Under the pieces are notes generated by a model. It made no database searches. It saw nothing but the letters and a program-made list of their open reading frames with translations, and was not told the origin of the DNA. From Pseudomonas sp. SORT22 (GTDB lineage Bacteria; Pseudomonadota; Gammaproteobacteria; Pseudomonadales; Pseudomonadaceae): DNA of 64,000 bases. Where the stretch lies: assembly GCF_018417635.1 (NCBI RefSeq), contig NZ_CP071007.1:5146501-5210500 (forward strand), read 5' to 3'. Below are positions 1 through 64,000 of this stretch, piece after piece; the first letter of the stretch is position 1; each line of letters starts with the position of its first letter. A program made the translations under genes and the position numbers.

Positions 1-1756
1 CCGGCACACCGAAGGCTGAATCGCCGACTTCCAGTACGGTCAGGCCGTTGCACTTGCCCACCGCGGCGCCGTCGGTATCGATGAGGATGATGCCGGCCAG
101 CATGTCGTCGAGAATCCGCGCCGACACACGGCCGGTGCGCGTGGCCTTGGCCTTGAGCGCACGTTCGATGTGCCCGGCGTCGGTCATTTCGTCATTGGCC
201 AGGTGGCGGATGAAATCCGCCTCGCTGACCAGCTGGAACAAATCACCAATACGCGCCGACAAACGCCCCTGGTGCTCGGCCAGGCGCGCGCTGTAGGTCG
301 CCAGGCGCGCCACCGCGTCGGCGCTCAGCGGCGCCATGCCCTCCTCGCTGGTGCGGGTCTTGAGCAACTGGGCGAACTGCTCCAGGCTCTCGTCGACCAT
401 GGGGATGTCTTCGTCGAAGTCGACCAGCACCCGGAACATCTCCTGGAAGTCCGGATCGTGATCCTGCAGGGCGTAGTACAGCTGGCGCGCACCGATGATC
501 ACCACCTTGATGTTCAGCGGGATCATCTGCGGGTTGAGGGTCACGGTGGCCAGGCGGCCGAACTCGCCCAACGGCGATTCCATCTTCAGCTTGCGCGACT
601 GCAGGGCGCGCTTGAGCGCGTCCCAGACAAACGGCTCGCTGAGCATCTTCTCGGCTTCCAGAATCAGGAAGCCGCCGTTGGCCCGGTGCAGGGCCCCCGG
701 GCGCAGTTGCCGATAGGTGGTGTACAACGCGCCCTGGTCGGTGCTGTATTCGATACGGCCGAACAGGTTGTCGTAGGTCGGGTGCGGCTCGAACACCACC
801 GGCGCCCCGCCGCTGGCGTGATGGCCGACCACCAGGCTCGGTGCGTACTGCTCTTCGAGCAGCTTGCGCGCCTGGGCGTCGGTCTTGCTGTCATCAACCA
901 GTTGCTCGACCACGGTGCGCAGCAGGTAGACCTGCATGGCTTGCAGGTAGGCACAGACGGCGGCGTTCTCGGCGTACTTCTCAGACAGCGGCGCCAGCAA
1001 TGGCTGCAAGGCCAGGGTGATGGTTTCTTCGTTGAGCTGACGCAGCTGGTTGCTCGATTCACGCTTCCATTGCGGCAGGCTCGCCAGTTCTTCGTTGAGG
1101 CGTTCTTCCAGCGCGGCGATATCGTCGTGGAAACGCTCGCGCTCGGCTTCCGGCAGCTGCGCAAATTCCGCTTCGTCCAGCGCCTTGCCGTCGGCCATCG
1201 GGGTGAAGGCAACGTTGCTGCTGTCGCGGTACAGGGCCACGTCCTTTTCCAGCGAGGCGCGCTCGATCACATCCAGGGCACGGTCGTATCGCTGGTTGAA
1301 GGCGCGGTCGATGGCGCTTTTCTTCTGCTGGTAGGACGGGTGCTCGAACACTGCCGGAAAGGTTGCCAACAGGTTGTCGATCAGGCCACCGATGTCGCTG
1401 ATGAACGCACCGGCGCTGCCCGGTGGCAACTCCAGCGCGCGCGGCTCGCGTGGCTCGTCGTAGTTGTTGACATAGACCCAGTCCGAGGGCGTTTGCAGGC
1501 GCTTGCCTTCGGCCTTGAGGTAGCGTTTGACGAACGAGAAACGACCAGTGCCGGGCTCGCCCATGACGAAGACGTTATACCCGGGACGCGGCATGGCGAC
1601 GCCGAACTGCAAGGCTTCGACTGCACGCTCCTGGCCAAGCACACCGCGAAAAGGCTCCAGATCATTGGTGGTGGAAAAAGCGAACTGTTCAGCGGAAAAC
1701 GGCCGGGTCAGGGCTTCGGGCGCAAGACGCAGGCTCGCAGCGACAGGATCGGGCAT
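1..1756 (-). CDS. Lon-family ATP-dependent protease (LonB/YcbZ-like), C-terminus cut by window edge
   Basis: Reading leftwards from ATG at 1756, the frame stays open to the window edge, giving 585 codons. It starts MPDPVAASLRLAPEALTRPF. A nucleotide-binding loop GEPGTGRFS lies at about residues 66-74, with Arg where a classical Walker A has Lys. The last visible residues (NGLTVLEVGDSAFGVP) match the start of a Lon proteolytic domain, so the Ser-Lys dyad should lie outside the window. The family is the AAA_32/Lon-like protease type of about 800 residues, presumed cytoplasmic protein quality control. No Shine-Dalgarno sequence is obvious. Family assignment is good; the specific substrate is unknown. 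Confidence 0.85.
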   Translation of the reverse strand, partial: MPDPVAASLRLAPEALTRPFSAEQFAFSTTNDLEPFRGVLGQERAVEALQFGVAMPRPGYNVFVMGEPGTGRFSFVKRYLKAEGKRLQTPSDWVYVNNYDEPREPRALELPPGSAGAFISDIGGLIDNLLATFPAVFEHPSYQQKKSAIDRAFNQRYDRALDVIERASLEKDVALYRDSSNVAFTPMADGKALDEAEFAQLPEAERERFHDDIAALEERLNEELASLPQWKRESSNQLRQLNEETITLALQPLLAPLSEKYAENAAVCAYLQAMQVYLLRTVVEQLVDDSKTDAQARKLLEEQYAPSLVVGHHASGGAPVVFEPHPTYDNLFGRIEYSTDQGALYTTYRQLRPGALHRANGGFLILEAEKMLSEPFVWDALKRALQSRKLKMESPLGEFGRLATVTLNPQMIPLNIKVVIIGARQLYYALQDHDPDFQEMFRVLVDFDEDIPMVDESLEQFAQLLKTRTSEEGMAPLSADAVARLATYSARLAEHQGRLSARIGDLFQLVSEADFIRHLANDEMTDAGHIERALKAKATRTGRVSARILDDMLAGIILIDTDGAAVGKCNGLTVLEVGDSAFGVP

Positions 1757-2033
1757 CGGGCTTCCTTACTTCGGCGGGGCGGATGTCAGCATTCTGGCGC
1801 CGTGCGCGTGCACGTTGCAAGGCTCATCGCTGCTAATTGTCGCAGGGGCGAAAAGCCGATCTACGTCAATATTTTCAGGCAATCTTTCGCAATAAATCAC
1901 GGAACCCTTAGATCGTGCCTAAACTCCAAACTGCGCGGCTGGGTAAATAACCGACCCGCCCTGGCAACTGGTCCTACAGATATGCCAGACAACCCTGACC
2001 TTTGGTATGTAATTCTAGAAAGAGAACAATGCT

Positions 2034-2522
2034 ATGAAACGGATTCTTCTGGGTACTCTGTTCACCGCGGTCTCCCTCAATGCCATGGCCCAGGCCCCTG
2101 GCGGACCGGATTGCGGCTGGGGCAACATGCTGTTCGAGGGCCAACGCGGCACACCGGCCCACTTCCTTGCATCCACCACCAACGGCACCTCCGGCAACGC
2201 CACTTTCGGCATGACCTCGGGCACCAACGGCTGCTCGACCAACGCTGCGCTGACCTATGGCGGTAAATCATGGTTCGCCATGAACGGCATGATGAACGAA
2301 CTCTCCGAAGACATGGCCAAGGGTCAAGGTGAAGCACTGACCACCTATGCCGTGGTGCTCGGTGTCGCACCGGAAGATCGCGCGCACTTCGCCGCGGTTA
2401 CCCATCAACACTTCCAGGACATCTTCAAGACCGCCGATGTCACGGCTGAAGATGTACACAGCAACACCCTCGCAGTGCTGAAAAGCGATCCACGCCTGGC
2501 CAAGTACGTCACCCAGGCTTAA
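2034..2522 (+). CDS. DUF3015 family exported protein
   Basis: The 162-residue protein begins with a clear signal peptide (MKRILLGTLFTAVSLNAMAQA) and is preceded by AGAAAGAG 9 bases before the ATG. The mature part is rich in Gly, Asn and Thr (PGGPDCGWGNMLFEGQRG) with Cys in two places, as in DUF3015 periplasmic proteins. No enzymatic motif is visible and the function of the family is unknown. It stands alone and is followed by an intrinsic terminator, so it is probably monocistronic. Confidence 0.8.
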   Translation: MKRILLGTLFTAVSLNAMAQAPGGPDCGWGNMLFEGQRGTPAHFLASTTNGTSGNATFGMTSGTNGCSTNAALTYGGKSWFAMNGMMNELSEDMAKGQGEALTTYAVVLGVAPEDRAHFAAVTHQHFQDIFKTADVTAEDVHSNTLAVLKSDPRLAKYVTQA

Positions 2523-2532
2523 GCTCGGCCCA

Positions 2533-2560
2533 CCCGCCCCTTCACCGGGGCGGGTTGTTG
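2533..2560 (+). terminator. Intrinsic terminator after the DUF3015 gene
   Basis: An eight-base-pair GC stem (CCCGCCCC / GGGGCGGG) with a six-base loop is followed by TTGTTGT, 10 bases after the stop codon. Confidence 0.75.
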
Positions 2561-2599
2561 TCCGCCTCTATCGGCATCATTCAGACTTAGTTGCCCGAC

Positions 2600-4453
2600 A
2601 TGCTCAAACGCCTTGCCTACCTGGCGCTCTGTGCCTGCGCCCCGCTGCATGCTGCCCCTTCATTCGATGAAGCACGCCTTAAGCAACTGGCGGCCGACCG
2701 CTACTGGATCGCCCTCGGCCATTACGAGACGGCCAAGCTGGGCGGCTGGCGCAGCTATGTCGATGACCAACGCTTCTTTCTTGCCCAGGACGGTGCCCAT
2801 CACCCCGACCAGGAGCTGCGCGCCACCGTCAAGGCGCTGTACGCACCGGCGAGCCTGGGCGACAAACATGCCCAGTGCGTGTTCCCGGCACGTACCCGCT
2901 GGCTGCGCGAGCAGTTGCAACTGGACGACCTGCCGAGCCCGGACTGCAAGGACTACACCCAGTGGTTCAAGGACGTCTCGCCGCACAGTGCGGTGATGAT
3001 CTTCCCGGCCGCCTACCTCAACAGCCCCTCGTCGATGTTCGGCCATACCCTGCTACGCATCGACCAGGCCGACGTGCAGAGCAACGAAACCGCCCTGCTC
3101 AGCTACGCGATCAACTTCGGCGCCTATATCGAAGGCAGCGACAACAGCATCCTCTATGCCTGGAAGGGCCTGATGGGCGGCTACCCGGGCCTGTTCGCCC
3201 TGGTGCCCTACCAAGAGAAACTCTCCGAGTACCGTAGCCTGGAAAACCGCGACCTGTGGGAATACCGGCTGAACCTGACCCCGGAAGAAACCGGGCGCAT
3301 GGTCGAGCACGTCTGGGAACTCAAGCAGATCCAGTTCGACTACTTCTTCTTCGACGAAAACTGCTCCTACCGCCTGCTCGAGCTGCTGCAGGTGGCGCGC
3401 CCGAGCCTGGACCTGACTTCGCAGTTCCCGCTGACCGCGATCCCCACCGACACGGTCAAGGCGGTCAAGCAGGCCGGCCTGGTCGAGCGTATCGACTACC
3501 GGCCGTCGCGCGAGCGCGAACTGCTGGAGCGCGCCAAGCCGCTGGAGGCCGAGGAACAGCAACAGGTGCTGGCCGTCAGTGCCGACACCGCGCAGCTACA
3601 GAGCCCCGCGTTCACCGCCCTGCCCCGCGAGCGCCAGGCCCTGGTGCAGGACGCCGCCTACCGCCTGGAGCGTTACCGCGCCAACGGTCAGGAGCGCGAC
3701 CCGGCGCGGACCAAGCGCAGCTTCGAGCTGCTGCGGGCAATCAACCGCAACCCGCCGCCGGAGCTTGAGATCGAGCGCCCCGGCTTGCCTGAGGACGGCC
3801 ACCAGTCACGTACCTGGCAATTGGGCCTGGGCAGCCGCGATGATCGCGCCTACGCCGAATATGGCCTGCGCATGGCCTATCACGACCTCAACGACAACGC
3901 CTACGGCTTCCCCCTCGGCGCACAGATCGAGATCCTCCAGCTCAAGCTGCGCCAGTACGAAGGCAACGACTGGCAGGTGCAGCGTCTGGACCTGGCGACC
4001 ATCCGCTCGCTGACCCCGCGCAACGCCCTGCTGCAACCCTGGTCCTGGCAGGTCGCCGGGGGGCTTGAGCGAGTGCTGGGCAAGCACGGCGACGAGGTGC
4101 TGGTCAGCCACGTCAACGGCGGCGCCGGCGCTACCTGGCAGTTGGCCGATGACGTACTGGGCTTTGCCCTGGGCACGGTGCGCGTCGAGCACAACAATGA
4201 CTTCGCCGGCTTCATTGCGCCGGCTGCAGGCTTCAATACCGGGATGCTGTGGCGCAACCCGCTGGGCAACCTGAGCGTCGAGGCCAAGGCCGACTACTTC
4301 ACCAATGGCGAGGTGCGCCGTAGCCTGAGTCTGAATCAGCAGTGGGAGCTGTCCCGCGATCTGGGTGTACGTTTGAGTGCCAGCCGCGACTTCAGCAAGC
4401 TTGCGTCAGCGCAGAACGAGGTGATGCTGGAGCTCAAGTGGTATCACTATTAG
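2600..4453 (+). CDS. DUF4105 (Lnb N-terminal-like) exported protein
   Basis: A 617-residue protein with a short signal peptide (MLKRLAYLALCACAPLHA). The ATG at 2600 is preferred because it puts the signal peptide at the N-terminus; an in-frame TTG at 2591 adds three residues. The central part holds the DUF4105 features: SPSSMFGHTLLRID at about residues 140-155 and DENCSYRLLELL at about 255. Such Ser/His/Cys motifs suggest a papain-like (NlpC/P60-related) fold in the periplasm or outer membrane; this is known of the family, not shown here. The C-terminal third looks beta-rich, ending in aromatic Tyr-His-Tyr. Its substrate is unknown. Confidence 0.8.
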   Translation: MLKRLAYLALCACAPLHAAPSFDEARLKQLAADRYWIALGHYETAKLGGWRSYVDDQRFFLAQDGAHHPDQELRATVKALYAPASLGDKHAQCVFPARTRWLREQLQLDDLPSPDCKDYTQWFKDVSPHSAVMIFPAAYLNSPSSMFGHTLLRIDQADVQSNETALLSYAINFGAYIEGSDNSILYAWKGLMGGYPGLFALVPYQEKLSEYRSLENRDLWEYRLNLTPEETGRMVEHVWELKQIQFDYFFFDENCSYRLLELLQVARPSLDLTSQFPLTAIPTDTVKAVKQAGLVERIDYRPSRERELLERAKPLEAEEQQQVLAVSADTAQLQSPAFTALPRERQALVQDAAYRLERYRANGQERDPARTKRSFELLRAINRNPPPELEIERPGLPEDGHQSRTWQLGLGSRDDRAYAEYGLRMAYHDLNDNAYGFPLGAQIEILQLKLRQYEGNDWQVQRLDLATIRSLTPRNALLQPWSWQVAGGLERVLGKHGDEVLVSHVNGGAGATWQLADDVLGFALGTVRVEHNNDFAGFIAPAAGFNTGMLWRNPLGNLSVEAKADYFTNGEVRRSLSLNQQWELSRDLGVRLSASRDFSKLASAQNEVMLELKWYHY

Positions 4454-4541
4454 CAAGGCCCCAATACCTTGATCACATCCTTTTGACACGCCGCCGACAA
4501 TTGCCCGCCTAGACTTTCCCTGGCAAGCGGAGAGTCTGAAT

Positions 4542-4898
4542 ATGCGGCGGTACTGGCTGGTAATGGTGGTAATGGGTGTGCTCACAGGTTGCCAGACAAC
4601 CCATGAGCAATTGATCAATCAAGGTTACCCACCGGCCTATGCCGATGGCTTCCAGGACGGTTGCAGCAGCGGTCGCCAGGCCGCCGGGGTGATGGCCGGG
4701 GACTTTCGCAAAGACGTGCCGCGCTACCTGCACAACCGCCAGTACGAGTCCGGCTGGGACGACGGCTTTCGCCAGTGCCACGCCATGCAGGAGAACCAGG
4801 ACCTGCAGGAGTATCGCGCCCGTCATTGGGATGAGCGCGATGAGCAGTGGCAGGAAGAAAAGGATCGCGACGCCGCGCGCGCCTATCGACACAAATAG
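4542..4898 (+). CDS. Small outer-membrane-type lipoprotein of unknown function
   Basis: The 118-residue protein has a classical lipobox (MVVMGVLTGC, modified Cys at residue 17) after a short positively charged N-terminus, and GGAGAG upstream of the ATG. The mature part carries a repeated glycine/aspartate pattern (YADGFQDGCSSGR and YESGWDDGFRQC), reminiscent of glycine-zipper-like modules. The C-terminal 30 residues are strongly charged and probably helical. It stands alone between the DUF4105 gene and convergent gdhA. I do not recognise a specific function. Confidence 0.75.
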   Translation: MRRYWLVMVVMGVLTGCQTTHEQLINQGYPPAYADGFQDGCSSGRQAAGVMAGDFRKDVPRYLHNRQYESGWDDGFRQCHAMQENQDLQEYRARHWDERDEQWQEEKDRDAARAYRHK

Positions 4899-4937
4899 GC
4901 CGCAAGCACCCGAGGTCGTCGCCGTCGAGCCCGAGAC

Positions 4938-6302
<1,365 letters not shown>

Positions 6303-6412
6303 TTATGTTTTTTCCTCGACTTTACCAAGAAGCCACGGCACCGCAACAGGGCGCAATGTCGTTTTTATGAAATTAAATGGTGCATTTGTATAAGTGTATA
6401 CATGTTAAGCCG

Positions 6413-6440
6413 TATCGCGAGGCAAGCCCGCTCCTACAGG
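6413..6440. repeat. REP element (P. putida type), single copy
   Basis: TATCGCGAGGCAAGCCCGCT plus CCTACAGG, one arm of the REP family that recurs in this window at 13771, 39312, 43001, 45244, 51281 and 61434. It lies in the 232-base gap between gdhA and the ettA terminator. Confidence 0.8.
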
Positions 6441-6460
6441 GCCGGGGTAAATTTCGGGCA

Positions 6461-6487
6461 AAAAAAACGGGACCCGAAGGCCCCGTT
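6461..6487 (-). terminator. Intrinsic terminator of ettA
   Basis: Read on the minus strand: AACGGGGCC-TTCG-GGTCCCGTT followed by a run of eight T, 21 bases after the ettA stop. The stem has one internal wobble, with a UUCG tetraloop. Confidence 0.9.
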
Positions 6488-6507
6488 TCAGTGCAAACCC
6501 CTGAGGG

Positions 6508-8172
<1,665 letters not shown>

Positions 8173-8439
8173 GGAAAAACCTAGCGTCAGAGACGAAAAA
8201 ATAGAAACGAAACAGATGAAGGGCGCCGTGGCGCCCAGGAAAGGGCCAAAGCTACCGTAATGCGCCGGGTTGGGCAAACCGCCGACGAACAGGGCTGGCA
8301 CTTTGCCACGTTTGCGGGCATGCTAGCCGCCCTTCGGGCGTCCGGCTTATAGTGCGCAACCGGAGCCGTCGCCAGGAACGCGGCACTTGCCAACCAGCAG
8401 CTCTAAACCTGCCATCCAGCCATACCGCAGGATCAACGT

Positions 8440-11400
8440 TTGACCAATCTCACTCAGCCGTCATCCCTGCGCAAGCCGGCCACTGCGTCAGGCTCGCCGC
8501 TGCGCGGCTCATTGAAAGGCGCGCTGGCCCTGTTGGTGCTGTTGCTGCTGGGCCTGCTGCTGTGGCAGTTGATCGCCCAGTTCCGTCATACCCAGGCTGA
8601 CCAGTACCAGCACAGCCTGAACGCCAGCGCCGAGCTCGCCGACCACATGAGCCTGAACATGGCGCTCAAGGCCCAGGTGGCGCTCAACCAGATCCAGCCC
8701 TACCGCTCATCGCCTGCCCCTGAGCAACTGGCGCAGGTCATCGCGCAACTGCGCCAGCAGCAGCCCAAGCTGCTCAGCGTCGCCTGGATTGGTGCCGATG
8801 GCAGCCTGCAGGCCGACAGCCTGAAGGATACACCCGATTACCAGGCACTGGACGAACTGCTGCGACTCAACCAGGGCCGCGACTTCTATTACAGCAACAG
8901 TGCCGACAACCAGCAGGTCTACCTGTTGCTGCGCCAGCCGGGCGAGGCGCCCAGCGGCTACTGGTTCCTGCGCCTGGCCCCGGGTTACTACAGCGACCTG
9001 ACCAACCACCTGGACCGCCCCAATCACCCGTTGTGGCTGCTGGAAAACAGCCGCACCGGCGAGATCATCAACCGCCATCAGCCGACCCCCGGCAGCGACG
9101 AGCCGCTGCAAAGCGTGATGCTGGCGTTCCTCGACAACAGTACCTGGCAACTGCGCGGCCTGTTCGATGCCGGCCTTGCCCGCCAGCAACTGCTGCCGGC
9201 GCTGATCGGCAAATGCATGCTCGGGCTGTTCTGCGCGCTGATCCCGCTGCTGGCGCTGATCAACATGCGCCGCCGCCATCGCCTGCTGCAGGAAAGCCGC
9301 CGACGCTATCACGATATCTTCGAAGGCACCGGGGTCGCCCTGTGCGTGCTAGATCTCTCGGGCCTGCCCGGCCAGCTCGAGCGCTATCGCCTGCGCAGCC
9401 GCCCGGCGCTGGAACAGCGCCTGGCTTTCGACCAGCCATTGCGGCGGATTTTGCTCCAGGAGCTGAAAGTCACCGAGGTCAACCAGGTGGCCTTGCAACT
9501 GCTGGGCGTCAACTGTTGCGACAGTGCCTGGCAACGCCTGGTCGAAGGCTCGCAGACCGGCAACGAAGGCATCGGCATCCAGCTCCTCGGGGCGATCCTC
9601 GACAACCAGCAGCAGCTGGAGCTGGAAGTGCGCCTGCCGGTGCCCGGTGGCGACGACCTGCACCTGTGGCTGATGGTGCGTTTCCCGCAGCAGCGCCGCG
9701 ATTACCAGGCAGTGATCCTCAGCATCAGCGACATCACCAGCCGCAAGCAGGTCGAGCTGTCGTTGCTCGAGCGCGAAAGCTTCTGGTCGGATGTGGTGCG
9801 CACCGTGCCCGACCAGTTGTACGTCCAGGACGTGCATAGCCAGCTGATGATCTTCAGCAACCGCAACCTCGGCCAGACCCTGGGTTACAGCCGCACCGAG
9901 CTTGCGCAGATGGGCGACCATTTCTGGGAGGTGCTGCTGCACCCGGACGACGCCCAGCTCTATCACCAGTTGCGCCAGCAGCAACGCGATTCGGGCTACG
10001 TCGAGCAACTGCATTGCCAGCTGCGCTTCCGTCACCACGACCAGCGCTGGCTGCGTTTCGACATCCGCGAGCAGGCCCTGACCCGCGACAGCGCAGGTTG
10101 CGTGACGCGGATCATCGGCGTCGGCAAGGACGTTACCGAGCAGATCGAGGCCAGCGAGTCTCTGCGCGACAGCGAACAGCGCTACCGCATGCTCGCCGAA
10201 AGTATCAGCGACGTGATCTTCTCCACCGACAGCCAGTTGCAACTGAACTACGTCAGCCCGTCGATCCAGGCGGTGCTGGGCTTTGAAGTGGAGTGGATTT
10301 TCGAGAACGGCTGGCACTCGACCATCGCCAACCCGGCCCAGCTCAACGGTATCTACAGCCTGGTCGAGCGGGTCAACAAGGCCCTGGGCGACCCCGAACA
10401 GATGGAACTGCTGCGCACCCAGTTGCCAACCCAGCTGTTCCTGTTCGATTGCCTGCGCGCCGACGGCCGCAAGATCCCGATCGAGCTGCGCCTGGTGCTG
10501 GTCTGGGATGACCAGGAGCGCTTCGAGGGCATCCTTGGCGTGGGCCGCGACATCAGCCAGCAACGCCGCGCCGAGAAAGACCTGCGCATGGCCGCCACGG
10601 TGTTCGAGCACTCGACCTCGGCGATCCTCATTACCGACCCGGCCGGCTACATCGTCCAGGCCAACGAAGCCTTCAGCCGCGTCAGCGGCTATGCCGTGGC
10701 CGACGTGCTGGACCAGTTGCCGAGCCTGCTGACCGTCGATGAGCACCAGGATGCACACCTGCGCTACGTGCTCAAACAGCTGCACCAGCGCGGCACCTGG
10801 GAAGGTGAAGTGTGGCTCAAGCGCCGCAGCGGCGAACATTACCCGGCCTGGGTCGGCATTACCGCGGTGCTCGACGATGAAGGCGACCTGGCCAGCTACG
10901 TGTGCTTCTTTACCGACATCAGCGAGCGCAAGGCCAGCGAACAGCGCATCCATCGCCTGGCCTACTACGACGCCCTGACCCACTTGCCCAACCGCACCCT
11001 GTTCCAGGACCGCCTGCACACTGCCCTGCAGCAAGCCGAGCGACAAAAGGCCTGGGTGGTGCTGATGTTCCTCGACCTCGACCGCTTCAAGCCGATCAAC
11101 GACTCTCTCGGCCATGCCGCGGGCGACCGCATGCTCAAGGACATGGCCGAGCGCCTGCTCGACTGCGTCGATGACGACGACACCGTGGCGCGCATGGGCG
11201 GCGACGAGTTCACCTTGCTGCTGCAACCGCGCGCCACCCGCGAAATGGCCCTGAACCGGGCCATTCACGTGGCCGAGCAGATCCTTGGCAGCCTGGTGCG
11301 GCCATTCGTGCTGGAGAACCGCGAGTTCTTCGTCACCGCCAGTATCGGCATCGCCCTGAGCCCGCAGGACGGCAGCGAACTCAGCCAGTTGATGAAGAAC

Positions 11401-12270
11401 GCCGACACCGCCATGTACCACGCCAAGGAGCGCGGCAAGAACAACTTCCAGTTCTACCAGGCCGACATGAACGCCAGTGCCCTGGAGCGCCTGGAGCTGG
11501 AAAGCGACCTGCGCCATGCCCTGGAGCAGAACGAATTCATCCTCTATTACCAGCCGCAGTTCAGCGGCGACGGCAAGCGCCTGACCGGTGCCGAGGCGTT
11601 GCTGCGCTGGCGTCATCCACGGCGCGGGCTGGTACCGCCGGGGGATTTCATCCCGGTGATCGAGGAGTTGGGCCTGGTGGTCGATGTCGGCGACTGGGTA
11701 CTCAAGGAAGCCAGCCGCCAGCTCAAGGCCTGGCACCAGGCCAAGGTGCGGGTGCCGAAGGTGTCGGTGAACATTTCGGCGCGGCAATTCTCCGACGGTC
11801 AACTGGGCGAGCGCATCGCCACCATCCTCAAGGAAACCGGCCTGCCGCCGGCATGCCTGGAGCTGGAGCTGACCGAAAGTATCCTGATGCGCGAGGTCAA
11901 CGAGGCCATGGTGATCCTCGACAGCCTGAAGAACCTCGGCCTGAGCATCGCCGTTGACGACTTCGGCACCGGCTATTCGTCGCTCAACTACCTCAAGCAG
12001 TTCCCCATCGACGTGCTGAAGATCGACCGCACCTTCGTCGACGGTCTGCCTGAGGGCGAGCAGGATGCACAGATCGCCCGGGCGATCATCGCCATGGCCC
12101 ACAGCCTGAACCTGGCGGTGATCGCCGAGGGCGTCGAGACCCACGAACAGCTGGAGTTCCTCCGTGAACACGGCTGTGACGAAGTGCAGGGCTACCTGTT
12201 CGGACGACCGATGCCGGCGCATCAGTTCGAGGCGCAGTTCAGCAACGAAACCCTGTTCATGTTCGAATAG
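8440..12270 (+). CDS. morA: MorA-type c-di-GMP cyclase/phosphodiesterase with multiple PAS domains
   Basis: A 1276-residue inner-membrane signalling protein starting at TTG (AGGA 8 bases upstream). The order is: membrane helix at about 26-48, a periplasmic part of about 200 residues, a second helix at about 248-268, then several PAS domains (the last ones near 580-835), a GGDEF domain and an EAL domain. The cyclase motif GGDEF is intact at 920-924. The phosphodiesterase motifs are also intact: EALLRW at 1052, then ELTESILM, DDFGTGYSSL, KIDRTFV and AEGVET, so both activities are possible. MorA controls flagellation timing and biofilm formation in Pseudomonas. Its position directly before glyA matches morA in P. 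putida and P. aeruginosa (from memory), which supports the name. Confidence 0.85.
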   Translation: MTNLTQPSSLRKPATASGSPLRGSLKGALALLVLLLLGLLLWQLIAQFRHTQADQYQHSLNASAELADHMSLNMALKAQVALNQIQPYRSSPAPEQLAQVIAQLRQQQPKLLSVAWIGADGSLQADSLKDTPDYQALDELLRLNQGRDFYYSNSADNQQVYLLLRQPGEAPSGYWFLRLAPGYYSDLTNHLDRPNHPLWLLENSRTGEIINRHQPTPGSDEPLQSVMLAFLDNSTWQLRGLFDAGLARQQLLPALIGKCMLGLFCALIPLLALINMRRRHRLLQESRRRYHDIFEGTGVALCVLDLSGLPGQLERYRLRSRPALEQRLAFDQPLRRILLQELKVTEVNQVALQLLGVNCCDSAWQRLVEGSQTGNEGIGIQLLGAILDNQQQLELEVRLPVPGGDDLHLWLMVRFPQQRRDYQAVILSISDITSRKQVELSLLERESFWSDVVRTVPDQLYVQDVHSQLMIFSNRNLGQTLGYSRTELAQMGDHFWEVLLHPDDAQLYHQLRQQQRDSGYVEQLHCQLRFRHHDQRWLRFDIREQALTRDSAGCVTRIIGVGKDVTEQIEASESLRDSEQRYRMLAESISDVIFSTDSQLQLNYVSPSIQAVLGFEVEWIFENGWHSTIANPAQLNGIYSLVERVNKALGDPEQMELLRTQLPTQLFLFDCLRADGRKIPIELRLVLVWDDQERFEGILGVGRDISQQRRAEKDLRMAATVFEHSTSAILITDPAGYIVQANEAFSRVSGYAVADVLDQLPSLLTVDEHQDAHLRYVLKQLHQRGTWEGEVWLKRRSGEHYPAWVGITAVLDDEGDLASYVCFFTDISERKASEQRIHRLAYYDALTHLPNRTLFQDRLHTALQQAERQKAWVVLMFLDLDRFKPINDSLGHAAGDRMLKDMAERLLDCVDDDDTVARMGGDEFTLLLQPRATREMALNRAIHVAEQILGSLVRPFVLENREFFVTASIGIALSPQDGSELSQLMKNADTAMYHAKERGKNNFQFYQADMNASALERLELESDLRHALEQNEFILYYQPQFSGDGKRLTGAEALLRWRHPRRGLVPPGDFIPVIEELGLVVDVGDWVLKEASRQLKAWHQAKVRVPKVSVNISARQFSDGQLGERIATILKETGLPPACLELELTESILMREVNEAMVILDSLKNLGLSIAVDDFGTGYSSLNYLKQFPIDVLKIDRTFVDGLPEGEQDAQIARAIIAMAHSLNLAVIAEGVETHEQLEFLREHGCDEVQGYLFGRPMPAHQFEAQFSNETLFMFE

Positions 12271-12275
12271 GCAGG

Positions 12276-12358
12276 AAGCTGCAAGCCTTAAGCTACAAGC
12301 GGCAAGTTAGAAGCGTTACGCGTCCGGCCTTTGACTTGCCGCTTGAAGCTTGCAGCTT
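12276..12358. repeat. Nested inverted repeat after morA
   Basis: Two nested perfect arms: AAGCTGCAAGC (12276-12286) with GCTTGCAGCTT (12348-12358), and AAGCGGCAAG (12297-12306) with CTTGCCGCTT (12335-12344). The sequence is built from degenerate copies of the (A)GCTTG(C/A)AGCTT word found between genes in many Pseudomonas. It could act as a weak factor-dependent transcription end or mRNA-stabilising hairpin for morA; there is no T run. Confidence 0.7.
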
Positions 12359-12466
12359 GTCGCTCATGAGCCCCATTTGTCTGCGACATGATGCCCTTTC
12401 ATATGCCAGACAAAAGCTGATGAGGTAGAATGCCCGCCTATTTCAGCACGATCCTTGAGGACCGCC

Positions 12467-13720
12467 ATGTTCAGCCGTGATTTGACCATTGCCAAGTACG
12501 ACGCCGATCTCTTTGCCGCCATGGAGCAAGAAGCTCAGCGCCAGGAAGAACATATCGAGCTGATCGCCTCGGAAAACTACACAAGCCCCGCTGTCATGGA
12601 AGCCCAGGGCTCGGTGCTGACCAACAAGTACGCCGAAGGCTACCCGGGCAAGCGCTACTACGGCGGTTGCGAATACGTCGACGTGGTCGAGCAACTGGCC
12701 ATCGACCGTGCCAAGGAGCTGTTCGGCGCCGATTACGCCAACGTCCAGCCGCACGCTGGCTCGCAAGCCAACAGCGCCGTCTACCTGGCCCTGCTGTCGG
12801 CCGGCGACACCATCCTGGGCATGAGCCTGGCCCACGGCGGTCACCTGACCCACGGCGCCAACGTCAGCTCCTCGGGCAAGCTGTACAACGCCATCCAGTA
12901 CGGCATCGACGCCAACGGCCTGATCGACTACGACGAAGTCGAGCGCCTGGCGGTCGAGCACAAGCCGAAAATGATCGTTGCCGGTTTCTCGGCCTACTCG
13001 CAGATCCTCGACTTCCCACGCTTCCGTGAAATCGCCGACAAGGTCGGTGCCTACCTGTTCGTCGACATGGCCCACGTTGCCGGCCTGGTCGCTGCAGGCG
13101 TGTACCCGAACCCGGTGCCATTCGCCGACGTGGTCACCACCACTACCCACAAGACCCTGCGCGGTCCACGTGGCGGCCTGATCCTCGCGCGTGCCAACGC
13201 CGAGATCGAGAAGAAGCTCAACTCCGCAGTATTCCCGGGCGCCCAGGGCGGCCCGCTGGAGCACGTGATCGCCGCCAAGGCCATCTGCTTCAAAGAAGCG
13301 CTGCAGCCTGAGTTCAAGACCTACCAGCAACAAGTGGTGAAGAACGCCCAGGCCATGGCCGGTGTGTTCATCGAGCGCGGTTTTGACGTGGTCTCCGGCG
13401 GTACCCAGAACCACCTGTTCCTGCTGTCGCTGATCAAGCAGGAAATCTCCGGTAAAGACGCCGACGCCGCCCTGGGTCGCGCCTTCATCACCGTCAACAA
13501 GAACTCGGTACCGAACGACCCACGTTCGCCGTTCGTCACCTCCGGCCTGCGCTTCGGCACCCCGGCTGTGACCACTCGTGGCTTCAAAGAGGCCGAGTGT
13601 AAAGAACTGGCAGGCTGGATCTGCGACATCCTCGCCGACCTGAACAACGAAGCGGTGATCGACGCCGTTCGCGAGAAGGTCAAGGCCATCTGCGCCAAGC
13701 TGCCGGTATACGGCAACTAA
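12467..13720 (+). CDS. glyA: Serine hydroxymethyltransferase
   Basis: A 417-residue PLP enzyme that interconverts serine and glycine while loading one-carbon units on tetrahydrofolate. The PLP lysine is K229 in [14 protein letters not shown], the same number as in E. coli. The N-terminal [20 protein letters not shown] region that binds substrate is also intact. The start [12 protein letters not shown] at 12467 has GAGGA 6 bases upstream; an ATG four codons earlier has no ribosome site. It is followed by a strong terminator, so it is probably its own unit. Confidence 0.97.
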
Positions 13721-13736
13721 GCTCAGTTGTGATGTG

Positions 13737-13768
13737 AAAAAGCCCGGCTCTAGAGCCGGGCTTTTTTG
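13737..13768 (+). terminator. Intrinsic terminator of glyA
   Basis: AGCCCGGCTC-TAGA-GCCGGGCT followed by six T, preceded by five A, 20 bases after the stop codon. Confidence 0.93.
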
Positions 13769-13770
13769 TA

Positions 13771-13845
13771 CCTGTAGGAGCGGGCTTGCTCCGCGATGCA
13801 ATAGTGATCGCACCATCGCATCGCGGGGCAAGCCCGCTCCTACAG
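13771..13845. repeat. REP pair in inverted orientation
   Basis: CTGTAGGAGCGGGCTTG-CTCCGCGATGC is followed after about 16 bases by its inverted copy GCATCGCGGGGCAAGCCCGC-TCCTACAG. The right arm runs over the stop codon of the yjiA-like gene (TAG at 13842-13840 on the minus strand). Confidence 0.88.
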
Positions 13846-14796
13846 AGTCAAAGCCTCAAACCCTTCGCGAATCTTCGCCTCCGGCAAATCGTCGGCAATG
13901 AACACCATCACACTCTCGCGCACTTCCCCCTCTGCCCACTCGGTATCCCAATCAAAGCCATAAAGCTTGAGCACCCCCTGGAACACCAGGCGCCGATCCT
14001 CGCCGGCAATGTTCAGCACGCCTTTGTAGCGAAGCAGTTGCTTGCCGTGCTCTTCAAGCAACTGGTTCATGAACTCGCTGAGGCGGTCGATATCCAGCGG
14101 CAGGTCGGTGCGCAGGACCATGCTGGAGATCCGGTCGACACTCGGCGCCGCTACTACCGGGCGCACGTTCAGACTGGCATTGAGGTTGAAACCCCGCACA
14201 TCGAGCAACTCGGCCAGATCGATCTTGCCGTGTTCCACCACCCGGATCGGCGCACGGCGGTTGATCCGCCCCAGGCGCTCGCTCAGGGCCTGGAAGCTGG
14301 CGGCGTCGACCAGATCGGTCTTGCTCACCAGCAGGCGGTCGGCAAAACCGACCTGGGCCTGGGCAATGGCCTGGGTCAGGTGCTGATCGGCGTGCGCGGC
14401 ATCCACCAGGGTGATGATGCCGTCGAGGATGTAGCGCTCGCGCAGCTCTTCATCGATGAAGAAGGTTTGCGCCACCGGCGCCGGGTCGGCCAGGCCCGTG
14501 CATTCGATCACCAGCCGGTCGAAGGCGATCTCGCCGCTGTCCAGGCGCTCGAGCAGCAGGAACAGCGCCTTGGTCAGGTCGGTGTGGATACTGCAGCACA
14601 CGCAGCCGTTGGCCAGGGTCATGACCTGCACCGGCTCGTCGCCGAGCAGTTGGGTATCGATGCCGGCATCGCTGAATTCGTTTTCGATCACGGCAATCTT
14701 CAGGCCGTGCTCGGCCTTGAGCAGGTGGCGCAGCAAGGTGGTCTTGCCGGCGCCGAGAAAGCCGCTGAGCACGGTAACGGGAATTGGAGGTAACAA
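13840..14796 (-). CDS. yjiA: CobW/COG0523 family GTPase, YjiA type
   Basis: A 318-residue P-loop GTPase of the COG0523 metallochaperone-like family. Visible motifs are GFLGAGKTTLL (residues 12-22), the metal-binding CVCC at 65-68 within GCVCCSIHTDL, ECTGLADP, and the guanine-specific SKTD. The start is TTG at 14796 with AGGAG 8 bases upstream; the frame extends 20 codons further upstream without a ribosome site. It is the last gene of cstA-ybdD-yjiA, the same order as btsT-yjiX-yjiA in E. coli. Its metal partner is not known from the sequence. Its stop codon lies in a REP element. Confidence 0.88.
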   Translation of the reverse strand: MLPPIPVTVLSGFLGAGKTTLLRHLLKAEHGLKIAVIENEFSDAGIDTQLLGDEPVQVMTLANGCVCCSIHTDLTKALFLLLERLDSGEIAFDRLVIECTGLADPAPVAQTFFIDEELRERYILDGIITLVDAAHADQHLTQAIAQAQVGFADRLLVSKTDLVDAASFQALSERLGRINRRAPIRVVEHGKIDLAELLDVRGFNLNASLNVRPVVAAPSVDRISSMVLRTDLPLDIDRLSEFMNQLLEEHGKQLLRYKGVLNIAGEDRRLVFQGVLKLYGFDWDTEWAEGEVRESVMVFIADDLPEAKIREGFEALTL

Positions 14797-14824
14797 ACCG
14801 AATACTCCTGAACGCTGAAAATGA

Positions 14825-14858
14825 CTGTGGGAGCCCGGCGCGAACCGGGCTCCCACAG
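14825..14858. repeat. Strong intercistronic hairpin between ybdD and yjiA
   Basis: A perfect 14-bp stem, CTGTGGGAGCCCGG / CCGGGCTCCCACAG, with a six-base loop. There is no T run on either strand, so it is not an ordinary terminator. The sequence resembles a diverged REP (GTGGGAGC). It may lower yjiA expression relative to cstA-ybdD or protect the upstream mRNA. Confidence 0.85.
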
Positions 14859-14886
14859 CTTTGTCACTGGCCTTGCATGCCGCTTT

Positions 14887-15084
14887 TCAACAGCACTTTG
14901 GCCCACCCTTGCCGCCGTAACGTGCCTCCTGGCGTTCGCGGAAGAACTCCTCGTAGGTCATTACCGGCTTGTCCGGGTGCTTGGTCTGCATATGCTCGAC
15001 GTAGTTGTCGTAGTCGGGCATGCCGACCATCAGGCGGGCTGCCTGCCCCAGGTACTTACCCAGTCGACCGAGATCGTTGAACAT
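14887..15084 (-). CDS. YbdD/YjiX family small protein (DUF466)
   Basis: A 65-residue protein ([20 protein letters not shown]...) with the family features [11 protein letters not shown] and a Gly-rich end terminating in Lys-Cys-Cys. The ATG at 15084 has AGAGGA 8 bases upstream; a GTG sits one codon earlier. It starts 18 bases after cstA. In E. coli the equivalents YbdD and YjiX are always encoded next to CstA or BtsT and are thought to be needed for transporter function. Confidence 0.9.
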
Positions 15085-15102
15085 CACTGCATTCCTCTTG
15101 GG

Positions 15103-17169
15103 TTACGCATCCGGCAGGGCCTGGAACGGGGACTCTTTGTCAGTCCGCTCTTTTTTGCCCAGGGCAGCGATGCCGACCTTGAGGGCGAAGAACAGAATGC
15201 TGAAGACCACGAACAGGAACAGGCCGGTCAGGGCCGCGTTGGTGTAGGCGTTGAAAATCACGTGCTGCATCTGCCCGATGTCCTTGGCCGGGGCCAGCAC
15301 CTGGCCGGCGTCGAGCGCGGCGCTGTACTTGTTGGCCAGGGCCAGGAAGCCAACCGCCGGGTTCGGGTCGAACAGCTTGATGAAACCGGCGGTGGTGGTG
15401 CAGATCAGCAGCCATACCGCAGGCAGCAAGGTGACCCAGATGTAGCGCTGGCGCTTCATTTTGATCAGCACCACCGTGCCGAGCATCAGGGCGATACCGG
15501 CGAGCATCTGGTTGGAGATGCCGAACAGCGGCCACAAGGTGTTGATACCACCTAGCGGATCGATCACGCCCTGGTACAGCAGGTAACCCCAGAGCGCCAC
15601 GCAACCGGCGGTGGCGAGCAGGTTGGCGCCCCACGATTCGGTGCGTTTGAGCGCAGGCACGAAGCTGCCCAGCAGGTCCTGGAGCATGAAGCGCCCGGCA
15701 CGGGTACCGGCGTCCACCGCTGTGAGGATGAACAGCGCCTCGAACAGGATCGCGAAGTGGTACCAGAAGGCCATGGTGTTTTCACCCGGCAGCACCTGGT
15801 GAAGGATCTGCGCGATACCCACTGCCAGGGTCGGCGCACCGCCGGCACGGGCCAGGATGGTGTGCTCGCCGATGTCCTTGGCGACCGCTTCGAGGGCATC
15901 AGGGGTGATGGCAAAGCCCCAGCTGCTGACGGTTTGCGCTACCGAGACGACATCAGAGCCGACCACCGCGGCCGGGCTGTTCATGGCGAAGTACACGCCT
16001 GGCTCGATCACCGAAGCGGCAACCATGGCCATGATCGCCACGAACGACTCCATGAGCATGCCGCCGTAGCCGATGTAGCGGGCGTTGACTTCGTTATCCA
16101 GCAGCTTGGGCGTGGTCCCCGAGGAAATCAGCGCATGGAAGCCCGATACCGCGCCGCAGGCAATGGTGATGAACAGGAACGGGAACAGGGTGCCCTTCCA
16201 CACCGGGCCGGTACCGTCGGTGAACTGGGTCAGCGCCGGCATTTTAAGCTCCGGGGCGATGATCAGGATACCGATGGCCAGGCCAACGATGGTGCCGATC
16301 TTGAGGAAGGTCGACAGGTAGTCACGCGGCGCCAGCACCAGCCAGACCGGCAGCACGGCGGCGACGAAACCGTAGCCCACCAGCATCCAGGTGATCTGCA
16401 CGCCGGTAAAGGTGAACGCCGGGCCCCAGACCGGGTCGGCGGCAACCTGGCCCCCCAGCCAGATCGACAGCAACAGCAGCACCACGCCGATCAGCGAGAT
16501 CTCGCCGATATGGCCCGGGCGGATGTAGCGCATGTAGATGCCCATGAACATCGCGATCGGGATGGTCGCCATCACCGTGAACATGCCCCACGGGCTCTCG
16601 GCCAGGGCCTTGACCACGATCAGCGCCAGCACCGCGAGGATGATGATCATGATCAGGAAGCAGCCGAACAGGGCGATGGTGCCCGGGATCCGGCCCATTT
16701 CTTCACGGACCATGTCACCCAGCGAGCGGCCGTTGCGGCGGGTGGAGAGGAACAGGATCATGAAGTCCTGTACCGCACCGGCCAGCACCACCCCGGCAAT
16801 CAGCCAGAGCGTACCGGGCAGGTAGCCCATCTGCGCCGCCAGCACAGGACCGACCAACGGGCCGGCGCCGGCAATCGCGGCGAAGTGGTGGCCGAAAAGA
16901 ATGTGTTTGTTGGTCGGCACGTAGTCCAGACCGTCGTTGTTGACCACCGCCGGGGTGGCCCGACGCGGGTCCAGCTGCATCACCTTGGTGGCGATGAACA
17001 GGCTGTAGTAGCGGTAGGCGACCAGGTAGATGGCCACCGAGGCGACGACGATCCACAAGGCGTTGATGGCCTCGCCACGACGCAGGGCAACCACACCCAG
17101 CGCACAGGCTCCTATGACTGCCAGCGCCAGCCACGGAATGTGGCGTAGCAGGCTATTATTGTTGTTCAT
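15103..17169 (-). CDS. cstA: CstA/BtsT family carbon starvation transporter
   Basis: A 688-residue polytopic inner-membrane protein with more than 15 hydrophobic segments. CstA family signatures are GHHFAAIAGAGPLVGPVLAAQ at about residues 95-115 and the later SGFHALISSGTTPK. Members take up pyruvate and some peptides during carbon limitation. The start MNNNNSLLRHIPW at 17169 has GGAAGC 7 bases upstream. The operon with ybdD and yjiA favours the BtsT/YjiY (pyruvate) subtype over the peptide subtype, but this is inferred from context only. Confidence 0.92.
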   Translation of the reverse strand: MNNNNSLLRHIPWLALAVIGACALGVVALRRGEAINALWIVVASVAIYLVAYRYYSLFIATKVMQLDPRRATPAVVNNDGLDYVPTNKHILFGHHFAAIAGAGPLVGPVLAAQMGYLPGTLWLIAGVVLAGAVQDFMILFLSTRRNGRSLGDMVREEMGRIPGTIALFGCFLIMIIILAVLALIVVKALAESPWGMFTVMATIPIAMFMGIYMRYIRPGHIGEISLIGVVLLLLSIWLGGQVAADPVWGPAFTFTGVQITWMLVGYGFVAAVLPVWLVLAPRDYLSTFLKIGTIVGLAIGILIIAPELKMPALTQFTDGTGPVWKGTLFPFLFITIACGAVSGFHALISSGTTPKLLDNEVNARYIGYGGMLMESFVAIMAMVAASVIEPGVYFAMNSPAAVVGSDVVSVAQTVSSWGFAITPDALEAVAKDIGEHTILARAGGAPTLAVGIAQILHQVLPGENTMAFWYHFAILFEALFILTAVDAGTRAGRFMLQDLLGSFVPALKRTESWGANLLATAGCVALWGYLLYQGVIDPLGGINTLWPLFGISNQMLAGIALMLGTVVLIKMKRQRYIWVTLLPAVWLLICTTTAGFIKLFDPNPAVGFLALANKYSAALDAGQVLAPAKDIGQMQHVIFNAYTNAALTGLFLFVVFSILFFALKVGIAALGKKERTDKESPFQALPDA

Positions 17170-17351
17170 GGTTTGCTTCCAGCTAGTGGATAAAAGACAG
17201 CCTTTCGAGTCTAGCGATACTGGCAGGAAAGGCCAGCCCCCACGTTGGTCTAGAGCCCTCCAGCGTGGTTGAACAAATCTCGTTATGCGCCCTTGCGCGG
17301 GCCTTGGCAAGTGCTGAGCTATAGTCAGGAAGAACCCCGGAGTGCCTGAAC

Positions 17352-17717
17352 ATGAGCGACCACCTAGAACGTCGACGTTTCAAACGCATTGCCTTCGACG
17401 CCCCCACCGAACTGGTGCAAGGCGAACACCGTTGGCAGGTCAGCCTGCTGGACATCTCCCTCAAGGGCATATTGATCGAATACCCCGAACCCTGGGACGC
17501 CGACCTCGAAGAGCTGTTCGATGCGGTGATTCACCTGGGTGAAGGCGCGCAGGTCGAGATGCAGGTGCAACTGCGCCATATCGATGAACAGCAGCTCGGC
17601 TTTATCTGCCTGCACATCGACCTGCCTTCGCTGGAGCATCTGTGCCGCCTGATCGAGCTTAATCTGGCCGATCGCACCGAACTGGAGCGCGAGTTCCACC
17701 AACTGATCGAAGTTTAG
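17352..17717 (+). CDS. PilZ domain c-di-GMP-binding protein
   Basis: A 121-residue protein that is essentially one PilZ domain. The c-di-GMP-binding RxxxR motif is in ERRRFKRIAF (residues 6-15) and the second motif is DISLKGI (about 34-40); both are intact, so ligand binding is expected. There is no effector domain, so it should act by binding a partner. It lies divergent from cstA and alone; the nearest c-di-GMP enzyme is MorA, 5 kb away. Confidence 0.92.
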   Translation: MSDHLERRRFKRIAFDAPTELVQGEHRWQVSLLDISLKGILIEYPEPWDADLEELFDAVIHLGEGAQVEMQVQLRHIDEQQLGFICLHIDLPSLEHLCRLIELNLADRTELEREFHQLIEV

Positions 17718-17872
17718 AAACTCTTAGCTTCCTACCTACCTTCCCCCAAATACCTTTCTTGTCCGTTTGGACAGCTTTATAGCCAGCCCCACGGTGCCCG
17801 CACGAGGCCCTGTGGCGCTGGCCTGTGGCTCTTGGAACAGAATCTGCATCCAGCCCTGAAGCCAAACCATGG

Positions 17873-17944
17873 GTAGGACTGTTCCTACGCAAATCTAAAA
17901 ATTGTATACAATTGTTCTGGCATTACCGTGTAGGACTTGTCTAC
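17873..17944. promoter_or_regulatory. Dense operator region before the purine permease
   Basis: A perfect 14-bp palindrome AATTGTATACAATT (17900-17913) has the TTGTATACAA core typical of GntR/FadR-family operators. It is flanked by GTAGGA-CTGT-TCCTAC (17873-17888) and a degenerate copy GTAGGA-CTTG-TCTAC (17930-17944). All three dyads lie within 110 bases of the permease start codon. The regulator is not in the window. Confidence 0.6.
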
Positions 17945-17980
17945 AGTAGCGCCACAACAATAAAACTGAGAACTTGCCCC

Positions 17981-19501
17981 ATGAATACGTCCTCCCCTAG
18001 CACGTCTTCAGCCCAGCGTCCCGAAGACGAGAACCTGGGCCTTGGCGCCAACCTGGCTTATGGCCTGCAGCATGTTCTGACCATGTACGGCGGTATCGTC
18101 GCCGTGCCGTTGATCCTCGGCCAGGCGGCCGGCCTGGGCCCTGCCGACATCGGCCTGCTGATCGCCGCCTCGCTGTTTGCCGGTGGCCTCGCCACCCTGC
18201 TGCAAACCCTCGGCCTGCCGTGGTTCGGTTGCCAGCTGCCGCTGGTGCAGGGCGTGTCGTTCGCCGGTGTAGCAACCATGGGCGCAATTCTCAGCAGTGA
18301 AGGTGGCGGTGGCTTGCCCGGGGTACTGGGCGCGGTCATGGCGGCGTCGCTGATCGGTTTTCTGATTACCCCGGTGTTCTCGCGGATCACCAAGTTCTTC
18401 CCGCCGCTGGTGACCGGCATCGTCATCACCACCATCGGTCTGACCCTGATGCCAGTAGCCGCGCGCTGGGTCATGGGCGGCAACAGCAAGGCCCCGGATT
18501 TCGGCAGCATGGCCAACATCGGCCTGGCCGGGCTGACTTTTGTCATCGTCCTGGTGCTGAGCAAGCTGGGCAGCGCGACCATCTCGCGGCTGTCAATCCT
18601 CCTGGCCATGGTCATCGGTACCCTGATTGCCTGGTCGCTGGGCATGGCTGACTTCAGCAAGGTCCTCGACGGCCCGCTGGTGGCGATGCCGACGCCGTTC
18701 CACTTCGGCATGCCGACCTTCCACATCGCCGCCATCCTGTCGATGTGCATCGTGATCATGGTGACCCTGGTGGAAACCTCGGCGGACATCCTCGCAGTCG
18801 GTGAAATCATCGACACCAAGGTCGACTCCAAACGCCTGGGCAACGGCCTGCGCGCCGACATGGCCTCGAGCATCCTGGCGCCGATCTTCGGCTCCTTCAC
18901 CCAGAGCGCCTTCGCCCAGAACGTCGGCCTGGTGGCCGTGACCGGGGTCAAGAGCCGCTACGTGGTGGCCACCGGCGGGGTGATCCTGGTAGTGCTCGGC
19001 CTGCTGCCGATCATGGGCCGGGTGATTGCCGCGGTGCCGACCTCGGTACTCGGTGGCGCCGGCATCGTGCTGTTCGGCACCGTTGCCGCCAGCGGTATCC
19101 GCACCCTGTCCAAGGTCAGCTACAAGAACAACGTCAACCTGATCATCGTCGCCGCCTCCCTGGGCTTTGGCATGATCCCGATCGCTGCGCCGAACTTCTA
19201 CGCGCAGTTCCCCAACTGGTTCGAGACCATCTTCCACTCCGGCATCAGCTCGGCAGCGATCATGGCGATCGTCCTCAACCTGGTGTTCAACCACTTCACC
19301 ACCGGCAACTCCGACCAGCAGTCGGTGTTCGCTGCCGCTTACGAACGCACCATCCACTACTCGGACATCTCCGCCCTGCGCGATGGTGACTACTTCGAAG
19401 ATGGCAAGCTGTTCAACGCCGAGGGCATAGAAGTGCCGGTGATGAGCGAGGGCGAGCATGGAGAACCGCCGGCGCGACGAGAGACGGTTTCGGAACACTG
19501 A
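17981..19501 (+). CDS. NCS2 family nucleobase permease (xanthine/uric acid or uracil type)
   Basis: A 506-residue inner-membrane symporter of the nucleobase:cation symporter-2 family. It shows the QH motif near the start (LQHVLTMYGG), the substrate-binding acidic residue in TLVETSADILAVGEI, and the NCS2 signature QNVGLVAVTG. Length and C-terminal tail fit the xanthine/urate (PbuX/PucJ) branch, but the exact base cannot be read from sequence. The start MNTSSPSTSS at 17981 avoids a long non-conserved extension. The GntR-type palindrome upstream fits purine control. Confidence 0.88.
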   Translation: MNTSSPSTSSAQRPEDENLGLGANLAYGLQHVLTMYGGIVAVPLILGQAAGLGPADIGLLIAASLFAGGLATLLQTLGLPWFGCQLPLVQGVSFAGVATMGAILSSEGGGGLPGVLGAVMAASLIGFLITPVFSRITKFFPPLVTGIVITTIGLTLMPVAARWVMGGNSKAPDFGSMANIGLAGLTFVIVLVLSKLGSATISRLSILLAMVIGTLIAWSLGMADFSKVLDGPLVAMPTPFHFGMPTFHIAAILSMCIVIMVTLVETSADILAVGEIIDTKVDSKRLGNGLRADMASSILAPIFGSFTQSAFAQNVGLVAVTGVKSRYVVATGGVILVVLGLLPIMGRVIAAVPTSVLGGAGIVLFGTVAASGIRTLSKVSYKNNVNLIIVAASLGFGMIPIAAPNFYAQFPNWFETIFHSGISSAAIMAIVLNLVFNHFTTGNSDQQSVFAAAYERTIHYSDISALRDGDYFEDGKLFNAEGIEVPVMSEGEHGEPPARRETVSEH

Positions 19502-19525
19502 ATGAGTTAGCGGTTGAATCTTCGG

Positions 19526-19556
19526 GGCCGGTGCATATGCACCGGCCTTTTTGTTT
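19526..19556 (+). terminator. Intrinsic terminator of the NCS2 permease gene
   Basis: GGCCGGTGCAT / ATGCACCGGCC, an 11-bp perfect stem that is fully self-complementary, is followed by TTTTTGTTT. It also separates the permease gene from convergent hasF. Confidence 0.9.
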
Positions 19557-20881
19557 CAGCGCGAAGCAAAGTAGCCATTCAATTGCTGCAAATCCTGCGG
19601 CTCCAGCACCCCGGCCAGATAACGTAACTGCAGCCAGGCGCGCAGGTAGTCGTAGCGCGCCTGGGCCAGGTCGCGGCGGGCGCTGTAGAGCTGCTGCTCG
19701 GCATCGAGCACGTCGAGGTTGACCCGCTCACCGCCGGCCACGCTTCTGCGCGTAGCGCTAATCAAACCGCGGGCGGATTTGACTGCCAGTTCATAGGCAC
19801 GGATCTTCGCCGTGCTGCTGGCGCAGAGATTGAATTGCTTGCGCAGCTGGTTGACGGTATCGGCGATCTGCCCGTCGAGGCTGAAACGCGCACTGTCACG
19901 CTCGGCAGCTGCCTGGCGGGTCGCGGCCGACACCCCGCCGCCGGCGAACAGCGGCAGGCTGATCTGGATGCCGATGCTGTCGGTGTCATAGCGCTGGTCG
20001 TAGCTGCTTTCCGAGCTTGAGCTGGATTTGCCGCTGCTGGCGTAGGCGCTCAACGTTGGCAGGTGACCGGCGCGCTGGCGCTCGACGGCGTAGTCGGCGG
20101 CAACCAGGGCGTGTCGTTGGGAGGCCAGCTCGGCGTTGTGGGCAACCGCCAGGTCGCGCCAGCTTTCAAAACCCAGGGGCTGCAAAGGTTGAACGCGAAA
20201 TTCGCCACTCAAGGGCGCCAGGTCGGCGACTTCCAGCGGTTCGCCGATGATCGCCTGCAGGCTCCGCAAGGCCGCATCGAGATTGTCGCTGGCTTCGATT
20301 TCCTGGGCCTGGGCCAGCTCGTAACGGGCCTGGGTTTCCAGCAGGTCGGTGCGGGTGCCCTCGCCGCCCTTGAGCAGGCGCCGGTTCAATTGCAGTTGCT
20401 CGGCATAAGCGCGCCGCTGGGCCTGGGCCAGGGCGATCTGTTCGTTGGCGAACAGTGCTTCGCTGTAGGCGGCGAACACCCGCACCGCCAGTTCCTGGCT
20501 GCGGCTGCGAAAGCGCTCGTCGGCCAACAGCGCCTTGGCCACGCCCTGGCGGTACTCGGCCCAGGCGCCATAGTCGAACAGCGGCTGTTGCAAGGTCAGG
20601 GTCGAGGAATAGCTGCGGTAATCACGCTGGCTGGTGACGTTGCCGCGGGCGTTGGTCTGGGTCACTTCGGAGTCGTTGCGGGCATTGTTGTAGCGGTAGG
20701 ACAGGTTCGGCAGCAGCGCCGCGCGGCCAATGGCGCGGCTCTCAAGGCCGGCATCGCGTTCGGCGATGGCGGCATGGAAGACCGGATCGTTACGCACCGC
20801 CAGGGCATAGGCATCGCCCAGGTCGACGGCGGCGGCCGAAAGGCTGGCACCCAGCAACAGCAGGCAGCACATCGCACGCAT
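19556..20881 (-). CDS. hasF: TolC-family outer-membrane component of the HasA secretion system
   Basis: A 441-residue TolC-like protein with signal peptide MRAMCCLLLLGASLSAAA and the usual duplicated helical repeats (AYALAVRNDPVF near the start, QRHALVAADYAVERQRAGHLPT in the second half). It forms the outer-membrane channel of a type I exporter. The start at 20881 is chosen because GGAGGA lies 9 bases upstream; ATGs at 20887 and 20890 are too close to that site. The 20890 ATG would overlap the hasE stop. It is the last gene of the has operon. Confidence 0.88.
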   Translation of the reverse strand: MRAMCCLLLLGASLSAAAVDLGDAYALAVRNDPVFHAAIAERDAGLESRAIGRAALLPNLSYRYNNARNDSEVTQTNARGNVTSQRDYRSYSSTLTLQQPLFDYGAWAEYRQGVAKALLADERFRSRSQELAVRVFAAYSEALFANEQIALAQAQRRAYAEQLQLNRRLLKGGEGTRTDLLETQARYELAQAQEIEASDNLDAALRSLQAIIGEPLEVADLAPLSGEFRVQPLQPLGFESWRDLAVAHNAELASQRHALVAADYAVERQRAGHLPTLSAYASSGKSSSSSESSYDQRYDTDSIGIQISLPLFAGGGVSAATRQAAAERDSARFSLDGQIADTVNQLRKQFNLCASSTAKIRAYELAVKSARGLISATRRSVAGGERVNLDVLDAEQQLYSARRDLAQARYDYLRAWLQLRYLAGVLEPQDLQQLNGYFASR

Positions 20882-20886
20882 CGACA

Positions 20887-22221
20887 TCATTCCTCCGCCA
20901 GGGCGACATGCACCCGGTCGGTCAACGGCTTGAACAGATAATTGAGCATCGAGCGCTCGCCGGTACGCACGAAGGCTTGCACCGGCATGCCGGGGCGAAT
21001 GTCCTGGCCGGCCAGTTGCTGCAAGCCGGCATCGCTGACCTTGGCGCGCACCTGGTAGTAAGGTTGCTGGGTTTGCTCATCGACCAGGCGATCGGCCGAG
21101 ACCAGGGTCAGTTCGCCATCGACCCGCGGAGTTTTGCTCTGGTTGAAGGCGACGAACATGATCTCTACCGGCAGGCCCGGATGCAGGCGATCGACCAGCT
21201 CCACCGGGGCGCGAGCATCGATCAGCAAGGGCGCGTCCATCGGGACGATCTCCATCAGTTGCTGACCACGGGCAATCACCCCGCCATTGGTGAACACGCT
21301 CAGGCCCACCACCGTGCCGCTGGCCGGGGCGCGCAGCTGGGTGTTGGCCAGTTCGAAGGCGGCGCTGCGCAGGCGGTTGCCGAGGTCTTCAGCACTGGAC
21401 TGCATGTCGCTCAACTGCTGGCCGACTTCGCGCTGGTATTCCTGCTGACGTTGGGCCATGCGCAGTTTCAGCTCCAGGACCTGGCGGCGGCTGCGGCCGA
21501 TATTGCCCAGGTCTTCGGAAATCGCGCCGTTGATCTGCGCGTACAGGCGTTCGCTGTCGAGCAGGCGGTTGCGCGGGATATAGCCGTCACGGGCCAGTTC
21601 GCGCAGGCCCTGCAATTGCTCGGCAAGCGCGGCGCGCTGTTCCTGCTTGTGGCTCATCGAGCCCTGCACGCCAGCCAGCATGGCCTCGGCGCCGGCGATG
21701 TTTTCGCGCAGGCCGGCCAGTTCCATGTCCAGCGACTGGCGTCGGCTGCTGCGCAACTGGCGTTGCAGTTCCAGGGCGGTGGCGACCCATGGCTCGCTGA
21801 CCAGTGCCTGCAACTCGGCCGGGAAAGTGATGCTTTCCAAGCCGTCACGCTCAGCTTGCAGGCGCGCCTCGCTGGCCCGGGCGTTGACGTATTGCACCCG
21901 CAACGAATCATGCTGGGCCTGGGCCTGGGTGGCGTCCATCTGCACCAGCACCTGGCCGGCGCTGACGCTGTCGCCATCGTGCACCAGCAGGCGTTCGATA
22001 GTGCCGCCGGTGGGATGCTGCACCGCCTGGCGGCTGCCGGCGACCACCACGTTGCCCGACACCGGCACGCCCTTGTCCAGCGGCGCCAGGGCTGCCCAGA
22101 GGATGAAACCGCCAAAGCCGCCGATCACCAGCCAGCGGCCCAGGCGGCTGTGACGACGGGCATCGAGGCTCAGCAGGTTGTCGGGAATGGCTTGAGCGTG
22201 AAGCGACTGAGGGGCGGTCAT
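20887..22221 (-). CDS. hasE: HlyD-family membrane fusion protein for HasA export
   Basis: A 444-residue periplasmic adaptor. There is one membrane helix at about residues 29-47, a lipoyl half-motif (GNVVVAGSRQAVQHPTGGTIERLLVHDGDSV at about 56-86), a long coiled coil, and the second lipoyl half (LRAPASGTVVGLSVFTNGGVI). It ends with the HlyD C-terminal signature PGMPVQAFVRTGERS. It starts 2 bases after the hasD stop, so translation is coupled. It should link the HasD ATPase to the HasF channel. Confidence 0.92.
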   Translation of the reverse strand: MTAPQSLHAQAIPDNLLSLDARRHSRLGRWLVIGGFGGFILWAALAPLDKGVPVSGNVVVAGSRQAVQHPTGGTIERLLVHDGDSVSAGQVLVQMDATQAQAQHDSLRVQYVNARASEARLQAERDGLESITFPAELQALVSEPWVATALELQRQLRSSRRQSLDMELAGLRENIAGAEAMLAGVQGSMSHKQEQRAALAEQLQGLRELARDGYIPRNRLLDSERLYAQINGAISEDLGNIGRSRRQVLELKLRMAQRQQEYQREVGQQLSDMQSSAEDLGNRLRSAAFELANTQLRAPASGTVVGLSVFTNGGVIARGQQLMEIVPMDAPLLIDARAPVELVDRLHPGLPVEIMFVAFNQSKTPRVDGELTLVSADRLVDEQTQQPYYQVRAKVSDAGLQQLAGQDIRPGMPVQAFVRTGERSMLNYLFKPLTDRVHVALAEE

Positions 22222-22223
22222 GA

Positions 22224-23999
22224 TCAGGATCTCGGGGTGCCATAGCTCATGCTGACGCTGGCCGCGCTGCGCAGCGCCGGAGTCGGAGCAGGCGTGGGAA
22301 TGCCGGCTGGTTTGTGGCTGCGCTGCAAATCCTGCAGCACCCGCGCGGTCGGGCCGAAGGCCTGCATCTGGCCGTTCTGCAGCACCAGCAGCTTGTCTAC
22401 TGCGGCCAGCAGGCTGGATTTGTGGGTAATCAGGATCAGCGTGCGCTGTTGCGCCTTGACCTGGCGGATCGCCTCGAGCAAGGCGCGTTCGCCGAAGTCA
22501 TCGAGGTTGGAGTTGGGTTCATCGAGCACGATCAGTGCGGGTAGACCGTATAGCGCCCGGGCCAGGCCGATGCGCTGGCGCTGGCCACCGGAGAGCCCCG
22601 CCCCGCCTTCACCAAGCTGGGTGTCATAGCCATTGGGCAGTTTCAGGATCAGCTCCTGGACACCGGCCAGTTGCGCAGCAGCCACCACCTGGTGCGAATC
22701 GACTTCACCCAAGCGGGCGATGTTCTCGGCAATGCTGCCGGCGAACAACTGCACGTCCTGGGGCAGGTAACCGATGTGCGCGCCGAGCAGGCCCTTGTCC
22801 CATTGCTGTAGCTCGGCGCCATCCAGACGCACCTTGCCGGCAGCCGGAGTCGCCGCGCCAACCAGCAAGCGCGCCAGGGTCGACTTGCCCGAGCCCGACG
22901 CACCAATGATGCCCAGGCTGTCGCCGGCCGCCAGTTCGAAGCCGAGGTTGGCCAGGCACGGCTTGCGCGTGCCCGGCTGCAGGGCGCTGAGTTGCTCCAC
23001 CAGCAAGCGCCCGCTGGGTGCCGGCAACGGCATGCCGAGTGCACGCGGCGGTTGCTCGCTGAGCAAGCTGTGCAAGCGCTCATAGGCCTGGCGGGCCGAA
23101 CCCCACTGGCGCCACACGGCAATCAATTGGTCGATTGGCGCCAGCACCCGGGCCATAAGGATGGAGCCGGCGATCATCATCCCCGGGGTAATCAGTTGCT
23201 CGATCGCCAGCCACGCGCCCAGGCCCAGCACCAGCGATTGCAGGGTCAGGCGCAGGCTCTTGGACACCGCAGTCACCGCCGCCGTGCGCTCGCTGCCCAG
23301 GTTCTGGCGCAGGAGAAAACCATGGTGCAAGCTGGCCCAGCGCTGGCGCACCGCCGCCAGCATGCCCATGGCTTCCATCACTTCGGCATTGCGCAGGTTG
23401 GCGCCAGCCTGTTGCCCGGCCTGCTGCGCCAACTGCCCGGCTTCGGCGAACGGCGCCTGAGTCAGGCGCTCGTTGACCCAGGCGAGGATAGTCAGCAGCA
23501 CGGCGCCCACCAGCGCCATCAAGCCCAGCCACGGGCTGAACAGGAACATCACCAGCAAGTAAACCGGGAACCACGGTGCATCGAAAAAGGCGAACAGCGC
23601 CTGGCCGGTGGCGAACTGGCGCAAGGTGGTCAGGTCGCTCAGCACCTGGTTCGCTGCACCCTTGTGGCCGGCCAGACTGGCTTGGTAAGCGGCCTCGAAC
23701 ACCCGCGGGTTCAAGCGCATGTCCATTTGCGTGCCAAGGCGGATCACCACCAGGCTGCGTACCCATTCCAGCAGGCCCATGAAGGCGAACAAGCCCAGCA
23801 CCATCAGGCTGAGCATCAGCAGGGTCATCTCGTTGCCCGAGGACAGCACCCGGTCGTAGACCTGCAGCATGTACAGCGCCGGCGCCAGCATCAGCAGGTT
23901 GATCACCGCAGTGAACAGGCCGATGTTGGCAAAGCCGGCGCGGCAGGCCTTGAGCGCCTGCAACACTTCGTTGGCAGGGCGGGAGCGGGTGGCTTTCAT
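22224..23999 (-). CDS. hasD: Type I secretion ABC transporter ATPase/permease for HasA
   Basis: A 591-residue fused permease-ATPase of the PrtD/HasD type. Membrane helices lie in residues 25-290. Walker [10 protein letters not shown] is at about 366-374, the signature is [13 protein letters not shown] and Walker B is [12 protein letters not shown]. The N-terminus lacks a peptidase (C39) domain, as expected for exporters of proteins with an uncleaved C-terminal signal. GAGGA is 6 bases before the ATG. It is 161 bases downstream of hasA, beyond a large hairpin, and heads the hasDEF group. Confidence 0.93.
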
Positions 24000-24114
24000 G
24001 AACGTCCTCGACAGGGCAAGCCTGCGGGCGATTGACCTCGCCGGCGCAGGCTCGCAGAATTCGCACCACCGCCACCTGGGCCCGGCAAAGACGCAGGCGG
24101 CGGGGTAAGCAAGC

Positions 24115-24152
24115 AGCGAATGGAGGAGTGATCTTCCATTCGCTTTTTTTTT
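24115..24152 (+). terminator. Hairpin with T run on the plus strand, inside the minus-strand has operon
   Basis: AGCGAATGGA (24115-24124) pairs perfectly with TCCATTCGCT (24135-24144), and nine T follow on the plus strand. That is the antisense direction relative to hasA-hasDEF. On the operon strand the same stem has a run of A before it and only GCTGCTTGCTT after it, so there it is at most a partial terminator. Confidence 0.75.
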
Positions 24153-24160
24153 GCCCGGGG

Positions 24161-24778
24161 TCAGGCGGCCAGGGCGAAGTCTTCAGCCAGGGCCTGGACA
24201 CCCACGACATCGGCCGAGGCCACGCTCAGCGGGCCGGCAGCCAACGCAGCACTGACCACGTCGAAGCTGTCGTCGGTAGACACGCCGTAGCCGGCCAGCA
24301 GGTTGTCCAGCACGCCTTCCAGGGCCGAGGTGTTGCCCTGCATCAAGCCGTAGATCACGCTCTGTACTTCGTTGCCGGCACGACCGGCGCCCAGCGCGGC
24401 GTCCAGGTCCAGGCCGTTGAAGCTGACCACGTAGTTGCTCAGAGTGAAGTCGCTACCGCTACCGCCGCCCAGCACCTGGCCCAGGGAAACGTTGTCCAGT
24501 TCGCCCCACAGGTAGTGGTTGAGGTTGTCACCGGCTGGCAGGCCGCGGTCGAACACATAGTGCAGACCATTGGCAGTGTTGCTGTCGGCGATGAATGCGT
24601 AGTCGGAGCCCTGGCTACCATGGGTAGCGTACTGGTCGCCGCTCAGGCTGCCGTTGCTGAAGCCGCCGGTATTGCTTTGTCCATGACCTGCAGTGACGAA
24701 GCCCGAAGTCCAGAACGCCAGGTAGTCATCGATCGACGAGCTGGAGAAGGCGGCATCGTAAGTAACGGAAAGAGTCAT
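24161..24778 (-). CDS. hasA: Secreted haem-binding protein (haemophore) HasA
   Basis: A 205-residue protein with no N-terminal signal peptide, as expected for type I export. The start is [20 protein letters not shown] with GAGGA 7 bases upstream. Family landmarks are the [12 protein letters not shown] region (38-51), [16 protein letters not shown] (140-155) and the C-terminal secretion signal [14 protein letters not shown]. The expected haem ligands are present: H32 (AGHGQ) and Y74 (GLHYVF), plus the helper histidine H88 (LNHYLWG). The Tyr-to-His stretch is 14 residues here, against 8 in the P. aeruginosa protein as I recall it. Confidence 0.93.
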
Positions 24779-24806
24779 AACGGTTCCTCGTTGCATTGCA
24801 TGATTG

Positions 24807-24829
24807 CGAAGGCGTATTCCCTGCCTTCG
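24807..24829 (-). promoter_or_regulatory. Hairpin between hasR and hasA
   Basis: CGAAGGC and GCCTTCG form a 7-bp stem with a nine-base loop in the 82-base gap between the hasR stop and hasA start. There is no T run. It may set the ratio of hasA to hasR through mRNA processing or stability; this is inference. Confidence 0.45.
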
Positions 24830-24860
24830 TGTCGCCCGACATGGGCAAACCCGGTGTGGA

Positions 24861-27614
24861 TCAGAATTTGTATTCGAGCATCCCGCTCAAGGTCCGGCCG
24901 CGGGCCAGCGACAGGTTGTCGGTGTCGCCCATGGCCACGAAGTAGGCTTCGTCGGTGGCGTTCTCCAGCGACAGCGCGAGGTTCAGGCTCGGCGTCATCC
25001 AGTAGCTGGCGTACAGGTCGTAGACCTTGTATTTGGGCCACTGCGCCTGGTCGATCAGGCGGTAGCCGTGGTCGTTGAGGTTCTCACCATTGCCCTTGCT
25101 GTAACGCAGGCGGGCGCCGACATCGAGGGTGCGGTCCAGAAAGCGCATGCCGACCGTCAGCGAGCCGCGATCTGCCGGCATGTAGCTGGCGTTGCCCATG
25201 ATGTGACCGCAGCTGACTGTCTGATCGAGGTCGGCAGCGTCCTCGGCCCGCGAAACGCGCACTGGCAACATGATCACGCGGCTGCCGACCCGCACCGGGC
25301 GCAGCACCGTCCCGGCGCTGACCAGGCGCTGCCCTCCCCCCATGTACAACTGCTTGGAGCAGAAATCGTTGCTGCCAATCATGTGGGTATAACTGAGCTG
25401 GCTGTAGTAACGCCCGGCGTCGTAGTCGAGGCTGTATTCGACCCCGCGAAAACGCGTCTGCTCCAGGTTGTTCTGATAGGCCGAGCGCCCGAGTGAAGTC
25501 CCCAGTGCAGAGGCGCCGGGCACATCGGCGTTGACATCCATGAACGAGAAATTGTCGATGCGGGTGTCGAAATAGGCGACCTTGGCGCCAAAGCGATCAC
25601 CTTCCTGCAGCAGCGACTCCTTGAACAGGTTCACCCCCAGTTCCCAGTTGTGCGACTCCTCGGGCTTGAGGAAGGGGTTGGGATAGAGCATCTCGCTACC
25701 GCCACCATGGGGACGGCCGCTCATGAATACTTCAGTCACTGACGGCGGACGCCAGCCACGTCCCCAGCGGGTGTAGACCTGCATCCAGTCGACACCGGGC
25801 TTCAGCGCAATGCCGAAGGTGGGCGAGAAACGGCCCTGCTCGTGTTCTTCGTCAAAGATCAGGTGAGTCTGCACGCGCTGAAGGTTTTCACCCGTGACAC
25901 CCCTTGGGTACATCCAGGTGGTGATGCCGGTTTCGCCGGTGAGGCGGTAACGGTCGTAGCGCAATCCGGCATCGACCGTCAGCCAGTCGCCATGCTCGTA
26001 CTGCACATCGCCGAACAGGCTGGCCATGATGCGCTTGCCTTCAGGCGTGGCCCCCTGAACGTAAGGCAAAGCCTGTTCGTTGAGTGCCGGGACCCGATCG
26101 GTTTTCGGTTTGAAGCGATCCTGGAAGAGTTCGGTGCCGTAGTTAAAGGTGAGCTTGTCGGCGTCCCCCAAATAGAAGCGCGAAGTATTTTCCAGTTGCA
26201 GGCCCCAGGTATCGGTCTGAAAACGATCGTCATACGCCTCGACGCGGTTGTTGCTGCTGGCCGAGGCGTCATTACCGGCGTTCCAGCGATCCTGGCGGGT
26301 CGAAACGAAATACAGCTTGGCCTTCAGATCGACCAGGTCGTTGTCCGGGCTGTAGCTGTAGTCGAGCGAGGCGTTGCGGGCGTTGAAATCACTGCTGCCG
26401 GTGCGCTTGTAATAGAACTGCCGAGTCTGATTGTCGTAATAGGTCCAGGCGTCTTTGCTGTCCGTGTCGGTTTCCATGTAGTTGAGCTGCAGGCGCTGGT
26501 CGTTGGGCAGGTTCAGGCCCAGCTTGAGCAGTTGCGAGCGCGTGACGCTACCGGTCTCGCCGACCTCGGAGTGCAGCCAGTCCTTCCAGGCTTCGGGGTA
26601 GCTGGTCTTGCCGCGGATCTGGGTGCCGAGGTTGTCAGCGTTGTTGGTGCCGGCGCGGTAATCACCGAAGTGCCGCTCACTGACGCCCAGCAGTACATCG
26701 CCTAGCTCATTGCCGAAGGCAAACAATGCGCTGCCATTGAAGTTTGTGCCATTGCCCAGCTCACCGATGCCGTTGCCGGCGCGCAGGCGGCCACCGTACT
26801 CCTTGTCGGGGCCGAGAAAATCACGGGCCTGGACCGTGTTGAAGCTGGCAATACCGCCAATAACACCAGCACCGCCCATGCCCGCCTGGGTACCTTTTTC
26901 GATCTCGATGGAGCTGATGAACTCCGGGTCGATGAACATCACCCCGTTGCGCTGCTGATGGCCGTTGACGTTGAAGTTCTGGCGCATGCCGTCGATGTTC
27001 ATGTTGACCCGGCCATAGTCCTGCACGCCGCGAATGTTCACCGACAGCCCCGGATCGCGCTGGTTGACCGCGGTGTAGACGCCGGCGGTTTCTTCGAGCA
27101 TGTCAGCGGCGTGGCGCGGTGGGCGCTTGTCGATCTGCTCGCGGGTGATGACGCTGACCGAACGCGGCGTCTGGTAGACCCAGTCGGCATCGCTGTTGGA
27201 GTCGACATGGGTGGTACCCAGCTCGAGGGTCTGGCCATCATCACTGACCCGCTCCAGGCCGACCCGGTCAGTGCCGCTGAAGCGATAGCGCACGGGCGAA
27301 CCGCGCAACAACAGGCCAAGCCCTTGCTGAGCCGAGTGCTCGCCGCGCAAACCCTCACTGCGCAGGCCAGCCAGTTTGCGGCTGTCGAAAAACACCTGGA
27401 CCCCAGCCTGTTCGGCGAAGGCCAGCACGGCGCTGTCCAGCGCCTGGGCGGGAATGTCAAAGCGGATCAGGGCAGTAGTTTGGCTCGGGTGAGCGGGCTC
27501 GGCGGCCTGCACGCTACCGATCCCCATCGGCAAGGTCCAGGCCGCCAGCATCAGGCTGCTGGCAAGGGCTACCCGACCGAACGGCCGGGTGCGTCGTTGT
27601 TGTTGATTGCTCAC
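24861..27614 (-). CDS. hasR: TonB-dependent haem/haemophore receptor with STN signalling domain
   Basis: A 917-residue outer-membrane receptor. A signal peptide (to about residue 37) is followed by an STN domain at about 49-113 (FDIPAQALDSAVLAFAEQAG), which contacts the anti-sigma factor. The plug (RSVSVITREQIDKRPP...) contains NGHQQRNG with H219, and a beta-barrel follows with the receptor boxes WGRGWRPPSVTEVF and NPFLKPEESHNWELG, ending in aromatic LEYKF. It should take haem or haem-HasA and signal through HasS to HasI. The start is GTG with a poor ribosome site, inside an inverted repeat (see 27612-27676). Confidence 0.93.
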   Translation of the reverse strand: MSNQQQRRTRPFGRVALASSLMLAAWTLPMGIGSVQAAEPAHPSQTTALIRFDIPAQALDSAVLAFAEQAGVQVFFDSRKLAGLRSEGLRGEHSAQQGLGLLLRGSPVRYRFSGTDRVGLERVSDDGQTLELGTTHVDSNSDADWVYQTPRSVSVITREQIDKRPPRHAADMLEETAGVYTAVNQRDPGLSVNIRGVQDYGRVNMNIDGMRQNFNVNGHQQRNGVMFIDPEFISSIEIEKGTQAGMGGAGVIGGIASFNTVQARDFLGPDKEYGGRLRAGNGIGELGNGTNFNGSALFAFGNELGDVLLGVSERHFGDYRAGTNNADNLGTQIRGKTSYPEAWKDWLHSEVGETGSVTRSQLLKLGLNLPNDQRLQLNYMETDTDSKDAWTYYDNQTRQFYYKRTGSSDFNARNASLDYSYSPDNDLVDLKAKLYFVSTRQDRWNAGNDASASSNNRVEAYDDRFQTDTWGLQLENTSRFYLGDADKLTFNYGTELFQDRFKPKTDRVPALNEQALPYVQGATPEGKRIMASLFGDVQYEHGDWLTVDAGLRYDRYRLTGETGITTWMYPRGVTGENLQRVQTHLIFDEEHEQGRFSPTFGIALKPGVDWMQVYTRWGRGWRPPSVTEVFMSGRPHGGGSEMLYPNPFLKPEESHNWELGVNLFKESLLQEGDRFGAKVAYFDTRIDNFSFMDVNADVPGASALGTSLGRSAYQNNLEQTRFRGVEYSLDYDAGRYYSQLSYTHMIGSNDFCSKQLYMGGGQRLVSAGTVLRPVRVGSRVIMLPVRVSRAEDAADLDQTVSCGHIMGNASYMPADRGSLTVGMRFLDRTLDVGARLRYSKGNGENLNDHGYRLIDQAQWPKYKVYDLYASYWMTPSLNLALSLENATDEAYFVAMGDTDNLSLARGRTLSGMLEYKF

Positions 27615-27676
27615 GTCTGTTGCTCGCTGTGTTGGCGTTTTCTAGTAATGAAAATCAATCTCAACAAACAGACGTG
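27612..27676. promoter_or_regulatory. Inverted repeat covering the hasR start codon
   Basis: CACGTCTGTT (27612-27621) and AACAGACGTG (27667-27676) are perfect 10-base complements. On the minus strand the downstream copy contains the GTG start codon of hasR. The Fur-like site lies between them. Confidence 0.5.
27644..27662. promoter_or_regulatory. Fur box upstream of hasR
   Basis: AGTAATGAAAATCAATCTC matches the 19-base Fur consensus at 14 positions, counted by eye. It lies 30-48 bases before the hasR start codon, the usual place for an iron-controlled promoter. Confidence 0.75.
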
Positions 27677-27729
27677 CAACGCGGGAAAAGTCAGTAACGA
27701 AAATTCAAAAGAATTTCAGGGTGCTTGTT

Positions 27730-28188
27730 TCAGACGCCGCAGGTGAGCGCCGACAGCCCTTGTTGGCGGGCCTTGTCGCTGGTTTCGATGATCGATGCGG
27801 TGACCGCGACCTCATCACCACTGGCCGACATGTCACCGTCTTCGGCCACGCGGTAGCCCAGTTGGCGAAACAGCGAACGCACCTGCTCGGGCGGCGCATC
27901 GAAGTAGATCCCGTGCCATTCATAGCCGATGAACACCGCTGTGACCTTGATGCCGTGGAAGGGCAGATCGACCGGGTAGCTCACCTCCTCTTCCTGCGCC
28001 TCGGCAGACAACGCCTGACGTTTGGCGATGGCCTTGTCGTAGTACGGCTCAAGCTTTGCGCCGAACTCGCACGTAGCGGGATCGAATTGCACCAGGTCGT
28101 CGGCCGCCAGCACGTGAGTGCTGGACACTCCGAGCAGCAAGGCGCCACAGATGGATGAAGCAACACACGCGAGAAAACCACTGGCCAT
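27730..28188 (-). CDS. Unknown periplasmic protein encoded inside the has operon
   Basis: A 152-residue protein with a signal peptide ending near residue 28 (SSTHVLA-AD) and AGGCAGGGAT just before the ATG. The mature protein of about 124 residues has exactly two cysteines, C40 near its N-terminus and C150 two residues from its C-terminus, so one disulfide tying both ends is plausible. It contains a Tyr/Trp/His-rich stretch (IGYEWHGIYFDAPPEQVRSLF) and is acidic. I do not recognise the family. It lies between hasS and hasR on the same strand, a position with no gene in the P. aeruginosa has locus as I remember it. A role in haem signalling or haem handling is a guess from position. Confidence 0.8.
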   Translation of the reverse strand: MASGFLACVASSICGALLLGVSSTHVLAADDLVQFDPATCEFGAKLEPYYDKAIAKRQALSAEAQEEEVSYPVDLPFHGIKVTAVFIGYEWHGIYFDAPPEQVRSLFRQLGYRVAEDGDMSASGDEVAVTASIIETSDKARQQGLSALTCGV

Positions 28189-28263
28189 ATCCCTGCCTTG
28201 AGATCGTTGTCAAAACGCCAGTTTCGTAGAAAACAGCGCGACCGACAATCGCCGGCGCAGCGA

Positions 28264-29334
28264 TCAATAGATCAGCGTCAGCCCGGGCAGGTCGAGGCGG
28301 CTGGCCTTGAGCTCTTCAGTCAGCATGGCCAGCGCGGCATCGAGGTTATCCAGGCGAAACATGCCGCTGACCTCACGCCGGGCCAGGGCCTTGTCAGTGA
28401 TCAGCACATGGCCGTCACGGTAGCGATTGAGCTGTGCGGCCACCTCGGCCAGCGGTTCGCGCTCGAACACCAGCACGCCGCGCTGCCAGGCGCTGGCGCG
28501 ACGCACGTCCTGCTCAGGCCATGGGCGAATGCCATGGGCGGCGTCGTAGCGCAGGCTTTGGCCTTCCTTGAGCACCTGCTCGGAACTGCCCGCGTGCGGG
28601 CTGGCCTGCAAGGTCACGGCAACACTGTGTTCGAGCATGCCGACCCAGGTGCCGCCGTCAGGCTCGGGGCCCACCACGAAACGCGTGCCCAGGGCGCGAC
28701 TGCTGCCCCCTGCCCGCTCGACCACAAAGGGCCGTTGTTCAGCGCCAGAAACCGCTGCAACGGTGAACACTGCTTCACCGGCCAACAGGCGCACGCGGCG
28801 CTCGCTGTCGTTATAAGCCAGCTCGATGCCACTCTGGCTGTCGAGGTCGACCTGGCTGCCATCGGGCAGCGTCACCTGGCGAACCTCACCCTTGGCCGTG
28901 GCGTAGTCGGCGCGCAATGCCAGCGCCAAGTTCGGCGCCTGCTCCACGCCCACTACCGCCAGCACCAGCAGCGCCGCCGTACTCAGCGCCCAGCGCAGGC
29001 GTGAACGGCGCCGACGCCCGGCCAGTGGCCGAGCCAGCGCCGGGGCTGCCATTGGCGCGGACTGGTGCATGCGCCCAAGACGGCCGAGATCAGCCCAGGT
29101 CGCCTGGGCAAAATCCAGCGCCTGGGCATGGCGCGGATCACAGGCCAGCCAGCGCGCCAGCGCCTGCGTCTGTTCGGGGTTCAACGGGCCGGCGCAGCGC
29201 AGCACCGCCCACTCGGCGGCCTGCTCGCGAATGGCTTGCTCTGGCGAGTTCTGGCTGGTCACACGGTTCTCTCGAATTCTGGTTATGTGAGTGCTGACGT
29301 CTGAAGGCGCATTTCCCAGTAAACCGTTCGTCAT
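28264..29334 (-). CDS. hasS: FecR-family anti-sigma factor (HasS-like)
   Basis: A 356-residue inner-membrane regulator. The cytoplasmic N-terminal domain (DUF4880; AIREQAAEWAVL to about residue 85) holds the sigma factor, a single membrane helix lies at about 114-131, and the periplasmic FecR domain follows (VRQVTLPDGSQVDLDSQSGIEL). The C-terminal STN-like part (VSGMFRLDNLDAALAML) should contact HasR. The ATG at 29334 overlaps the hasI stop by 4 bases, with AGGA 6 bases upstream; a GTG at 29262 is an alternative start. Confidence 0.88.
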   Translation of the reverse strand: MTNGLLGNAPSDVSTHITRIRENRVTSQNSPEQAIREQAAEWAVLRCAGPLNPEQTQALARWLACDPRHAQALDFAQATWADLGRLGRMHQSAPMAAPALARPLAGRRRRSRLRWALSTAALLVLAVVGVEQAPNLALALRADYATAKGEVRQVTLPDGSQVDLDSQSGIELAYNDSERRVRLLAGEAVFTVAAVSGAEQRPFVVERAGGSSRALGTRFVVGPEPDGGTWVGMLEHSVAVTLQASPHAGSSEQVLKEGQSLRYDAAHGIRPWPEQDVRRASAWQRGVLVFEREPLAEVAAQLNRYRDGHVLITDKALARREVSGMFRLDNLDAALAMLTEELKASRLDLPGLTLIY

Positions 29335-29834
29335 CCTGGTTCCTGCAGACACTGCATCACATAGGCCAGGGCCTTGGCCAGATGCTTCTGTACCGAGCTG
29401 TCGGAAATATCCAGCGCCCGCGCCACCTCGGCGTGGGTCATGCCCTCAAGGCGGTTCAGACGAAACACTTCCTGGGTGCGTGGCGGCAAGTCGGCCAGGG
29501 CCCGGCGCAGGCGGCGCATGTGCTGCTCGGTGGCGGCGTTTTCGTCCAGGCCCGGGCTGTCTTCGACGATGGTTTCCAGTGCTTCGTGGGGCACCGAATC
29601 GGTCTTTCGCCGTTGCTGCTGGCGCACATGATCGATCATCAGGTTGTGCGCGGTGCGATACAGGTAGGCCGGGGTGTTGTCGATTCGTTCGCGGCCCTGT
29701 TGCTCGGCCAGGCGCAGGAAACTTTCCTGCACCAGGTCGGCAGCCAGCTGCGGGTCACGCACCTTGCGCGTCAGCAACCCCTGCAAGGTTTTCGCGTGCT
29801 TGAGGAACAGCCGCTTCAAGTCGGACTCCGCCAC
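29331..29834 (-). CDS. hasI: ECF sigma factor, iron-starvation type (HasI-like)
   Basis: A 167-residue extracytoplasmic-function sigma factor. Region 2 (LAADLVQESFLRLAE, YLYRTAHNLMIDHVR) and region 4 (DLPPRTQEVFRLNRLEGMTHAEVARALDIS) are intact, and there is no extra C-terminal domain. The start is GTG with GGGAG 5 bases upstream. With hasS and the STN-bearing HasR it forms a complete cell-surface signalling system: haem-loaded haemophore at HasR releases HasI, which should activate hasR onward. A Fur-like site lies upstream. Confidence 0.9.
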   Translation of the reverse strand: MAESDLKRLFLKHAKTLQGLLTRKVRDPQLAADLVQESFLRLAEQQGRERIDNTPAYLYRTAHNLMIDHVRQQQRRKTDSVPHEALETIVEDSPGLDENAATEQHMRRLRRALADLPPRTQEVFRLNRLEGMTHAEVARALDISDSSVQKHLAKALAYVMQCLQEPG

Positions 29835-29878
29835 GCGAACTCCCTGTGGATGGCCGGAAAGAAGGCGGTATGCTACTC

Positions 29879-29897
29879 GTTAGTGAGAATCAGTTGC
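29879..29897. promoter_or_regulatory. Fur box upstream of hasI
   Basis: GTTAGTGAGAATCAGTTGC matches the 19-base Fur consensus at 13 positions, counted by eye. It ends 44 bases before the hasI start codon. Confidence 0.7.
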
Positions 29898-29905
29898 AAC
29901 TTCAC

Positions 29906-29930
29906 CCCGGCACGCCTTGCACGTGCCGGG
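29906..29930. repeat. Hairpin between radA and hasI
   Basis: CCCGGCACG / CGTGCCGGG, a perfect 9-bp stem with a seven-base loop. It lacks a T run on either strand but is the only candidate structure for stopping radA transcription before the has operon. Confidence 0.6.
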
Positions 29931-29939
29931 ATGCGAAGA

Positions 29940-31307
29940 TCACTCGAACAGCGCGTCCAGCGCCTGTTCAAGGCGGGTCACGGCAATCACCTGCAGCCCG
30001 GGCGGCGCTTCCTTCGGGGCGTTGCCCTTGGGCACGATGGCGCGCTTGAAGCCATGCTTGGCCGCTTCCTTCAAACGCTCCTGGCCGCTCGGCACCGGGC
30101 GCACTTCGCCAGACAAGCCAACCTCGCCAAACACCAGCAGGCCGTTGTCCAGCGGGCGGTTGCGCAGGCTGGACATGATCGCCGCCATCAGCGCCAGGTC
30201 GGAGGCCGTCTCCAGCACCTTGACCCCGCCGACCACGTTGAGGAACACGTCCTGGTCATGGGTAGGGATGCCGCCATGGCGATGCAGCACCGCCAGCAGC
30301 ATGGCCAGGCGGTTCTGGTCCAGGCCCAGGGTGACCCGCCGCGGGTTGGACAGGTGGCTGTCGTCGACCAGGGCCTGAACCTCCACCAGCATCGGCCGGG
30401 TACCTTCCCAGGTGGCCATGACCACGCTGCCCGGTACTTCTTCCTGGGCACGCGTAAGAAAGATCGCCGAGGGGTTGGAGACTTCCTTCAGGCCACGGTC
30501 GGTCATGCCGAACACGCCCAGCTCGTTGACCGCGCCAAAACGGTTTTTCACCGCGCGCAGCAAACGCAAGCGGCCGTCGGATTCGCCCTCGAAATACAGC
30601 ACGGTATCGACCATGTGCTCGAGCACCCGTGGCCCGGCCAGCGCGCCTTCCTTGGTCACGTGACCGACGAGGAAGATCGCCGTGCCGCTCTGCTTGGCAT
30701 AACGCACCAGCAAGGCTGCGCTTTCGCGCACCTGGGAAACACCGCCAGGCGCCGACTGCAACTGCTCGGTGAAGATGGTCTGGATCGAGTCGATGACCAT
30801 CACCTTGGGCTTCTCCAGCCGGGCGGTGGCGATGATGGTCTCGATACAGGTTTCGGTCATCACCCGCAGCTTGTCCTGGGGCAGGCCCAGGCGCCGGGCG
30901 CGCATCGCCACCTGCTGCTGGGACTCTTCGCCGGTGACGTACAGCGCCGGCATGCGCGTAGCGATGTTGCACAGGGTCTGCAGGAGGATGGTCGACTTGC
31001 CGATGCCCGGATCACCACCGATCAGCACCACCGAACCGTCGACCAGGCCGCCGCCGAGTACCCGGTCGAGTTCGGCACTGGCGGTAGTGAAGCGCGGGAT
31101 TTCCTCGACACTGACTTCGGCCAGGGTCTTGATCTGCGCCTGCTGCCCGGCCCAGCCGGTGCGCCCGCTCGGTGCGGCGGCCGCGCCACTCTCGAGCACG
31201 GTCTCGACCAGGGTGTTCCAGGCACCGCATTCAGCGCATTGCCCGGCCCATTTCGGAAAGGTCGCGCCGCACTCGGTGCAGCCGTACATGCGCTTGGCCT
31301 TGGCCAT
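29940..31307 (-). CDS. radA: DNA repair protein RadA
   Basis: A 455-residue RecA-like helicase that processes recombination intermediates. It has the N-terminal zinc finger (C10-x2-C13 ... C24-x2-C27), Walker A GGDPGIGKST at about 97-106, the RadA-specific KNRFG motif (VKNRFGAVNELGVF) and a C-terminal Lon-protease-like domain (LSGEVRPVPSGQERLKEA). The start MAKAKRMYG at 31307 has GAGGA 8 bases upstream. Confidence 0.96.
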   Translation of the reverse strand: MAKAKRMYGCTECGATFPKWAGQCAECGAWNTLVETVLESGAAAAPSGRTGWAGQQAQIKTLAEVSVEEIPRFTTASAELDRVLGGGLVDGSVVLIGGDPGIGKSTILLQTLCNIATRMPALYVTGEESQQQVAMRARRLGLPQDKLRVMTETCIETIIATARLEKPKVMVIDSIQTIFTEQLQSAPGGVSQVRESAALLVRYAKQSGTAIFLVGHVTKEGALAGPRVLEHMVDTVLYFEGESDGRLRLLRAVKNRFGAVNELGVFGMTDRGLKEVSNPSAIFLTRAQEEVPGSVVMATWEGTRPMLVEVQALVDDSHLSNPRRVTLGLDQNRLAMLLAVLHRHGGIPTHDQDVFLNVVGGVKVLETASDLALMAAIMSSLRNRPLDNGLLVFGEVGLSGEVRPVPSGQERLKEAAKHGFKRAIVPKGNAPKEAPPGLQVIAVTRLEQALDALFE

Positions 31308-31482
31308 GGGGACGGTCCTCTGGAAAAAGGCACCATCATAGCCGACCTCAGGCGCCCCGGCGGGCAGAGAAAACGACAAAACTATTCGGTATAACCGCAG
31401 TCTGTTGCAGCAGCGCGGAGCATGAAGCGCATAGCTGAATTACACTGCGTTTACCCAACTCATCTGTTACAAGGAATAAACC

Positions 31483-31896
31483 ATGGGCGTGCTCAATGAA
31501 TTCAAGGCCTTCGCGGTCAAAGGGAATGTCGTCGATATGGCTGTCGGTATCATTATCGGCGCCGCCTTTGGCAAAATCGTTTCATCTTTTGTAGGTGACG
31601 TGATCATGCCACCGATCGGTTTGCTGATCGGCGGCGTCGATTTCAGCGACCTGGCGGTCACCCTCAAGGCCGCCGAAGGCGACATACCGGCGGTGGTGCT
31701 GGCCTACGGCAAATTCATCCAGACCATCCTCGACTTCATCATCGTCGCCTTCGCGATTTTCATGGGCGTCAAGGTCATCAACCGCCTGAAACGCGAAGAA
31801 GCCGCCGCGCCTACCCTGCCGCCGGTGCCGACCAAAGAAGAAGAGCTGCTCACCGAAATTCGCGACCTGCTCAAGTCGCAGAATCGGCAACCCTGA
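31483..31896 (+). CDS. mscL: Large-conductance mechanosensitive channel
   Basis: A 137-residue MscL with both membrane helices: [20 protein letters not shown] at about 16-35 and [23 protein letters not shown] at about 78-100. The C-terminal helix is [16 protein letters not shown]. It opens on hypo-osmotic shock to release solutes. AAGGA lies 8 bases before the ATG. Confidence 0.97.
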
Positions 31897-31906
31897 ACCC
31901 AGGGCT

Positions 31907-31938
31907 AAAAAAACGGCGCCTGCGGGCGCCGTTTTTGT
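31907..31938. terminator. Bidirectional terminator between mscL and fpr
   Basis: AACGGCGCC-TGCG-GGCGCCGTT with A runs on the left and T runs on the right; it serves mscL on the plus strand and convergent fpr on the minus strand. Confidence 0.93.
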
Positions 31939-31944
31939 TGACGC

Positions 31945-32721
31945 TTACCAGTAGGTCTCGACCGCGACCTGACCGGGGCGGCGGCTGAGGCTGAGGTTCA
32001 TGTCGCGCTGCTTGAGCACTTTGCGGGTGTCGTCGATCATCTGCGGGTTGCCACAGAGCATTACCCGCGAATGTTCCGGAGTCAGCGCCAGGCCCGCCGC
32101 GCGTTCAAGCTCGCCGTTCTCGATCAGGGTGGTAATGCGCTGGTTCAGCGCTCCTGGATGCCGCTCGCGGGTGACGATCGGGATGAACTGCAGCTTGCCG
32201 GCGTACTCGGCCAGGTAGTCGCGCTGCTCCAGGCCGGCGATCAAATCCAGGTAGGCCAGCTCGCGGGCCTCACGCACCGAATAAACCAGTTTGATCGACT
32301 CGAATCGCTCCCACACTTCGAAGTCCTGGAGGATCGACAGGAATGGCGCGATACCGGTGCCGGTCGCCAGCAGCCAGAGGTCGCGGCCATCAACGAAGCG
32401 GTCGAGGGTCAGGTAACCGAAGGCCTGGCGATCGATCAACAGGCTGTCGCCGGCGCCCAGGCGGCTCAGCTCACTGGTGAATTCGCCGCCCGGCACTACG
32501 ATGGAAAAGAAATCCAGATGCTCGTCGAACGGTGAGGACACCATCGAATAGGCGCGCCAGACCACACTACCGTCTGCCTTGGTCACCCCAAGACGGGCGA
32601 ACTGCCCGGCACGAAAACGAAAGCCCTGGTCGCGGCTGGTCCGCAGGCTGAACAGGCTGGGGGTCAGCGGCTGGACGTCGAGCAGCGTCTGGCGGGTGAA
32701 CTTTTCAGCACTGGCTGTCAT
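31945..32721 (-). CDS. fpr: Ferredoxin/flavodoxin-NADP reductase
   Basis: A 258-residue FAD enzyme that exchanges electrons between NADPH and ferredoxin or flavodoxin, often in oxidative stress. The FAD motif is RAYSMVSSP at about 50-58, the nucleotide-binding motif is LLATGTGIAPFLS, and LCGNPQMIDD and the C-terminal VAVETYW fit the bacterial subclass. The start MTASAEKFTR at 32721 is clear; upstream codons are non-conserved. It is divergent from ppoR, not from a finR gene. Confidence 0.93.
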   Translation of the reverse strand: MTASAEKFTRQTLLDVQPLTPSLFSLRTSRDQGFRFRAGQFARLGVTKADGSVVWRAYSMVSSPFDEHLDFFSIVVPGGEFTSELSRLGAGDSLLIDRQAFGYLTLDRFVDGRDLWLLATGTGIAPFLSILQDFEVWERFESIKLVYSVREARELAYLDLIAGLEQRDYLAEYAGKLQFIPIVTRERHPGALNQRITTLIENGELERAAGLALTPEHSRVMLCGNPQMIDDTRKVLKQRDMNLSLSRRPGQVAVETYW

Positions 32722-33065
32722 GGCTTGCTCCAAAAAACAGATGCCCCAGTGTCGCGCAAACGTCGTGGGATAAACACCGTTGGTTTGTAGTGGCATCAAC
32801 CGCGGGCGCGGTAACAGCCGCACAAGCGACGCCGAAGGGAGAAAAACCCCTTGTCACAACACTTCAACAGCGACAGGAGAAAATCACTGCACGATACCGG
32901 TAATAGCCCAATGATTTCGAACTGATATCAAGAAGATCGCTAAAGAACAGGCCTGCCAAAATGTTCACATTTCTATAGCCAAAAAACCCAACAAAACCGT
33001 GGGACATTTCCTACACTACTTTGCACCCTGCCAGATCTTGGATCCACCCCCTTGAGATCTCCCCC
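32722..33065. other. Intergenic region between fpr and ppoR
   Basis: 344 bases without a gene, AT-richer than its surroundings in the right half (about 32880-33010). It must carry both divergent promoters. I see no convincing operator, lux box or RNA structure in it. Confidence 0.6.
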
Positions 33066-33770
33066 ATGCCGCACTGGAAAGAACAGCAACTCGAGCAGTT
33101 GCTAGCCGAAACCGATGAACAACGGATGTTTGACCTGGCGGTTTCCCTGGCCCAGCAACTGGACATGGAGTACCTGTGTTTCGGCATGCGCGTGCAGATC
33201 GCCACTTTCGCGCCGCAAATGCGATTCTTCAACAACTATCCCGACGCCTGGAACGAACGCTACCAACGTTGCAACTACGTGGACATCGATCCCACCGTCG
33301 CCCATTGCCACCACTCCCTGATGCCGTTGCTGTGGTGCGATGATGTGTTCCGAGAGACACCTGAACTGCGCGAAGAGGCAAAATCCTTCGGCTTGCGCCA
33401 CGGCTGGAGCCAGTCGGCCCACGACATGCGTCACAACGAAAGCATCCTCAGCATCGCCCGCAGCCAGGGCGCAATCAATCTAGACGAACTCTATGACAAG
33501 GCCGGCCAGACCATCTGGCTGTGCAACCTGCTGCACACGCTGATGATTGACCGCCAACCCGGGCAAGCAACCCCGGCGTACAACCTTTCGGAGCGGGAAA
33601 CCGAAGTGCTCAAATGGTCGGCCGCCGGCAAGACCGCCGCCGACATCGCCTGCATCCTCTCGCTGTCGCAGAGCACGGTGAACTTTCACATCCGCAGCAT
33701 CATCACCAAAACCAACGCCAGCAACAAAGCCGGCGCAATCGCCATTGCGGCGATGCGTGGCCTGATCTGA
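33066..33770 (+). CDS. ppoR: LuxR solo regulator (PpoR-like)
   Basis: A 234-residue LuxR-type regulator with an N-terminal autoinducer domain and a C-terminal GerE helix-turn-helix (LSERETEVLKWSAAGKTAADIACILSLS). The residues usually conserved for acyl-homoserine lactone binding are all present: W62, Y66, D75-P76, W90 and G113. No luxI gene is nearby, so it is a solo. Position between fpr and rlmG and length match PpoR of P. putida (from memory). The start MPHWKEQQLEQLL at 33066 fits the family. Confidence 0.88.
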   Translation: MPHWKEQQLEQLLAETDEQRMFDLAVSLAQQLDMEYLCFGMRVQIATFAPQMRFFNNYPDAWNERYQRCNYVDIDPTVAHCHHSLMPLLWCDDVFRETPELREEAKSFGLRHGWSQSAHDMRHNESILSIARSQGAINLDELYDKAGQTIWLCNLLHTLMIDRQPGQATPAYNLSERETEVLKWSAAGKTAADIACILSLSQSTVNFHIRSIITKTNASNKAGAIAIAAMRGLI

Positions 33771-33864
33771 GCCAACGCCCCCGTACCTTCGCAAAGCACG
33801 GTAGAATCACGGCCCTGTAGAGCGCGCCGCACGCACGCACATCAATGCCCCAGAGCCTTACACC

Positions 33865-34989
33865 ATGCCCCTGCTGACCAGCCCCTTCGCCGAACTCGAC
33901 CTGCTTCGCCAGCCCGAACAAGCCAACGATCCCCTGCAAGCCTTCGATGCTGCCGACGAGTACCTGCTGGAGCACCTGGCCGAACAGGCACCTACCGCGA
34001 CCAGCCGGGTTTTGGTGCTCAACGACAGTTTCGGCGCCCTGGCCATCAGCCTGGCAGCGCATGTGTCGGTGCTCAGCAGCGGCGATTCGCACCTGGCGCA
34101 TCTGGCCCTGGAAAAGAACCTGGTGCGCAATGGCCTGGCCTTCGACGCGGTGCCCTTCGTGGCGGCCAGCAATACCTGGCAAGGCCCGTTCGACCGGGTA
34201 CTGGTACGCGTGCCAAAGACTCTTGCCCTGCTCGAAGAGCAACTGATTCGCCTGCAGGGCCAGCTGGCGCCCGGCGCACAGGTGGTGGCTGGGGCCATGA
34301 TCAAACACTTGCCGCGCGCCGCCGGTGACTTGCTGGAGAAATACATCGGCCCGGTGCAGGCATCGCTGGCGAAGAAAAAGGCCCGGCTGTTGATTGCTAC
34401 CTTCGAGCCGAAGCCGGCGTTCGATTCGCCCTACCCGACCCGCTACCAACTCGACGCGCCACCCCTGGTGCTGCTCAACCACGCCAACGTGTTCTGCCGC
34501 GAAGGCCTGGACATCGGCACCCGGGCGTTCCTGCCGCACCTGCCCAAGGACCTCGGCGATGCACGTGTCGCGGACCTCGGTTGCGGCAATGGCGTGCTGG
34601 CCATCGCCAGCGCCCTGGCTAACCCGCAGGCGCAGTACACCCTGGTCGACGAGTCATACATGGCCGTGCAGTCGGCACTGGAAAACTGGCAGGCGGCGTT
34701 GGGCCCGCGTGAAGTCACGGTGCGCGCCGACGACGGCCTGGCCGGGCAGCCAGCGCAGTCGCTGGATGTGGTGCTGTGCAATCCGCCGTTCCATCAACAG
34801 CAGGTAGTCGGTGACTTCCTCGCCTGGCGGATGTTCCAGCAAGCGCGCGAGGCGCTAGTGGTCGGTGGTGCGCTGTACATCGTCGGCAATCGCCACCTGG
34901 GTTATCACAGCAAGCTGGCGCGCTTGTTCCGTGGGGTCGAGCAGGTGGCGGCGACGCCCAAGTTCGTGGTGCTCAAGGCGCGTAAATAG
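33865..34989 (+). CDS. rlmG: 23S rRNA (guanine-N2) methyltransferase RlmG
   Basis: A 374-residue protein with two related methyltransferase halves. The N-terminal half is degenerate; the C-terminal half has the SAM-binding motif VADLGCGNGVLAIASA and the catalytic NPPFH motif for guanine N2 methylation. RlmG modifies G1835 of 23S rRNA. It follows ppoR after 94 bases on the same strand. Confidence 0.92.
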   Translation: MPLLTSPFAELDLLRQPEQANDPLQAFDAADEYLLEHLAEQAPTATSRVLVLNDSFGALAISLAAHVSVLSSGDSHLAHLALEKNLVRNGLAFDAVPFVAASNTWQGPFDRVLVRVPKTLALLEEQLIRLQGQLAPGAQVVAGAMIKHLPRAAGDLLEKYIGPVQASLAKKKARLLIATFEPKPAFDSPYPTRYQLDAPPLVLLNHANVFCREGLDIGTRAFLPHLPKDLGDARVADLGCGNGVLAIASALANPQAQYTLVDESYMAVQSALENWQAALGPREVTVRADDGLAGQPAQSLDVVLCNPPFHQQQVVGDFLAWRMFQQAREALVVGGALYIVGNRHLGYHSKLARLFRGVEQVAATPKFVVLKARK

Positions 34990-35037
34990 GCCAGTACCGC
35001 GTCGCCTGAATCACGGGTCAAGCCGCCCCCACAGGGC

Positions 35038-35072
35038 AAAAAAAAACCCTCCGCAGCTGATGCTGCGAAGGG
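35038..35072 (-). terminator. Intrinsic terminator of the cioAB operon
   Basis: On the minus strand CCCTTCGCAGC-ATC-AGCTGCGGAGGG with one bulge is followed by nine T. It lies 39 bases after the DUF2474 stop codon. Confidence 0.92.
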
Positions 35073-35110
35073 CTGTAAATCCGCCGCAAGGCGGGATGGG
35101 AAATTTCGTT

Positions 35111-35266
35111 TCAGTGCGTGCTCAGTCCGGCCGCACTCATGAACAGGCGCATCAGCCAGGCGACCAGGGCCAGGCTCACCACGCTGCCGACCCAGATCGC
35201 TACCAACCAGCCCAGGCGCTGCCAGAGCGGTTTCTTCTCTTCGTCCATCGTGCCTTTGCCAGTCAT
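35111..35266 (-). CDS. DUF2474 small membrane protein of the cyanide-insensitive oxidase
   Basis: A 51-residue protein (MTGKGTMDEEKKPLWQRLGW...) with one membrane helix (LVAIWVGSVVSLALVAWLM) after a KKPLWQRLGW motif. It starts 12 bases after cioB with AGGGGAG upstream; an ATG two codons earlier is too close to the ribosome site. DUF2474 proteins are encoded after cioB and are probably the counterpart of CydX, a small structural subunit of the bd-type oxidase. Confidence 0.88.
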   Translation of the reverse strand: MTGKGTMDEEKKPLWQRLGWLVAIWVGSVVSLALVAWLMRLFMSAAGLSTH

Positions 35267-35278
35267 TGCCATGCTCCC

Positions 35279-36286
35279 CTAGTGGTAGCCATCTTCGTGG
35301 GTCACCTTGCCGCGGAACACGTAATAGCTCCAGAAGGTGTAACCGAGGATGAACGGGATGATGAACAAGGTCCCGACCAGCATGAAGCCCTGGCTTTGCG
35401 GCGGCGCGGCAGCGTCCCAGATCGAGATCGACGGCGGAATGATGTTCGGCCACAAGCTGATGCCCAGGCCGCTGTAGCCGAGGAAGATCAGCACCAGGGT
35501 CAGCAGGAACGGGGTGTAGTGTGCGTTACGTGCCACCGCCCGGAGCAAACCGTAAAGAGTTACCAGGACCAGGATCGGTACCGGCAGGAACCAGAACAGG
35601 TTGGGCAGGCTGAACCAGCGCTCGGCAATGTCCGGGTGGGCCAGCGGCGTCCAGATACTGACGATGCCGGTCACCGCCAGCAGCACCAGGGCCAGCGGCC
35701 GCGCCAGGTCGTGCATCTGCAGTTGCAGCTTGCCTTCGGTCTTCATGATCAGCCAGGTGCAGCCGAGCAAGGCGTAAGCCACGATCAGGCCCAGGCCGCA
35801 GAACAGGCTGAACGGGGTCAGCCAGTCGAGGCTGCCGCCAGCGTAGCTGCGATCGACCACCTCAAAGCCTTCGATGAAGGCGCCCAGGGCCACGCCCTGG
35901 AAGAAGGTAGCCGCCAGCGAGCCGCCGATGAAGGCCTTGTCCCACAGGTGACGCTTGGCTGCAGTGGCCTTGAAGCGGAACTCGAAGGCCACGCCGCGAA
36001 AGATCAGCCCGATCAGCATCAGCATCAACGGCAGGTACAGCGCTGAAAGCACCACGGCGTAGGCCAGCGGGAAGGCGCCGAACAGCGCCGCGCCACCGAG
36101 CACCAGCCAGGTTTCGTTACCGTCCCAGACCGGGGCGACAGTGTTCATCATCACATCGCGGTCTTGCTCGCCCTTGACGAACGGGAAGAGGATGCCGATG
36201 CCAAGGTCAAAGCCGTCCATGACCACATACATCATGATGCCGAAGATGATGATGATGGCCCAGATAAGCGGAAGATCAACACCCAT
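35279..36286 (-). CDS. cioB: Cyanide-insensitive cytochrome bd-type oxidase subunit II
   Basis: A 335-residue polytopic protein of the CydB family, starting MGVDLPLIWAIIIIFGIMMY. Typical segments are VMDGFDLGIGILFPF (about 23-37) and VWDGNETWLVLGGAALFGAFPLAYA (about 53-77). It starts 3 bases after the cioA stop. With CioA it forms the quinol oxidase that reduces oxygen in the presence of cyanide. Confidence 0.95.
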   Translation of the reverse strand: MGVDLPLIWAIIIIFGIMMYVVMDGFDLGIGILFPFVKGEQDRDVMMNTVAPVWDGNETWLVLGGAALFGAFPLAYAVVLSALYLPLMLMLIGLIFRGVAFEFRFKATAAKRHLWDKAFIGGSLAATFFQGVALGAFIEGFEVVDRSYAGGSLDWLTPFSLFCGLGLIVAYALLGCTWLIMKTEGKLQLQMHDLARPLALVLLAVTGIVSIWTPLAHPDIAERWFSLPNLFWFLPVPILVLVTLYGLLRAVARNAHYTPFLLTLVLIFLGYSGLGISLWPNIIPPSISIWDAAAPPQSQGFMLVGTLFIIPFILGYTFWSYYVFRGKVTHEDGYH

Positions 36287-36289
36287 GGT

Positions 36290-37729
36290 TCAGTTCCCCT
36301 TGTTCAGGCTGGCGTGCTCGCCATTGTCATGATCGTCATCGGCGGCAGACAGCGGCCGTGCCGGGGTGCGTTGCTGGCCGGGGCCACCCGGGTTGGTCTC
36401 GTCGCCTTCACCGGTTTTCGGCCCTTTGCGCACCAGGCGCATCATGTAGCCAAGGCCGGTACCGAACAGCGCGAAGTAGACCACCACGAACATCACCAGG
36501 GTCAGGCCGAGCTGGCCGTAACTGTGGTTCGAGGCACCATCGGCGGTACGCATCAGGCCGTAGACCACCCAGGGCTGGCGGCCGATCTCGGTGGTGAACC
36601 AGCCGGCGAGGATCGCGATCAGGCCGGAGGGGCCCATCCACAAGGTCAGGTACAGGAACGGCCGCGAGCTGTAGAGCTTGTCGCTCTTGCGCAGCCACAG
36701 GCTCCAGAGGCCGACGAAGATCATCAGCATGCCAAGGCCGACCATGACCCGGAACGACCAGAAGACGATGGTCGAGTTAGGCCGGTCTTCTTTCGGAAAC
36801 TCCTTCATCGCCGGCACTTGCTTGTCCAGGCTGTGGGTCAGGATCAGGCTGCCCAGCGCCGGGATTTCCACCTTGAAGCGGGTGGTCTCGGCTTCCATGT
36901 CGGGGATACCGAAGAGGATCAGCGGGGTCGGTTCGCCTGGCTTGTTTTCCCAGTGGCCTTCGATAGCAGCGATTTTCACCGGCTGGTGCTTGAGGGTATT
37001 GAGGCCGTGGAAGTCGCCGATCACCGCTTGTACCGGGGCGACGATCAGGGCCATCCACATGGCCATCGAAAGCATCTTGCGAATCGCCGGGTTATCGCGG
37101 CCGCGCAGCAAGTGCCAGGCGGCCGAGGCGCCGACAAAGAACGCTGTAGCAACAAAGGCGGCAGTCGCCATGTGCGCCAGGCGGTAAGGGAACGACGGGT
37201 TGAAGATCACCGCGAACCAGTCCACCGGCACGACTACGCCGTTGACGATTTCGTAGCCCTGGGGGGTCTGCATCCAGCTGTTGGAGGCGAGGATCCAGAA
37301 GGTCGAGATCAAAGTGCCGATGGCCACCATGACCGTGGCGAAAAAGTGCAGGCCACGGCCGACGCGGTTCCAGCCAAAGAGCATGACGCCAAGGAAACCG
37401 GCTTCAAGGAAGAAGGCGGTGAGAACTTCGTAAGTGAGCAGCGGCCCGGTAACGGACCCGGCGAAATCGGAGAACTTGCTCCAGTTGGTACCGAACTGGT
37501 AGGCCATGACCAGGCCGGAGACCACCCCCATGCCGAAGTTGACGGCAAAGATTTTCGACCAGAAATGGTAAAGGTCACGGTAGACGCTGTTGTTGCTCTT
37601 CAGCCACAGCCCTTCGAGAACAGCCAGGTAGCTCGCCAGGCCAATGGTGATGGCCGGGAACAGGATGTGAAAGGACACGGTAAACGCGAACTGAATTCGG
37701 GCGAGATCTAGAGCCTCTAATCCGAACAT
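36290..37729 (-). CDS. cioA: Cyanide-insensitive cytochrome bd-type oxidase subunit I
   Basis: A 479-residue CydA-family protein starting MFGLEALDLARIQFAFTVSFHILFP, with the haem-ligand His in SFHILFP. Further features are the AHMATAAF segment and the later Met-rich helix (FRVMVGLGMLMIFVG). It is shorter than E. coli CydA, as expected for the short-Q-loop Cio branch. AGAGGA lies 6 bases before the ATG. A perfect ANR site lies 152 bases upstream. The name rests on the short form and the DUF2474 partner. Confidence 0.93.
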   Translation of the reverse strand: MFGLEALDLARIQFAFTVSFHILFPAITIGLASYLAVLEGLWLKSNNSVYRDLYHFWSKIFAVNFGMGVVSGLVMAYQFGTNWSKFSDFAGSVTGPLLTYEVLTAFFLEAGFLGVMLFGWNRVGRGLHFFATVMVAIGTLISTFWILASNSWMQTPQGYEIVNGVVVPVDWFAVIFNPSFPYRLAHMATAAFVATAFFVGASAAWHLLRGRDNPAIRKMLSMAMWMALIVAPVQAVIGDFHGLNTLKHQPVKIAAIEGHWENKPGEPTPLILFGIPDMEAETTRFKVEIPALGSLILTHSLDKQVPAMKEFPKEDRPNSTIVFWSFRVMVGLGMLMIFVGLWSLWLRKSDKLYSSRPFLYLTLWMGPSGLIAILAGWFTTEIGRQPWVVYGLMRTADGASNHSYGQLGLTLVMFVVVYFALFGTGLGYMMRLVRKGPKTGEGDETNPGGPGQQRTPARPLSAADDDHDNGEHASLNKGN

Positions 37730-38090
37730 AGTGCTTCCTCTGTCAGGTAATCCGGCGTCAGGCGGTGGCCTTGGCGCCAACTGCCCCCACGGTAGTTGAG
37801 TGCGGCAAGTTGGAATTGTTCTGTAAACATCACATCGCAGGGAATTCGGCCGTCTGGCCATGCCGTTGCAAATGAAACAATTGATCCAGATCAACGGATG
37901 CCTGAAAGGATAGTCCTGAACGGGCTGTGCGCTTGTGTGGTTGATTGCCGCGTGACCGGTTGTCTCACCCCCTTTACCGCGCCCCAAAACAGTGCGTTTA
38001 CCGCACACAGGTGCCATTCCTCGCAACCTGCTGTTACAAAGTGGTGATAACCTGCAGCGTCGATCCCTGCGCCGAGGCTCTGTTTCGCCG
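37730..38090. other. Intergenic region between cioA and the MFS gene
   Basis: 361 bases separating divergent cioA and the MFS exporter gene. It contains the ANR box at 37881-37894. I see no open frame, RNA structure or REP element here. Confidence 0.6.
37881..37894. promoter_or_regulatory. ANR (FNR-type) box upstream of cioAB
   Basis: TTGATCCAGATCAA is a perfect TTGAT-N4-ATCAA site. It is 152 bases from the cioA start, consistent with ANR control of cioAB by oxygen, and 197 bases from the divergent MFS gene. Confidence 0.9.
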
Positions 38091-39308
38091 ATGTCAGACC
38101 CCGTTTTGCTGCTGCGTCATCACCGTCCCTTCCTGGCCTTCTGGCTGGCCCGGGTATTTACCGCCAGCGGCTTTCAGATGCTTACCGTGGCGATCGGCTG
38201 GCACCTCTACCAATTGACCGGCAATGTCCTCGACCTGGGCCTGGTGGGCCTGGTGGAATTCGCCCCGCGGGTGCTGTTCATGCTGCACACCGGACACGTC
38301 GCCGACCGCTATGACCGGCGCCGGGTCGCCGCCCTGTGCCAGAGTGCCCAGGCCATGATCGCCCTGGTGCTGGTGGTCGCCAGCAGCACCCACAGCGTCA
38401 GCCGCGAACTGATCTTCCTGCTGGCGTTCTTGCTCGGTAGCGCACGCTCCTTTGAAATGCCGGCGACCCAGGCGCTGCTGCCCAATGTGGTGCCCTCCGA
38501 GCTGTTTCCACGTGCCGTGGCTGCTTCTGCCTCGGCGATGCAGGCGGCGACCATCGTCGCGCCGGCGGTGGGCGGTTTTCTCTATGCCTTTGGCAGCGTC
38601 TGGGTGTACGGGCCGACGGTAGCGTTGTACCTGATTGCCTGCGTGTTGACCCTGGGCCTGGTGTCGCGCCAGCAACCAGGCAACCAGGGCCGCGCCAGCC
38701 TCGAATCGCTGATGGCCGGCATTCGCTTTATCCGCAGCCGCCCGGACATCCTCGGGGCGATCTCCCTGGACCTGTTCGCCGTGCTGCTGGGCGGCGCCAC
38801 CGCGCTGTTGCCGGTGTTTGCCAAGGACATCCTGCTGACCGGCCCCTGGGGCCTGGGCCTGCTGCGCTCGGCGCCGGCGGTGGGCGCCCTGCTGATGTCG
38901 CTGTGGCTGGCGCGCTTTCCGGTGGAGCGCAAGGTCGGGCGGGTGATGTTTACCGCTGTCGGCGTGTTCGGGGTGGCGACCATTGCCTTTGGCCTGTCCA
39001 CTTCGTTCTGGTTTTCCCTCGCCGTGCTGGCGGTGCTGGGCGCCGCCGACATGATCAGCATGGTAATACGCGGTGCCTTCGTGCAGCTGGAGACACCGGA
39101 TGAAATGCGCGGCCGGGTCAGCGCGGTGAACGGGCTGTTCATCGGCGCCTCGAACCAGCTCGGTGAGTTCGAGTCAGGAGTGACTGCGCACTGGTTCGGC
39201 ACGGTACCGGCGGTAGTGCTGGGCGGGGTCGGCACGCTGCTGGTGACCGGGGTGTGGATCAAGCTGTTTCCGACCCTGGCTGGGCGCGATTATATGCATA
39301 AGCAGTGA
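38091..39308 (+). CDS. MFS transporter, EntS/MFS_3 type
   Basis: A 405-residue, 12-helix transporter starting MSDPVLLLRHHRPFLAFWLARVF. The family signature GHVADRYDRRRV lies between helices 2 and 3, and a second conserved loop is SFEMPATQALLPNVVP. EntS-type proteins export siderophores or drugs; there is no siderophore gene nearby, so the substrate is open. It is divergent from cioA. Confidence 0.8.
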   Translation: MSDPVLLLRHHRPFLAFWLARVFTASGFQMLTVAIGWHLYQLTGNVLDLGLVGLVEFAPRVLFMLHTGHVADRYDRRRVAALCQSAQAMIALVLVVASSTHSVSRELIFLLAFLLGSARSFEMPATQALLPNVVPSELFPRAVAASASAMQAATIVAPAVGGFLYAFGSVWVYGPTVALYLIACVLTLGLVSRQQPGNQGRASLESLMAGIRFIRSRPDILGAISLDLFAVLLGGATALLPVFAKDILLTGPWGLGLLRSAPAVGALLMSLWLARFPVERKVGRVMFTAVGVFGVATIAFGLSTSFWFSLAVLAVLGAADMISMVIRGAFVQLETPDEMRGRVSAVNGLFIGASNQLGEFESGVTAHWFGTVPAVVLGGVGTLLVTGVWIKLFPTLAGRDYMHKQ

Positions 39309-39311
39309 GGG

Positions 39312-39340
39312 CCTGTGGGAGCGGGCTTGCCCCGCGATAG
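39312..39340. repeat. REP element, single copy
   Basis: CCTGTGGGAGCGGGCTTGCC followed by CCGCGATAG, in the 32-base gap between the convergent MFS and DJ-1-like genes. Confidence 0.8.
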
Positions 39341-39889
39341 TCACACCCGCAGCTCAGCCGCCACCCGCTTGCGCAGCACCCTGCCCGCCAGTTGCTCGAC
39401 CAACACCAAGGCAAATTCCAGCGCCGCCGCCGACCCCTGGGCGGTGATGCAATTACCGTCCACCACCACCGGCTGATCGACAAAGCTGCACCCGGACAAC
39501 CCCTGGCTGACAGCCGGGTCACAGGTCATGCGTCGCTGGCGCAACACACCATAGGCCTGCAGCGCCAACGGCGCTTCGCCGATCGCGGCAAAAAACTTGC
39601 CGGCCCTGGCCTGATCCTTGACCTGCTGCGCCAGTGGTTGGTGCGCGGCCATGTGCTGTGCGCCTTTTTCGCCCCCGGGCAAGACCATCAGGTCGAACGG
39701 CTGGGCCAGCAGGTCGACCAGCATGCCGTCGGCGGTCAAGCGCGTGCCGCGGGCACAGGTGAGCATCCGCCGGCCTTCGATACTGGCCACCACCACTTCG
39801 ATCTCGGCGCGGCGCAGCACGTCGATCAGGGTCACGCTCTGCAGGTCATCCGCGCCTTCGGCGACTACGATCAGGGCTCTGTGGGTCAT
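39341..39889 (-). CDS. DJ-1/PfpI family protein lacking the active-site cysteine
   Basis: A 182-residue single-domain DJ-1/YajL-like protein starting MTHRALIVVAEGADDLQSVT, with GGAGAG 6 bases before the ATG at 39889. The fold landmarks VLPGGEKGAQHM and AAIGEAPLAL are present, but the nucleophile-elbow position is G104 where YajL and DJ-1 have Cys106. The supporting glutamate also appears changed (EGADDLQ against GSEETEA). It is therefore unlikely to have classical DJ-1 chemistry. It may form a unit with the GNAT gene, 39 bases away on the same strand. Confidence 0.8.
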   Translation of the reverse strand: MTHRALIVVAEGADDLQSVTLIDVLRRAEIEVVVASIEGRRMLTCARGTRLTADGMLVDLLAQPFDLMVLPGGEKGAQHMAAHQPLAQQVKDQARAGKFFAAIGEAPLALQAYGVLRQRRMTCDPAVSQGLSGCSFVDQPVVVDGNCITAQGSAAALEFALVLVEQLAGRVLRKRVAAELRV

Positions 39890-39928
39890 CAACTGCTCTC
39901 CGCCGGGGTATCCCACAAGCTTAGTCGC

Positions 39929-40408
39929 TCACAGCAACAGGGTCAGTTGACGCTCGTGGCCCTGGCGCGCGCGGTAGCCATCGCCGCTGTCGACCCAGCC
40001 GCTGGCCAGGTACAGCGCCAGGGCGGCGTGGTTGTCCCGGTCTACAGAAAGCTGCAGGCAACGCACCTCGGGCCACGCCTCGCACACCAGGCCCGGCAAC
40101 GCCTGCATGAAAAATCGCCCCAGGCCCTGGCCCTGCAAGCGCTGATCGACTTGCAAGGCATTGATCGTCGCCGCATCGGCCCGGGCCCAGGGCGCCAGGA
40201 ACACCCCGCGCTGAAGCAGCAAGAAGGCCCGCGGCAGGTTGTCCAGCAGCAGCGCCACGCCACGCCGGTCGGGACTGTCGCCACTTTGCAGGGTGTACAA
40301 GGCGCTAGCCATATCGCCGGCAAAGCGCAGTTGCTCAGGCCGCACCTGGATGTCGAGCAGTTGCTCGCGCTGGGCCGGGTTAAGGTCGCGGTAGTCGGTC
40401 AAGTGCAC
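39929..40408 (-). CDS. GNAT family N-acetyltransferase
   Basis: A 159-residue acetyltransferase with the CoA-binding motif VDQRLQGQGLGRFFM at about 90-104 and the C-terminal LSVDRDNHAALALYLASGW typical of GNAT enzymes. The start is probably GTG at 40408 (VHLTDYRDLNPAQRE), with no good ribosome site. It is upstream of the DJ-1-like gene and divergent from azgA. Substrate unknown. Confidence 0.8.
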   Translation of the reverse strand: MHLTDYRDLNPAQREQLLDIQVRPEQLRFAGDMASALYTLQSGDSPDRRGVALLLDNLPRAFLLLQRGVFLAPWARADAATINALQVDQRLQGQGLGRFFMQALPGLVCEAWPEVRCLQLSVDRDNHAALALYLASGWVDSGDGYRARQGHERQLTLLL

Positions 40409-40446
40409 AGCATGGTCAACTCGGGATGGGGGGAACGGCGCAGAAC

Positions 40447-40462
40447 CTGCAGATATCTGCAG
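40447..40462. promoter_or_regulatory. 16-bp palindrome upstream of the azgA promoter
   Basis: CTGCAGATATCTGCAG is a perfect palindrome lying about 15 bases upstream of the likely -35 element, between divergent GNAT and azgA genes. A candidate operator; the regulator is unknown. Confidence 0.5.
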
Positions 40463-40477
40463 TGTATCGCGACATTA

Positions 40478-40507
40478 ATTACCGCTGCCCGAGCATGCTG
40501 GTATGAT
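40478..40507 (+). promoter_or_regulatory. Predicted azgA promoter with extended -10
   Basis: TTACCG (40478-40483) and TATGAT (40502-40507) are 18 bases apart, with TGG directly before the -10 (an extended -10, TG-N-TATGAT). Transcription would start near 40514, giving a leader of about 100 bases before the azgA start codon. Confidence 0.55.
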
Positions 40508-40514
40508 GCGCGGC

Positions 40515-40616
40515 TTTTTTCCGACCCAGGGAAAAACCACAGTCTCCCGGTACAGTCTGTGCTTTGCTAACTGGGTCGATACATTCACGGCGCCGGGAGC
40601 GCCACGGGGAGCAGGC
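40515..40616 (+). ncRNA. Structured azgA leader, candidate translational switch
   Basis: The leader can form three helices. P1 is CGACCCAG (40522-40529) with CTGGGTCG (40571-40578). P2 is CACAG (40538-40542) with CTGTG (40557-40561), inside P1. P3 is GGCG (40589-40592) with CGCC (40600-40603). The P2 loop contains CTCCCGG (40544-40550), the exact complement of the entire seven-base P3 loop CCGGGAG (40593-40599). The same CTCCC can instead pair with the Shine-Dalgarno GGGAG (40607-40611). This allows mutually exclusive loop-loop and loop-SD pairing. No ligand class is recognised with confidence. Confidence 0.55.
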
Positions 40617-41912
40617 ATGCTGGAAAGGCTGTTTCAACTAAAAGCACACGACACCAATGTCCGCACCGAGATTCTCGCGGGCGTGACCACCTTCCTGGCC
40701 ATGGCCTACATCCTGTTCGTCAACCCGAGCATTCTCGGCGAGACCGGCATGGACAAGGGCGCGCTGTTCGTCGCCACCTGCCTGGCAGCGGCGATCGGCT
40801 CGACCACCATGGGCCTGATCGCCAACTACCCGATCGCTCTGGCACCGGGCATGGGCCTGAACGCCTTCTTCACCTACACCGTGGTCCTGCACATGGGCCA
40901 CACCTGGCAGGTGGCATTGGGCGCGGTGTTCATCTCGGCGGTGTGCTTCTTCCTGCTGTCGATCTTTCGCATCCGCGAATGGATCGTCAACAGCATCCCG
41001 TTGCCGCTGCGTTCGGCAATTGCCGCCGGTATTGGCCTGTTCCTGGCGCTGATCGCCCTGCATAACGCCGGCATCGTCGTCGATAACCAGGCCACCCTGG
41101 TGGGCCTCGGTGACCTCAAGAAACCGGCGCCGATCCTCGCCACCCTGGGTTTCTTCCTGATCGTCGCGCTGGAGGCCATGAAGGTCCGCGGCGCGGTGCT
41201 GATCGGCATCCTGGCGGTGACCGTGGCCTCGATCGCCCTGGGCGTGACTCCATTCAACGGCGTGGTGTCGATGCCGCCGTCGCTGGCGCCGACCTTCCTG
41301 CAGCTGGACATCAAGGGCGCGCTGGACGTCGGCCTGATCAGCGTGATTTTCGCCTTCCTGTTCGTCGACCTGTTCGACAACTCCGGCACCCTGATCGGCG
41401 TCGCCAAGCGCGCCGGCCTGATGCGCAAGGACGGCCACATGCCGAAAATGGGCCGGGCGCTGATCGCCGACAGCACCGCGGCGATGGCCGGTTCCCTGCT
41501 GGGTACCTCGACCACCACCAGCTACATCGAATCTGCAGCCGGCGTCAGCGCCGGTGGCCGCACCGGCCTGACCGCCATCGTGGTGGCTATTCTGTTCCTG
41601 CTGGCGCTGTTCTTCGCACCGCTGGCCGGCAGCGTGCCAGCCTTCGCCACGGCACCGGCGCTGTTGTTCGTCGCCGTGTTGATGGCTTCGGGCCTGGCTG
41701 AAATAAACTGGGACGACATTACCGAAGCCGCGCCGGTGGTGGTCACTGCCCTGGCCATGCCGCTGACCTACTCGATCGCCAACGGCATCGCCTTCGGTTT
41801 CATTGCCTGGACCGCGATCAAGCTGCTTTCCGGCCGCGCCCGTGACCTCAACGCGGCACTGGTGATCCTCTCGGTCCTGTTCGTCATCAAACTGGGCTGG
41901 TTCAACGCATGA
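40617..41912 (+). CDS. AzgA-family adenine/guanine/hypoxanthine permease
   Basis: A 431-residue inner-membrane purine permease of the AzgA/GhxP branch, starting [20 protein letters not shown] with GGGGAG 6 bases upstream. Signatures are [20 protein letters not shown] (about 22-41), [17 protein letters not shown] and [15 protein letters not shown], plus [20 protein letters not shown], all strongly conserved in the family. It overlaps trmA by 4 bases. Its leader RNA is unusual (see 40515-40616). Confidence 0.93.
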
Positions 41913-42994
41913 GTGCTGTCTTCGACCCTTCGACCTACACCCAGCAGCTCGACGCCAAGGTCGCGCGCCTGCGCGAGCTGCTGGCGCCGTTCGCGGCGCC
42001 CGAGCCTGCGGTATTCGACTCGCCGCGCGAGCACTATCGCCTGCGCGCCGAGTTCCGCCTGTGGCGCGAAAACGAGCAGCGCTTCTACGCGATGTTCGCC
42101 CCGGGCGAGAAACACACGCCGATTCTGATTGAAGACTTCCCGATTGCCAGTCTGCAGATCAACGACCTGATGCCACGGCTCAAGGCCGCCTGGCAAGCCA
42201 GCTCGGCGTTGAGCTTCAAGCTGTTCCAGGTGGAGTTCCTCACCACCCTGGCAGGCGATGCAATGATCACCCTGTGCTATCACCGTCCGCTGGACGAGCA
42301 CTGGGAGCGCGCCGCGCAGCAACTGGCCAGCGACCTGGGCGTGAGCATCATCGGCCGCTCCAAGGGCAAGCGCGTGGTGATCGGCCGCGATTACGCAGTC
42401 GAAGAGCTGCAGATTGCCGGGCGCACCTTCCGCTACCGCCAGCCTGAAGGCGCCTTCACCCAGCCTAACGGCGCGGTCAACCAGAAGATGCTCAACTGGG
42501 CCTATGAAGCCCTGGGCGAGCGCCAGGACGATCTGCTCGAGCTGTACTGCGGCAACGGCAACTTCACCCTGCCGCTGGCCACCCGGGTGCGCAAGGTACT
42601 GGCCACCGAGATCAGCAAGACCTCGGTCAATGCCGCCCTGCACAACCTCGACGACAACGCTGTGGATAACGTGCGCCTGGTGCGTCTGTCGGCTGAAGAG
42701 CTGACCGAAGCGCTGAACGAAGTGCGTCCGTTCCGCCGCCTCGAAGGCATTGACCTCAAGAGCTACCAGTTCGCCAGTGTGTTCGTCGACCCGCCGCGCG
42801 CCGGCATGGACCCGGATACCTGCGAGCTGACCCGGCGCTTCGACAACATCCTGTACATCTCCTGCAACCCGCAAACCCTGGCGGCCAACATCGCCCAGTT
42901 GCACGACACCCATCGCATCGAGCGCTGTGCGTTGTTTGACCAGTTTCCGTATACCCATCACATGGAGAGCGGGGTGTTGCTGGTTCGCCGTTGA
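41909..42994 (+). CDS. trmA: tRNA (uracil-5-)-methyltransferase
   Basis: A 361-residue SAM enzyme making m5U54 in the T-loop of tRNAs. The SAM motif is [16 protein letters not shown], the catalytic cysteine is C319 in YISCNPQTL, and the general base is E353 in HHMESGVLL. Its ATG overlaps the azgA stop (ATGA), so it is translationally coupled to the permease and would be affected by any control through the azgA leader. Confidence 0.96.
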
Positions 42995-43000
42995 AGCTAC

Positions 43001-43034
43001 CGCGGGTCAAGCCCGCTCCTGCAGGAGCGGGCCC
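43001..43034. repeat. REP hairpin after trmA
   Basis: CGCGGGTCAAGCCCGCTCCT-GCAGGAGCGGGCCC: two REP arms closely joined. It separates convergent trmA and the phosphodiesterase gene. Confidence 0.8.
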
Positions 43035-43035
43035 T

Positions 43036-44208
43036 TCAGCCGAGCCCCGAACACATCAACAGCGGCACCAGCTGATCCTCATCGGTCAACGCCCCATGGT
43101 GCCCGCGCCATTGGCTGGCGTACTTTTCCACCTCGCTGCGAATGATCCCGCCCGCCCCGCGCGGGACCACGATCAGATCGCCAATCCGCGCCTCCGCCTG
43201 GCTTAGCAGCACATCGCCGAACAGCCCCTTGGCAATCGCCTGGGCCTTGCTCAACACGTGATAGCCCTCCCCCAGGCGATTCTGCCAGCGCTCGTGCACG
43301 CGGTCCTGCTGGTGCGCGTGGGTGTACAGGTAGCGCGCGCGAATATCTCCGGCCATCGCCCGCACGCCCTCCTGCAGCGCCGGGTCCAGATCAAAGTCGC
43401 GCACCTGTTCGCTGTCCAGCGCCAGCATGCCGTGGTCGGCAATCACCATCAGCCGCGCCTGCTCAGGCAAGGATTGGGCGATGGCCCGGGCCAGCTGGTC
43501 GGCAATCTGCAGTTGCTTGAGCCAGCCCTCGGAGCCTGGGCCGAACAGGTGCCCGGCAAAATCCAGGTCGCCGAAATAGGCGAAGCAGAACGCCGGCCCC
43601 GGCACGGCCAGGGCGGCATTGACCAGTTCCGGATAGGCATCATAGGCCGGCGCAGGGAGGATCTTGCCGGCCCTGTAAATCGCCCGGGTGAAGTCGGAAC
43701 TGGCATAGCGCCCGAGCATCACCGTGCTGATGGCGATGCCCTGGGCCGCGGCCTGGCCCCAGGCATCGGCGGGCACGATAAAAGTCTCCGGCGGCGGCGC
43801 GCCACTGGCCTGCGCCTCGACCTGCAAGGGCGAGGTGGTCCAGGTCAGTGGCGACAGTTCAGTGTGCTCATCCAGGGCAAAGCCGCAGCCGACGATACCG
43901 TGGGCGCCGCTGCCCAGCCCGCAAGCCACCGAGGCCAGGCTGGTCGCCGTGGTGGCTGGAAAGCCTACCTTGAAGTGGCTGTCCGGCTGCATCAGCGAGG
44001 CAAGAAACGGCGCATGCCGGGCGTGGGCCTGCAGCAGGTTCCAGCCCAGGCCGTCGATCAGCAGCAGGCAGGTGCTGCGCGAATGGTCGAGGCGAAAGGC
44101 ATTGCGAAAACCGTGGCCACCCAGGGCCGCGAAAATCGACTGGGTGAGGTTGGCCAGGCCCGGCCAGGTTTCACCCAGCGACTGCAGGTCGTTGATCGGC
44201 GTTGCCAT
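43036..44208 (-). CDS. Alkaline phosphatase superfamily phosphodiesterase/pyrophosphatase
   Basis: A 390-residue protein with the metal-binding pattern of the nucleotide pyrophosphatase branch: D in LLIDGLG, the nucleophile Thr in FPATTATS, D/H in GDLDFAGH, DH in ADHGM and the last H in RGHHGALT. It has no signal peptide, so it is probably cytoplasmic. The start MATPINDLQS at 44208 has GGAGGG 6 bases upstream. The substrate is unknown; it does not appear to belong to the catabolic genes next to it. Confidence 0.85.
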   Translation of the reverse strand: MATPINDLQSLGETWPGLANLTQSIFAALGGHGFRNAFRLDHSRSTCLLLIDGLGWNLLQAHARHAPFLASLMQPDSHFKVGFPATTATSLASVACGLGSGAHGIVGCGFALDEHTELSPLTWTTSPLQVEAQASGAPPPETFIVPADAWGQAAAQGIAISTVMLGRYASSDFTRAIYRAGKILPAPAYDAYPELVNAALAVPGPAFCFAYFGDLDFAGHLFGPGSEGWLKQLQIADQLARAIAQSLPEQARLMVIADHGMLALDSEQVRDFDLDPALQEGVRAMAGDIRARYLYTHAHQQDRVHERWQNRLGEGYHVLSKAQAIAKGLFGDVLLSQAEARIGDLIVVPRGAGGIIRSEVEKYASQWRGHHGALTDEDQLVPLLMCSGLG

Positions 44209-44301
44209 GTTGCCCTCCGTGGTCAGGTGCAAAGCAACAGGTGTAGCACAGGCTGTGCGATCAGCGCACAGAAAACACCCCTGCGGCCTTGCGCCCGATT
44301 G

Positions 44302-44322
44302 ACCAAATTAACCATTCGGTAC
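44302..44322. promoter_or_regulatory. Candidate TetR operator before the shikimate dehydrogenase-like gene
   Basis: Read on the minus strand, this 21-base block shares 15 positions with the block at 48033-48053 between quiC and its MFS gene (common pattern GTAC-n2-A-n-T-n-GTTA-n-TTT-n-GT). It lies 58 bases before the start codon at 44380. Confidence 0.5.
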
Positions 44323-44379
44323 ATTTTTAAGCGAAGGCACTCCCGCTTCATCACCAAGAATAACAACGGAGTTTTCAAC

Positions 44380-45240
44380 ATGGCTTTGGCCTCTTCTTCC
44401 GGCATTCTTGCCGGCCTTATCGGCGCGGGCATCCAGGCTTCGCGCACCCCGGCGCTGCACGAGCACGAAGGCGCCGCGCAAGGCCTGAACTACCTGTACC
44501 GGCTGATCGACCTGGACCAGCTCAAGCTCGACAGCAGCGCCCTCGAAGAGCTGCTGACCGCGGCCGAGCACATGGGCTTCACCGGCCTGAACATCACCTT
44601 CCCGTGCAAGCAGGCGATCCTGCCGCTGCTCAACGAACTGTCACCGCAAGCGCGCGGTATCGGCGCGGTGAACACCGTGGTATTCAAGGACGGCAAACGC
44701 ATCGGCCACAACACCGACTGCCTGGGTTTTGCCGAGGGCTTTCGCCGTGGCCTGAGCGACGCGCCGCGCCGCCAGGTGGTGCAGATGGGCGCCGGTGGCG
44801 CCGGCGCTGCGGTAGCTCATGCGCTGCTGGAAGAAGCGGTCGGGCAACTGAGCGTGTTCGATGTCGAACCGGCCCGTGCCCAGGCCCTTGTGGACAACCT
44901 CAACCAGCACTTTGCCGGCAGCCGCGCCAGGGTCGGTCATGACCTGCAAAGCGCCATGGCCAGCGCCGACGGCCTGGTCAACACCACGCCCATGGGCATG
45001 GCCAAGCTGCCGGGCATGCCGGTGCCCAAGGCGCTGCTACGGGCGGATCTGTGGGTGGCGGAGATTGTTTACTTTCCGCTGCAAACCGAACTGCTGCGCG
45101 AAGCCCGGGCCCTGGGCTGCCGCACCCTGAGCGGGGCGAACATGGCGGTGTTCCAGGCGGTGAAGGCGTTTGAACTGTTCAGCGGGGTGAAGCCTGATGC
45201 GGCGCGGATGATCGAGCACTTCAACAGTCTGGGTGACTGA
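44380..45240 (+). CDS. Shikimate/quinate dehydrogenase-like protein (AroE paralogue)
   Basis: A 286-residue member of the shikimate dehydrogenase superfamily, starting MALASSSGILAGLIGAG. The catalytic lysine is in NITFPCKQ (about residue 75), the substrate aspartate in GHNTDCLGF, and the nucleotide fold in QMGAGGAGAAVAHA. The first substrate motif is QASRTP rather than the SLSP-like motif of biosynthetic AroE, so it is probably the catabolic or RifI2-type paralogue. Next to tetR and quiC, it should oxidise shikimate or quinate to the 3-dehydro acid. Confidence 0.85.
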   Translation: MALASSSGILAGLIGAGIQASRTPALHEHEGAAQGLNYLYRLIDLDQLKLDSSALEELLTAAEHMGFTGLNITFPCKQAILPLLNELSPQARGIGAVNTVVFKDGKRIGHNTDCLGFAEGFRRGLSDAPRRQVVQMGAGGAGAAVAHALLEEAVGQLSVFDVEPARAQALVDNLNQHFAGSRARVGHDLQSAMASADGLVNTTPMGMAKLPGMPVPKALLRADLWVAEIVYFPLQTELLREARALGCRTLSGANMAVFQAVKAFELFSGVKPDAARMIEHFNSLGD

Positions 45241-45243
45241 AAA

Positions 45244-45295
45244 GCATCGCGGGGCAAGCCCGCTCCTACGGTAGGAACGGGCTTGCCCGGCGAAA
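45244..45295. repeat. REP pair
   Basis: GCATCGCGGGGCAAGCCCGC-TCCTACG followed immediately by the inverted arm GTAGGAACGGGCTTGCCCGG-CGA, in the 59-base gap between the convergent dehydrogenase-like and tetR genes. Confidence 0.85.
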
Positions 45296-45299
45296 ATAC

Positions 45300-45968
45300 T
45301 CAGGCTTGCAAAAATCTAAGCACCGACTCGCAAATCATCTGCCGATGCCGGTCCTTGACCGCCTTGTCCTCGAAGTCCACCTGGAAGATCTCGCCAAAGG
45401 TGTGCCGGTTCGACACCCGGTAGAAGCAGAACGAGCTGATCAGCAGGTGCACATCCAGCGCCTCCAGCCCCTGGCGGAATACCCCCTCGCCAGCGCCGCG
45501 CTTGAGCACTTCATCCAGCGCCGTGAGTACGGTCTTGTTCATCGAGCGAATCGCCGCCGAGCGCTTCACGTACTCGCCGTGGTGCATGTTCTCGTTGCAG
45601 ACGATGCGCACGAAATCGACGTTGCGATCATGGTGATCGAAGGTGAATTCCACCAGCCGGCGGATGCCCAGGCGCGGCTCGAGTTCGGCCAGGTGCAGGT
45701 TGCTTTCAGTGCTGCGAATATCGCCGTAGAGCTTCTCCAGCACTTCTACGTACAACTGCTCCTTGCTGTTGAAGTAGTAGTAGATCATGCGCTTGGAGGT
45801 TTGCGTGCGCTCGGCGATCGCATCGACCCGGGCGCCAGCCAGCCCCTGCTGGACGAACTCGCTGATCGCCGCCTGGAGAATGTTCTCGCGGGTCTTTTCC
45901 GGATTGTTCTTGCGGCCCTTGCGCGGCGCTTGTTCGGGGGCTGCGCAGAGTGCTGGGGTAGTCGTCAT
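45300..45968 (-). CDS. TetR-family regulator of the quinate/shikimate genes
   Basis: A 222-residue TetR-type regulator. After a basic N-terminus (RKGRKNNPEKTRENILQAA) comes the helix-turn-helix ARVDAIAERTQTSKRMIYYYF at about 46-66; the ligand domain follows. It is 77 bases downstream of quiC on the same strand and faces the dehydrogenase-like gene, so it probably controls both. The order MFS / quiC / tetR / aroE-like resembles the PA0241-PA0244 cluster of P. aeruginosa (from memory). Confidence 0.88.
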   Translation of the reverse strand: MTTTPALCAAPEQAPRKGRKNNPEKTRENILQAAISEFVQQGLAGARVDAIAERTQTSKRMIYYYFNSKEQLYVEVLEKLYGDIRSTESNLHLAELEPRLGIRRLVEFTFDHHDRNVDFVRIVCNENMHHGEYVKRSAAIRSMNKTVLTALDEVLKRGAGEGVFRQGLEALDVHLLISSFCFYRVSNRHTFGEIFQVDFEDKAVKDRHRQMICESVLRFLQA

Positions 45969-46045
45969 ACGGGACTCATGGCCATCGGTTAACCCGGCAA
46001 TTATGAGCCCCGGGTGCTGAGTAAGGAAGCCTCGGCGCCTGCGCC

Positions 46046-47956
46046 CTACAACTTGGCCTGGGCCGGCGCGCCGGCGCGGGCCTTGGCCATGGCGGCCAGG
46101 CGCACGGCGACGTTGGCTGCGCCATAGCCGCTGTAGCCGTTACGCCGCTGCAGCACCTCGAAGAAGAAGCGCTCCTCAAACGGCTCGGTGTACACATGAA
46201 ACAGCTCACCGCCCTGGGCATCGCGGTCGTAGAGCACGTTGTAGTAAGCCAGTTCGCTGAGGAACTCGTCGTCGAAATCAAAGCGTGCGGCAAGGTCGTC
46301 GTAGTAGTTAAGCGGAATGTCGAGCAAAGCCACCCCCGACTCCTTGGCCTGTTTGACCGCAGTAAAAATGTCCTCGCAGTCAAAGGCAATGTGGTGCACG
46401 CCGGAACCGCGGTAGTGCGACAAGGCATGGGCAATCGCCGTATTACGGTTTTCCGAAATATTCAGCGGCAGGCGGATCGAGCTGCAACGGCTGCGCAAGG
46501 CGCGACTCTTGACCAGACCATAAGGGTCGGGCAACACCACTTCGTCGTCGGCAGTAAAGTCCAGCACGCTCTTGTAGAACAGCGCCCAGCTGTCCAGGCC
46601 GTCGGCCGGCAAGGCCAGGGCCATATGGTCGATGCGGGTCAGGCCCAGGCTGCTGCCCGCTTGTGGCTGCAGGCTGAAGTCGGTGTCATAGATAGTCCGG
46701 CCCTGGGCATCCTGGTCGACCAGGTAGATCAAGCTGCCGTCCGGCGCACGCACCGCCGCCAGCTCGCGCTCGTTGGGGCCGACCAGGCCGCGATAGGGCT
46801 GGCCATGGTAGGCCACGGCACGGGCCAGGGCCTGGGCGCTGTCCTTGACCCGGATCGCCGTGGCGCACAGCGACGGGCCATGACTCTCAAAGAAGTTATG
46901 GGCGAAGGAATAAGGCTCGGCGTTGAGGATCAGGTTGATATCGCCCTGGCGCAGCAGGCTGACATTCTTCGAACGGTGCACGCCGGCGCGGGTAAAGCCC
47001 AGGCGCTCCAGACAGTTGCCGAGCTTGGCCCCCAGGGCGTCGTCGACGGCGAACTCGAGAAACTCGACGCCATCGTAGGCGCTGGCACGTGGTGGGGCGA
47101 ACAGCAGGTCGTCGCTGGCCGGCGCTACGCGGTCTTGCTCAAGGCGCTGGCGGGTCTTTTCTTCCAGGTACAGCAGCGAGCGCAGGCCATCGGCGGCATT
47201 GGCCCGAGGCGGTGCGGCGCGAAAGCCATCGTTGAAGATCTCCAGCGACAGCGGGCCGCTGTAACCGCTGGCCAGGATCGGCGCGAGAAAACCCGCCAGG
47301 TCAAACTCGCCCTGCCCCGGAAAGCAGCGAAAGTGCCGGCTCCACTCCAGCACGTCCATGGCCAGGAGCGGCGCGTCGGCCATCTGCACAAAAAAAATCT
47401 TGTCCCCCGGCACCTGGGCGATAGCCCGTGGGTCGCCCTTGAGCGACAAGGTGTGGAAGCTGTCGAGGATCATCCCCAGGCTTGCGTGGTCAGCCGTTTT
47501 GACGATGTCCCAGACCTGCTCCCAGGTGTTCACGTGGCGGCCCCAGGCCAGGGCTTCGTAGCCGATGCGCAGGCCACGGGCCCCAGCGCGCTCGGCCAGC
47601 AGGCGCAGGTCGTCGATCAGCACCTGGCGCTCACCCAGGGAATCGGCGGCGACATTGCTGCACACCAGCACCAGATCGGTGCCCAGTTCCTGCATCAAAT
47701 CGAATTTGCGTTCCGCGCGTTCCAGGTTGCGCGCCAGGCGATCGCGGCGGCAGCCCTCGAAATCGCGAAACGGCTGGAACAGGGTAATCGCCAGGCCCAG
47801 ATCGGCGCAGCGCTGGCGAATTTCGCGCGGGCTGCCGGCGTAGTACAGCAGGTCATTCTCGAAGATCTCGACCCCATCGAAGCCCGCGGCGGCGATGGCT
47901 TCGAGTTTTTCTGGCAAAGTACCGCTCAAGGATACGGTGGCGATCGAACGCTGCAT
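46046..47956 (-). CDS. quiC: 3-dehydroshikimate dehydratase with C-terminal HPPD-like domain
   Basis: A 636-residue fusion enzyme converting 3-dehydroshikimate to protocatechuate. Residues 1 to about 275 are a TIM barrel (MQRSIATVSLSGTLPEKLEAI; metal-site regions LDSFHTLS and LSLEIFND). Residues of about 290-620 resemble 4-hydroxyphenylpyruvate dioxygenase (IDHMALALP, GSGVHHIAFDCEDI, FFEVLQRRNGYSGYG), as in QuiC1 of Pseudomonas. The ATG at 47956 has GGAG 8 bases upstream. Its product is the substrate of PcaGH, encoded 9 kb away in this window. Confidence 0.93.
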   Translation of the reverse strand: MQRSIATVSLSGTLPEKLEAIAAAGFDGVEIFENDLLYYAGSPREIRQRCADLGLAITLFQPFRDFEGCRRDRLARNLERAERKFDLMQELGTDLVLVCSNVAADSLGERQVLIDDLRLLAERAGARGLRIGYEALAWGRHVNTWEQVWDIVKTADHASLGMILDSFHTLSLKGDPRAIAQVPGDKIFFVQMADAPLLAMDVLEWSRHFRCFPGQGEFDLAGFLAPILASGYSGPLSLEIFNDGFRAAPPRANAADGLRSLLYLEEKTRQRLEQDRVAPASDDLLFAPPRASAYDGVEFLEFAVDDALGAKLGNCLERLGFTRAGVHRSKNVSLLRQGDINLILNAEPYSFAHNFFESHGPSLCATAIRVKDSAQALARAVAYHGQPYRGLVGPNERELAAVRAPDGSLIYLVDQDAQGRTIYDTDFSLQPQAGSSLGLTRIDHMALALPADGLDSWALFYKSVLDFTADDEVVLPDPYGLVKSRALRSRCSSIRLPLNISENRNTAIAHALSHYRGSGVHHIAFDCEDIFTAVKQAKESGVALLDIPLNYYDDLAARFDFDDEFLSELAYYNVLYDRDAQGGELFHVYTEPFEERFFFEVLQRRNGYSGYGAANVAVRLAAMAKARAGAPAQAKL

Positions 47957-48005
47957 TATTCTGGCTCCGATGGGCAGGCAAAAACCGGTGGAGGAATTAT
48001 TGGTG

Positions 48006-48024
48006 TTGAGCAAATTTTGCTCAA
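48006..48024. promoter_or_regulatory. Perfect 19-bp palindrome between quiC and its MFS gene
   Basis: TTGAGCAAATTTTGCTCAA has nine-base arms around a single central T. It lies 50 bases upstream of quiC in the divergent promoter region, a likely regulator site. Confidence 0.65.
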
Positions 48025-48032
48025 TGCAAAAG

Positions 48033-48053
48033 GTACGAACTAGTTAGTTTTGT
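48033..48053. promoter_or_regulatory. Candidate TetR operator between quiC and its MFS gene
   Basis: The block starting GTACGAACTAGTTAG contains the palindrome AACTAGTT and shares 15 of 21 positions with the inverted block at 44302-44322 before the dehydrogenase-like gene. Confidence 0.5.
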
Positions 48054-48165
48054 GTTCGATTATCGCCCAATATAGCGTTCAGTCAATTGACCCTTTTTTG
48101 ACCACAGGCGCACCATTTCGACACCAAGGCTTGACCCATAAACATAAAAATACGGGTAACCCGCG

Positions 48166-49506
48166 ATGATCCACTCTCAATCCACCCGCATGGCCCAGCC
48201 CCTGGGTACTACTGCGCACGCCGGCATCGGCGACAAGCTGCGTGGCGCCATGGCCGTCGGCAAGACCCGCTGGGTCATGCTCGCGCTGGTGTTCTTCGCC
48301 ACCACCTTGAACTACATCGACCGCGCCGCCCTCGGGGTGATGCAGCCGATTCTGGCCAAGGAGATGAGCTGGACGGCGATGGACTACGCCAACATCAACT
48401 TCTGGTTCCAGGTCGGTTACGCCATCGGCTTCGTACTGCAAGGCCGGCTGATCGACCGGGTCGGCGTCAAGCGCGTGTTCTTCTGCGCCGTGCTGCTCTG
48501 GAGCCTGGCTACCGGCGCCCATGGCCTGGCCACCTCGGCGGTGGGCTTCATGGTCTGCCGGTTCATTCTCGGCCTGACCGAAGCGGCCAACTACCCCGCC
48601 TGCGTCAAGACCACCCGCTTATGGTTCCCGGCCGGTGAGCGCGCCGTGGCCACCGGCATTTTCAACGCCGGCACCAACGTCGGCGCCATGTTCACGCCGA
48701 TGCTGTTGCCGTTGATCCTCACCGTCTGGGGCTGGCAAGCGGCGTTCATCGGCATGGGCGCCCTGGGCCTGGTCTGGGTAGTGTTCTGGGGCCTGAAATA
48801 CTTCAACCCGGAAGATCACCCGAGCGTCAGCAAAGAAGAACTGGCCTACGTGCAAAGCGAAGTGGAACCGGAACAAGCCCGCGTGCCGTTCTCACGAATC
48901 CTGCGCATGCGCGGCACCTGGGCCTTCGCCCTGGCTTACTCGATGACCGCGCCGGTGTTCTGGTTCTACCTGTACTGGCTGCCACCGTTCCTCAACCAGC
49001 AATACAGCCTGGGCATCAGCGTCACGCAGATGGGCATCCCGCTGATCGTCATCTACCTGAGCGCGGATTTCGGCAGTGTCGGCGGTGGCATTCTTTCGTC
49101 GTTCCTGATCGGCCGCGGCATGGCCCCGGTCAAGGCGCGGCTGCTGTCGATGCTGCTGTTCGCCACCACCATCATCGGCGTGATCTTCGCCGCCGGCGCC
49201 AGCAGCCTGTGGGTCGCGGTGCTGGCGATTTCCCTGGCCATCGCCGCGCACCAGGCCTGGACTGCCAACATCTGGAGCCTGGTCATGGACTACACGCCCA
49301 AGCACATGATGAGCACGGTGTTCGGTTTCGGCGGCATGTGCGCGGCCATCGGCGGCATGTTCATGACCCAGCTGGTCGGCTACATCCTGACCACCACCAA
49401 CAACAATTACACCCTGCTGTTCACCATGATCCCGGCCATGTACTTCATCGCCCTGACCTGGATGTACTTCATGGCCCCGCGCAAGGTGCCGAAGGTCGAG
49501 GCCTAA
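48166..49506 (+). CDS. MFS transporter (anion:cation symporter type), probably for quinate/shikimate-related acids
   Basis: A 446-residue, 12-helix transporter of the ACS (ExuT/GudP-like) family. Signatures are TLNYIDRAALGV at about 46-57, QGRLIDRVGVKR and GLTEAANYPACVKTTRLWFPAGERA. The family carries organic acid anions such as hexuronates and aromatic or alicyclic acids. It is divergent from quiC and shares its promoter region. The start at 48166 has no clear ribosome site; an in-frame ATG lies eight codons downstream. It overlaps the EamA gene tail-to-tail by 4 bases. Confidence 0.88.
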   Translation: MIHSQSTRMAQPLGTTAHAGIGDKLRGAMAVGKTRWVMLALVFFATTLNYIDRAALGVMQPILAKEMSWTAMDYANINFWFQVGYAIGFVLQGRLIDRVGVKRVFFCAVLLWSLATGAHGLATSAVGFMVCRFILGLTEAANYPACVKTTRLWFPAGERAVATGIFNAGTNVGAMFTPMLLPLILTVWGWQAAFIGMGALGLVWVVFWGLKYFNPEDHPSVSKEELAYVQSEVEPEQARVPFSRILRMRGTWAFALAYSMTAPVFWFYLYWLPPFLNQQYSLGISVTQMGIPLIVIYLSADFGSVGGGILSSFLIGRGMAPVKARLLSMLLFATTIIGVIFAAGASSLWVAVLAISLAIAAHQAWTANIWSLVMDYTPKHMMSTVFGFGGMCAAIGGMFMTQLVGYILTTTNNNYTLLFTMIPAMYFIALTWMYFMAPRKVPKVEA

Positions 49507-50381
49507 CGCCGCCGTTGCAACCAGGCGGCGCCCAGGCCGCTGAGGCAGATCAAGGCAATCCCCACCAGCCCGGCCATGTCCGGGCTGTGTCCGAACAACA
49601 CCAGGCCGAGAACACCGGCGAACACGATCTGACAGTAACTGAACGGCGCCAGCATGGCCGGTGGCGCATGCCGGAACGCCTGGGTCAGGAACAGGTGCGC
49701 GGTCATCCCGCAGGTGCCCAGGGCCACGGCCATCAGGCCATGGATGAAGCTCGGGGTCTGCCAGAACATCGGCACCACGGCGCTCATCACCAAGGTGTTG
49801 AGCAGGCCGGTGAAGAAGTTGCTGGTGGTCGGGCTGTCGGTGCCGCTGAGCTTGCGCGTCAGCAACTGGTAGAAGCAGAAGCACAAGGCCGAGCCAAATG
49901 GCAGCAACACCGCCGGGGTAAACAAGGCCCCGCCCGGATGGATGATCACCGTCACCCCGACAAAACTCACCAGCACCGCCACCCATTGCCCGCGCGTGAC
50001 CTTCTCGCCCAGCAGCGGCAGCGACAGCGCCGTGACCAGCAACGGCGCGAGGAAGTTGACCGCCGTCGCCTCGGCCAGCGGTATGTACTGCAGGGCGGTG
50101 GTGAACAACAGGCTGGTGCCCAGCAGGCACAGCGCGCGCAAGGTCTGCAGCCCCGGTCGCCGGGTGCGCAACACGCGCAGGCCCGACTGCGGCAGGAAGA
50201 TCACCATCATCAGCAGGGTGTGCACCAGGTAGCGCGCCCACACCACCCAGAGAATCGGATAGAACCCCGCCAGGTACTTCGACAAGGCGTCGTGGCTGGC
50301 GAACAGAAAGGTCGCCAGCACCACCAGGGCAATGCCCTTGAGCGGTTGGCTGACAGCGTCGAGCGCAGTAGGACGGGGCAT
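49503..50381 (-). CDS. EamA/DMT family permease
   Basis: A 292-residue membrane protein with ten hydrophobic helices in two EamA repeats (GIALVVLATFLFASHDALSKYLA at the start, PAVLLPFGSALCFCFYQLLTRKL in the second repeat). Family members export amino acids or other metabolites. It starts 18 bases after the TIM-barrel gene, so it belongs to that unit. Substrate unknown. Confidence 0.88.
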   Translation of the reverse strand: MPRPTALDAVSQPLKGIALVVLATFLFASHDALSKYLAGFYPILWVVWARYLVHTLLMMVIFLPQSGLRVLRTRRPGLQTLRALCLLGTSLLFTTALQYIPLAEATAVNFLAPLLVTALSLPLLGEKVTRGQWVAVLVSFVGVTVIIHPGGALFTPAVLLPFGSALCFCFYQLLTRKLSGTDSPTTSNFFTGLLNTLVMSAVVPMFWQTPSFIHGLMAVALGTCGMTAHLFLTQAFRHAPPAMLAPFSYCQIVFAGVLGLVLFGHSPDMAGLVGIALICLSGLGAAWLQRRR

Positions 50382-50399
50382 CGATAAAAGCTCGCAGGT

Positions 50400-51206
50400 T
50401 CAGAGTTGACGGAGCAACTGACAGGTCTTGTCCAGGGCCATCTGTGCCCGCTGCAAGGCGCTCAGGCCCTGGTCGCGAACGGGAATTTCCAGGCTCAGCG
50501 CAATGTTCTGCGGCAGGCTACGCAACAAGCCGGGCAAATCGCAATTGCCATCGCCGGGAAACCGCCGCTCGTTGCGCGCCTGACGCAAGATCTCGGCCAT
50601 ATCGTGCGGACGCGGCCCGGCCACGTCGCACAACTGTGCATAGCGTAGCCGCGAGGCCGGCACCTGGCGCAACTCATCCAGCGACGAGCCGGAGCGGTCA
50701 AAGTGAAAGGCATCGACCAGCACCCCGCCATTGTCGCGCCCGGCCTGCTCGACGATGCGCCAGGCCTGGGTGAGGTTCTTGGCGTCGGTCCAGGGCATGA
50801 ACTCCAGGTGCGGATGCAGGCCGTAATCTGCGGCCAGGTCGCAGAGGGCCGCAAAATTGTCGCTCTGGCGTTGCTCGTCAGGATCGTTGCCGGCCACCAG
50901 CAGCTCGCTGGCGCCGAACTCGGCGCCGACCGCCAGCAGGGCTTCGAAGTCGGCCACGCAGGTCTCGGGCTTGAGCCGCAAAATCTCCACATCCAGCACC
51001 TGGATGTCGGTATCGCGCAGGCGCGCGGCGGTCTGCCGGCGCAGGCCGGCGTCGGCCACCAGCGGGAAGTGATGCTCCTCGGCCGTGGCCGGTTCCAGGC
51101 GCAGGCCGACATGGCTGTAGCCTGCGCGGGCAGCAACCTCGACCATGTCGACAGGCGACAGCTCGAGTACCGTCAGGGCGGCAAGGGACATCACGCGTTG
51201 GCTCAT
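50400..51206 (-). CDS. Sugar phosphate isomerase/epimerase-like TIM-barrel protein
   Basis: A 268-residue AP-endonuclease-2/xylose-isomerase-like barrel. Metal-site glutamate and histidine candidates are in HLEFMPWTDAKN, DAFHFDRSGSS and the late LSLEIPV. The start MSQRVMSLAALTV at 51206 has GAGAA 7 bases upstream. The fold is the same as the dehydratase half of QuiC, so a dehydratase or isomerase acting on a hydroxylated ring acid is possible but unproven. An IclR-type site lies 36 bases upstream. Confidence 0.85.
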   Translation of the reverse strand: MSQRVMSLAALTVLELSPVDMVEVAARAGYSHVGLRLEPATAEEHHFPLVADAGLRRQTAARLRDTDIQVLDVEILRLKPETCVADFEALLAVGAEFGASELLVAGNDPDEQRQSDNFAALCDLAADYGLHPHLEFMPWTDAKNLTQAWRIVEQAGRDNGGVLVDAFHFDRSGSSLDELRQVPASRLRYAQLCDVAGPRPHDMAEILRQARNERRFPGDGNCDLPGLLRSLPQNIALSLEIPVRDQGLSALQRAQMALDKTCQLLRQL

Positions 51207-51241
51207 TGTTGTTTTCTCGGCGAATTGAATTTGGAAATATT

Positions 51242-51256
51242 TAGAACTTAGTTCCA
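51242..51256. promoter_or_regulatory. IclR-type operator before the TIM-barrel gene
   Basis: TAGAACTTAGTTCCA fits TGGAA-N5-TTCCA with one mismatch. A further TTGGAA half-site lies at 51231-51236, forming a wider inverted repeat with TTCCAA at 51252-51257. Confidence 0.6.
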
Positions 51257-51280
51257 ATTTCAATGCAAGCGAAAAAACGG

Positions 51281-51316
51281 ATCGCGAGTGCAGGAGCGGG
51301 CTTGACCCGTGATGCT
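51281..51316. repeat. REP element, single copy
   Basis: ATCGCGAGTGCAGGAGCGGG followed by CTTGACCCGTGATGC, between the IclR gene stop and the TIM-barrel promoter. Confidence 0.75.
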
Positions 51317-51317
51317 T

Positions 51318-52094
51318 CTAGACAAACAACTCAGAAGCAGGACTTGCCGCCGACAACTCCGCCACCGCCGCCAGCAACACCGGCGCCAGCTCGTGCATGC
51401 GTGCCTCGCTCATCCGCGCACTGGGCCCGGCAACGCTGAGCACGCCAACCGCATGGCCATCCAGCGGGTGCCGCACCACCGCCGCCAGCGCCGACATCCC
51501 CACTGCCGAACTCTCCACCACCCAGGCATAGCCATGCTCGCGGGCAACGCGCAGGCGTTCGAGCAGCTCGGCATTGGACTTCGGTGCGTTGGGGCCGAAC
51601 TGCGCCGGGTCGGCGATGCCCTGGCGCTCCACCAGCAACAAGGCCTGGGCATCGCTCAGGCTCGACAGCCACGCATGCCCGGAGGCGGTGTAGAACAACG
51701 GCGCATCACGGCCCATGTCCGGGTCGTAGCGCAAGCCGGAGCGGGCGCCTTGGGCCTTGGCGATCCAGGTCTGGCGTTCGCCGTCGATCACCCCCAGGCG
51801 CACCAGCTCGCCGGTCTGCTGGGCCAGTTGATCAAGAATCGGCTGGACGATATCGGCGCCACTGCTGGCCAGATAGCGAAAACCCATGGCCACCAGGCGG
51901 GTGCTCAGGTGATAGCGGCTGCTCTCGGCGTTCTGGCGCACATAGCCCAGGCGCATCAGCTCGGCGAGCATGCGATGGGTGGCGCTCTTGGGGATGTCCA
52001 GCTCTTCGGCCAGGGTCTGCAGGGGCAGCCCGCGCGGGTCGCTGGTGAGGCGTTCGAGAAGGCTGAACGCGCGTTCGATCTGACTGCCGGCCAT
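51318..52094 (-). CDS. IclR-family transcriptional regulator
   Basis: A 258-residue regulator with an N-terminal winged helix (SQIERAFSLLERLTSDPRGLPLQTLAEELDIPKSATHRMLAEL) and the C-terminal IclR ligand domain (SGHAWLSSLSD, HPLDGHAVGVLSVAGP). The ATG at 52094 is 8 bases after AGGGA; another ATG at 52100 is too close. It lies between the two units it probably controls, and both have a TGGAA-N5-TTCCA-type site. Confidence 0.9.
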   Translation of the reverse strand: MAGSQIERAFSLLERLTSDPRGLPLQTLAEELDIPKSATHRMLAELMRLGYVRQNAESSRYHLSTRLVAMGFRYLASSGADIVQPILDQLAQQTGELVRLGVIDGERQTWIAKAQGARSGLRYDPDMGRDAPLFYTASGHAWLSSLSDAQALLLVERQGIADPAQFGPNAPKSNAELLERLRVAREHGYAWVVESSAVGMSALAAVVRHPLDGHAVGVLSVAGPSARMSEARMHELAPVLLAAVAELSAASPASELFV

Positions 52095-52218
52095 GGTCAT
52101 GGTCCCTAAAATTTGTGCCGATTCTAAAGAGCCCCGGCGAAAGCGCAAATCACTGTCCGATCTTCGCCCACTTTGTCGTGGCACGCCTTGGCTGGGCGAC
52201 AGATCAAACCATAAAATA

Positions 52219-52233
52219 TGGAATACAGTTCCA
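52219..52233. promoter_or_regulatory. IclR-type operator before the flavoprotein gene
   Basis: TGGAATACAGTTCCA is a perfect TGGAA-N5-TTCCA repeat, like the E. coli IclR consensus. It lies 33 bases before the flavoprotein ATG and 125 bases from the divergent iclR start. Confidence 0.7.
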
Positions 52234-52266
52234 AAATATAACAAAACTGCCTGGAGGATACTGCTC

Positions 52267-53979
52267 ATGCCCGTCGATACCCCGCTGGTCGAATGCGATG
52301 TACTGGTTATCGGCTCCGGCGCCGCCGGGCTGGCCGCCGCCGTGACCGCCGCCTGGCATGGCCAGAAGGTCATCGTGGTCGAAAAGGACCCGGTGTTCGG
52401 CGGCGCCACGGCCTGGTCCGGTGGCTGGATGTGGGTACCGTGCAACCCGCTGGCGCAGCGCGCCGGGATCATCGAGCAGCGCTCGCAGCCGCGCACTTAC
52501 CTGGAGCATGAACTGGGCGAACGTTTCGATGGGCCGATGATCGATGCGTTTCTCGACGCGGCGCCCAACATGGTGTCGTTCTTCGAGCGCCATACCGCCC
52601 TGCAATTTGCCGACGGCAATGGCATCGCCGACATTCACGGCAATACTCCTGGCGCCGGCACCGGCGGGCGTTCGGTAATTGCCGCCCCCTACGATGGCCG
52701 CCAGCTGGGCAAAAAGCTGCTCAAGCGCCTGCGCAAAACCATGCGCGAAACCTCGTTCATGGGCATGCCGATCATGGCCGGCAAGGACCTCGGCGCCTTC
52801 CTCAGCCTCACCCGTTCCTGGCGCTCGCTGCTGTATGTGAGCAAGCGTTTGAGCCGCCACCTGTTCGATCTGGCAACCCACGGCCGGGCCCTGCAACTGG
52901 TCAACGGCGTAGCCCTGGTCGCTCGGCTGGCCAAGTCGGCTGAAGACCTTGGCGTGTTGCTCTGGGAATCGGCAGCGGCTCGGCAGTTGCTCCGCGAGCA
53001 TGGCCGGGTCAGCGGTGCGCTGATTGAAACCGCGCGCGGGCCGATCCAAATAAATGCGCGCAAGGCCGTGGTGCTGGCCGCCGGCGGCTTTGCCAACGAC
53101 ATCGAACGGCGCAAGGCGCTGTTCCCGCGTACACCCACCGGCCACGAACACCTGGCGCTGCCGCCGCTGGGCGCCAATGGTGACGGCCTGCGCCTGGGCG
53201 AAAGCGTTGGCGGCCAGGTGGCTGACGACCTGCACAGCCCGGTGGCCTGGGCGCCGGTATCGCGGGTGCCTTACAAGGACGGCAGCAGCGGGCATTTCCC
53301 GCACATCATCGAACGGGCCAAGCCCGGCATCATCGGCGTGCTCGCCGACGGCAAGCGCTTCGTCAACGAGGCCGACGGCTACTACGACTATGTCAGCGCC
53401 ATGGTCGCCAAGGCGCCGGGGGACAAGGTCGAATCGTGGCTGATCTGCAGCCATGCCTTCCAGCGCCGTTATGGCCTGGGCATTTCACGGCCGTTTCCGT
53501 TGCCGCTGCAGCCGTTGATCAAATCCGGCTACCTGAAGACCGGCGACAGTATCGAAGCCCTGGCGCGGGCCTGCGGCATTGACCCTCAAGGCCTGGTGGC
53601 AACGGTCGCCGAGTACAACCGGCATGCCCGCAACGGCGAAGACCCGCACTTCGGCCGCGGCTCCACCCCTTACAACCGCAAACAGGGCGATGCCCTGCAC
53701 GGACCAAATCCGTGCGTGGCGCCGATCGAGAACGGGCCGTTCTATGCGGTAAAGGTCGAACCGGGCTGTTTCGGCACCTTCGCCGGGCTCAGGACCAACA
53801 CCCACGCGCAGGTGCTGGATGAAAAGCGTGAGGTGATTGCCGGGTTGTATGCGGTGGGCACCGACATGGCCAGCATCATGGGCGGGCACTATCCGGCGGG
53901 CGGGATCAACCTGGGGCCGGCGGCGACGTTCGGCTATATCGCCGGGCGGCATATTGCCGGGGTGACAGACTACGAGTAA
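52267..53979 (+). CDS. FAD-dependent dehydrogenase, 3-ketosteroid dehydrogenase/fumarate reductase family
   Basis: A 570-residue flavoprotein starting MPVDTPLVECDVLVIGSGAAG, with GGAGGA 9 bases before the ATG. The FAD-binding GSGAAGLAAAVTA and EKDPVFGGATAWSGG are at about 16-50. The C-terminal GGHYPAGGINLGPAATFGYIAGR contains Y542 and G546, matching the YPxxG active-site pattern of 3-ketosteroid delta-1-dehydrogenases. Such enzymes desaturate cyclic ketones. No steroid genes are nearby, and the neighbours break down shikimate-type ring acids, so a smaller alicyclic keto acid is a more likely substrate (inference). Confidence 0.85.
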   Translation: MPVDTPLVECDVLVIGSGAAGLAAAVTAAWHGQKVIVVEKDPVFGGATAWSGGWMWVPCNPLAQRAGIIEQRSQPRTYLEHELGERFDGPMIDAFLDAAPNMVSFFERHTALQFADGNGIADIHGNTPGAGTGGRSVIAAPYDGRQLGKKLLKRLRKTMRETSFMGMPIMAGKDLGAFLSLTRSWRSLLYVSKRLSRHLFDLATHGRALQLVNGVALVARLAKSAEDLGVLLWESAAARQLLREHGRVSGALIETARGPIQINARKAVVLAAGGFANDIERRKALFPRTPTGHEHLALPPLGANGDGLRLGESVGGQVADDLHSPVAWAPVSRVPYKDGSSGHFPHIIERAKPGIIGVLADGKRFVNEADGYYDYVSAMVAKAPGDKVESWLICSHAFQRRYGLGISRPFPLPLQPLIKSGYLKTGDSIEALARACGIDPQGLVATVAEYNRHARNGEDPHFGRGSTPYNRKQGDALHGPNPCVAPIENGPFYAVKVEPGCFGTFAGLRTNTHAQVLDEKREVIAGLYAVGTDMASIMGGHYPAGGINLGPAATFGYIAGRHIAGVTDYE

Positions 53980-54086
53980 GGCGTACCTTGCAGCATTGCA
54001 TCACAGGGAAAGCAGACAGGCTGCTCACGATTATCCGCAACGCGAATACTTCACGGCTCCGGCGACCGTTCAAAAGGAATTGAACC

Positions 54087-56837
54087 GTGAACAACCTGAC
54101 CCTGCCCGATGGCGACGCAAAGCCAATCGATCAACTGTTTTCCTGTACCACTGCCCGCGTTGACTTGTGGCGTGAACTCAACGCCCTGTGTCGCCGCTGG
54201 CGCAACTGCAAAGATCAGCCCGCTAGCGCGAAGGTCCAGCAGCAATGCCTTGCCCAACTCGAGCAGCTTGCGCAATTGGAGGCTTATCAGGCTTACCCGG
54301 GCCCTCGCCTGCTGGCCCTGCTGGTCGAACGCGTAGCAGCGGGCAATGGCATCGGAGCCCTGCATCTGGCTCAGCGCATCAGCAGTTCGCTGCTCGACCG
54401 CAGTTACAAGCAAGACGCAAACGACTGGGAGGCCAGCGAGGACCTGCCCGACGCACCCGCGCCCCGTAGTTTCGCCGCTGCGTCCGCACATCGTCCGTAT
54501 TTCGAAACTCTGATTGTCAGCCCCGCGCCAATCTCGACATGGCCGCAGCACCGTCAGGCCATTCGCCAGTTGCGCCGCCACCAGGACCCCTTCATCTACG
54601 AGCCCGTCATGACCGGCTCCTTTGAGGATGCGTTGCTCGCGGTGATACTCAACGTCAACCTGCAAGCGGTGGTGATCTACGAAGGTTTCGCTTTTACATC
54701 GAGCTGTCGCGCCGCCTGGGTGCGTGAGCTGCTGGCGCCACACCTGGGCAACAGCCCGGACGGCGAAGACTCCACGAACCTGGCCTTGCCACTGGCCCGA
54801 GCGATCAAGTCCATCAGGCCAGAGCTCGATATCCTGCTGCTCAGCGATCGTCAGGTTGAGCGAATTGCCGGTGATGAAGACTACGCGTTCATCAGCCGGG
54901 TGTTCTACAAAGTCGAGGAGCCGCTGGAGATCCACCTGAGCCTGCTGCAAGGCGTTGCAAAGCGCTATGAAACGCCGTTTTTCAACAACCTGAAACACTA
55001 TGCTCAACGTCCTATCGGCACCTTCCATGCGCTGCCCATTGCCCGCGGAAAATCGATATTCAAGTCGAACTGGATCCGCGACATGGGCGAATTCTATGGC
55101 ATCAACCTGTTTCTGGCCGAAAGCTCTGCCACCACGGGCGGGCTCGACAGCCTGCTAGAGCCCACCGGCAACATCAAAAAGGCCCAGGACCGGGCAGCCC
55201 ATGCGTTCGGCGCACAGCAGGCGTTTTTCGTCACCAATGGCACCTCGACCTCGAACAAGATCGTTGAACAAGCCCTGCTTGCGCCCAGTGACATTGTCAT
55301 TGTCGATCGTAACTGCCACAAGTCACACCACTACGCCATGGTGCTGACCGGCGCCTATCCGCTGTATGTCGAAGCCTACCCGCTGCCCCGATACTCGATG
55401 TACGGCGCAGTGCCACTGAGCGCTATCAAGCAAGCGCTACTCGACCTGAAAAAAGAAGGAAAACTGCATCGGGTCAAACTGCTGGTGTTGACCAACTGCA
55501 CCTTCGATGGGCACGTCTACAACACCTTCCGGGTCATGGAAGAATGCCTGGCAATCAAACCGGACCTGGCCTTTCTCTGGGATGAAGCCTGGTTTGGTTT
55601 TGCACGCTTTTCACCCCTGCTGCGTCGTCGAACCGGCATGGGCGCCGCCGCACAACTCAAGCAGGCGCTCAGTTGCCCGCAGTACCGGCACGCCTTCGAA
55701 TGCCAGCGCGAACGGCTGCAAGCGCTTGCTGCCGATGACCCTGCGCTGCTGCAGGAACACCTGCTGATGGACCCGGACACCACCCGCGTGCGCGTCTACC
55801 AGACCAACTCCACCCATAAGTCTATGTCGGCGCTGCGCCAGGGCTCGATGATCCTGGTCGACGATCAGGACTTCCATCACGTCGAAGCATCGTTCCGCGA
55901 GGCGGTATTTACCCACACGTCCACCTCCCCCAATCAGCAAATCATTGCGTCCCTGGATGTTGCCCGCCGGCAAATGGAGCTGGAAGGCTATGAACTGGTG
56001 ATGTCGGCAACCCAGTTGGCCTTCGACATCCGTCGGGAGGTCGGCCGCCACCCGCTGATATCCAAGTATTTCAAGATACTCACGATCGAGGACCTGGTGC
56101 CAACGGTCTATCGGGCTTCAGGGCTGCAGGATTACCTGGCCAAGGGCACTGCGTGGTCCACCGTCGTCGATGCCCTGAACACCGATGAAGTCGCCCTGGA
56201 CCCTACCCGCCTGACGCTGGTCTGTGGCCATGCAGGCTTTGACGGCACCACGTTCAAGAATTTGCTGACCAACCGCTACGATGTTCAGTTGAACAAAACC
56301 TCTCGCAACAGCGTGCTGCTGCAAACCAACATCAACAACACTCGCAGTGACGTGGCACACCTGATCCGGGTGCTGGTACGTATCAGCCGCGAACTGGAGG
56401 ATCGCCTGGGCACCAGTGACGACAACCTGCGTGAAGCCTTTAATGCACGCGTCACGTCACTTATGGAAGATGTGCCGGACCTGCCCGACTTCAGCCATTT
56501 CTACCCCGCTTTTCGTGAGTCGGCGAACAGCAGTACGGCAGAAGGAGACATTCGCAGTGCTTACTACAAAGCCTATGACAGTGCAGCGTGCGAGCATATT
56601 CGCCTGTTCGACAAAACCATCGACGAACGCCTGGAAAACGGCCCGCCGTTGATTTCAGCAAACTTCGTGATCCCTTATCCGCCGGGGTTTCCGATCCTGG
56701 TACCAGGCCAGGTAATCACTGCTGAAACGCTCTCGTTCATGCGCAAGCTCGACGTGAAAGAGATTCATGGCTACAACGCCGATGAAGGCTTGAAACTGCT
56801 GAAGTCCGAATCCATTGGCGTTACGACACCACGCTGA
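54087..56837 (+). CDS. Long-form Orn/Lys/Arg decarboxylase (PLP, fold type I)
   Basis: A 916-residue protein whose residues from about 330 onwards form the major Orn/Lys/Arg decarboxylase domain: ESSATTGGLDSLLEPTG, QAFFVTNGTSTSNKIVEQALL, WDEAWFGFARFSP, and the PLP lysine K578 in TNSTHKSMSALRQGSM. The C-terminal domain is also present. It is roughly 150-200 residues longer than the inducible E. coli-type enzymes, mainly at the N-terminus, where about 110 residues precede the receiver-like wing domain. The amino-acid substrate cannot be decided. It stands alone with its own terminator, between the flavoprotein gene and pcaG. Confidence 0.88.
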   Translation: MNNLTLPDGDAKPIDQLFSCTTARVDLWRELNALCRRWRNCKDQPASAKVQQQCLAQLEQLAQLEAYQAYPGPRLLALLVERVAAGNGIGALHLAQRISSSLLDRSYKQDANDWEASEDLPDAPAPRSFAAASAHRPYFETLIVSPAPISTWPQHRQAIRQLRRHQDPFIYEPVMTGSFEDALLAVILNVNLQAVVIYEGFAFTSSCRAAWVRELLAPHLGNSPDGEDSTNLALPLARAIKSIRPELDILLLSDRQVERIAGDEDYAFISRVFYKVEEPLEIHLSLLQGVAKRYETPFFNNLKHYAQRPIGTFHALPIARGKSIFKSNWIRDMGEFYGINLFLAESSATTGGLDSLLEPTGNIKKAQDRAAHAFGAQQAFFVTNGTSTSNKIVEQALLAPSDIVIVDRNCHKSHHYAMVLTGAYPLYVEAYPLPRYSMYGAVPLSAIKQALLDLKKEGKLHRVKLLVLTNCTFDGHVYNTFRVMEECLAIKPDLAFLWDEAWFGFARFSPLLRRRTGMGAAAQLKQALSCPQYRHAFECQRERLQALAADDPALLQEHLLMDPDTTRVRVYQTNSTHKSMSALRQGSMILVDDQDFHHVEASFREAVFTHTSTSPNQQIIASLDVARRQMELEGYELVMSATQLAFDIRREVGRHPLISKYFKILTIEDLVPTVYRASGLQDYLAKGTAWSTVVDALNTDEVALDPTRLTLVCGHAGFDGTTFKNLLTNRYDVQLNKTSRNSVLLQTNINNTRSDVAHLIRVLVRISRELEDRLGTSDDNLREAFNARVTSLMEDVPDLPDFSHFYPAFRESANSSTAEGDIRSAYYKAYDSAACEHIRLFDKTIDERLENGPPLISANFVIPYPPGFPILVPGQVITAETLSFMRKLDVKEIHGYNADEGLKLLKSESIGVTTPR

Positions 56838-56843
56838 TCCGAA

Positions 56844-56872
56844 CAAAAAGCCCGCCAATGGCGGGCTTTGCT
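56844..56872. terminator. Bidirectional terminator between the decarboxylase gene and pcaG
   Basis: AAAGCCCGCC-AAT-GGCGGGCTTT is a perfect 10-bp stem. On the minus strand it is followed by TTTTTGTTC and serves pcaHG; on the plus strand TTTG follows. Confidence 0.88.
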
Positions 56873-56892
56873 CATGCCACTCGCTTCGACAT

Positions 56893-57498
56893 TCAAAAAT
56901 CGAAGAACACCGTCTCGCCTTCACCCTGAATGCGGATATCAAAGCGATACGCCAGCTTGCCGTCCACTTCACAGCGGGTCGCCACCAAGGTCTCGCGCCG
57001 CTGCGGCTGCTCGATCAGGTTGAGCACCGGGCACTGGGCATTGGCCTGGGCTTCGTCATCGAAGTACAGGCGCGTCTGCAGGTGGATATTGATACCCCGG
57101 GCAAACAGGCTGACGTTGATGTGCGGCGCCATCGGCACGCCGGCGGCGTTCTTGGCCACGCCCGGCTTGATGGTGTGCAGGGTCCACTCACCGGCATCGA
57201 AGGTGGTGGCGGTACGGCCAAAGCTGTTGAAGGGTTTTTCCAGGTTGAAATCGCCCTGGTAATTGCCGTTGTGGTCGGCCTGCCAGAACTCCAGGAACGA
57301 GTCGCGCACCAGATGGCCGTTGCCGTCATAGACGTTGCCAAACACCAGGATGTGTTCGCCCGGCGCGTCGGCTTGCGCCATGCAGTTCCAGATTTCCTGG
57401 TCGCGGGTCGGGTTGCCGGCGGCCTCCAGGGCCAGGCCGATATGCACGTAGGGGCCGGCGGTCTGCGAAGGGGTTTCCGGCAGCAGTTCGATAGGCAT
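56893..57498 (-). CDS. pcaG: Protocatechuate 3,4-dioxygenase alpha subunit
   Basis: A 201-residue subunit of the iron(III) ring-opening dioxygenase that makes beta-carboxy-cis,cis-muconate. It starts MPIELLPETPSQTAGPYVHIG and retains the intradiol fold (GNVYDGNGHLVRDSFLEFWQAD, APHINVSLFARGI) but not the full iron-binding set, as expected for the alpha chain. It follows pcaH by 11 bases. Confidence 0.96.
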   Translation of the reverse strand: MPIELLPETPSQTAGPYVHIGLALEAAGNPTRDQEIWNCMAQADAPGEHILVFGNVYDGNGHLVRDSFLEFWQADHNGNYQGDFNLEKPFNSFGRTATTFDAGEWTLHTIKPGVAKNAAGVPMAPHINVSLFARGINIHLQTRLYFDDEAQANAQCPVLNLIEQPQRRETLVATRCEVDGKLAYRFDIRIQGEGETVFFDF

Positions 57499-57509
57499 GG
57501 GGCGCCTCC

Positions 57510-58229
57510 TCAGCAGTTTTCGAAGTGGGTCTTGCGCTGTCCGCGCAACACGATGTCAAAGCGATAGGCCAGGCAATCCATGGGGTTGGCATTGCTCATG
57601 TCCAGCCGGGCGATCAGGCTCTGCACCGCGTCAGGGTTGGCAATCGACTTGACGATCGGGCACATCGGGATCAACGGATCGCCTTCGAAATACAGCTGGG
57701 TGATCAGCCGCGTGGCAATCGACGGACCGCTGATCGACACATGGATATGCGCCGGGCGCCAGTCGTTGGGACCATTGCGCCATGGGTACGGGCCCGGCTT
57801 GATGGTGCGGAAGCTGTAATAACCTTCACTGTCGGTCAGCGCACGGCCGACACCGCCGAAGTTGGGGTCCAGCGGCGCCAGGTAGCGGTCGTTCTTGTGC
57901 CGGTAGCGGCCACCGGCGTTGGCCTGCCAGATCTCTACCAGGGTGTGCGGGATTGGTTTGCCGTGCTGGTCGCAGACGCGCCCGGCAAGGACGATGCGCT
58001 CACCGATCGGCAGGCCGCCGTTATTGAAGTTGAGCAGCAGGTCATGATCGTTAGGGCCGAATTTCAGGTGGGAGAAATCCGGACCGGTGCTTTCGCTGAT
58101 CGACTGCGGGATGCTCACCAGGGCCTGGCGCGGCGAGCGCGCGACGGAGGTCTTGTAATCTGGGGTCAAGGCTTTCGGGTGCCAGTTGCGATCACGGATA
58201 GCGAAGCGACTGTTGTCTTGTGCAGACAT
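57510..58229 (-). CDS. pcaH: Protocatechuate 3,4-dioxygenase beta subunit
   Basis: A 239-residue subunit that carries the catalytic iron. The four ligands are all present: Y109 (GGRYRHKND), Y148 (GPYPWRN), H161 and H163 (RPAHIHVSI); without the initial Met these are the classical Y108, Y147, H160 and H162. It is first in the pcaHG operon, with a PcaQ-type site 105 bases upstream. Confidence 0.97.
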
Positions 58230-58333
58230 GCCGTTCTCCTGTCTTGGAATTATTGGAGGGCCTGGGCGTGGCAGGCGAGCTTGCAGTTTCCGGTATGCAG
58301 GGTCCGGCGAATACTGAAAAGAACAGCGCCATT

Positions 58334-58351
58334 CATAACCAAATGGTTATG
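58334..58351. promoter_or_regulatory. PcaQ-type operator upstream of pcaHG
   Basis: CATAACC-AAAT-GGTTATG is a perfect inverted repeat that fits the PcaQ (LysR) motif ATAACC-N4-GGTTA(A). It lies 105 bases before the pcaH start codon, and 79 bases before divergent ypfJ. Confidence 0.85.
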
Positions 58352-58429
58352 TATAAATCAGGAATCTGACAGAGCCCCGCGCCGTGAACTAATCTTTGTC
58401 CTCATGTTTCCAAGCTCCGGAGAGCACTC

Positions 58430-59314
58430 ATGCAATGGCGAAAAGGCAGGCGTAGCGACAATGTGGTCGATGCCCGTGGCGAGGGCGGTGGCGGCATGCG
58501 CTTCGGCGGTGGCAAGGGCCTGAGCATCGGCGCGATCCTGTTGATTGTCGGGATTGGCTGGATCACCGGCCAGGACCCGCTGCAGATCCTCGGCCAGCTG
58601 GCCGGGCAGATGGGCCAGCAACAGACCGCGCCAGTGACCACCGGCACCGGCAAGGCACCACCGGCCAATGACGAGCAGGCGGAATTCGTAAGGTCGGTGC
58701 TGGGCGACACCGAAGACACCTGGAAGGCCATCTTTGCCCAGGCCGGCCGCCAGTATAAAGACCCCAACCTGATCCTCTTCAGCGGCCAGATCAACTCAGC
58801 CTGCGGCTTTGCCTCTTCGGCAGTCGGGCCGTTCTATTGCCCGGCCGACCAGAAGGTCTACCTGGACATGAGCTTTTTCCGTGAAATGGAACAGCGCTTC
58901 TCGGCCGCCGGCGATTTTGCCCAGGCTTACGTGATCGCCCACGAAGTCGGCCACCATGTGCAAACCCTGCTGGGCGTTTCGGCCAAGGTCCAGGCCGCAC
59001 GCCAGCGCGGTGAGCGCATGGAAGGCGACAACGGTTTGCTGGTACGCCAGGAACTGCAGGCCGACTGCCTGGCCGGGGTCTGGGCCTACCAGGCGCAAAA
59101 ACGCCTGAACTGGCTGGAACCGGGCGATATCGAAGAAGCCCTGAACGCCGCCAACGCCATCGGTGACGACCGCCTGCAGCAGCAGGGCCAGGGCCGCGTA
59201 GTACCGGATTCGTTCACCCACGGCACCTCGCAACAGCGCCAGCGCTGGTTCAAGACCGGCTTCGCCAAGGGCGATATCAACCAGTGCGACACCTTCGGCG
59301 CACGCTCGCTCTGA
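58430..59314 (+). CDS. ypfJ: YpfJ-family neutral zinc metallopeptidase
   Basis: A 294-residue membrane-anchored protein: a glycine-rich N-terminus (GEGGGGMRFGGGKG), one membrane helix (LSIGAILLIVGIGWITG, about 31-47), a linker, and the zinc-binding HEVGHH motif in AYVIAHEVGHHVQTLLG near residue 175. A downstream ELQADCLAG supplies the third zinc ligand. Peptidase activity is predicted from family only. GGAGAG is 6 bases before the ATG. Confidence 0.9.
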   Translation: MQWRKGRRSDNVVDARGEGGGGMRFGGGKGLSIGAILLIVGIGWITGQDPLQILGQLAGQMGQQQTAPVTTGTGKAPPANDEQAEFVRSVLGDTEDTWKAIFAQAGRQYKDPNLILFSGQINSACGFASSAVGPFYCPADQKVYLDMSFFREMEQRFSAAGDFAQAYVIAHEVGHHVQTLLGVSAKVQAARQRGERMEGDNGLLVRQELQADCLAGVWAYQAQKRLNWLEPGDIEEALNAANAIGDDRLQQQGQGRVVPDSFTHGTSQQRQRWFKTGFAKGDINQCDTFGARSL

Positions 59315-59321
59315 GCCATTT

Positions 59322-59352
59322 TGCGGCCGCCTGAAGCCTCGGGCTGGCCGCA
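59322..59352 (+). repeat. Hairpin after ypfJ
   Basis: TGCGGCC (59322-59328) and GGCCGCA (59346-59352) with a 17-base loop; no T run. It may end ypfJ transcription weakly. Confidence 0.4.
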
Positions 59353-59512
59353 GAAATCCCCTGTTACCTACCGCTGATCATTTTTGCTGAAAAAGCGTTT
59401 CAGCTCCGGCGCAAGCCGCCGATAAACCCTGCTCAGAACATCGGCTGGCCATCAATAACAACAACCTTCCACCGATTCGGATCAAGAAGCACAACGTTCC
59501 TGGAGGGATTGC

Positions 59513-61432
59513 ATGAATAGCTGGTTTGCCAACATCAGCGTCAACCTGAAACTCGGCCTGGGCTTTGGCCTGGTGCTGTTGCTGACCGGCCTGCTGGCCC
59601 TGACCGGCTGGAATAGCCTGGGCAGCCTGATCGATCGCAGCAACTGGATGAGCGACATTACCCAGCTCAACAGTGACCTGACCAACCTGCGCATCACCCG
59701 CCTGCAGTACATGCTGACCAATGGCGACGACGCCGCGGCCGGCAACGTCCAGGTCAAGCTCAATGCCTTCAGCGAGCAGCAGCAAAAACTGCTCAAGAGC
59801 TTCAAGAGCCCGGAGAACATCAAGCTGCTCCAGGAGCTGGGCCAGACCATCAGCGAATACCAGGTGTCGATCAACAAGATGCGCGCCGGTTACAAGACCA
59901 GCCTGGCCGCACGCGACTCGATGAACCAGGCCGCAGCCCGCGCTATCGAACTGATCGAAGCGATCAACCGCGACGTGCTGGCCCTGCCCGAGGGTGACGC
60001 CAGCCGCCTGGAGCAGTTCCGCACCATCACCCAGGCCAAGGAGCAACTGCTGCTGGTTCGCCTGGCCGTGCGCAGCTACATCGCCGACATCAGCAGCGAG
60101 ACCGAGCAACTGGCCCTGCGTCAGCTCGATACCGCCCTGGCCGAAATCGCCGGCCTGAACCGCCAGATGCCAGGCGAAGTGACGCGCATCAAGCAGTTTG
60201 AATCCGCAGTGATGGCCTACCGTGACGCTGTACGCCAGTTCCGCGACGCCACTGCCGATATCGCCGTAGCGCGTCAGGAAATGACCGTTCAAGGCGCCGA
60301 TATCGTCAAGACCAGCGACGCCCTGTACCAGATCCAGCTGGACCGCCGCGACAGCGAGAGCACCCAGGCCCGCTCCCTGCAGCTGACGGCCACCTTGCTG
60401 GCACTGCTGGTCGGCGTCCTGGCTGCGGTAATCATCACCCGTCAGATCACTCGCCCGTTGCGTGAAACCCTGGCCGTGGTCGAGAAGATCGCCGCCGGCG
60501 ACCTGACCCATAACATGCGCGTCACCCGCCGTGACGAACTGGGCGTGTTGCAGCAAGGCATCCAGCGCATGGGCTCGACCCTGCGTGACCTGATCACCGG
60601 CATCCGCGACGGCGTCACGCAGATCGCCAGCGCTGCCGAAGAACTCTCGGCTGTTACCGAAGAGACCAGCGCCGGGGTCAACAGCCAGAAAGTTGAAACC
60701 GACCAGGTCGCCACCGCCATGCACGAAATGGCCGCCACCGTGCAGGAAGTTGCGCGCAATGCCGAGCATGCTTCCGAGGCTGCCACCGAAGCTGATGGTC
60801 AGGCCCGTGCCGGTGACCAGGTTGTCGCCGAAGCGATCAGCCAGATCGAACGCCTGGCCGAAGAAGTGCACCGCTCCACCGAGGCCATGGGCCTGCTGCA
60901 ACAGGAAAGCCAGAAGATCGGCAGCGTCATGGACGTGATCAAGTCGGTGGCCGAGCAAACCAACCTGCTGGCACTCAACGCTGCCATCGAAGCGGCCCGC
61001 GCCGGTGAAGCAGGGCGTGGTTTTGCCGTGGTCGCCGACGAAGTTCGCGGCCTGGCCCAGCGTACGCAGAAGTCCACCGAAGAGATCGAAGAGCTGGTCG
61101 CCGGCCTGCAGAGCGGTACCCAGCAGGTGGCCAATGTCATGCTTGGCAGCCGCAACCTGACCGACAGCAGCGTCGAGCTGACCCGCAAGGCCGGTGCTTC
61201 GCTGGAAAGCATCACGCGTACGGTGTCGAACATTCAGTCGATGAACCAGCAGATTGCGGCGGCGGCGGAGCAACAGAGCGCAGTGGCCGAACAGATCAGC
61301 CGCAGCATTCTCAATGTTCGCGATGTGTCCGAGCAGACCGCCGCGGCCAGTGACGAGACCGCGGCGTCGAGTGTTGAACTGGCGCGGCTGGGCAACCAGT
61401 TGCAGACCATGGTCAGCCACTTCCGCGTTTAA
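59513..61432 (+). CDS. mcpS: Methyl-accepting chemotaxis protein with HBM sensor domain, McpS-like
   Basis: A 639-residue chemoreceptor. The first membrane helix is at about 13-32. A large helical periplasmic domain of about 240 residues fits the helical bimodular (HBM) type. A second helix follows at about 285-305, then HAMP, and a signalling domain with the conserved tip [32 protein letters not shown]. McpS of P. putida binds TCA-cycle acids; the same length and the location next to ypfJ and pcaHG (from memory) support this name, but ligand range cannot be read here. GGAGGG lies 6 bases before the ATG. Confidence 0.87.
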
Positions 61433-61433
61433 A

Positions 61434-61491
61434 CGCATCGCGGGTCAAGCCCGCTCCTACAGGTTTGTAGGAGCGGGCTTGACCCGCGATC
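61434..61491. repeat. REP pair between mcpS and ggt
   Basis: CGCATCGCGGGTCAAGCCCG-CTCCTACAGG followed by TTTGTAGGAGCGGGCTTGAC-CCGCGATC; near-perfect inverted arms fill the convergent gap. Confidence 0.9.
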
Positions 61492-61501
61492 AACTCAACA
61501 C

Positions 61502-63169
61502 CTATTTAACGATCTGCCCCACCCCCCGCCCACGCGGATCGGAAGCGGTTTCCAGCGCCGTGCCATTAACCCGGATCGCCTGGATGTCGCCCATCTCCCA
61601 ACCCTGATCTTCCAGGGTGTAGCCCATCGTCTTCAGCTCTTCAGCAACCTTGCCGTTAAGCGGTGCAAAAGCATCGAAGTAAATCGTGTCCTTGGGCAGC
61701 AACTGGTGATGCACGCGCTGCGCAGCCACGGCTTTTTCCAGCGGCAGGTTGTAGTCATAGAGGTTGTTCAACACCTGGAAGATCGAGGTAAAAATCCGCG
61801 AACCACCGGGGGTACCCAGTACCAGGGTGACATTGCCATCGCGGGTCACCAGGCTCGGGCTCATCGACGACAGCATGCGCTTGCCCGGCTCGATCGCGTT
61901 GGCGTCGCCACCGACCACCCCAAAGGCGTTGGCCACGCCCGGCTTGGAGCTGAAGTCGTCCATTTCGTCGTTGAGCAAAAAGCCTGCGCCCTTGACCACC
62001 ACACCGCTGCCGTAGTCCCAGTTCAGGGTGTAGGTGTTGCTGACCGCATTACCGTCCTTGTCGACGATGGAGAAGTGCGTGGTCTGGTGTGGTTCAAGGC
62101 CAGGGCGGACTTTCTCGGTGTCCGAGATGGCCGTCGGGTTGACCTCCTGGGCGCGCTTGGCGATGTAGTCCTTGGCGATCAGTTGCTCGACCGGCACCTT
62201 GGAGAACGCCGGGTCGCCAAGGTAGTCGGCGCGGTCGGCGAACACGCGTTTTTCGATCTCGGCCAGCAGGTGGATGTAGCGCGCCGAGTTCAGCTCGACG
62301 CCCTTGAAGTCGGCGGCGCGCGCTTCCTTGATGCCCAGCAGCTGGGCCAGGGCGATGCCGCCCGAACTTGGCAGCGGCGCGGTATAGACCGTGTTGCCGC
62401 GCCAGTCGATCTTCATTGGCTCGCGCCAGACGGCTTTGTAGTCCTTGAGGTCGTCCTTGCTGATCAGGCCCTTGTCGGCCTGCATCTGCGCCACCAGCAG
62501 GTCGGCGGTCTTGCCCTGGTAGAACTCGCTGACACCCTTGTCGGCAATGCGCTCCAGGGTTTGCGCCAGCTCCGGCTGCTTGAAAGTCTCGCCGACTTTC
62601 ATGCTGCCGAAATAGTCGTTGAAGTTGGTGCTGTCCTTGAACAGGCCCAGGGCGTCTTCGCGGTACTGGTACTGTTTGGAGGCGACCTTGAAGCCGTTCT
62701 TGGCATAACCGACCGCCGGGGTCAGCAGTTCGGCCCACGGCAGCTTGCCGAATTTCTGATGCGCCTCCCACAGCCCCATCACCGTACCGGGCACGCCGGC
62801 AGCGCGGGAACCGACCAGGCTGAGGTTCTCGATGATCTCGCCCTTGTCGTCCAGGTACATGTTGCGGCTGGCGGCCTTCGGCGCGGTTTCGCGGTAGTCG
62901 AGGAAGTAGGCCTTGCCGTCGACATACAGGGTCATGAAACCACCACCACCGATGTTGCCCGCCTCGGGGTAGGTGACCGCCAGGGTGAAGGCGGTGGCCA
63001 CGGCCGCATCCACCGCGTTGCCGCCTTTTTTCAGGATATCGGCGGCGACCTGTGCACCATATTGATCGGGTGCCGCAACTGCACCGCCCTCCAGGGTAAC
63101 CGCGTAAGCCGCGTTACTGGCGAGGATCGCGGCGCCGAGGGCCAGGGATCGGAACATCACAACGCGCAT
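61502..63169 (-). CDS. ggt: Gamma-glutamyltransferase (periplasmic)
   Basis: A 555-residue Ntn-hydrolase that cleaves glutathione and gamma-glutamyl compounds. It has a signal peptide (MRVVMFRSLALGAAILASNAAYA). Autocleavage should occur before T363 in EPHQTTHFSIVDKDGNAVSNTYT, making the small subunit with a nucleophilic Thr; PLPSSGGI and SMSPSLV complete the active-site pattern. AAGGA lies 7 bases before the ATG. Confidence 0.95.
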   Translation of the reverse strand: MRVVMFRSLALGAAILASNAAYAVTLEGGAVAAPDQYGAQVAADILKKGGNAVDAAVATAFTLAVTYPEAGNIGGGGFMTLYVDGKAYFLDYRETAPKAASRNMYLDDKGEIIENLSLVGSRAAGVPGTVMGLWEAHQKFGKLPWAELLTPAVGYAKNGFKVASKQYQYREDALGLFKDSTNFNDYFGSMKVGETFKQPELAQTLERIADKGVSEFYQGKTADLLVAQMQADKGLISKDDLKDYKAVWREPMKIDWRGNTVYTAPLPSSGGIALAQLLGIKEARAADFKGVELNSARYIHLLAEIEKRVFADRADYLGDPAFSKVPVEQLIAKDYIAKRAQEVNPTAISDTEKVRPGLEPHQTTHFSIVDKDGNAVSNTYTLNWDYGSGVVVKGAGFLLNDEMDDFSSKPGVANAFGVVGGDANAIEPGKRMLSSMSPSLVTRDGNVTLVLGTPGGSRIFTSIFQVLNNLYDYNLPLEKAVAAQRVHHQLLPKDTIYFDAFAPLNGKVAEELKTMGYTLEDQGWEMGDIQAIRVNGTALETASDPRGRGVGQIVK

Positions 63170-63286
63170 GAGAGCTTCCTTAGTGTTGTTTTCGTTGAAC
63201 AGCCATTAAGGCTGATGTCAGACGAGTTATCAAACACCGTAGGAGTTTTCGCCGCGCATAGGCAGAAGCTGTCGCAGATGGACGCT

Positions 63287-64000
63287 TCAGCAGGCGTAGA
63301 TCGCCAGCTTGTTCTGAATGAAATCGAGAAAGCACTGGATGCGCAGCGCCAGCTGGGTGTTGCGGTAGTACACCGCATTGATCGGCTGGCGATAGCCGCT
63401 GTTGTGCTCAGCCAGGAGCACCTGCAGGCGCCCGCTGCGGATGTCTTCATGGGTCATGAAGTGCGACAGGCAGACGATGCCCTCACCGGCCAAGGCCAGT
63501 TCGCGCAGGGTTTCACCGCTGGAGGCCGACAGCGCCGGGCGGATCAGCAGGCGGTCGCCTTCGGCATGGCGCAGCGGCCAGTGGTTGAGGGTTTCGGTCT
63601 GGGTAAAGCCAAGCAGCGCGTGGCCTTGCAGGTCTTCAACCCGCTCGGGCGTGCCATGCCGGGCCAGGTACTCGGGGCTGGCCAGCAGGTTCAACGGGCT
63701 GCAACCGAGGGCGCGGGCATGCAGGCTGGAGTCGGCCAGCTCGCCGATGCGAATGGCGACGTCGGTGCTCTGCTCGATCAGGTCGATGATCAGGTCGCTG
63801 GTGTTGAGCTCCAGTTGGATCTGCGGGTACAGCGCGCGAAACTCACCGACCCAGGGCACGATGGCGTGGAGCATGAACGGCAGCGCGGCGTTGATGCGCA
63901 AGCGCCCGGACGGCGTCTGGTGGTGCACCGACAGGTGCTCTTCGAGCTCGTCCATCTGCTGCAGGATCGACTTGGCCCGCTCGAAGAAAAACCGCCCTTC
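63287..64000 (-). CDS. LysR-family regulator, N-terminal DNA-binding part outside the window
   Basis: The frame is open from the window edge to a stop at 63287. The visible 237 residues begin EGRFFFERAKSILQQMDELE, the linker helix that follows a LysR winged helix, and continue into the effector domain (GRLRINAALPFMLHAIVPWVGEFRALYPQIQLELNTSD). About 60 N-terminal residues with the helix-turn-helix are missing because of the window boundary. The regulated gene is unknown; ggt is downstream on the same strand. Confidence 0.9.
   Translation of the reverse strand, partial: EGRFFFERAKSILQQMDELEEHLSVHHQTPSGRLRINAALPFMLHAIVPWVGEFRALYPQIQLELNTSDLIIDLIEQSTDVAIRIGELADSSLHARALGCSPLNLLASPEYLARHGTPERVEDLQGHALLGFTQTETLNHWPLRHAEGDRLLIRPALSASSGETLRELALAGEGIVCLSHFMTHEDIRSGRLQVLLAEHNSGYRQPINAVYYRNTQLALRIQCFLDFIQNKLAIYAC

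Follow-up and report, generated by a model that had tools for sequence, protein, structure and literature searches.

The azgA locus and its upstream region

The window, which is the whole stretch of 64,000 nucleotides of Pseudomonas sp. SORT22 analysed here, carries azgA, a gene for a purine-type permease, followed by trmA. These genes and the features read in the azgA upstream region, all on the forward strand, are the following:

40499-40507, forward strand: extended -10 promoter TGGTATGAT (-10 hexamer TATGAT at 40502-40507), conserved in relatives
40508-40520, forward strand: G+C-rich discriminator followed by a six-T run (GCGCGGC TTTTTT), read from the sequence
40522-40529, forward strand: P1a 5′ strand CGACCCAG, predicted to pair with 40571-40578 (8 bp); swap test
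40534-40536, forward strand: P1b, an AAA facing the UUU of the box in the minimum-energy fold of the hairpin region
40538-40561, forward strand: P2 hairpin, CACAG 40538-40542 with CTGTG 40557-40561 (5 bp), of variable sequence among species
40558-40568, forward strand: nearly invariant box UGUGCUUUGCU in the 3′ strand of the hairpin, identified by its conservation and sharp information edges
40571-40578, forward strand: P1a 3′ strand CTGGGTCG, partner of 40522-40529; swap test
40589-40603, forward strand: P3 hairpin GGCGC-CGGGA-GCGCC, found by a stem search immediately before the Shine-Dalgarno sequence
40606-40612, forward strand: Shine-Dalgarno sequence GGGGAG and a following C that is conserved among representatives
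40617-41912, forward strand: azgA, an open reading frame matching Pfam Xan_ur_permease PF00860 (E 2e-59)
41909-42994, forward strand: trmA, matching NCBIfam TIGR02143 trmA_only above cut-off and overlapping azgA by 4 bases

The gene name azgA is that given by the original prediction; the protein matches no NCBIfam model at E≤1e-10. Its relatives align with it from residue 1 at 40617, where the ATG lies, and the nearest named AzgA proteins are those of Pseudomonas sp. BBP2017 (98%) and of a P. putida strain (97%). The window's genome also encodes an azgA paralogue of 56% identity (G000:C1:4198843-4200117).

The extended -10 element is conserved in the 67 unique leaders compared first and in many divergent ones, and the sequence TATNATGCGCSSCTTTT occurs a single time in the whole genome, here before azgA. 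Since the element ends at 40507, transcription should start upstream of P1, probably near 40511-40514. The discriminator and T-run are present in most leaders compared, and in part they recur in those other families that lack the box. In several Halomonas-type azgA upstream regions (L337-L355) that lack the box, the end of the -10 element and the initial T-run (GCGGCTTTT) resemble those of the window. A T-run at the transcription start could permit slippage control. A sigma-54 promoter was considered and rejected, the required GG (columns -7 and -6) not being conserved.

A near-invariant box in a drifting leader

The most conserved part of the leader, to which the original prediction did not point, is UGUGCUUUGCU at 40558-40568. 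While nearly the whole leader drifts, including the flanks of the box and the P2 and P3 loops, this 11-nt sequence does not. It is found exactly in 105 of 149 unique azgA upstream regions of the family and within two mismatches in 121 (one mismatch in 6, two in 10, three or more in 28), a count that is biased because many of these regions were found by DNA similarity. Among protein-anchored loci, the box is present within two mismatches in 27 of the 30 loci L185-L214, and in 9 of the 28 loci L155-L182, mostly from other genera. None of 25 azgA regions from other families of the order has it within two mismatches. Across 35 clusters at ≤80% identity, which were preselected for GCTTTGCT with at most one mismatch, information reaches 1.3-2.0 bits per base within the box against at most 0.61 in the flanks, which gives it sharp edges. 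A run of at least three A precedes the box in 20 of the 35 cluster representatives. Near-variants such as L083 and L085 carry an altered box and, when L191 is compared with its relative L194, the stretch of about 10 nt that holds the box is missing before azgA, as a natural loss.

Base pairing in the leader

In single-sequence folding, the stability of 40515-40640 is unexceptional (z -1.33) and its minimum-energy fold lacks P1. Pairing was judged by comparison. The leader set comprised 166 sequences, of which 125 had GCTTTGCT (at most one mismatch) and the promoter, and 41, such as L083 and L085, were set aside; the 125 correspond to 112 unique leaders and to 35 clusters at 80% identity. Because the register of P1 slides, and because the sequence alignments A2 and A3 misplace the sliding P1 strand, we relied on a swap test, in which the duplex formed by the two arms of one leader is compared in energy with duplexes that use arms of other leaders.

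P1, predicted as 8 bp between 40522-40529 and 40571-40578, is present in the sequence and gained strong comparative support from this test. In the 30 of 35 clusters in which more than 36 nt of leader precede the box, cognate P1a arms reach -10.86 against -7.95 for swapped ones (z -6.6, 0/20000), and on all 35 clusters -11.08 against -8.33 (0/20000). Controls gave z -1.2 and -1.9 with reversed arms and z -1.3 and -0.6 with other regions, and the signal persists (z -3.0, 56/20000) when the test is restricted to 14 leaders with identities of ≤65%. Unrelated P1 stem sequences surround the same box, for instance in L001, L077, L094, L186 and L200. By this comparison, P1a is maintained by compensatory base change.

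The 5-bp P2 stem predicted within P1 is likewise there (40538-40542 with 40557-40561). Its swap signal (z -3.7) is mostly one of base composition, since the reversed control comes close (z -3.0), and P2 is best described as a putative local hairpin of variable sequence. The pairing of the 5′ arm with the box (P1b) is weakly better with own than with swapped arms (875/20000). In unconstrained folds of the hairpin region, P1a, an internal loop, the AAA:UUU step and P2 recur in many clusters, and the fold differs in L084, L087, L126, L167, L171, L187 and others.

Alignment-based counts are mixed. In A4, a model-fitted alignment of 81 matches from 87 sources (one of them on the opposite strand of L164) that leans to structure, 69.5% of cells pair against 28.5-51.4% in slid versions, and the P1b columns (AAA:UUU) are paired in 85.3% of cells. 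The covariation score is 0.120 against 0.100 in shuffled alignments (6/500 shuffles) and double-changed cells number 22 against 12.6 (1/500 shuffles), both in an alignment that favours structure; the number of pairs with a double-sided change does not exceed that in shuffles (5 against 5.3, 407/500).

P3 was predicted with 4 bp. The hairpin stands, with a stem of 5 bp (GGCGC 40589-40593, GCGCC 40599-40603) around the loop CGGGA; owing to the extra pair 40593-40599, two of the seven bases assigned to its loop close the stem instead. A stem score of at least 12 is reached in 24 of the 35 clusters and 11 fall below; the stem ends 12-16 nt before the ATG and exists in relatives in versions such as GACGC/GCGTC and GGCGTC/GACGCC. 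The mean score is 12.5 against 9.6 for shuffled sequences, and 14 of the 35 clusters reach ≤5 of 100 shuffles. The P3 hairpin thus appears moderately supported by comparison. Of the helices proposed for comparison in orthologous leaders, P1 is strongly supported and P3 moderately so, the signal of P2 reflects mostly composition, and the loop-loop helix is not maintained. Altogether, the core of the leader RNA would be one long imperfect hairpin made of P1a, the AAA:UUU step and a variable P2.

Distribution

A DNA search with 40490-40640, of which 24 bases are coding, finds matches at E≤0.01 in 377 of 398 genomes of the genus. From 70 loci, 61 unique leaders were aligned after duplicates were dropped, and divergent ones were added by model and by AzgA protein. 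With the hairpin-only model R2, matches at E≤0.01 were obtained in 256 of 298 genomes of the genus, a single one in each except G231 (two). In 40 chosen genomes, 29 of the 35 R2 matches at E≤1 lie directly before azgA, namely all 27 below E 0.02, whose values are in fact under 0.014, and two weak ones; the other six have E 0.16-0.99. Among 274 genomes of the class, R2 matches only the window's own. Weak hits of another model, R1 (89 nt), in other genera were rejected as instances of the motif elsewhere: they fall within a coding frame, presumably that of an ABC-F ATPase, and R1 hits at the class level (14 of 229 genomes at E≤0.1, its own included) are at about chance level.

Among 80 named loci, 48 have the box within two mismatches: 45 titled Pseudomonas and three labelled gamma proteobacterium or Gammaproteobacteria bacterium. 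The box is absent from the leaders examined in Halomonas, Billgrantia, Vreelandella, Marinobacter, Marinomonas, Marinobacterium, Denitrificimonas, Stutzerimonas and Tatumella, and also from some Pseudomonas-titled ones; within the family, the genera lacking it mostly have short leaders. Two leaders of azgA paralogues from other genomes (L183, L184) have no box either. By these sequence searches, the element, so far found in Pseudomonadaceae, is lineage-specific.

Gene order does not follow the box. Indeed, trmA comes after azgA in relatives both with and without it, and several genera have azgA-trmA without the element, which must therefore be dispensable there. Autoregulation by TrmA was rejected, the box and trmA showing no link. 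One member of the genus, L209, lacks trmA in the 1.5 kb or so that follow azgA, and its best box match has three mismatches. In an enterobacterial record, Tatumella ptyseos (L323), AzgA is 79% identical to that of the window and the leader element is absent; horizontal transfer of this AzgA is possible.

Comparison with known RNA classes

In the open journal literature searched, we found no description of this leader. Against Rfam 15, cmscan of 40495-40640 returned two chance-level matches (E 1.1 and 4.3); a wider search of 6.5 kb at E≤5 gave nothing relevant (three matches, E 0.56-3.7), and neither did the leaders of 8 divergent relatives at E≤1, among which the one match (E 0.19) is to a leucine leader model on the other strand and off the leader (L085 592-687). 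The original prediction had left open a known xanthine (NMT1) or guanine-type class, and no model of a known purine riboswitch class matches the leader.

Purine transport genes are typical targets of guanine-type riboswitches, which form a three-way junction with conserved kissing loops. The azgA leader differs in having no such junction, and the guanine-type model is absent among the Rfam matches to the leader, the 6.5 kb and the 8 relatives. The NMT1 model, which we take to be contained in the library searched, was not matched either (E≤5 in 6.5 kb, E≤10 in the leader, E≤1 in the 8 relatives). In the accessible text of PMC7373994, NMT1/xanthine-I is a hairpin with an internal bulge where nucleotides are conserved; it is associated with genes of purine oxidation, and platforms that sequester the ribosome-binding site have been proposed for it. 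The azgA leader resembles it by its hairpin with conserved nucleotides and its link to purines; it differs in its association with azgA only, the reported NMT1 genes being others.

Other likenesses, as far as the accessible parts of the sources go, are the following. In the pnuC motif (NAD+-II), two stems flank an internal bulge of conserved bases before a transporter gene, with possible pairing to the ribosome-binding site (PMC8632094); the azgA leader shares the stems, bulge and transporter, but precedes another gene and has no Rfam match to it. The guanidine-II riboswitch has two hairpins proposed to kiss (PMC7544219), which is the idea of the original prediction; kissing is not conserved in the azgA leader. 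The rmf and gabT motifs are limited to the Pseudomonas lineage (PMC2864571), a lineage-limited occurrence that the azgA leader shares, but they precede different genes and neither is among the Rfam matches to the window's leader. In the accessible text, a term search found Pseudomonas, permease and azgA 0 times each in PMC11109978 and PMC8632094, and permease 0 times in PMC2864571, where nothing on an azgA leader was found.

Alternative explanations

The original prediction proposed that the P2 loop either kisses the P3 loop, with P3 acting as a decoy, or masks the Shine-Dalgarno sequence. In the window, CTCCCGG of the P2 loop is indeed the exact complement of CCGGGAG, and GGGAG of the Shine-Dalgarno sequence lies at 40607-40611. 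Such a 7-nt match is rare among swapped P2/P3-loop pairs (0.1%). However, it occurs in only 2 of 97 unique leaders with P3, L001 (identical to the sequence in the window) and its sibling L003; the longest match is 6 in two leaders and 5 in five, a spread overall like that of swapped pairs (6 in 2.0%, 5 in 6.1%). Own duplex energies are no better than swapped ones, either for P2 with P3 (-12.14 against -12.52) or for P2 with the Shine-Dalgarno sequence (-11.85 against -11.81; 31 leaders each), and P3 loops vary (GGG, CGGGC, GAGG, AGT, ATTTG and others). By comparison, the match is unusual as a single event and is not maintained. The counts and swap tests thus lead us to reject kissing and masking as a conserved device; there is hardly any chance that it operates as proposed, and it would be at most a peculiarity of the window's closest relatives. 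Masking might instead be the task of the box itself, which, once freed from the 5′ arm, would pair with GGGAGC, so that P1 formation would turn translation on. The C after GGAG is found in 28 of the 30 box cluster representatives having GGAG (of 35), and GGAGC in 28 of 35 box clusters; of the family leaders recorded as having no intact box, 2 of 22 contain it, and of the leaders from other families 0 of 22. The count of the C is confounded by relatedness, and the box leaders L194, L203, L214 and L301 lack GGAGC. When the 5′ arm is removed in silico, the mean pairing of the box region with the Shine-Dalgarno sequence is 0.53 (at least 0.5 in 17 of 30), and exchanging the extra C lowers it from 0.55 to 0.36 (28 leaders). 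However, it is only 0.02 in full leaders ending at the ATG, shuffled boxes are nearly equal (0.48 against 0.53, and 0.31 against 0.33 with 12 coding bases), and the cognate box with its flank is not better than swapped ones (2412 and 5024 of 20000). We do not claim masking by the box, because shuffled boxes pair nearly as well, and consider this mechanism improbable. No common partner of the Shine-Dalgarno sequence emerged from full-length folds of the 35 clusters with 30 coding bases: at a probability of at least 0.5, it pairs with early azgA codons in 7, including the window (0.88), with the 5′ arm in 6, with the box in 2 and with the stretch between in 1. Two further candidates were discarded: UUUGCU pairing with AGCAGR after the Shine-Dalgarno sequence, which fits the window's own group while other clades have AGCC and the like, and a short upstream open reading frame (GTG CTT TGC TAA in the window, by eye), whose frames and stops differ between clades.

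The box could also be recognized in trans, by a protein or by a small RNA, two situations that would look alike in sequence. An RNA-binding protein could read the 11-nt strand in a weak helix, the hairpin being an operator through which azgA or trmA is repressed or activated. A protein site would be in keeping with one uninterrupted, sharply bounded box, and in the L085/L086/L093 group the 5′ strand shows changes that partly match the box variants (by eye), so that the RNA may be read in its folded form. TrmA is not favoured as the binder, since trmA follows azgA in many leaders without the box, and we regard an operator of this kind as unlikely. Pairing with a conserved trans-acting small RNA, which would open or close the hairpin, would agree with an ungapped stretch of 11 nt, but about 50 nt separate the box from the start codon that follows, no consistent fold links it to the Shine-Dalgarno sequence, and the exact 11-mer occurs at four places in the genome, that is in the azgA leader and at three others, one within a coding frame; this makes a small RNA target quite improbable.

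Proposed function of the azgA leader

Altogether, the comparison indicates that a real, conserved, structured and lineage-specific leader RNA precedes azgA; as to its function, we infer the following. As expected of a cis-regulatory leader, the element keeps its position between the promoter, as recognized by sequence, and the Shine-Dalgarno sequence before one gene family, and P1a shows compensatory base changes, with mixed alignment counts. The regulation of azgA by RNA, as originally predicted, is thus plausible, given that the leader is a structured and conserved RNA. We tentatively propose, with somewhat less than even confidence, that the region of about 40511-40616 is a cis-acting leader whose hairpin senses a purine or purine-derived metabolite and changes translation. 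The folded hairpin, with its near-fixed strand UGUGCUUUGCU and with P3 beside the Shine-Dalgarno sequence, would act as the sensor, a purine or purine-derived metabolite would be the most likely ligand, and the state of the sensor would alter the translation of azgA and, by coupling where the genes overlap, that of trmA.

In P. aeruginosa, we take PA4719 to be the counterpart of azgA, from its synteny with trmA. In growth tests, PA4719 was associated with the uptake of hypoxanthine and guanine (accessible part of PMC11633122), which makes purine sensing the simplest guess for its apparent counterpart here. The association being with azgA alone, the class of ligand rests on one gene.

It is more doubtful, though possible, that this sensor hairpin represents a new class of riboswitch, restricted to Pseudomonadaceae and to azgA, whose pocket would consist essentially of a single 11-nt strand of the imperfect hairpin. 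The conserved bases of a riboswitch pocket are usually spread over several strands, and the conserved sequence here lies almost all on one, which counts against a purine-sensing hairpin in general.

If the proposal of a purine-sensing leader is correct, a conserved control element without a match in Rfam would govern hypoxanthine/guanine-type uptake across much of Pseudomonas. As an orphan riboswitch candidate, it would leave few ligands to be tried. Direct tests would be eased by the near-invariant box, and the species without it offer natural comparisons.
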